A DNA stretch of 23,310 nucleotides from a virus, in IMG/VR virus record IMGVR_UViG_3300032223_000900, positions 1 through 23,310 of that record, one strand, 5' to 3'. The notes beneath the pieces were generated by a model. The model was not told the DNA's origin. It saw nothing but the letters and a program-made list of their open reading frames with translations, and ran no database searches. Shown here piece after piece: positions 1-23,310 of the stretch. Every line of letters begins with the position of its first letter. The stretch's first letter is position 1. Both the position numbers and the translations under genes were made by a program.

Positions 1-528
1 TAACTTATGTCCAAACATTCCTTCAATAGAAAATCCTTGCACTGCACCTGTTTTTACAAACTCATTCCATATTTCATCATTGTTAATCTTCATAGTTCCC
101 ATCCAAGTACCGGCTGGAACATTGATACCATACAATTTAGATTTATCTTTCTCTGCACTTTCCACAATCCAGCTTTCAACCAATGATATATCATCAACAG
201 GTGTAGCATGCTCTAAAGTTACTGAGCTATTGTATTTCTTTTCCAAATACATTTCAGATAACTGCTTTACAGTCTCAGGTGAGAAAAATACATAATAAGG
301 ATTGTTATCACTATCCAATCTTAAAATATTCTTATTTGGAATAAGGATTGGACCTAATACTAATCTTTGTTCAGTATTAACAGTAGCAAACTTAAGAACT
401 TCTTTTTGTTTGCCAAAGTAAACGAAATCCGATTCAATAGCTGGGTCTTTTACTAAAGATATAGCAAAAACCTCATCTACATTCGGGTTATCTATTACTA
501 ATTCAAATAATTGTGGTGTCATATACAT
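1..528 (-). CDS. Prohead serine protease, XkdF/Peptidase S78_2-like (C-terminus cut by window edge)
   Basis: The reading frame is open from an ATG at 528 to base 1 with no stop, giving 176 visible residues. It reads TLEHATPVDD at about 104-113, PAGTWMGTMKI at about 138-148 and GFSIEGMF at about 165-172. That layout, a His in an 'EH' context, then 'GTWM', then a Ser in 'GFSIEG', is characteristic of the XkdF-like phage serine protease family (Peptidase_S78_2). His107 and Ser167 are the likely catalytic pair; a third catalytic residue would lie outside the window. Such proteases cleave scaffold and capsid N-termini during prohead maturation. A second in-frame ATG at 522 is an alternative start; a TTGTTAAAT motif overlaps the first. 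The gene lies downstream of the tape measure instead of beside portal or scaffold, which is unusual. Family call is firm; the role in this phage is inferred. Confidence 0.82.
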   Translation of the reverse strand, partial: MYMTPQLFELVIDNPNVDEVFAISLVKDPAIESDFVYFGKQKEVLKFATVNTEQRLVLGPILIPNKNILRLDSDNNPYYVFFSPETVKQLSEMYLEKKYNSSVTLEHATPVDDISLVESWIVESAEKDKSKLYGINVPAGTWMGTMKINNDEIWNEFVKTGAVQGFSIEGMFGHKL

Positions 529-535
529 TTAACAA
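527..535 (-). promoter_or_regulatory. TTGTTAAAT intergenic motif before the protease gene
   Basis: The minus strand reads AATTGTTAAATG here, and the last ATG is the first possible start of the protease gene. The same 9-mer occurs before five other genes in the window. Function unknown; it could be a promoter element or an mRNA leader signal. Confidence 0.4.
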
Positions 536-551
536 TTTAATTCAATTTTAT

Positions 552-2936
552 CTAACTAACTGAGAAAGTTGCTGCAACATTAGTTTTTCTATCTAATGCC
601 TGTTGTGAAGTAATATCAGAACCAACTACATAAGCTCTAACAGGTTTTCCTGTGGTATTTGCTATTGTAGCTGCTAATTGAGTATTAGCTGATGCTTGTG
701 TATTACCCTGAATAGTAGGTGCTGTTGTAGTAGGTAATGTAGGTAAAGTAGGTTCAGCTACAGGTGCTGCACTACCACCAGCATTTGAAGATGCTATTGC
801 TGTTCCACTTGCCGGCGTACCACTATCAGCTGAATTAATTTGTTGAATTGCTTTAGCTCCTGCCGCAACTGCTCCAGCCACACCTAAGGCTCCACTTACA
901 GTGTTGATAGCCACCCAAGGCATACCAAATGTTAATGGAGAAGATGCCACTGCTTTAGCATTTGCTATACCAGTGTTTACAACTATCTTACCAATTGCTG
1001 CTGCTTGTTCTAATACAACCCCAGCGATAGCAATTTTCTTATTTTTACCTGCTAATTGTTGTAATAAAGAACCAAATCCAGCAACTATTTCCCATTCTGC
1101 ATTTGCAATCTGAGCTCTAGCTTCTTTTTCAGCCATTGCAATTGCAATTCTTTGTTTAGAAGCGTCTTGAGTAATCTTTGTTCTTTGTGCTTCGGTTAAA
1201 TTGGTTGCAGATAATTCAATTTTAGTTTTTTCATCCAATAATTGTAATTGTTTCTCATAAGTTACTCCAATTGCATCAGTTTGATTTTGTAAATCTAATA
1301 ATTGTTCATCAGTTTGTTCTTTAGCTAATGCTAATCTTTCATCACCAGCTTTAATTCTGATTTGTTGTCTTTGTGCTTCAGTTAATTGTTCATTACTTAA
1401 CTCTAATTGTTCTTTTTCGTTAATTAATGCTAATCTATCATCCCAATTATCTTTCTCATGCGTAGCTAATACATGCGCATTGTTATCTATTTCTAATATT
1501 CTATTATCAACTGCTTCTTTTTCTATCTTAGCTCTTTCAGCAATTGCATCAGTTTGTATTTTAGTTCTTTCTTTTTCAGTTAAATAAGCATTTGAAAGTA
1601 ATAATTGTTCCTTATCGTTTACAATTTGTATTCTCTTATCGTAAGCATCTTTAGATTTAACTTCTAATGTTTTAGCTTCTTGGTCTAATAATGCAACTCT
1701 ATCATCAATACCTTTTTGAGCTTCATCTTTTTTCTTCTTTAAATCTTCTTCTGCTTTCTTTTTAGCTGCTTCATCAAACTTGTCATTAATCTTTTTAATT
1801 TCATTTTGATATCCAAGTTCCAAATCCGTAAAATCTTTAATACCTGCTTTCTGAAGTATCTTTTTATCCTCATCGTGCTTTTGTTTTGCTTTTAATAATG
1901 CCGCTTCTCTTTCATCTAACTTTTGTAATGCAATCTCTGCTAATACTTTCTCAGCAGCTTCTGCATTCTTTTTAGCTTCCTCACCTCTTTTCTTAGCTGC
2001 TTCTTTTTCTTTTTCAGTCATTCTTTTAGAACCTTCATCAAAAGCATGTTCACCTGATTTAAATCCATGAGTTACAGCTCCTACTACACCTTTACCAATA
2101 TCAGTTCCAGCTTTTTTAGCATTATCTACAAATGAATTAAATCCAGTTGTGATTGCTGTACCGGCTTGAGTTACACCTTCTTTAATTAAACTTAAATCAA
2201 ATGTGAATACTCCTTTAAGTACTTTACCAGCTGCTCCTGCAATATTAATTAAAGTTTTAAATCCATTTACAACATTACCAACAATAAATTCAGTTAATCC
2301 TTTAGCTACTGCAAATACTGATTCAAATGTTGCTACCAATACACCCATTGTTACTGATAATGCATTCATTACATCTTTTGATTTCAACATTGCTGTAATG
2401 AAATCAGCAAACTTCATAGCAATTGGCTCAATAACAGCAAACAACGCATTCATTATTTTTTCAAATGCTTCTGTAATAGCTGCTAATTTCTTTTGTCCTT
2501 CCTCAGTTCTACTTAAACTTTCTTTAAATGCAAGGAATGCTGATACAATTAATGCAATTACACCTAATGCAACATAGATTGATTTACCAAATACTTCTAC
2601 AGACTCTTTCGCATCTTTAAGAGTTTTACCTACTAATCCAATTGGACCAGGCAATTCAGCTAATTTATCAGTTGTATTTTTAGCTTCAAACGCAACTTTC
2701 TTTTGTTGTATTTGTAATTCTTTTAAATGCTCTGATAATTTACGGAACTCGTCAGTATTATCTTTACCTTTATCAGCCAAAGATTGTAATTGGACTGTAG
2801 TTTCTCTAATTTGTCTTCTTAGTGACAAGAATTTCTTATCACCATCTTCAACAGTCTGATTTAATTCTTTAACTTGGTCTTCACCTTTTACTTGCGTATC
2901 TATAATCGCTGTATAGGTGGTAGTATTATCGGCCAT
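552..2936 (-). CDS. Tail tape measure protein, 794 aa
   Basis: This protein would span the tail tube lumen and set tail length. The N-terminal ~95 residues are charged and helical. Hydrophobic segments follow at about 118-137 and 195-240, then a long Lys/Glu/Ala-rich coiled coil at about 300-610, an Ala/Gly hydrophobic stretch at 635-700, a Pro/Thr-rich linker at 725-745, and a C-terminus with PVRAYVVGSDITSQQALDR at 765-783 of a type I recall from Bacteroidota phage tail proteins. Within the coiled coil are three degenerate repeats of about 62-66 residues (from about 435, 501 and 563), each with a core like LxLInEKxxLELSxxxLTEaqR. It is the second-longest gene, follows the baseplate genes and overlaps the small ORF before it by 11 bases. 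At about 1.5 Å per residue it would fit a tail near 120 nm, which is an estimate only. Confidence 0.9.
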   Translation of the reverse strand: MADNTTTYTAIIDTQVKGEDQVKELNQTVEDGDKKFLSLRRQIRETTVQLQSLADKGKDNTDEFRKLSEHLKELQIQQKKVAFEAKNTTDKLAELPGPIGLVGKTLKDAKESVEVFGKSIYVALGVIALIVSAFLAFKESLSRTEEGQKKLAAITEAFEKIMNALFAVIEPIAMKFADFITAMLKSKDVMNALSVTMGVLVATFESVFAVAKGLTEFIVGNVVNGFKTLINIAGAAGKVLKGVFTFDLSLIKEGVTQAGTAITTGFNSFVDNAKKAGTDIGKGVVGAVTHGFKSGEHAFDEGSKRMTEKEKEAAKKRGEEAKKNAEAAEKVLAEIALQKLDEREAALLKAKQKHDEDKKILQKAGIKDFTDLELGYQNEIKKINDKFDEAAKKKAEEDLKKKKDEAQKGIDDRVALLDQEAKTLEVKSKDAYDKRIQIVNDKEQLLLSNAYLTEKERTKIQTDAIAERAKIEKEAVDNRILEIDNNAHVLATHEKDNWDDRLALINEKEQLELSNEQLTEAQRQQIRIKAGDERLALAKEQTDEQLLDLQNQTDAIGVTYEKQLQLLDEKTKIELSATNLTEAQRTKITQDASKQRIAIAMAEKEARAQIANAEWEIVAGFGSLLQQLAGKNKKIAIAGVVLEQAAAIGKIVVNTGIANAKAVASSPLTFGMPWVAINTVSGALGVAGAVAAGAKAIQQINSADSGTPASGTAIASSNAGGSAAPVAEPTLPTLPTTTAPTIQGNTQASANTQLAATIANTTGKPVRAYVVGSDITSQQALDRKTNVAATFSVS

Positions 2937-3072
2937 ACCAAATGCGTTTTAATTGTTGTTTAAGTTGTATCCAGTTATAAGGAATTGAATATTTTCCTTT
3001 AGCTGTATCTACTCTACGTGAAACTCCATAGTATTCATCTTTTTGTAAAATATCTATTATATCTTTTATCAT
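2926..3072 (-). CDS. Small hypothetical protein, 48 aa, overlapping the tape measure start
   Basis: An ATG at 3072 opens a 48-residue frame beginning MIKDIIDILQKDEYYG and ending LKRIWYGR before a TAA at 2926-2928. It fills what would otherwise be a gap of over 140 bases in a genome with almost no gaps. It starts six bases after the preceding stop and overlaps the tape measure start by 11 bases, which is typical of translational coupling. Its start context, AAAAAAATATG, matches the A/T-rich style of neighbouring genes. The product is basic and aromatic-rich (pI likely high) with no membrane segment or motif I recognise. Position directly before the tape measure is where some siphoviruses encode tail assembly chaperones, but nothing in the sequence proves that here. 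Confidence 0.6.
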   Translation of the reverse strand: MIKDIIDILQKDEYYGVSRRVDTAKGKYSIPYNWIQLKQQLKRIWYGR

Positions 3073-3078
3073 ATTTTT

Positions 3079-3579
3079 TTATTTAACAGTGTATGCTCCA
3101 GGTAATATTGGTCCTAATAACTGAATTGTACATTCGCCTGTGTTTAAATTATAATTGTTTATTGCTCTTAAATGATAATGGTTTCCTCTAAATTCTACAA
3201 TATCATTCAATGCCATCAAATGATAATCAGCCAATGGTATAATTGCAGAAGCATCCAATAATCTTGTTTTTGGATTATATAACAATTCTACATAATTTTG
3301 CCAATAGTTTGTATATAATGAATTGTCTGGAGTATCTCCATAAGGTGCTAATTCATTATTAAACAATAAAGATAGTGAAGAAGTTGTAGTATTTGCTCCT
3401 GAATAGTTATCAAAATAAGGAAATCTATTTTGTAACTGAGGAACACTACCACTTTGTATATAATAATTTTCACAATCTTTAGTTCCATTATAGAATAAGA
3501 TACGAGGTTGAACTCTAGCCGGTCTATAATCTATTGAAGAAACATAAGTTGGAATGTATATTTTTTGTTTTTGTGCCAT
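3079..3579 (-). CDS. Tail/baseplate-associated protein, 166 aa
   Basis: I recognise a pattern seen in baseplate or tail-tip proteins of Bacteroidota phages, not a named enzyme: VQPRILFYNG near residue 23, RFPYFDNYSG near 52, a YWQNYVELLYNPKTRLL segment near 88, then LNDIVEFRGNHYHL near 124. These look like the C-terminal portion of a larger baseplate protein. The preceding gene (677 aa) carries what looks like the N-terminal portion and ends 10 bases before this start, in a different frame. The pair may therefore be a naturally split baseplate protein. No signal peptide or membrane segment is visible. The start is an ATG in an A/T-rich leader. Structural role is likely from context; the precise position in the tail is unknown. 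Confidence 0.6.
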   Translation of the reverse strand: MAQKQKIYIPTYVSSIDYRPARVQPRILFYNGTKDCENYYIQSGSVPQLQNRFPYFDNYSGANTTTSSLSLLFNNELAPYGDTPDNSLYTNYWQNYVELLYNPKTRLLDASAIIPLADYHLMALNDIVEFRGNHYHLRAINNYNLNTGECTIQLLGPILPGAYTVK

Positions 3580-3589
3580 AGTTTAAATT

Positions 3590-5623
3590 TTATACGCAAT
3601 AAGGACAACGATATGGTGTGCCACCATTTACAATTCCTAATGTGTTTATTGACCAAATATCACAACTATTATCATTATCAATTAAATAATTGTATCCAAT
3701 AACAGGATTATTACCATAAGCATCAAAATATAATACAGCTGATGGTTCTAATACTCCAGTTGATGAGAATAATTCATATGGTCCTTGTTGATAAGAACAT
3801 GCAGTTAAAGGAGCTCCACTATAATAAGATAAATAATAGTTAGTTCCAATAGATGTTGCAATTGGTCCACCACTTTGTGCAGAACCGGATACACCTGTTC
3901 CATTTAAATAAATTAATGGAGATGATGAGAATGTAGTTTTAACATCAAAGTTTCCTTGCGAAAAGAAATTTTGTGTATCTACATAATATACTTTACCAAA
4001 TTCTCTATTAATTCCTTTATAAAATTGTTGAGATACATAATCATTATCTAATGTATCAGCAAAAGTTAAAGTATTAACAGCTAAGTTATTTGTAGGAGTT
4101 ACTGAAATTTTATCATTCAAATTAATATATTTGTTAAAATCCCATGTAGTTCCTTTATTATACCATGTATTAAATGGTTCAACAATAAACTCATTAATCT
4201 TTGTTTTAGATGGATATATTACTAAATTAAATTTCTTTTGAATAGCTGTAATAAATTCAATTTGTTTAATACCTCTAGTTCCATATGGTAAATTTCCACC
4301 AACATTCATCACAAATCCTTCACCAACATTACCAGCTTTAATAATTTCTAAATAAGAACTTAATTGTCCACCTTTATCTATTGTTAATTTAAAATTACTT
4401 CCACCATTATTATTGTAAGTTATTCCAAATTTATAACTACCTGATGGTAAATAATCAGTTGAACCTTGCTGAACTAATGTATATGTTTTAGTACCTGTTG
4501 CATTACCTTGCGATAAATTATATGCTCTAATTCCATTCATATAATCATTAAATGAAGTTAATGGTACTGAACTAATTACACTATTTGAATAACCATCTAA
4601 TACATCAAAATTAAATGTAGGTTCACCATATCCAGCTCCTGATTTACTTACTTCAAATTGTAATTGAAAATTATAAGTTAAACGAGATGGAAAATCTAAA
4701 TGATAAACTAAATCAGAATCAAAATTTCCGTAAGGATTACTTTGTATATTATTCCAAGGTAAAGATTTAGCAACACCAGCAGTTAATACTGTATCAGTAC
4801 TTCCACTAACCGGAGATATTTTACCTAAACCATATGCTTCCAAATCAATTGATTGAGATGGATTTTCAAATGAGCCTGAAAATATAGGATATCTTAATTG
4901 GTTATTAGCAACTAAATAAACAGTATCTAACCAGCTTTGTTGCCAAAATGAAGAACTATATGTAAATCCATATTGATTAAATATAGCATCCCATACATTT
5001 TTTATTTTAACTGCCGGCTTGTAATCTTGTACATATAATCCGCCTGATGGAGAATTAATTCCTAATAGGGGTTGGTCAGGCGTATATTGTAATTTTTGTC
5101 CATATTCACAAAAAGGATATACAACACTTCCACTAAATAATTGTAAATCCCAACTTGATGTAATATTATTAAATGAAGCTGTGTGATTTAAATAACTTAA
5201 TGAACTTGTCATATCAGTTAAGAAAGTTCTATTTGTTTCTCTTGCAAATGAAGATAAAGCTCCATAAATTGAAACTTCATAACTATCCACAAACTTATTT
5301 TGATAAAGATTAACTTTATTTAATTGAAGATAACCTTGAGAAAGATAAATACCACCATATGAAATATAGCAAGGAACTTTTATGTTTGTTGCAAAAAGAT
5401 ATGGATTAGCAACTGAAATATCATAAACATGCTCAAAGAAAGCATTGTTTTTTTTAGTACCAGGCAAAGTTAATTGCTTAGTATATTCAGCCGGCAATGT
5501 TCCCAAATCAAACAATTGAGTTGAGTTGTTAGATAGCGTTATAATTTCATCTTGATATAAATCTAAAATTTGTCCATTTGCTACTAACTGGTACTTTATT
5601 CCCTGTGTTGATATAACTCCCAT
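3590..5623 (-). CDS. Large tail-tip/baseplate protein, 677 aa
   Basis: The N-terminus contains ILDLYQDEIITLSNNS and then LPAEYTKQLTLPGTKKNN (about 45-62), a module I associate with baseplate or distal-tail proteins of Bacteroidota phages. The middle is beta-rich, with many Tyr, Asn, Ser and Gly residues. From about residue 584 the character changes to a short Cys-containing module: an ACSYQQGPYELFSS segment near 608, LYFDAYGNNPVIGYNYL near 632, and a terminal RCPYCV with a CPYC pair. This tail resembles small C-terminal modules that I recall in other structural proteins from Bacteroidota phages. The ATG at 5623 is preceded by TATAAT, and the upstream gene stops one base before it. A single long beta-rich protein just before the tape measure fits a baseplate hub or distal tail role, but no catalytic motif is visible. 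Confidence 0.68.
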   Translation of the reverse strand: MGVISTQGIKYQLVANGQILDLYQDEIITLSNNSTQLFDLGTLPAEYTKQLTLPGTKKNNAFFEHVYDISVANPYLFATNIKVPCYISYGGIYLSQGYLQLNKVNLYQNKFVDSYEVSIYGALSSFARETNRTFLTDMTSSLSYLNHTASFNNITSSWDLQLFSGSVVYPFCEYGQKLQYTPDQPLLGINSPSGGLYVQDYKPAVKIKNVWDAIFNQYGFTYSSSFWQQSWLDTVYLVANNQLRYPIFSGSFENPSQSIDLEAYGLGKISPVSGSTDTVLTAGVAKSLPWNNIQSNPYGNFDSDLVYHLDFPSRLTYNFQLQFEVSKSGAGYGEPTFNFDVLDGYSNSVISSVPLTSFNDYMNGIRAYNLSQGNATGTKTYTLVQQGSTDYLPSGSYKFGITYNNNGGSNFKLTIDKGGQLSSYLEIIKAGNVGEGFVMNVGGNLPYGTRGIKQIEFITAIQKKFNLVIYPSKTKINEFIVEPFNTWYNKGTTWDFNKYINLNDKISVTPTNNLAVNTLTFADTLDNDYVSQQFYKGINREFGKVYYVDTQNFFSQGNFDVKTTFSSSPLIYLNGTGVSGSAQSGGPIATSIGTNYYLSYYSGAPLTACSYQQGPYELFSSTGVLEPSAVLYFDAYGNNPVIGYNYLIDNDNSCDIWSINTLGIVNGGTPYRCPYCV

Positions 5624-5624
5624 A

Positions 5625-6803
5625 TTATATTATTAATTTGTATCCTTGTCCGTAATTAAAGTTAAAGCTGTATTGAATTAATTTATCTACAACATTAGTC
5701 TTAAACTGAACAGAATTGGTATCTATGGTGATAGGCGTTAGAATGTCACCACTTTCTGTAGTTACATAGTATATTTCATCACTTACCATTAATTGCTTCA
5801 GGATATCGTTATAATTCTCAGGAATCCAAAATGTATTTACTAACATTTGTTGGTTAGAATCTACTAAATAATTTAGATTTTGAGAATCATAATTGTTGTA
5901 TGATAATGTTGAACCATCCCAACTTCCAATTTGTGGCTGATAAGTTCTTTTAGTTGTTTTAAAAGTTTTCTTATTAACCATATAAAAGTTAAAGTAATCA
6001 AATTGTCCGTATCTATTTTTCCATTTAATTCTAACATTAGGATACTTTTGTAAACATGCAAATTCATATCTTAAAGGAGCTCCTAATGGTGTTAAAGAGT
6101 TATATGCTTGAATAGTGTACCATTGTACATTACCAGCAAAAGGAAAATCAGTTGATGTAGGGAAAGCTGGTACTTGCTGAATCTGACCTGATGTTGCTGA
6201 ACTACCACTTAAGTTAATTACTGCAGTTCCTAAATCAGATGTATATTTGATTGCTGTTGGTGTTGTTGTACCTACATTTTGTGTATAACATCCCACAGTA
6301 CCAAAGTTATCTGGAAAGAATGATTGCGTAGTAGGTCCATCAGTCATTAATGGCCAGAATGGAGATTTACTATATATCGGTCCATTAATTGCTTCTTGGA
6401 ATATAGCATATCCATCTAAAGCATTATATGTAGAAGATACTACATTTGAACCTGAAACATATGTTATTGTTCCAGTATCAATACTTTGAGAAGCCCATTG
6501 CCAATACGCAGTAGATTTAAAAAACTCTACATTTGATGGATTTGTTTGTCTTAAATCCGTTAAAGTAGAATTAATAATCTTAGATACATCAAAGATACCG
6601 ACATGAGATTGGTTAGGATATTTTACCAATGTATAGGTATTACCTGAACCAGATGCGTTTGCTGCACCATTCCAATAGTTTAAATTAAGAACATATTGAA
6701 AAGATGAGGAATATATTACACCACTACTTTCAGATACTGTAAACACAATTGGTGATTGTGCTAACGATGCTATTGCTGGTGTTTGAGTTATTGAAAGAGA
6801 CAT
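5625..6803 (-). CDS. Tail structural protein (distal tail-like), 392 aa
   Basis: A Ser/Thr/Asn/Tyr-rich, mostly beta protein with no membrane segment or enzymatic motif. The segment RIKWKNRYGQFDYFNFYM around residues 260-280 resembles a conserved W-x-N-x-x-G-x-[FD]-x-[YF] block that I associate with tail proteins of Bacteroidota phages. The N-terminus begins with short hydrophobic strands (SITQTPAIASLAQSPIVFTV), perhaps an Ig-like or distal-tail fold. It lies between the tail-completion genes and the large baseplate gene, with a one-base gap to the latter. Its start codon is buried in a perfect 10-bp inverted repeat that could restrict translation initiation. A distal tail or tail-tip adaptor is the best contextual guess; no homology search was possible. 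Confidence 0.6.
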   Translation of the reverse strand: MSLSITQTPAIASLAQSPIVFTVSESSGVIYSSSFQYVLNLNYWNGAANASGSGNTYTLVKYPNQSHVGIFDVSKIINSTLTDLRQTNPSNVEFFKSTAYWQWASQSIDTGTITYVSGSNVVSSTYNALDGYAIFQEAINGPIYSKSPFWPLMTDGPTTQSFFPDNFGTVGCYTQNVGTTTPTAIKYTSDLGTAVINLSGSSATSGQIQQVPAFPTSTDFPFAGNVQWYTIQAYNSLTPLGAPLRYEFACLQKYPNVRIKWKNRYGQFDYFNFYMVNKKTFKTTKRTYQPQIGSWDGSTLSYNNYDSQNLNYLVDSNQQMLVNTFWIPENYNDILKQLMVSDEIYYVTTESGDILTPITIDTNSVQFKTNVVDKLIQYSFNFNYGQGYKLII

Positions 6804-6828
6804 TGTTAAATCTTTCTAATTTAACAAT
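6802..6828 (-). promoter_or_regulatory. Inverted repeat over the start codon of the 392-aa tail gene
   Basis: Two perfect 10-base arms, ATTGTTAAAT at 6802-6811 and ATTTAACAAT at 6819-6828, flank a 7-base loop. In the minus-strand mRNA the second arm ends inside the ATG of the 392-aa gene, so folding would hide the start. All pairs except two are A-U, so the hairpin would be weak and perhaps dynamic. The upstream arm is one of the six TTGTTAAAT motif copies in the window. It may equally be a DNA site for a dimeric protein. Confidence 0.5.
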
Positions 6829-6834
6829 TTGAGA

Positions 6835-7227
6835 TTATATTGTATTGGTTGAACCTACCTTTTGAAAAGATACATTTAATTGTACCATTTGATTTTGTAC
6901 AACAGTATCTACCGCCTGACCCATATATTCTTCAATTGATTTTCTAAATTGTGGGTCATTAGCTGCGTATTCTGCAAATGGTCTTTTAACCATAAAGCGT
7001 GTACCATTTTCCACAAATTTACCATATGTAGCGCCGGGAGGAGAATAAACTAAATTTAAAGAATGTCTATTATTTTCATCCTTTCCAATCATATTTTCTG
7101 CAGTATTGTAATTTCCTACAGTATTATAAAGATTACCTGTTTTATAAGCAGGTCTCCAAGGCCCATTAACCATATAAGTTTGAGCTAGTGTTTTATATTG
7201 TCCAGCTAAATCTTTTAAGGTTTTCAT
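6835..7227 (-). CDS. HK97 gp10-like tail completion/neck protein, 130 aa
   Basis: The segment TYGKFVENGTRFMVKRPFAEYAA (68-89, broken here as YGKFVENGTR then KRPFAEYAA) is the hallmark of HK97 gp10-like proteins: a 'y.y.vE.GT' strand, a short loop, then 'RPF' before the final helix. Members of this family sit at the head-tail or tail-completion interface of long-tailed phages. Length is typical for the family. The start ATG shares one base with the stop of the preceding gene, so the two are probably translationally coupled. Neighbours on the upstream side are the portal, a connector-like protein and a tail-terminator candidate, which supports the role. Confidence 0.72.
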   Translation of the reverse strand: MKTLKDLAGQYKTLAQTYMVNGPWRPAYKTGNLYNTVGNYNTAENMIGKDENNRHSLNLVYSPPGATYGKFVENGTRFMVKRPFAEYAANDPQFRKSIEEYMGQAVDTVVQNQMVQLNVSFQKVGSTNTI

Positions 7228-7742
7228 TATGGTAATAAGTTATATAGACATCTTGGTCTATCGTTGTGTGTAATTAATTCAAATGTAGCTACCCATCCAG
7301 CTAATCCGTTTTCAAAATTATCTTTAAATGCGGTCAATCTAATTGCTGAAAATAAATCAAATGATTGTACTGAATATTGTGTATAAGATAATAAATCATT
7401 CATAATAGCCAATGTGTTAGCATGAATATCAGTAGTATCATCAGTTCCTAAAAATGGTACTGTTAATTTATTTTCTTTACCAACTGATTCATTATTTTTT
7501 AATTTCATCTTATCTGCAATAGTTAATGTACAAACATATACAGTTTTACTATCTTCAAATCTCGCATCACTAATGTCTATATTTCCTAATGGATAATAAG
7601 GATATTCAATATTATCTACTTTGTATATATCACCCATACTAACTTGAGCAATAGATGGATGATTTGACATTATTGTTTTAAAATAATTTAATACATTGTA
7701 ATAGAGAGTATAATTGGTCTGCTGGTTATTTACTACCGCCAT
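7227..7742 (-). CDS. Tail terminator/completion candidate, 171 aa
   Basis: A soluble mixed alpha/beta protein. It starts with a helix (YTLYYNVLNYFKTIM), continues with strands, and ends with DNFENGLAGWVATFELITH followed by NDRPRC. The '...L.gw...f.l......C' ending is a pattern I associate with tail-completion or minor tail proteins of Bacteroidota phages. It lies between a connector-like gene and the HK97 gp10-like gene, the usual position for a tail terminator, which caps the tube and joins it to the head. The gap from the gene before is three bases and the overlap with the next is one base. Assignment depends mostly on gene order and size. Confidence 0.55.
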   Translation of the reverse strand: MAVVNNQQTNYTLYYNVLNYFKTIMSNHPSIAQVSMGDIYKVDNIEYPYYPLGNIDISDARFEDSKTVYVCTLTIADKMKLKNNESVGKENKLTVPFLGTDDTTDIHANTLAIMNDLLSYTQYSVQSFDLFSAIRLTAFKDNFENGLAGWVATFELITHNDRPRCLYNLLP

Positions 7743-7745
7743 ATT

Positions 7746-8264
7746 TTATAGATTTATGCCACCGAAGTAAGCGTTACCCATATCAGGATAAACCTCAGTT
7801 TGATTACCTACTGATTGTAAGTATTCTGGGATAAATCGTGAATATGATAAAAGATAATTTTGAGTTCTAGTATTATACCAATCTGCATTTTGTCTAGCTT
7901 TACCTTCTAAATAATCAATCTCATTTTGTAATGGAGATTTTTTAGTTTGTCCACCATGTATAGAAGGTCCTTCGTTTTTAAATTGAATAGATGAGAATGG
8001 TAAATATTCACATACTGAATACCAAATTAGGGTTGGTTTAACATGGTCTTCCATTAAATCTTTATAATATCCAGTAAAAGGAGTTCCTGCTATAATTTGA
8101 GCTTGTAATTTATAAAACAATACAGTACCTAATACATTTAGTATATATTTGTCCTGTGCAGTTCTTACAAAGTTTAATAATCTATCTGAATCAATTGCTC
8201 CTTGAAGTGGAGTATTTTTAATTATATCGTTTCTTGTTATGAATAAAGCGTATGGGGTACTCAT
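7746..8264 (-). CDS. Head-tail connector (adaptor)-like protein, 172 aa
   Basis: A mainly helical protein directly after the portal gene, the normal site of the head-completion adaptor. The N-terminus reads LFITRNDIIKNTPLQGAID, followed by a helix RLLNFVRTAQDKYILNVLG at about 29-47. This combination resembles the DUF6712-type proteins I recall in Bacteroidota phages, proposed to be connectors. A second helical block (YYKDLMEDHVKPTLIWYSVC) and a Tyr-rich C-terminus follow. The stop lies three bases before the next gene, and the start lies one base after the portal stop. Domain identity is from memory of the pattern, not a search. Confidence 0.6.
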   Translation of the reverse strand: MSTPYALFITRNDIIKNTPLQGAIDSDRLLNFVRTAQDKYILNVLGTVLFYKLQAQIIAGTPFTGYYKDLMEDHVKPTLIWYSVCEYLPFSSIQFKNEGPSIHGGQTKKSPLQNEIDYLEGKARQNADWYNTRTQNYLLSYSRFIPEYLQSVGNQTEVYPDMGNAYFGGINL

Positions 8265-8265
8265 C

Positions 8266-9561
8266 TTAATTTGGTTTTACTATTTCGTATTCTTTTTTAA
8301 ACTTTAAGCTACTCATTCTAAAATCATCTGCTGAATGTTCTTCAACACCATCAGTTCTATCAGCTTGAGTTGCTACATCAGTTGTATTTGGGTTTTCACT
8401 TTCTTCTCCTATATCATCTTTAACTTCTTCTACCGATGTATCAGTTGCTTCCGCAGTTGCTGATAAGATTGCCAATGGAGTTGATTGTTCAAAGAATAAT
8501 TCTATTCCTTGCCATCCACCAATTTCTAATGCTGCATCTATTTGATTTAACAATAGATTTTGAATTGGTAAGATAGTCATTGTTTGCATAATTGAATAGG
8601 CTGTTTCCATTTCATCTGATTGAGAACTAAAACCATTGTTTTGAGTTCTAATACCAAATAATAATGGAGAAGTTACTCTATTAGCTATTAACAATTTATC
8701 CTGTGCGTATTCTGATACATATTTGTATTTCTCATGCAAATCATCAACTTTAATTGTATCAACTGTTGGTTGTCTTTCTTTATCATCGTTGAATGTTAAT
8801 ATAAATCTACCAGCATTTCTAGTGCCTGTAAATTTACCTTGAATCATATCTTCAATTGAACTTCTTTCTTCAGGAGAAGGAACACCATTATTCATATTAA
8901 CCATCACTAATGGTAAGAAACCATTTTCGATATTGTTAAGATGTAAGTTAGATAATTCAGCTTCTACAAATGAAAATTGAATTGCTGGAAACCAATCCGG
9001 TAATGAATAATAGAATTTGCCTGGCGTATAATCTTTTATGTAAAGAATTTCAGTTTGTTCTTTAGACATTCCAAAAGCTGGTATTTCTACTTTGTTTCTA
9101 ATATGTTTTTGGTCAGTCCAATCAATACAATAATAATAAGCTTGTATTCTAGTTTCTTTTCCTAACTTCTTAGCTCTTAAATACTGAATTGGTAAGTGAT
9201 ACATATTCAAAATTTGAGTATGCTCAGGGTTCCAATTAACTTGAAACGCTGCATTACCATATAATTTAAAATCAAATGCTACTCTCTTAATTTCTTCTTG
9301 AGGTAACATTCTATTAAATGTATCTTTGTATTCAGGGTTTTTTGCGTATAATCCTTTACCAAATACTAAATCTGAAATACCATTTACACATGCAGCTGTT
9401 GTTGTTGAGTTAGTAAATGCTTCAGTAATGTTTTGAAAAAAATCATCAGGTGAAATAATACCAATTGGAACGTATGGATGTCTTGATGAAGCATCTTCTA
9501 TCACCAATGGTATTTCTTGCTGTTGTAAATTTACTACTGAAAACTGTTCTAAATTACTCAT
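8266..9561 (-). CDS. Portal protein, 431 aa
   Basis: The dodecameric portal forms the DNA gateway of the capsid. Supporting features are a crown-distal N-terminus with CVNGISDLVFGKGLY at 58-72, the hallmark FKLYGNAAFQVNWN at 98-111, the PDW...AIQFSFVEAELSN helix around 188-205, and the RVTSPLLFGI motif at 295-304 followed by QSDEMETAY, which matches HK97-like portals near the stem/tunnel-loop region. Length is typical. The C-terminal 371-413 stretch is unusually acidic (VEEVKDDIGEESE) and ends in a basic segment (SLKFKKEYEIVKP), perhaps an internal scaffold- or protease-contacting tail. The ATG is preceded by AATAAT. The next gene starts immediately after, and no protease gene follows it as would be usual. 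Confidence 0.85.
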   Translation of the reverse strand: MSNLEQFSVVNLQQQEIPLVIEDASSRHPYVPIGIISPDDFFQNITEAFTNSTTTAACVNGISDLVFGKGLYAKNPEYKDTFNRMLPQEEIKRVAFDFKLYGNAAFQVNWNPEHTQILNMYHLPIQYLRAKKLGKETRIQAYYYCIDWTDQKHIRNKVEIPAFGMSKEQTEILYIKDYTPGKFYYSLPDWFPAIQFSFVEAELSNLHLNNIENGFLPLVMVNMNNGVPSPEERSSIEDMIQGKFTGTRNAGRFILTFNDDKERQPTVDTIKVDDLHEKYKYVSEYAQDKLLIANRVTSPLLFGIRTQNNGFSSQSDEMETAYSIMQTMTILPIQNLLLNQIDAALEIGGWQGIELFFEQSTPLAILSATAEATDTSVEEVKDDIGEESENPNTTDVATQADRTDGVEEHSADDFRMSSLKFKKEYEIVKPN

Positions 9562-9562
9562 A

Positions 9563-9934
9563 TTATTCTAAAATTATATATTGATTATCTGTTACATTAC
9601 TTACATAAATTCCTTCTTCCGGAATTTGGTTAGTATAATTTGGTTTATCTACTGATTGTGAAACATAAACTTGAATCGAACCATGCCATATTTCAAAGTA
9701 GCCATCACTAATTGTTGCTCTAAATTCATCTCCTGTTTTAACTGTTGAACCTGTTAATAGATTAGAATTGAATGTTAATAAACTTTCGTAAGAATTGTAT
9801 GTATAACCATTCAAACTTTCTGATGTGTTTGCTTGTGTGTACATATCTTGCAAACTTAAGATTAAATTAGAAGAAGCTGTTGGAGCTGTTCTAACTGTAA
9901 ATTGGTTACTTCCTGATTGGTAATATGTTAGCAT
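9563..9934 (-). CDS. Small structural protein of unknown function, 123 aa
   Basis: The product is Ser/Thr/Tyr/Asn-rich and predicted to be beta-structured, with FTVRTAPTASSNLILSLQD near the N-terminus and a middle strand GDEFRATISDGYFEIWHGS. No signal peptide, membrane segment or catalytic motif is visible. The pattern resembles small proteins of Bacteroidota phages that I recall next to portal genes, possibly decoration or head-completion proteins, but I do not recognise a named family. It is the first gene after the strong terminator at 10001-10026, so it probably begins a new transcription unit, with its promoter in the 70-base stretch before it or by read-through. It ends one base before the portal start. 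Confidence 0.6.
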   Translation of the reverse strand: MLTYYQSGSNQFTVRTAPTASSNLILSLQDMYTQANTSESLNGYTYNSYESLLTFNSNLLTGSTVKTGDEFRATISDGYFEIWHGSIQVYVSQSVDKPNYTNQIPEEGIYVSNVTDNQYIILE

Positions 9935-9963
9935 CTTGTACTGAGCTTGTTTTTATCTCTATA

Positions 9964-9972
9964 ATTTAACAA
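9964..9972 (-). promoter_or_regulatory. TTGTTAAAT intergenic motif before the 123-aa/portal unit
   Basis: The minus strand reads TTTGTTAAATTATAGAGATA about 30 bases before the ATG of the 123-aa gene and downstream of the terminator. It is the best candidate for an initiation signal in this 116-base gap, but no clear paired upstream promoter element is visible. Confidence 0.4.
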
Positions 9973-10000
9973 ATTTCAACGATAAAATAGTGAATAGCAT

Positions 10001-10026
10001 AAAAAAAGCACTCCGAAGAGTGCTTT
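10001..10026 (-). terminator. Rho-independent terminator after the tail tube gene
   Basis: On the minus strand the RNA would form AAAGCACTC-UUCG-GAGTGCUUU, a perfect 9-bp stem closed by a UUCG tetraloop, followed by a run of seven U residues. It lies 24 bases after the stop of the 182-aa gene. This is a textbook intrinsic terminator and divides the window into two transcription units. Confidence 0.92.
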
Positions 10027-10050
10027 AATATGTTTTTAGTGTAATACTGA

Positions 10051-10599
10051 TTAGCTATTAGTACCGTAAACAATAGTTGGTTGATTCGTAGCAGAACCAA
10101 ATGGAGCTGCTGCTGAAGTTGAACCAGTGATAAAGTTTGCAGGTACAGGCTCCATACCAGTCAATGTGATAGAATAACCATAAAGGTCACCTAACGCAGC
10201 GCCAGCTTGAGAAGTTCCAGCAGTTACATCAGCACCCAATGTTTTACCTACTAAGAAAGAATCACCATTGTTTGTTACAACAACGATTTGTGGTCTTCCG
10301 TAAGATAATAATTTAAATTGAGTGTTCATATCTTGTGTTAATCTCTTAACATTCAATTTTAATTCTTGAGAGAAAAATGTTGTACCATTATCTCTTGATG
10401 TAGTTACAGTTTCAGTATAAGCACTATTACCTTTTAACTGATAGTAATATGCAGTACTAGCAGATGGGAAAGAAGTTATGTATCCATTAGCATCTGTTGC
10501 GAATGAACCAGTTGTGTAGTTGATGAAGTAAACTCCACTCAAACCACCAATACTATCTTTACAAACTTCATTTCTTCCTTGAGTTAAATTACAAGCCAT
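10051..10599 (-). CDS. Major tail (tube) protein candidate, 182 aa
   Basis: A beta-rich protein, no membrane segments. FFSQELKLNVKRL at 75-87 is followed by GRPQIVVVTNNGDSFLVG at 101-118 and GDLYGYSITLTGMEP at 137-151. The '...G.....G.alGDl.GYtltltg.E..p' ending resembles the tube or major tail proteins of Bacteroidota phages, as I recall. The gene is the last in the head unit, follows the major capsid gene, and is bracketed by a hairpin and a strong terminator; the same arrangement would suit a protein needed at high copy. Cys3 and Cys13 are the only cysteines. A head decoration protein is the main alternative. Confidence 0.65.
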   Translation of the reverse strand: MACNLTQGRNEVCKDSIGGLSGVYFINYTTGSFATDANGYITSFPSASTAYYYQLKGNSAYTETVTTSRDNGTTFFSQELKLNVKRLTQDMNTQFKLLSYGRPQIVVVTNNGDSFLVGKTLGADVTAGTSQAGAALGDLYGYSITLTGMEPVPANFITGSTSAAAPFGSATNQPTIVYGTNS

Positions 10600-10640
10600 A
10601 GTGTTTAATTTTTTAAATTCGTTAATTTTGTTTTTTATAT

Positions 10641-10682
10641 TTTGAGTAAGAGGGGAATTTCACCCCTCTATTATTACTCAAA
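10641..10682 (-). terminator. Interrupted hairpin after the major capsid gene (possible attenuator)
   Basis: Outer arms TTTGAGTAA (10641-10649) and TTACTCAAA (10674-10682) pair perfectly. An inner GC-rich stem, GAGGGG (10650-10655) with CCCCTC (10663-10668), closes on a 7-base loop. It sits immediately after the capsid stop. On the coding strand it is followed by an A-rich tract instead of a U-run, so it may be an RNA-stabilising or processing element more than an intrinsic terminator. Confidence 0.6.
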
Positions 10683-10686
10683 TATA

Positions 10687-11646
10687 TTAAGGGATATAGA
10701 TTGCTATATCTTGTCCGATACCGAACTGAGTTGCAGCTGTGTATCTCATAATTACTCTGAAGTTTTGAGAACCATCTATGTTAGCCATATCTAATACTCT
10801 TACTTCGTTGTAGTCACTTAACAAACCAGTACCGAAGTATAAGTTTGATTTTTGTGCAGCTACTAAGTAGTTATTTGTCATACCTGGTGACCATACTAAT
10901 TCAATACCATTGAAGTTTAATGGTTTTTCACCTACGTTCATTTGGTTGTTGAAACCATTTGCACCTTGTGCTCCACCTGCTAAAGCTTGTTGATAAGCTT
11001 TAACTACGTTTGTTGGTACATAGATTACTAAGTCTTCTTTACCATAAACAGTGTTAGGGATGTAAGATACTAAGTTATCTAATTTAGCCAATACGTTAGA
11101 AGAGTTAATTACACCTGAACCAGATGCTGGGATAACTGCTCCTGTTGCACCAGCTGCTGCTGATGCTGACATTGCTGGTAAGAAACCAGTGAATTGTCCG
11201 TTTGTTGCGTTTGAACCTTGCCAAATGCTGATTTCAGTTGCTTCTGCAACTTTACCACCAACGTAAGAGATTAAGAAATCGTTGAAATCTTTTGGAATTT
11301 CATCGAATGCAGAATATCCTAATTGTAATGCTTCCCAAGATTGAACGAAGTTTTGCTTACACAATTCTAAGTTTACTTGTAATTCTTTTGGTTCAAGTAT
11401 TCTTTCAGTTAATGCAACTGTACCTGAAGTTACGAAGTTACAAGAGGTATCATTTACGATACTATCAACAGCGATTTGTTGAATTACTTGTCTATACTTC
11501 ACGTTTGGCATAATAGTTACGTTCTTATTATCCAACGTTTTTGCACTTAACAACGCTGCTGCGATGTATTTACCTGCGAACTCACCCGTGTATGTAGTGG
11601 TGATTGCTGGTTGTGCGAAATTTTGTCTTTTTCTGATGTTACTCAT
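10687..11646 (-). CDS. Major capsid protein, HK97-fold, 319 aa
   Basis: Forms the icosahedral shell. The protein has the size and composition of HK97-fold capsid proteins in Bacteroidota phages: a basic N-terminal arm (SNIRKRQNFAQ), then a segment with GKYIAAALLSAKT, CxxN-rich middle strands, an Ala/Gly/Ser-rich loop at 158-180, and a C-terminal NFRVIMRYTAATQFGIGQDI block at 295-314, which is the most characteristic segment. No scaffold domain is fused; the separate scaffold gene lies 19 bases upstream. A NSSNVLAK octapeptide at 181-188 is also found at the start of the scaffold. A large hairpin follows the stop. An N-terminal cleavage site for the protease is not evident, so maturation may spare it. 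Confidence 0.9.
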   Translation of the reverse strand: MSNIRKRQNFAQPAITTTYTGEFAGKYIAAALLSAKTLDNKNVTIMPNVKYRQVIQQIAVDSIVNDTSCNFVTSGTVALTERILEPKELQVNLELCKQNFVQSWEALQLGYSAFDEIPKDFNDFLISYVGGKVAEATEISIWQGSNATNGQFTGFLPAMSASAAAGATGAVIPASGSGVINSSNVLAKLDNLVSYIPNTVYGKEDLVIYVPTNVVKAYQQALAGGAQGANGFNNQMNVGEKPLNFNGIELVWSPGMTNNYLVAAQKSNLYFGTGLLSDYNEVRVLDMANIDGSQNFRVIMRYTAATQFGIGQDIAIYIP

Positions 11647-11665
11647 TTTTAATTTCGTTTTTAAA

Positions 11666-12511
11666 TTAGTTATATAATTTTGCTAAGAAGTTTGCTTGTG
11701 CGTTATCTCCTTTGCTATTCTTATTCATGTTAAATCTTTCAGCTGAAGCGTTTACAGGTGCTCCGCCTAATTTTGGAGTTGACATTTGGTTTGGAGTGAT
11801 ATGCTCTTTATCCACTTCTGGAGCTTTGTCAATATCAATTCTTCCCATTTCTTCATCCAATCCTGCTAAGTGCTCTTCGATATCATGCACTTTAGAAGTT
11901 ACTTCACTCATAGCAGTTTCGTGCTCTGCGTGTTTGTTAGCCATTTCATCTAACTTACCTGCTAATGCTTGGTGAGCAGCTTCTAATTTAGAATATGCTT
12001 CAGCCAATTCATCCATAGATACTGGAGTTTTTTTATCATCAGTTTGTGCTAATGGTTTAGGAGTACCAGTTGATTCCTGAGGGCCATTCTTAGAAGAGAT
12101 ATCATCTCCTGCTAAAGAATTTAAATTTGTTTTAGCGATTGCTCTTTTCATGTGTTGTTCTGTTTTACCTTCGTTTGCATCTGATTCAGCATTATCATCA
12201 GTAGGTTCTCCAGTTTCTTCATCTTCTGATTCTTCAGGATGTCCGGATACTGCTGTGATTTTACCGTCAGCTATTGTAATGATTGCACCTTCTTCTTCAC
12301 CATCTTCATTTTGTATGATTACTTCAATAGAACCATCAGCTGCAGGAAGCAATGTTCCATCCTCTGATACTGTATTGATTTCATCACCTACTTCAAAGTT
12401 AGGAGATTCGTAGATTGTGCCATCTTCTGATTGTGCGCCTGCTAATGCGATGTCATCCTTAGAGAATGCTAACATCTTCATTATTTTAGCTAATACATTT
12501 GATGAGTTCAT
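11666..12511 (-). CDS. Scaffold/capsid assembly protein, 281 aa
   Basis: Very acidic and apparently multi-domain: a beta-rich segment at 24-90 with DGTIYESPNFEVGDEI and repeated 'DG' turns, an Asp/Glu linker at 91-116, a Pro/Gln/Lys linker, a heptad-rich coiled coil at about 165-225 (DELAEAYSKLEAAH, then LDEMANKHAEHET), and a basic C-terminus (NMNKNSKGDNAQANFLAKLY). The layout fits an internal scaffold: a coiled coil for oligomerisation and a basic tail to bind capsid subunits. It directly precedes the capsid gene, its usual place. In many phages such a scaffold is cleaved by a protease encoded beside it; here the protease is about 11 kb away. The leader resembles that of the 14.45 kb gene. 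Confidence 0.75.
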   Translation of the reverse strand: MNSSNVLAKIMKMLAFSKDDIALAGAQSEDGTIYESPNFEVGDEINTVSEDGTLLPAADGSIEVIIQNEDGEEEGAIITIADGKITAVSGHPEESEDEETGEPTDDNAESDANEGKTEQHMKRAIAKTNLNSLAGDDISSKNGPQESTGTPKPLAQTDDKKTPVSMDELAEAYSKLEAAHQALAGKLDEMANKHAEHETAMSEVTSKVHDIEEHLAGLDEEMGRIDIDKAPEVDKEHITPNQMSTPKLGGAPVNASAERFNMNKNSKGDNAQANFLAKLYN

Positions 12512-12529
12512 ATTATTTTTGATTTAATT

Positions 12530-12538
12530 ATTTAACAA
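12530..12538 (-). promoter_or_regulatory. TTGTTAAAT motif before the scaffold/capsid genes
   Basis: The minus strand reads AATTGTTAAATAAT about 18 bases before the scaffold ATG. A palindrome, AACAATTGTT, lies at 12534-12543 around it. The leader downstream closely matches that of the gene starting at 14454. Confidence 0.4.
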
Positions 12539-12567
12539 TTGTTTGTTTTTTTGTATTGATTTTTACT

Positions 12568-14169
12568 TTATGGGCAAGGATTAATATTTAAATTTGTTTC
12601 TTGTCCAATTGCGTAGAAATTTCCACTTGCTGTATAAATGTGATATGTGTAATGGTCTGTTCCAATCATTTGTCCTCCTGCTGCTATTGGAGCTCCTTCA
12701 TATCTCAATGCTACAAATCCACTACCACCTTTAGAGCCTGATTCATTATAAAATGCTCCACCAGCTCCACCACCAGTATTATTTGCTGCGTTAGAACTAG
12801 TCACTGCTCCACTTTGACCAGGAGCACCTGCTCTTATTAATAATGGGTCTAATGTTACATTTAATACAGAAGATGATGCAAAATAATGATATGTATAAGA
12901 ACCTGAAGTTATAATTTGTCCACCTGTTGCGATAGGAGTTCCTAAATATCTTAATGCTACAATACCATTACCACCAGCTCCTCCTGTTTCACCTACTAAT
13001 TGTGTCATACCAGAGCCTCCAGCTCCCATTCCATATCCACCTATACTTCTTAATTCTTGACTAGATAAACCACCGGGAGGACCAGAATCTGGACCAAATG
13101 GATAGTATGTATAATCAACTCCACCCAAAGAGCCTGTTGATATACTACCTCCACCATTTCCACCGCCTCCCCAGCCACCGGCACCGTTGCCAAATTGCTG
13201 AGAAGCAGCACCACCTCCACCATAATAATATCCATCTTTCCATTGAATACCATTTGCACCATTTTGGTTATTTGAAGATGAGTATGGTACACTTCCTCCA
13301 CCTGCACCTCCACCTACTGTTTCGTAGCTACCACCTTGTCCACCAGATGCACTTACAAAAAATGGATTTGTTGTATTTGAGCCAGATATATAAGATGGAG
13401 TACCATAAGAACCTGTTCCATAGGGGTTACCATAATTTTGTGCATTTAAACCACCACTACCAATTGTAATTTGATATTGTTCATTTGGATAAATGTAAAT
13501 TGAACCAGTTGTCCAAGTTCCACCCCAACCACCACCACCGTGGTTAGGTTGGTTTGCAAGTACTATATAATCTCTAGCGCCACCGCCTCCACCACCACCA
13601 ATTACCATATATTCTAATAATGGAGGACCAACAATAAATCCTGCACCACCACCAGCATAATAAGATGATGTAATATATTCACCACAATGTCCAAATGGTG
13701 GATAACATAAAGGACCACCACCTATATTATAATTCCATTGTGAACCTGAACCACCATTACCATTTGAAGCTGGATAAACACCATTATCACCAGCTCCACC
13801 AAAGAAAGAAAGTGTTACGGCATTTTGATAAACACCACCATTTCCACCTGATGCTGTGATTGAAGCGAAAGATGAAGGTTGTCCATTTGAACCAGTTGTA
13901 ATAGTTAAGCTACCACTTACTGCTCCTCCATTACCACCTTGTCCAATAGTTATATTATAATTGTTGAATGGATATACACAATATCCACCTTGTAAAATCT
14001 CACCACCATTTCCAGCTTGTCCTGCTTTTAAATTTGCTCCACCAGCAGCACCACCACCTCCACCTACAACAACATATTGAACTTGAAATGGAATAAATCC
14101 TTTATCTTGTTGCTTTGAGAAACGATTGTTTTCACTACCGCCTAATATATTGTAATTTAAGTTTACCAT
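12568..14169 (-). CDS. Glycine-rich appendage/adhesin protein, 533 aa
   Basis: Glycine dominates, in runs such as VVVGGGGGAAGGAN (33-46), VIGGGGGGGARDY (189-201) and GGWGGGGNGGG (331-341), interleaved with short aromatic strands such as YNITIGQGG and YQITIGSGG. Two similar blocks at the end, GIVALRYLGTPIATGGQII (402-420) and GFVALRYEGAPIAAGGQMI (484-502), each lead to YTYH. This is the hallmark of glycine-rich phage appendage domains, where polyglycine-II helices pack into a rigid sandwich that exposes variable loops; some such proteins act as host receptor adhesins. Here it lies in the appendage cassette between the scaffold and the spike-base-like genes. A receptor-binding or appendage role is inferred; target specificity cannot be read from the sequence. 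It ends in NPCP, with two nearby Cys at 155 and 162 and another at 63. Confidence 0.7.
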   Translation of the reverse strand: MVNLNYNILGGSENNRFSKQQDKGFIPFQVQYVVVGGGGGAAGGANLKAGQAGNGGEILQGGYCVYPFNNYNITIGQGGNGGAVSGSLTITTGSNGQPSSFASITASGGNGGVYQNAVTLSFFGGAGDNGVYPASNGNGGSGSQWNYNIGGGPLCYPPFGHCGEYITSSYYAGGGAGFIVGPPLLEYMVIGGGGGGGARDYIVLANQPNHGGGGWGGTWTTGSIYIYPNEQYQITIGSGGLNAQNYGNPYGTGSYGTPSYISGSNTTNPFFVSASGGQGGSYETVGGGAGGGSVPYSSSNNQNGANGIQWKDGYYYGGGGAASQQFGNGAGGWGGGGNGGGSISTGSLGGVDYTYYPFGPDSGPPGGLSSQELRSIGGYGMGAGGSGMTQLVGETGGAGGNGIVALRYLGTPIATGGQIITSGSYTYHYFASSSVLNVTLDPLLIRAGAPGQSGAVTSSNAANNTGGGAGGAFYNESGSKGGSGFVALRYEGAPIAAGGQMIGTDHYTYHIYTASGNFYAIGQETNLNINPCP

Positions 14170-14172
14170 AAT

Positions 14173-14454
14173 TTATTTTAATGCTAAGATGATTTGAGCA
14201 GTTGTTGATGCAGATACAGCTGTAAAGATACCAGGTATAAATCCTGATGCCGATGCAAATGTTAATACTGAACCATCATATGTTTTTGCTACTAAATCTC
14301 CTTGCTTACCAATGTATAATCCACCTGCAGTGAATCCGAATTGAGGTTTTGCGTCACTTGCTGAAGCAAAAGCTGAACCTGAAATAGGAGTAACAGCTAC
14401 ACCACCAGTAAATTGTGGGTTTGATACATAGTTACTTTGAGTTTCTAATTTCAT
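14173..14454 (-). CDS. Spike-base-like small structural protein, 93 aa
   Basis: GLYIGKQGDLVAKTYDGS at 46-63 followed by VLTFASASGFIPG and then a C-terminal TTAQIILAL matches the pattern 'aLYVG..GDl.v...dG..v.F.nv..G..lp......tgTTA..I.aL' that I recall from small spike-base or head-fibre-base proteins. The protein is Ala/Ser/Gly-rich and predicted to be beta-structured. It could form a trimeric platform that holds a fibre or adhesin, which would fit its place beside the LamG and glycine-rich proteins. Its stop is three bases before the next ATG. Family assignment is by pattern memory; the neighbourhood supports it. Confidence 0.55.
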   Translation of the reverse strand: MKLETQSNYVSNPQFTGGVAVTPISGSAFASASDAKPQFGFTAGGLYIGKQGDLVAKTYDGSVLTFASASGFIPGIFTAVSASTTAQIILALK

Positions 14455-14473
14455 ATTATTTGTTTATTTTATT

Positions 14474-14482
14474 ATTTAACAA
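14474..14482 (-). promoter_or_regulatory. TTGTTAAAT motif before the spike-base-like gene
   Basis: The minus strand reads ATAATTGTTAAATAATAAAA about 19 bases before the ATG at 14454. The motif and the following leader nearly match those before the scaffold gene, suggesting a shared signal. Confidence 0.4.
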
Positions 14483-14503
14483 TTATAACTTTAATTTTAT
14501 TGA

Positions 14504-15361
14504 TTATAGTTTATATATCATTGAAGGTGGTGGAGTAATTGTAGTTCCATTATATCCTTTATCAGTTCCAATGTATAATCTAAAGTCCTGATAATAAGTT
14601 GGAACCTCCGCATATGATGAATCATTAATACCTAATATACTCCAAAATCCATCAGGTGTATTTGCTACACTTCCTGCATAACTAAAACTATATATTTGTG
14701 TTCCATCTAAATAAATACGATTTGAACCACCATTTCTTACAAATGCTAAATGATACCAAACTCCATTTTTAAATGGATTAGTTGGAGATACTACAAATCC
14801 ACCATTACCATTTATATAAAATCTAGGTGTGTTAGCATTTTCAGAATAATCACAAAGAAGTTGGTCACCAGATGGATTACCAAATACGTGAGAAGAATAT
14901 AATGCACTTACATCAGGCACTTTAATCCAAGTTTCAATTACAAATGGTTGAGTTCCAAAATTAGTATAACCAGTTGTTATAACACCAGCATTCTTAGCTG
15001 TACTACCTAATGTAGCTGCTAAATAAAGTGAAGTAGAATATCCATCATTTGAAAAACTATAAGAGCCTGAACTAACAGGAGTTCCTGATGAGTTTAATGT
15101 TCCTGAGCCTGATGGTACTAATTGGTAATTTGTACCAGTACCTTTTATTGTTGCTGATATATCATCATAAAAATTAGTCATTCCCAAATTGGTTGCTAAT
15201 TGATATGGCATTGCTAAATATAAAGAAGCTGAATACGGGTCACTTCTAACAGCAAATTGTCCACTATCAAATCTTTGTGGATAATAATCTACTTGTTGTG
15301 AACCTAAATAAGATTTTACTACTGAAGTATTTCCTATGTATATTGTGCTTCCTTGTACCAT
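14504..15361 (-). CDS. LamG/concanavalin A-like lectin-fold protein, 285 aa
   Basis: From about residue 100 to 268 the protein has the LamG-type jelly roll: SYSFSNDGYSTSLYLA, then VIETWIKV at 141-148, NGVWYHLAFVRNGG at 199-212, IYLDGTQIYSFSY at 216-228 and YYQDFRLYIG at 256-265. In phages this fold occurs in tail appendages, where it can bind carbohydrates. The N-terminal ~100 residues may anchor it to the virion. It ends TITPPPSMIYKL, much like the paralogue 400 bases upstream (TAFTPPPPMIVAP), so the two genes share ancestry. The start lies directly next to the previous stop. Sugar-binding is an inference from the fold; no metal or ligand residues can be identified by eye. Confidence 0.7.
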   Translation of the reverse strand: MVQGSTIYIGNTSVVKSYLGSQQVDYYPQRFDSGQFAVRSDPYSASLYLAMPYQLATNLGMTNFYDDISATIKGTGTNYQLVPSGSGTLNSSGTPVSSGSYSFSNDGYSTSLYLAATLGSTAKNAGVITTGYTNFGTQPFVIETWIKVPDVSALYSSHVFGNPSGDQLLCDYSENANTPRFYINGNGGFVVSPTNPFKNGVWYHLAFVRNGGSNRIYLDGTQIYSFSYAGSVANTPDGFWSILGINDSSYAEVPTYYQDFRLYIGTDKGYNGTTITPPPSMIYKL

Positions 15362-15553
15362 TTATTCAAATTTATCAGTTTCAAAATTATATATCATTCC
15401 GATTTCAACAGGTCCTCTATTTGCATAGCATCTAACCATTTGTGTAAAAGAATCTAATATCGGTGGATTAAATTCCATTGTATGTATATTGCCTTCCGCA
15501 ATGTGAATAACACTCATGTTATCATCTAAGAAAGCCCAATTAGTTTGTTCCAT
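15362..15553 (-). CDS. Small protein, 63 aa, paired with the 62-aa gene
   Basis: Reads NWAFLDDNMSVIHIAEGN near the N-terminus and ends in EIGMIYNFETDKFE. The W-A-x-[LI]-D-D-N opening echoes the KYVIIDENNIVLGVEFRD of the 62-aa neighbour, so the two may be distant relatives, small beta-rich proteins of a type I recall in phage tails. It overlaps the neighbour by 14 bases and abuts the LamG gene start, so co-translation is likely. The 'Y-N-F-E-T-D-K-F' ending resembles a domain often found in tail fibres and their assembly proteins. Whether it is a virion component or a fibre chaperone is unknown. Confidence 0.6.
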   Translation of the reverse strand: MEQTNWAFLDDNMSVIHIAEGNIHTMEFNPPILDSFTQMVRCYANRGPVEIGMIYNFETDKFE

Positions 15554-15728
15554 GATTAATTGTTTCTATATTAAATTCAGTTCCTACTTCAGGTTCTAAA
15601 TCATCAGGTATCCAATGTGCTTTTCCCAAATACCATAATTCTCCATACGGATTTGTATCATCCGTTATATCTCTAAATTCAACTCCTAAAACTATATTGT
15701 TTTCATCAATAATTACATACTTTCTCAT
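15540..15728 (-). CDS. Small acidic protein, 62 aa
   Basis: Opens with RKYVIIDENNIVLGVEFRD, then acidic turns, a Trp-rich PYGELWYLGKAHWIPDD, and ends in EFNIETINHGTN. The ending mirrors the 63-aa neighbour's strand before its end. It sits between two LamG-type genes, overlaps the next gene by 14 bases, and starts from an ATG with an A/T-only leader. Probably a structural or chaperone partner of the LamG appendage proteins, but that rests on position alone. No family is recognised with confidence. Confidence 0.6.
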   Translation of the reverse strand: MRKYVIIDENNIVLGVEFRDITDDTNPYGELWYLGKAHWIPDDLEPEVGTEFNIETINHGTN

Positions 15729-15739
15729 AATATTATTTT

Positions 15740-16552
15740 TTAAGGTGCTACAATCATTGGCGGTGGTGGCGTAAATGCAGTAGTACCAACAGTTACAACT
15801 GGGTATTTAGCTACACCTTTATATATTCTATAATCCTGAAAGTTAGTTGATACTGCTGTACCATCTAATGCTCCAGTACCACTACCATAATTTCCTAAAT
15901 TTTTATTTGCTGTTGTGTTATTTGGATTATATGATGCATTTACAACATTCCCTTTTGCAACACCATCTTGATATAACATCCATTGGTTTGTTGATGCGTT
16001 TCTTTGTACTGCAAAATGATACCAAGTATTTGCCACCATTGTTAATGACAATGCTCCAAATATAGAAGTTTCTTGTGCACCTCCTGTATAATCCACATAA
16101 AAGTTCATTGTACCGGGTGAACCAATAGTTACAGGCCAATAGATTGCAGATTGAGCTGTGTTACTAGCAGTATAATCTGAAAATATCATTCTACCTCCAG
16201 CTGCATTCCATCTAACATATGTTTCAATTGTCAAACTTTGTCCGTTGAATTGAAATGCGGATGTTGTTGATGAGCTAATTGCTCCAGCTCCAGTTAAGTT
16301 TGTAGTACTTCTATATCCATTTTGTATAAATGCATTTGGTCCTAATGTACTACTAAAGTTTACATTTGTAGTATATGGCGTAATTGTTGTACCAACTGTT
16401 CCTCTTATTTGAGGTGATACGTCAGACCATGCATACGGCATATTCAATTGAGGAAATTGAGTACAAGGTGTTGCAAAAACTAAGAATGAAGCAAGAGGGT
16501 CATATGCGAATTGAACCCTTTCTCCCATATTAACATAAGGTCTAAATGCCAT
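15740..16552 (-). CDS. LamG/concanavalin A-like lectin-fold protein, 270 aa
   Basis: The C-terminal 165 residues form a LamG-type jelly roll: FNGQSLTIETYVRWN at 102-116, MIFSDYTAS at 122-130, NTWYHFAVQRN at 175-185, WMLYQDGVAKG at 191-201 and NFQDYRIYKGVAKY at 237-250, ending in FTPPPPMIV. The 'f.DyRi.kGvakY...f.pP' ending is a pattern I recall from marine phage structural proteins with this fold. The N-terminus (VQFAYDPLASFLVFATP) is likely an anchoring strand pair. It starts just after the 1303-aa fibre stop and is paralogous to the 285-aa LamG gene downstream. Sugar or glycan binding on the host surface is a plausible role but unproven. Confidence 0.72.
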   Translation of the reverse strand: MAFRPYVNMGERVQFAYDPLASFLVFATPCTQFPQLNMPYAWSDVSPQIRGTVGTTITPYTTNVNFSSTLGPNAFIQNGYRSTTNLTGAGAISSSTTSAFQFNGQSLTIETYVRWNAAGGRMIFSDYTASNTAQSAIYWPVTIGSPGTMNFYVDYTGGAQETSIFGALSLTMVANTWYHFAVQRNASTNQWMLYQDGVAKGNVVNASYNPNNTTANKNLGNYGSGTGALDGTAVSTNFQDYRIYKGVAKYPVVTVGTTAFTPPPPMIVAP

Positions 16553-16553
16553 A

Positions 16554-19500
16554 TTATATGAATTTTTTAGCCGGTAGTAAATACACGTTATTAGAATCGT
16601 ATGCTACGAATGTTAATAAATCATATTGTCCACTACCAGATGTTGGTAAATAAGCTGAACCTGATATTTGTTTAACATTTGTTGAGAACGAAGCCGTTGG
16701 AATACCGGATGTTAATAATCTTAATGTTAATACTTCACCAGGTTGAGCATTTGTTATATTATATAAGTTTTGCCCTAATGCTAAACAACTATAAAAGTTT
16801 CCAGCATTAAAATCAATTGATGCAGTTGAGTTTGCTGAACCAGATACTAATGATGCTGATACCACATTACCTAACATTGAGCCAGTTATAATTAATGAAC
16901 CCGATATGATAGCTGAACCAGTATAAGGGAATGATGCTCCACCAGCTGATGATGTACCTGATGTACCATTAACGCCTGATGTTCCACTACTACCAGCTGC
17001 ACCAGTTCCACCATTTACACCAGAAGTTCCTGATGTACCCGATGTGCCACTGCTACCTGCAGCTCCATTGACACCGCTTGTTCCGTTTATACCTGAAGTT
17101 CCGTTTACACCCGATGTACCAGAAGTTCCTGATGTGTAAGCTGAACCGGATACAATATATAATGTATCAGGCTGAGTTGTTCCAGCTGCAAGTAATGCTC
17201 CATAAGAGCCACTATCCAATGTTACAATTTTATTAGCTGGATAAACATTTGTGTATGTATCTCCTAATGTACTAACTACTGATGCTGAATAACTTCCACT
17301 TGCTATAAAAATTGAACCAGTCACTCCCAATGAACCTGTAATTTGTGCAGAGCCTGTATAAGGGAATCCAACACCAACTCCAGTTCCACCATTTAATGTG
17401 ATAGAAGCAGTTCCACTATTGATTGTTAATGCTGCTACTGAGCTACCACTAAATTGTAAGTAAGTTGCAACGCCAGGTATATTTGTACTACCACTTGCGA
17501 ATCCTAATATAGATGTAACGCCTGATGTACCGCTACTACCAGAAGTTCCTGATGTACCACTTGTGCCGTTCACACCGCTTGTGCCTGAAGAGCCTGATGT
17601 GCCGCTTGTCCCGCTTGTACCAGAAGAGCCTGATGAGCCACTAACTCCAGAAGTTCCTGAAGTGCCACTTGTTCCTGATGAGCCATTAACTCCAGAAGTT
17701 CCTGAAGTACCGCTTGTTCCTGATGTGCCGCTTGTGCCACTACTTCCGCTTGTGCCAGAAGTTCCTGATGTGCCGCTTGTGCCACTACTGCCGCTTGTAC
17801 CATTCGTTCCCGATGTGCCACTAGTGCCTGATGTGCCGCTACTACCGCTTGTTCCAGAAGTACCCGAAGTTCCTGATGTTGAACCAACTGCTACACCCAC
17901 TTGCTTAGCCACTACCACTACTGATGGTGATGATGGATAATCCGGTGTTGATGAGTTAGCAGTTATTTGTACATTGGCGTTAGATGATTCAAATACAAAT
18001 TGTATGTAATCATTTGAAGCCATATATAATTGGATTGGATTGTTTGTTACAACAATAGAATCCGTTGTGTCCATATTCACATAAATTGCACTACCACTAA
18101 TATTTGTACCATTCTTTCTAGCCCAAATAATAGCTTGTGCAGATGCACCACCAGATGTTTTATCCATCTGAGCAGAGTATTGAAATTCATAATATCCAGC
18201 ATAACTTACCAATAATTTAGTTGAATCTAATATTGATATTGCGTTAGATAAAGATGATGAATTGAAAGACCATAATGTAGGTGTATTAACTCCACTAACA
18301 GGCTGAGTTGCGTTTGATAAGAACTCACCATAATAATTCATAATACCAGCTCCTCCTGTACCAGGTGCACCATTCGTTCCACTTACACCAGAAGTACCTG
18401 AGGTGCCATCAATACCTGATGTGCCGCTTGTGCCACGTGTACCACTCGTACCGCTTGTGCCACGTGTACCACTAGTCCCTGATGAACCATTTACGCCTGA
18501 AGTTCCATTTACGCCTGAAGTACCTGAAGTGCCATCAATAGCGCTTGTACCACCACTACCAGAAGTTCCAGATGTGCCACTACTTCCGCTTGTGCCGCTT
18601 GTTCCACTACTACCTGATGAGCCATTAACTCCACTAGTCCCTGATGAGCCTGATGTACCGGATGTGCCACTGCTACCACCACTTCCTGCAGTTCCATTCG
18701 TTCCCGATGTACCGCTTGTGCCACTGCTGCCTGATGTTCCTGAGGTGCCTGAAAAGCCTCCACTTCCAGCCGTACCATTTGTACCGCTTGTGCCTGAAGA
18801 CCCACTAGTGCCACTCGTTCCACTACTGCCTGAAGTTCCTGATGAGCCACCTGTACCATTTGTTCCGTTAATACCGGATGTACCATTTATTCCCGATGTG
18901 CCGTTTTGTCCTGATGTACCAGAAGAACCTGAAGTACCATCACCACCAGCAGCACCTGCTAAGTTTATTTTCCAATTATTATATGTTCCACTACCTACAA
19001 CCATTGTAATATTAGCAACCATTACACCAGTTGCTGGATTGTAAGAAGTTACTGAACCTTCCATATAGTTTGAACCATCATAAGCTATCAATACTGATTG
19101 AGCTACTGAATAGTTTAAGCCTATACCAATTGTTAAGGTTTGTGTTCCAGTTCCAATTGTTAAGGATGTAGAAGATGTAGATTGATATTGTGAACCATTT
19201 ACGCCTGATGTACCATCTTTACCTGATGTACCAGAAGTTCCTGAGCTACCACCACTTCCTGCAGTGCCATTAGTACCGCTTGTGCCCGATGTGCCGCCTG
19301 TTCCGTTTGTACCATTAATGCCTGATGTTCCTGAAGTTCCAGCCGAACCATTACTTCCATCATGTCCACTTGTACCGCTTGTGCCGCCTGTTCCATTTGT
19401 TCCGTTTATTCCTGAAGTGCCGGATGTACCAGCTGAACCATTACTACCATCTTTACCTGATGTACCAGAAGTTCCTGATGTGCCGGCTGAACCATTTGTT

Positions 19501-20465
19501 CCGTTTATTCCTGAAGTTCCTGATGAACCCCCACTACCATTTGTTCCGTTTATTCCTGAAGTTCCGTTTATACCTGAAGTTCCATTAACACCAGATGTGC
19601 CATTTACTCCAGAAGTTCCCGATGTACCATCTTTACCTGATGTACCACTAAATGTGCCATCTTTACCAGAAGTACCTGATGAGCCCGATGTACCATTAGC
19701 TCCTGTTGAACCATCATGTCCGCTTGTACCTGATGTACCTGCTAAGCCTGATGTTCCGTTAATTCCGTTTATGTTAAATGTAATCCAATATGAATCATTA
19801 CTATTAAGATAGCTATTTCCAGCTTCAAATGTTAAGCTTGATATATACAATACACCACCAGCATAGTTTGAGTTATTTACTTTATATAAACCAAACTTTG
19901 TATTATCGTTTATATTTGTAATTTGAATTTCGTATGACCCATTAATATTATCTAAATTAGCTAAATAAGAAAACAAATTAGAATAAGCTCCATTAGCTGT
20001 TAAATAGTTTACCCATATTGCTGATACATTACCAAACGTATTATCCGGCGTTGTAACATCAAATGCGTTAGCTGGAACTGATGGAGCAAACCCAGCTTTA
20101 TATTGCCATTGGTTTGTATTAGCTGGTATTACAGTTTTACCTGATGTACCATTTGTTCCACTCTGTCCATAAACGAATATAGATGCTGTACCATTATTTA
20201 ACGATACATTTACACTACCAGTAAAATTTAATGTTGTAGCAGTTCCTAAAATGCTTCCTGTTTGGGAAACTTTAACACCACTACCACTTGCTATCAATTG
20301 GTTTACTTCTGCTTGTATTGTATCTGCTTGAGATTGTAAAGCAAGCGAATCAATCATATCCTGATTAAAGTTTCTTAGAACTTCAGGCGTAATATATCCT
20401 ACATTATTATTAGGAAACGATTGTTGATTGTCTTGCGATAATTGCTGTTTATTGTAATTAGACAT
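16554..20465 (-). CDS. Collagen-like tail fibre with C1q/BclA-like domain, 1303 aa
   Basis: The N-terminus (1-232) has GYITPEVLRNFNQDMIDS at 23-40, the attachment pattern I associate with Bacteroidota phage fibres. Four blocks of Gly-X-Y triplets follow at about 233-424, 503-706, 861-982 and 1111-1172, dominated by GTS, GSS, GVN, GIN, GTN and GKD, almost without proline. Between blocks two and three lies a beta domain at 709-857 (YYEFQYSAQMD at 758-768, WARKNGTNISGSAIYV at 781-796, SNDYIQFVFES), close in pattern to C1q/TNF or BclA-like trimeric heads. Between blocks three and four is a second beta-rich segment (983-1110). The C-terminus has a phage-fibre style end with QYDLLTFVAYDSNNVYLLP. 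Such proteins form trimeric rods. Receptor specificity is not readable from sequence. The longest gene in the window. Confidence 0.82.
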   Translation of the reverse strand: MSNYNKQQLSQDNQQSFPNNNVGYITPEVLRNFNQDMIDSLALQSQADTIQAEVNQLIASGSGVKVSQTGSILGTATTLNFTGSVNVSLNNGTASIFVYGQSGTNGTSGKTVIPANTNQWQYKAGFAPSVPANAFDVTTPDNTFGNVSAIWVNYLTANGAYSNLFSYLANLDNINGSYEIQITNINDNTKFGLYKVNNSNYAGGVLYISSLTFEAGNSYLNSNDSYWITFNINGINGTSGLAGTSGTSGHDGSTGANGTSGSSGTSGKDGTFSGTSGKDGTSGTSGVNGTSGVNGTSGINGTSGINGTNGSGGSSGTSGINGTNGSAGTSGTSGTSGKDGSNGSAGTSGTSGINGTNGTGGTSGTSGHDGSNGSAGTSGTSGINGTNGTGGTSGTSGTNGTAGSGGSSGTSGTSGKDGTSGVNGSQYQSTSSTSLTIGTGTQTLTIGIGLNYSVAQSVLIAYDGSNYMEGSVTSYNPATGVMVANITMVVGSGTYNNWKINLAGAAGGDGTSGSSGTSGQNGTSGINGTSGINGTNGTGGSSGTSGSSGTSGTSGSSGTSGTNGTAGSGGFSGTSGTSGSSGTSGTSGTNGTAGSGGSSGTSGTSGSSGTSGVNGSSGSSGTSGTSGSSGTSGTSGSGGTSAIDGTSGTSGVNGTSGVNGSSGTSGTRGTSGTSGTRGTSGTSGIDGTSGTSGVSGTNGAPGTGGAGIMNYYGEFLSNATQPVSGVNTPTLWSFNSSSLSNAISILDSTKLLVSYAGYYEFQYSAQMDKTSGGASAQAIIWARKNGTNISGSAIYVNMDTTDSIVVTNNPIQLYMASNDYIQFVFESSNANVQITANSSTPDYPSSPSVVVVAKQVGVAVGSTSGTSGTSGTSGSSGTSGTSGTSGTNGTSGSSGTSGTSGTSGTSGSSGTSGTSGTSGTSGTSGVNGSSGTSGTSGTSGVSGSSGSSGTSGTSGTSGSSGTSGVNGTSGTSGTSGSSGTSGVTSILGFASGSTNIPGVATYLQFSGSSVAALTINSGTASITLNGGTGVGVGFPYTGSAQITGSLGVTGSIFIASGSYSASVVSTLGDTYTNVYPANKIVTLDSGSYGALLAAGTTQPDTLYIVSGSAYTSGTSGTSGVNGTSGINGTSGVNGAAGSSGTSGTSGTSGVNGGTGAAGSSGTSGVNGTSGTSSAGGASFPYTGSAIISGSLIITGSMLGNVVSASLVSGSANSTASIDFNAGNFYSCLALGQNLYNITNAQPGEVLTLRLLTSGIPTASFSTNVKQISGSAYLPTSGSGQYDLLTFVAYDSNNVYLLPAKKFI
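16950..17135 (-). repeat. Gly-X-Y block 4 of the fibre gene
   Basis: Encodes about 62 residues of Gly-triplets (GTS, GVN, GIN, GAA) just before the C-terminal fibre domain. Confidence 0.75.
17520..17885 (-). repeat. Gly-X-Y block 3 of the fibre gene
   Basis: Encodes 122 residues of GTS/GSS triplets with two VN and one VS variants, with no proline. The opposite strand carries a spurious VPxVP-repeat reading frame as a by-product of this triplet pattern. Confidence 0.8.
18348..18956 (-). repeat. Gly-X-Y block 2 of the fibre gene
   Basis: The longest block, about 203 residues, with GTN-GTA-GSG units repeated and a GTR-GTS-GTR-GTS patch. At DNA level two 23-base copies at 18424-18446 and 18451-18473 are identical, with a 27-base period. 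Confidence 0.8.
19194..19769 (-). repeat. Gly-X-Y block 1 of the fibre gene
   Basis: Encodes about 192 residues, with charged GKD and GHD triplets. It includes two 28-residue stretches (residues 340-367 and 370-397) that are identical in protein, with a 30-residue period, though their DNA differs at 18 of 84 bases. Confidence 0.82.
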
Positions 20466-20468
20466 ATA

Positions 20469-20717
20469 TTAAATTGGGTTTATTTGGAATCCATCACTGA
20501 AACCATCTGAGAAAGGTGCTAAGCCTGTAAAAGGATAAGATGTTTGTCCTACTCCTTGTGATACTAAAGCTCCTTCACAACAATCAGTTGAATAGGTATC
20601 TTCCTTAACACACAAACAAGCTCTTCTTGCATTATGTGGTACGTTTCTACCTCTTGTTGGACCGAAGTAAACTCCAGTCCATTTTCTCATATTTCGGGTT
20701 TGCGATGGTGTTGGCAT
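20469..20717 (-). CDS. Cys-motif structural protein candidate A, 82 aa
   Basis: Carries FGPTRGRNVPHN at 18-29, then ACLC at 33-36, TYSTDCC at 41-47, and SQGVG at 53-57. The pattern CxC-x9-CC-x5-SQGVG is shared with the gene beside it, so they are tandem paralogues. Four cysteines in CxC and CC pairs could bind a metal or form disulfides; neither can be proved here. The C-terminus is FSDGFSDGFQINP, with a short internal repeat. I recall related small Cys-rich proteins in marine phages, but know no function. The start is AATAATATG. It lies just upstream of the fibre start, which makes a fibre-base or neck role plausible. Confidence 0.65.
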   Translation of the reverse strand: MPTPSQTRNMRKWTGVYFGPTRGRNVPHNARRACLCVKEDTYSTDCCEGALVSQGVGQTSYPFTGLAPFSDGFSDGFQINPI

Positions 20718-20718
20718 A

Positions 20719-20943
20719 TTATTGTGTTGGTGGTTGAGTTTTATATACTAATCCAACTCCTTGTGACATCAAATGCTTACCACAACATTTAAAAGAATAA
20801 TAGTTTCGATTTAAACACAAGCATGCTGATTTAGCACCTCCTGTTCCACCTCTACCACCATCCTCTCCGTAATATGGAACACTTCTTCCCAATGTAGGAC
20901 CGGGCTTTTGTATCGGTGTTGCCACCACTCTAATTTTTCCCAT
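20719..20943 (-). CDS. Cys-motif structural protein candidate B, 74 aa
   Basis: The ATG at 20943 is preferred over a TTG 15 bases upstream, because every neighbour starts with ATG. The protein reads GPTLGRSVPYYG at 15-26, a Gly-rich insert, then ACLC at 40-43, YYSFKCC at 48-54 and SQGVG at 60-64. This is the same CxC-x9-CC-x5-SQGVG core as the 82-aa neighbour, with an extra Gly-rich loop of about nine residues before it. The two genes are separated by one base. Likely a partner of the same structure; the ten-residue start (KIRVVATPIQ) and basic character differ from candidate A. Function unknown. Confidence 0.65.
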   Translation of the reverse strand: MGKIRVVATPIQKPGPTLGRSVPYYGEDGGRGGTGGAKSACLCLNRNYYSFKCCGKHLMSQGVGLVYKTQPPTQ

Positions 20944-20957
20944 ATGGATTCTTTTCA

Positions 20958-20966
20958 ATTTAACAA
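20958..20966 (-). promoter_or_regulatory. TTGTTAAAT motif before the Cys-motif genes
   Basis: The minus strand reads AGTTGTTAAATTGAAAAGAA about 15 bases before the ATG at 20943. One of six intergenic copies. Confidence 0.4.
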
Positions 20967-20981
20967 CTAAGGAAACAAAAG

Positions 20982-21269
20982 TTACATTTGAACTCGGTTA
21001 GTTGCGTTCTCATATAATAACTTTTCCAATTCTGCTCTATCAGCATCGTAAGCTAATTTAAGTAAACACGTTTCTAATGGTAGAGCTGTTATCTCATCTA
21101 TTCGAGTTATATCTCCATTTGCCAATTGTACTAAGGAAGCGTAGGATTTCCACTTCTTTCCAAAATTGATTTCAGCTTGTGTGGAACTAGCTCCGGTGAA
21201 GTCTGCATCAAAGAGCTCAGGGTAGAATGCCACAAGTCCTTTGACAAATTCACAAAAAAAAACAAACAA
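20982..21269 (-). CDS. -1-frame continuation of the 208-codon gene (frameshift product tail)
   Basis: This frame has no ATG before its last residue and begins with a TTG in the nominal reading, so independent initiation is unlikely. Its coding part probably begins at the slip site, at base 21254, and reads CEFVKGLVAFYPELFDADF then FGKKWKSYASLVQLANGDIT and LETCLLKLAYDADRAELEKLL. The 'LANGDI..iDE...lp....LL.LAY..d' pattern resembles small phage tail proteins that I recall, and the reading looks like a genuine folded domain. With the first 168 residues of the 208-codon gene it would give a 258-residue fusion. A single base missing from a 9-base T run is the sequencing-error alternative. Comparable layouts occur in G/GT-type tail chaperones. 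Confidence 0.6.
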   Translation of the reverse strand: MFVFFCEFVKGLVAFYPELFDADFTGASSTQAEINFGKKWKSYASLVQLANGDITRIDEITALPLETCLLKLAYDADRAELEKLLYENATNRVQM

Positions 21270-21757
21270 CCGAAGTGTACATCCATTGTTACATCTAAAA
21301 ACAGTTCTGAGTCTATTAACCCTTCATATGGTATAATATCGTATAACTTACCATATCGTTTAATAATAGGTCTGTATAGTATTGACATTACTTCAGCCCA
21401 CTTATCATTTATCTCTAACTTATCGTACTTTGATATATCCACATAAGCACCATATGCCATTTGTGATAGATTTGGTTCAAAGCCGTATTTTACACCATCT
21501 ATATCAATCTCTCTTTGTATTGGATAGTTTGTGTTTTGTAAGAATGAATACAGCTTCTCTTTAATAGCTGTATATGTTTCTACATCTAAATCCTTTAACA
21601 TCCTCACATCGAATTTAGCTAAGTGATGGAATAGTGTAGCTGTTATAGCTTCATCATCTCCTTCATAGTTTTGTAAATCGTTTGATAATCGGATGTATTC
21701 TCTTAGGGTTACTGCTGACCAATCGTTTGGTACTTTTATTTCTATTTCTCTTTTCAT
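21131..21757 (-). CDS. Frameshift upstream gene, tail-chaperone-like, 208 aa
   Basis: Starts MKREIEIKVPNDWSAVTLREY, then a largely helical protein, with GVKYGFEPNLSQMAYGAYVDI around 88-108 and GCLFFFVNLSKDLWHST at 163-179. Residues 166-168 are the Phe codons TTT TTT TTT. After that the -1 frame overlaps for 139 bases while this frame continues to a stop at 21131. The N-terminal pattern (N-D-W-S-x-V-T-L-x-x-Y) resembles phage tail-assembly chaperones. It sits just after the methyltransferase and far upstream of the tape measure, unlike the usual chaperone position next to it. The start follows GATAAT. Function remains inferred. Confidence 0.7.
   Translation of the reverse strand: MKREIEIKVPNDWSAVTLREYIRLSNDLQNYEGDDEAITATLFHHLAKFDVRMLKDLDVETYTAIKEKLYSFLQNTNYPIQREIDIDGVKYGFEPNLSQMAYGAYVDISKYDKLEINDKWAEVMSILYRPIIKRYGKLYDIIPYEGLIDSELFLDVTMDVHFGCLFFFVNLSKDLWHSTLSSLMQTSPELVPHKLKSILERSGNPTLP
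21254..21260 (-). other. Slippery heptamer T-TTT-TTT for -1 frameshifting
   Basis: On the coding strand the 0-frame reads TTG TTT TTT TTT GTG. The last seven bases before GTG form an in-frame T_TTT_TTT, a canonical -1 slip sequence, within a nine-base T run at 21254-21262. Slipping by one base gives TGT GAA and enters the open -1 frame. A downstream stem or pseudoknot cannot be assigned by eye. Confidence 0.6.
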
Positions 21758-21758
21758 A

Positions 21759-22427
21759 TTATCTTATTCTCCATGCTTTTTGAAAATGTGTTTCTACTCC
21801 ATCGCCGGCTGTATATACTTCATCGTGCGTATTAGATATCCAATGGAAAAGCTTATCTTGCTTATCCTTTCCTAAGAAATTATGGAACTCACCTGTAATC
21901 CATTTAATCTTACTTAAGTCCTTCATATAAAGGAAATCAAACTCTGCACCTTCTATATCTACCTTAAGTAATCCAACACTCTCTATTCCCTTTAAAATCG
22001 ATTCTAAGGATATTGTAGTTACTTCTTCATACTCCTCACTATTCCATCCATTGTTATTTAAATGGTTTACATAATCAGTAATCCCATAATTGCCTGAATT
22101 GGTATCATCGTTTCTTTCATGCACCATATACTTTCTCAGCTTCACAATTTCTCCATCAGTACTCCATAAGGCTTTGTGTAGGGTTGGGTGATGGTGATGT
22201 GATTGGTATTGCTCTATGTTATAAGATGAAGCATCAATAGCTAAGAAGTTATTAAACTTATGCTTAAACGCTTCAGCAAATCCACCTACGTTACAGCCGG
22301 CATCTATTACTAATTCGTTTGATTCTATATCCATTCTACCTATTGGATACTCTTGCTTACATTCCAAAGTTATTCTATCGAACCAATTCTCTGGCTGATT
22401 GGCTGATGTTAGTTTATCTACTTTCAT
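21759..22427 (-). CDS. FkbM-family SAM-dependent methyltransferase, 222 aa
   Basis: Carries a class I SAM-binding motif VIDAGCNVGGF at 40-50, an acidic second motif AIDAS at 63-67 and the FkbM signature SLESIL (140-145) with LLKVDIEGAEFDFL (153-166), the 'lK.DvEGaE..l' block. Enzymes of this family usually O-methylate sugars or small molecules. A His run (QSHHHHPT, about 75-82) precedes the central helices. It stands between a TerL-adjacent small gene and a tail-chaperone-like gene, with one- or two-base gaps, so it is co-transcribed with virion genes. Possible substrates are a virion glycan or a host surface sugar; neither is shown. No glycosyltransferase is in view. Confidence 0.75.
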   Translation of the reverse strand: MKVDKLTSANQPENWFDRITLECKQEYPIGRMDIESNELVIDAGCNVGGFAEAFKHKFNNFLAIDASSYNIEQYQSHHHHPTLHKALWSTDGEIVKLRKYMVHERNDDTNSGNYGITDYVNHLNNNGWNSEEYEEVTTISLESILKGIESVGLLKVDIEGAEFDFLYMKDLSKIKWITGEFHNFLGKDKQDKLFHWISNTHDEVYTAGDGVETHFQKAWRIR

Positions 22428-22428
22428 A

Positions 22429-22683
22429 TTAAAATTGTTTTTTTATCCTATATTGTTCTGGGTTAGTTAAGTTTATTTCATCACTAATCTTTACTTTGGT
22501 TGTCACACCTTGCTTAGCTAATTGTATTGCATGTTGTAATTCTTGCAGCTTCTTCATAGCATTATCTCTTTGTGCTACTATTGCCAATGCGTTAGCTTTC
22601 ACATTTTCCAATTCGGATTCTAAGTAAGCAACGTATTGTGCCATCTCTATATAATCCTGTTGTGTTAAATTGTCTATATCCAT
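22429..22683 (-). CDS. Small coiled-coil protein, 84 aa
   Basis: Almost entirely helical with heptad spacing: YIEMAQYVAYLESELENV, then NALAIVAQRDNAMKKL and ELQHAIQLAKQG. Its charged, Ala/Leu/Gln-rich composition fits a short dimeric or trimeric coiled coil. It lies immediately downstream of TerL in the reading direction, 25 bases from its stop. The family is not recognised. A packaging cofactor or a chaperone is conceivable but unsupported. The C-terminus TNPEQYRIKKQF is basic. Confidence 0.6.
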   Translation of the reverse strand: MDIDNLTQQDYIEMAQYVAYLESELENVKANALAIVAQRDNAMKKLQELQHAIQLAKQGVTTKVKISDEINLTNPEQYRIKKQF

Positions 22684-22708
22684 TTGTATATATTTATATG
22701 TTTATATA

Positions 22709-23310
22709 TTATCTTACTGAAATTATATATTTTCCTGTTGTAGCAGCCTTTTGTGATAATCGCATCATCCCTACATATCGAGCTGCATCTATTAAATGGT
22801 TATTGAAATCTATTGGTTTATCTAATTGCTTTCCAAATCTATCCGTGCTCCACTCATACGAATAAAACTCATTGGTTAGGTTTTGGCAACTCTTAGGGAT
22901 GAATATCTTATGGTTCTGCAATATACCAATACCAAAGTTAATACTATCCTTTCCTTTGATTACAGGCCTTATGTTAAATCCCATACGATATAATTCTTCA
23001 ATCAAACGTGGTTCAGCACTATCAGCCCATATCTCCTCTCTACCTTTAACTAATTGTTTTAACGCATCTGCTATATCCGTTGTCACCATTCCTCTTTCGT
23101 AACAATGCTCTACGATGTATAGCTCATTTCCATTTTGCTTAAACAAACTTACAATAGCTGTTGGGTCATTACTAAATCCAAAATCTATTCCATATCCTAC
23201 AAACTCTGCCGTATCAGGTATCCATTCAACCGGCGTAAATTCAAAGATGGCTTTATCATTGTTTACATACTCACCCAATCCATAAACCTTCCATGCTTTT
23301 TGATTAGTAA
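22709..23310 (-). CDS. Terminase large subunit, C-terminal nuclease part (cut by window edge)
   Basis: The frame is open to the window end, so the gene starts outside; the TTG at 23278 is only an apparent start. The visible 199 residues read NQKAWKVYGLGEYVNN, then GYGIDFGFSNDPTAIVSLF at 38-56, EEIWADSAEPRLIEEL at 91-106, GFNIRPVIKGKDSINFGI at 110-127, and PIDFNNHLIDAARYVG at 165-180. These are the conserved acidic residues of the TerL RNase H-like nuclease (Asp42, Asp96 and Asp174), which cuts concatemeric DNA during packaging. The ATPase half is beyond the edge. A small terminase, if present, would be further upstream. Confidence 0.88.
   Translation of the reverse strand, partial: TNQKAWKVYGLGEYVNNDKAIFEFTPVEWIPDTAEFVGYGIDFGFSNDPTAIVSLFKQNGNELYIVEHCYERGMVTTDIADALKQLVKGREEIWADSAEPRLIEELYRMGFNIRPVIKGKDSINFGIGILQNHKIFIPKSCQNLTNEFYSYEWSTDRFGKQLDKPIDFNNHLIDAARYVGMMRLSQKAATTGKYIISVR

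Follow-up and report, generated by a model that had tools for sequence, protein, structure and literature searches.

A run of nine or ten T and two overlapping C-termini conserved in a phage gene family: a candidate tail-chaperone pair possibly produced by transcriptional slippage

We analyzed a stretch of viral DNA of 23,310 nt (hereafter the window) containing a gene whose two reading frames are almost certainly connected by a conserved, programmed frame transition, with two products that both appear to be under selection. Comparison of homologs establishes the frame relation itself, the run of nine or ten T (T9/T10) at which the frames meet, and coding constraint on the two alternative C-terminal tails. 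In our best explanation of the whole, to which we assign a probability of roughly 0.58, RNA polymerase would slip on this run and the two products would resemble the G/GT proteins of phage tail assembly. The features of the locus are collected in Table 1. The long product, a fusion through the -1 frame, is 258 aa long, and it has 168 residues in common with the short product of 208 aa. A first-pass annotation of the window had drawn attention to this gene for its nine-T run with an in-frame T_TTT_TTT, for a -1 frame that stays open after the run without a usable ATG, and for two products of these lengths. On re-reading the window, the coordinates of the run and both ORFs proved to be correct, and the sole ATG of the -1 frame is its last codon.

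Table 1. Features of the slip locus and of the neighboring terminase gene in the 23,310-nt window.
Feature	Positions	Strand	Details
0-frame ORF, 208 aa	21131..21757	-	ATG at 21757; residues 1-168 common to both products, followed by a 40-residue 0-frame tail; stop at 21131
T9 slip run (TTT TTT TTT in the 0 frame)	21254..21262	-	Codons 166-168; T_TTT_TTT in frame
-1 frame segment (T-like domain, 92 residues from the run to the stop)	20982..21260	-	Stop at 20982; made solely as a fusion with the N-terminal domain; helical model, motifs
Dual-coded stretch, 0-frame tail over -1 domain	21131..21253	-	Open frame and reduced synonymous change
Terminase large subunit, C-terminal part	22709..23278	-	PF17288 E=7.6e-20; phrog_5653 E=6.7e-40

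The second domain was found in the -1 frame behind an unbroken run of nine or ten T in all 162 homologous loci (141 distinct sequences, with identities as low as 24%), which include those of the cultured Nonlabens phages P12024S and P12024L. No run of 7, 8 or 11 T was present at the junction in any of these loci. The first-pass annotation had named two arrangements that would speak against a programmed shift, one continuous gene or a second gene started by its own ATG, and neither occurs among the 162 family loci; the T run and both frames are instead kept throughout. By this comparison, the recurrence of the -1 relation together with T9/T10 is far above chance. An initial scan of viral contigs yielded 8 loci, and two profile scans yielded at least 410 and at least 578 confirmed relatives. 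In phage records, tblastn of the fusion matched only the Nonlabens phages, whose homologs show 22-24% identity, and relatives in further cultured phages were reached only by fold search and profile comparison. No prophage copies were detected in the contigs of one genome each for 84,980 bacterial and archaeal species. Finally, the annotation of P12024S lists two hypothetical proteins, P12024S_38 and P12024S_39, that in fact correspond to both frames of a single T9 slip gene (L163, 23136-23830).

Profile comparison connected this family to proteins that are encoded without any frame transition. The profile of the -1 fusion matched the phrog_25418 proteins from end to end (probability 96.5%, E=7.4e-10, 225 columns); single sequences of this set gave much weaker scores than the profile. 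These proteins of 259-301 aa are encoded by a continuous ORF in phages of Flavobacterium, Cellulophaga and Polaribacter and in a Microcystis phage. They are collinear with the -1 fusion, but unlike the slip family they have no frameshift, and T runs near the matching place do not exceed six. In our reading, the long product came first and the run added a short one to it. Alternatively, it is possible that the run was lost in the single-ORF lineages. Flavobacterium phage 6H was considered as a frameshifted member and rejected: its 191-aa ORF (L164, 10352-10927) is a broken copy of the 293-aa protein of its relatives 2A and laban6-1. Because the copies of these two phages form one continuous ORF, the break in 6H is ascribed to mutation or sequencing error and not to programming.

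Both frames are conserved after the run. Across 56 representative homologs, the 0 frame remains open for 36-58 codons past the run (mean of 48). When the -1 protein was held fixed and synonymous codons were redrawn, the simulated 0 frame stayed open for only about 5 codons (median), whereas the same simulation predicted the closure of the +1 frame as it is observed in these representatives, within 0-14 codons. Synonymous change was also approximately 1.5- to 3-fold lower in the overlap. At four-fold sites, values for the overlap, the N-terminal part and the -1 domain past the 0-frame stop were 0.066, 0.210 and 0.224 for pairs of sequences 85-97% identical, 0.185, 0.386 and 0.382 for pairs 75-85% identical, and 0.320, 0.476 and 0.540 for pairs 60-75% identical. 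Since the 0 frame is kept open and synonymous change is reduced in the overlap, the short product's own tail is selected, which goes beyond what the mere rescue of a broken gene would predict. Such a dual-coded stretch of 25-58 codons is missed by gene finders. The arrangement differs in this respect from lambda, in which gene G ends soon after its slip site.

We then considered which property of the T run is maintained. The runs fall into three classes according to their codon phase. Among the 141 distinct sequences, 82 have phase-0 runs, and all 82 consist of T9 with a codon 1 that does not end in T and a codon 4 that is TTT. The 57 phase-1 runs all have a codon 1 ending in T and a codon 4 that is TTC, TTA, TTG or TAT, never TTT; the remaining two runs are in phase 2. 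Neither pattern is the product of plain codon bias, because Phe codons upstream of the run are TTT in 65% of cases and TTC in 35%. On a FastTree tree, the run class changed at least 9 times (7 times when phase 0 was set against the rest), and at least four of these changes are forced by well-supported branches, while the length remained at 9-10 throughout. In one locus (L020), the run is even displaced three codons further on. Run length, rather than codon phase or exact position, is by this comparison the conserved property. The protein does not impose the extra T, because single-ORF relatives read FF, YF or YT at the matching place, and not FFF.

Long runs are scarce in the remaining genes of these phages. 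In 409 other genes, we observed 4 runs of eight or more A where codon shuffles led us to expect 60, and 2 runs of eight or more T where 7 were expected. This scarcity of A/T runs of at least eight suggests that host or phage polymerase slips at that length, although replication slippage can also be its cause. A further long run was seen in one phage only (L144, 9680-9692), where a tail-terminator-like gene contains T10 close to the place at which its homolog in the window stops. The ORF continues for more than 100 codons beyond this run, which is possibly a second slip site.

These observations lead us to favor RNA-polymerase slippage over ribosomal slippage as the probable source of the frame transition. 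The DNA as written would give the 208-aa product with its 40-residue 0-frame tail. RNA polymerase would realign on the nine T (U in the mRNA) so that a fraction of the transcripts gains one extra U, and these mRNAs would lead into the -1 frame and to the 258-aa product with its helical domain of about 90 residues. Transcripts with one U lost or two gained would meet an early stop, because the +1 frame closes so soon after the run. In this scheme, the two products would most likely help to assemble the tail tube and the tape measure, with chaperone roles comparable to those of lambda gpG and gpGT. We infer the identity of the slipping machine as a polymerase, as well as the product ratio and the tail-chaperone role. 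It is well established that RNA polymerase can slip on tracts of nine A or T in bacteria (PMC1088944, PMC5009743). A tract of about nine or more A/T maintained by its length is what such slippage calls for; here, T9/T10 occurs in all three phases.

The main alternative is a classical -1 ribosomal frameshift, in which two Phe-tRNAs slip back by one base on T_TTT_TTT, as in lambda gpG/gpGT. Tail-chaperone pairs have been described as using ribosomal -1 slippage (PMC5009743), and the run contains an in-frame T_TTT_TTT, which conforms to the heptamer X_XXY_YYZ of such frameshifts, in 162 of 162 loci. Moreover, phase-0 sites carry exactly nine T, the shortest phase-0 run able to contain T_TTT_TTT in frame. 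Ribosomal slippage, alone or jointly with the polymerase, is therefore possible everywhere in the family. However, phase-1 and phase-2 runs possess 9-10 T when 8 and 7 would be needed, and known heptamers with fewer T are never used alone: phase-0 T8 sites with T_TTT_TTA, T_TTT_TTG or T_TTT_TTC were not found in the family, even though phase-1 members accept Leu at this position. U_UUU_UUU is also a weak site: in E. coli it belongs to the heptamers that induce shifting less readily (PMC5009743). Stimulatory structures or upstream elements are common, although not universal, at -1 ribosomal sites, and we detected neither here. RNA folding beside the run was not unusual (mean z of +0.3 to +0.5 downstream and -0.2 upstream), no consensus RNA structure of note was found beside the run across all 56 representatives, and synonymous constraint was not found upstream of the run. 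Polymerase slippage is favored because the length of 9-10 is constant while the phase changed approximately 7-9 times, and because neither an RNA structure nor an upstream element was detected, U_UUU_UUU is weak, and runs of eight or more are avoided elsewhere. A ribosomal shift is a serious possibility, but we consider it the less probable of the two. The programmed -1 frameshift proposed in the first-pass annotation thus stands as a conserved -1 transition with short and long products, whereas a slip of the ribosome fits less well than RNA polymerase with a length that is maintained in any phase.

Regarding function, a G/GT-like role in tail assembly is rather probable in view of sub-threshold family matches, fold matches and the architecture of the gene. 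The best Pfam match of the N-terminal domain is Phage_TAC_7 (PF10109; residues 23-73, E=0.0032), with a score in the window protein of 17.9 against a cut-off of 25, i.e., below membership. Of 56 members, 23 gave sub-threshold matches to this family. Structures were predicted for two separate chains, the short product and the -1 domain. The AlphaFold model of the short product was confident (mean pLDDT of 87, pTM of 0.78), with a 0-frame tail that is partly helical and poorly resolved, and the model of the -1 domain was helical (mean pLDDT of 85). The invariant motifs of this domain are YPE, F..KW..Y and PL. A fold search against viral proteins returned 36 entries at E <= 0.001, nearly all of them unnamed, as well as one whose annotation reads 'tail assembly chaperone protein' (E=6e-3, probability of 0.99, TM of 0.40). 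The search of solved structures gave no match. As in G/GT pairs, sequence comparison indicates two products with a common N-terminus related by a frame transition. The likeness to G/GT put forward in the first-pass annotation therefore holds for the two lengths and their common N-terminus, and the chaperone identity is likely.

The two lengths could instead belong to another kind of morphogenesis factor, such as a neck or connector protein, which would be compatible with either slip mechanism. The slip gene comes after the gene of the terminase large subunit (TerL), in Ingeline_1 the single-ORF relative closely follows the adaptor gene and precedes the tape measure by three genes, and no known tail chaperone matches significantly in sequence. 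The repeated weak Phage_TAC_7 matches in the helical N-terminal part, the similarity in fold to a protein annotated as a tail chaperone, the two-length architecture and the position of the homolog that opens the tail block in a Nonlabens phage all argue against this interpretation, which we regard as possible but less probable than a tail chaperone.

The position of the gene differs from that of G/GT pairs, which are flanked by the gene for the major tail protein on one side and by that for the tape measure on the other. The tape-measure-like gene of the window (552-2936) is 18 kb away from the slip gene, as had been noted at first pass, and in 12 relatives of 30-35 kb the contig coordinates place the tape measure approximately 10-22 kb away, some of these genomes being apparently cut elsewhere. 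All 130 loci that extend far enough upstream of the slip gene show a TerL match there, which is within 1 kb in 112 of them. The gene had been described as next to the terminase, which agrees with this general order but is not literally true of the window, where the two genes are 952 bp apart, with a methyltransferase-like gene and an ORF of 84 aa in this interval. In the Nonlabens phage, the order is TerL, slip gene, small gene, neck-like gene, homologs of the window genes at 5625-6803 and 3590-5623, and tape-measure-like gene. The unusual position is partly explained because the homolog of P12024S follows TerL yet opens the tail-gene block, 6.4 kb before the tape-measure-like gene; in the window's lineage, head and fibre-like genes lie between the slip gene and the tail genes.

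Several other genes of the window deserve mention; those given here with coordinates are on the minus strand. The methyltransferase (21759-22427; FkbM-like by eye; phrog_8156) is probably a local insertion, because a relative was found in only 12 related loci. Directly behind the slip gene are two ORFs of 82 and 79 aa (20469-20958) with a motif of approximately ACLCL....Y...CC...L..QG(V/I)G. Their relatives occupy the same place in 141 and 125 loci, respectively, although both queries may match one gene. They are followed by a 1303-aa collagen-like protein composed mostly of GTSGTSG repeats (16554-20465), then by two LamG-like proteins and one glycine-rich protein; all of these probably serve as fibres or in receptor binding. 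A 182-aa protein (10051-10599), whose gene is flanked by those for capsid and portal, is tail-tube-like by eye. If it is the tail tube, then tail tube and tape measure are far apart in the window's lineage.

Two further explanations dispense with a programmed transition. Bacteroidota often lack Shine-Dalgarno sequences, and the weak start of a separate gene for the second domain could escape direct view near the run. Such a gene is very unlikely: 52 of 56 representative homologs lack any -1 frame ATG in the interval between 12 codons ahead of the run and 30 codons past it, the alignment with single-ORF relatives passes over the junction into the -1 domain without a break, and the conserved T run would be purposeless. 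Homopolymer runs are error-prone and hypermutable and other phages encode the related protein in a single continuous ORF, but a sequencing or assembly error, a recent frameshift mutation in a continuous gene or phase variation at the DNA level is scarcely credible when every locus, including two from cultured phages, presents the same relation, the fused state was never seen and the 0-frame tail is under selection.

Our results raise the prospect, still tentative and a little short of even odds, of an abundant phage lineage that makes a tail-chaperone-type pair by RNA-polymerase slippage, with overlapping conserved C-termini and an ancestral continuous protein that was split. Our search of the open-access literature turned up no tail chaperone gene for which transcriptional slippage has been reported. 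If polymerase slippage sets the product ratio, it would constitute a second, independent route to the G/GT ratio in tail assembly, tied to RNA polymerase instead of tRNA and ribosome. The family is large and offers a clean test, because run length, phase and position vary naturally among its members. The comparison also provides hints on function for two 'hypothetical' genes of Nonlabens phages that were annotated apart.

Three known systems resemble this gene in part. Like lambda gpG/gpGT, it belongs to tailed dsDNA phages and combines a -1 transition with a common N-terminus and a longer form that carries an extra domain. Unlike the lambda pair, it is far from the tape measure and near the terminase, its short form possesses a conserved tail of 25-58 residues overlapping the -1 domain, its T9/T10 run is maintained by length, and sequence similarity between the two is not significant. 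The gpE/E' pair of phage P2, a member of Phage_TAC_7, is likewise a tail chaperone in two lengths, but P2 uses a single heptamer (T_TTT_TTG), in contrast to the run of 9-10 T observed here. Finally, the genes known for slippage on A9 or T9 (Thermus dnaX, Shigella mxiE and spa13, and IS transposases) also contain a homopolymer of about nine A/T inside the coding sequence, which is avoided elsewhere and gives access to an alternative C-terminus. The present gene differs from them in that it belongs to a phage, is of the virion-assembly type and encodes two conserved tails that overlap; its slippage is predicted from sequence.
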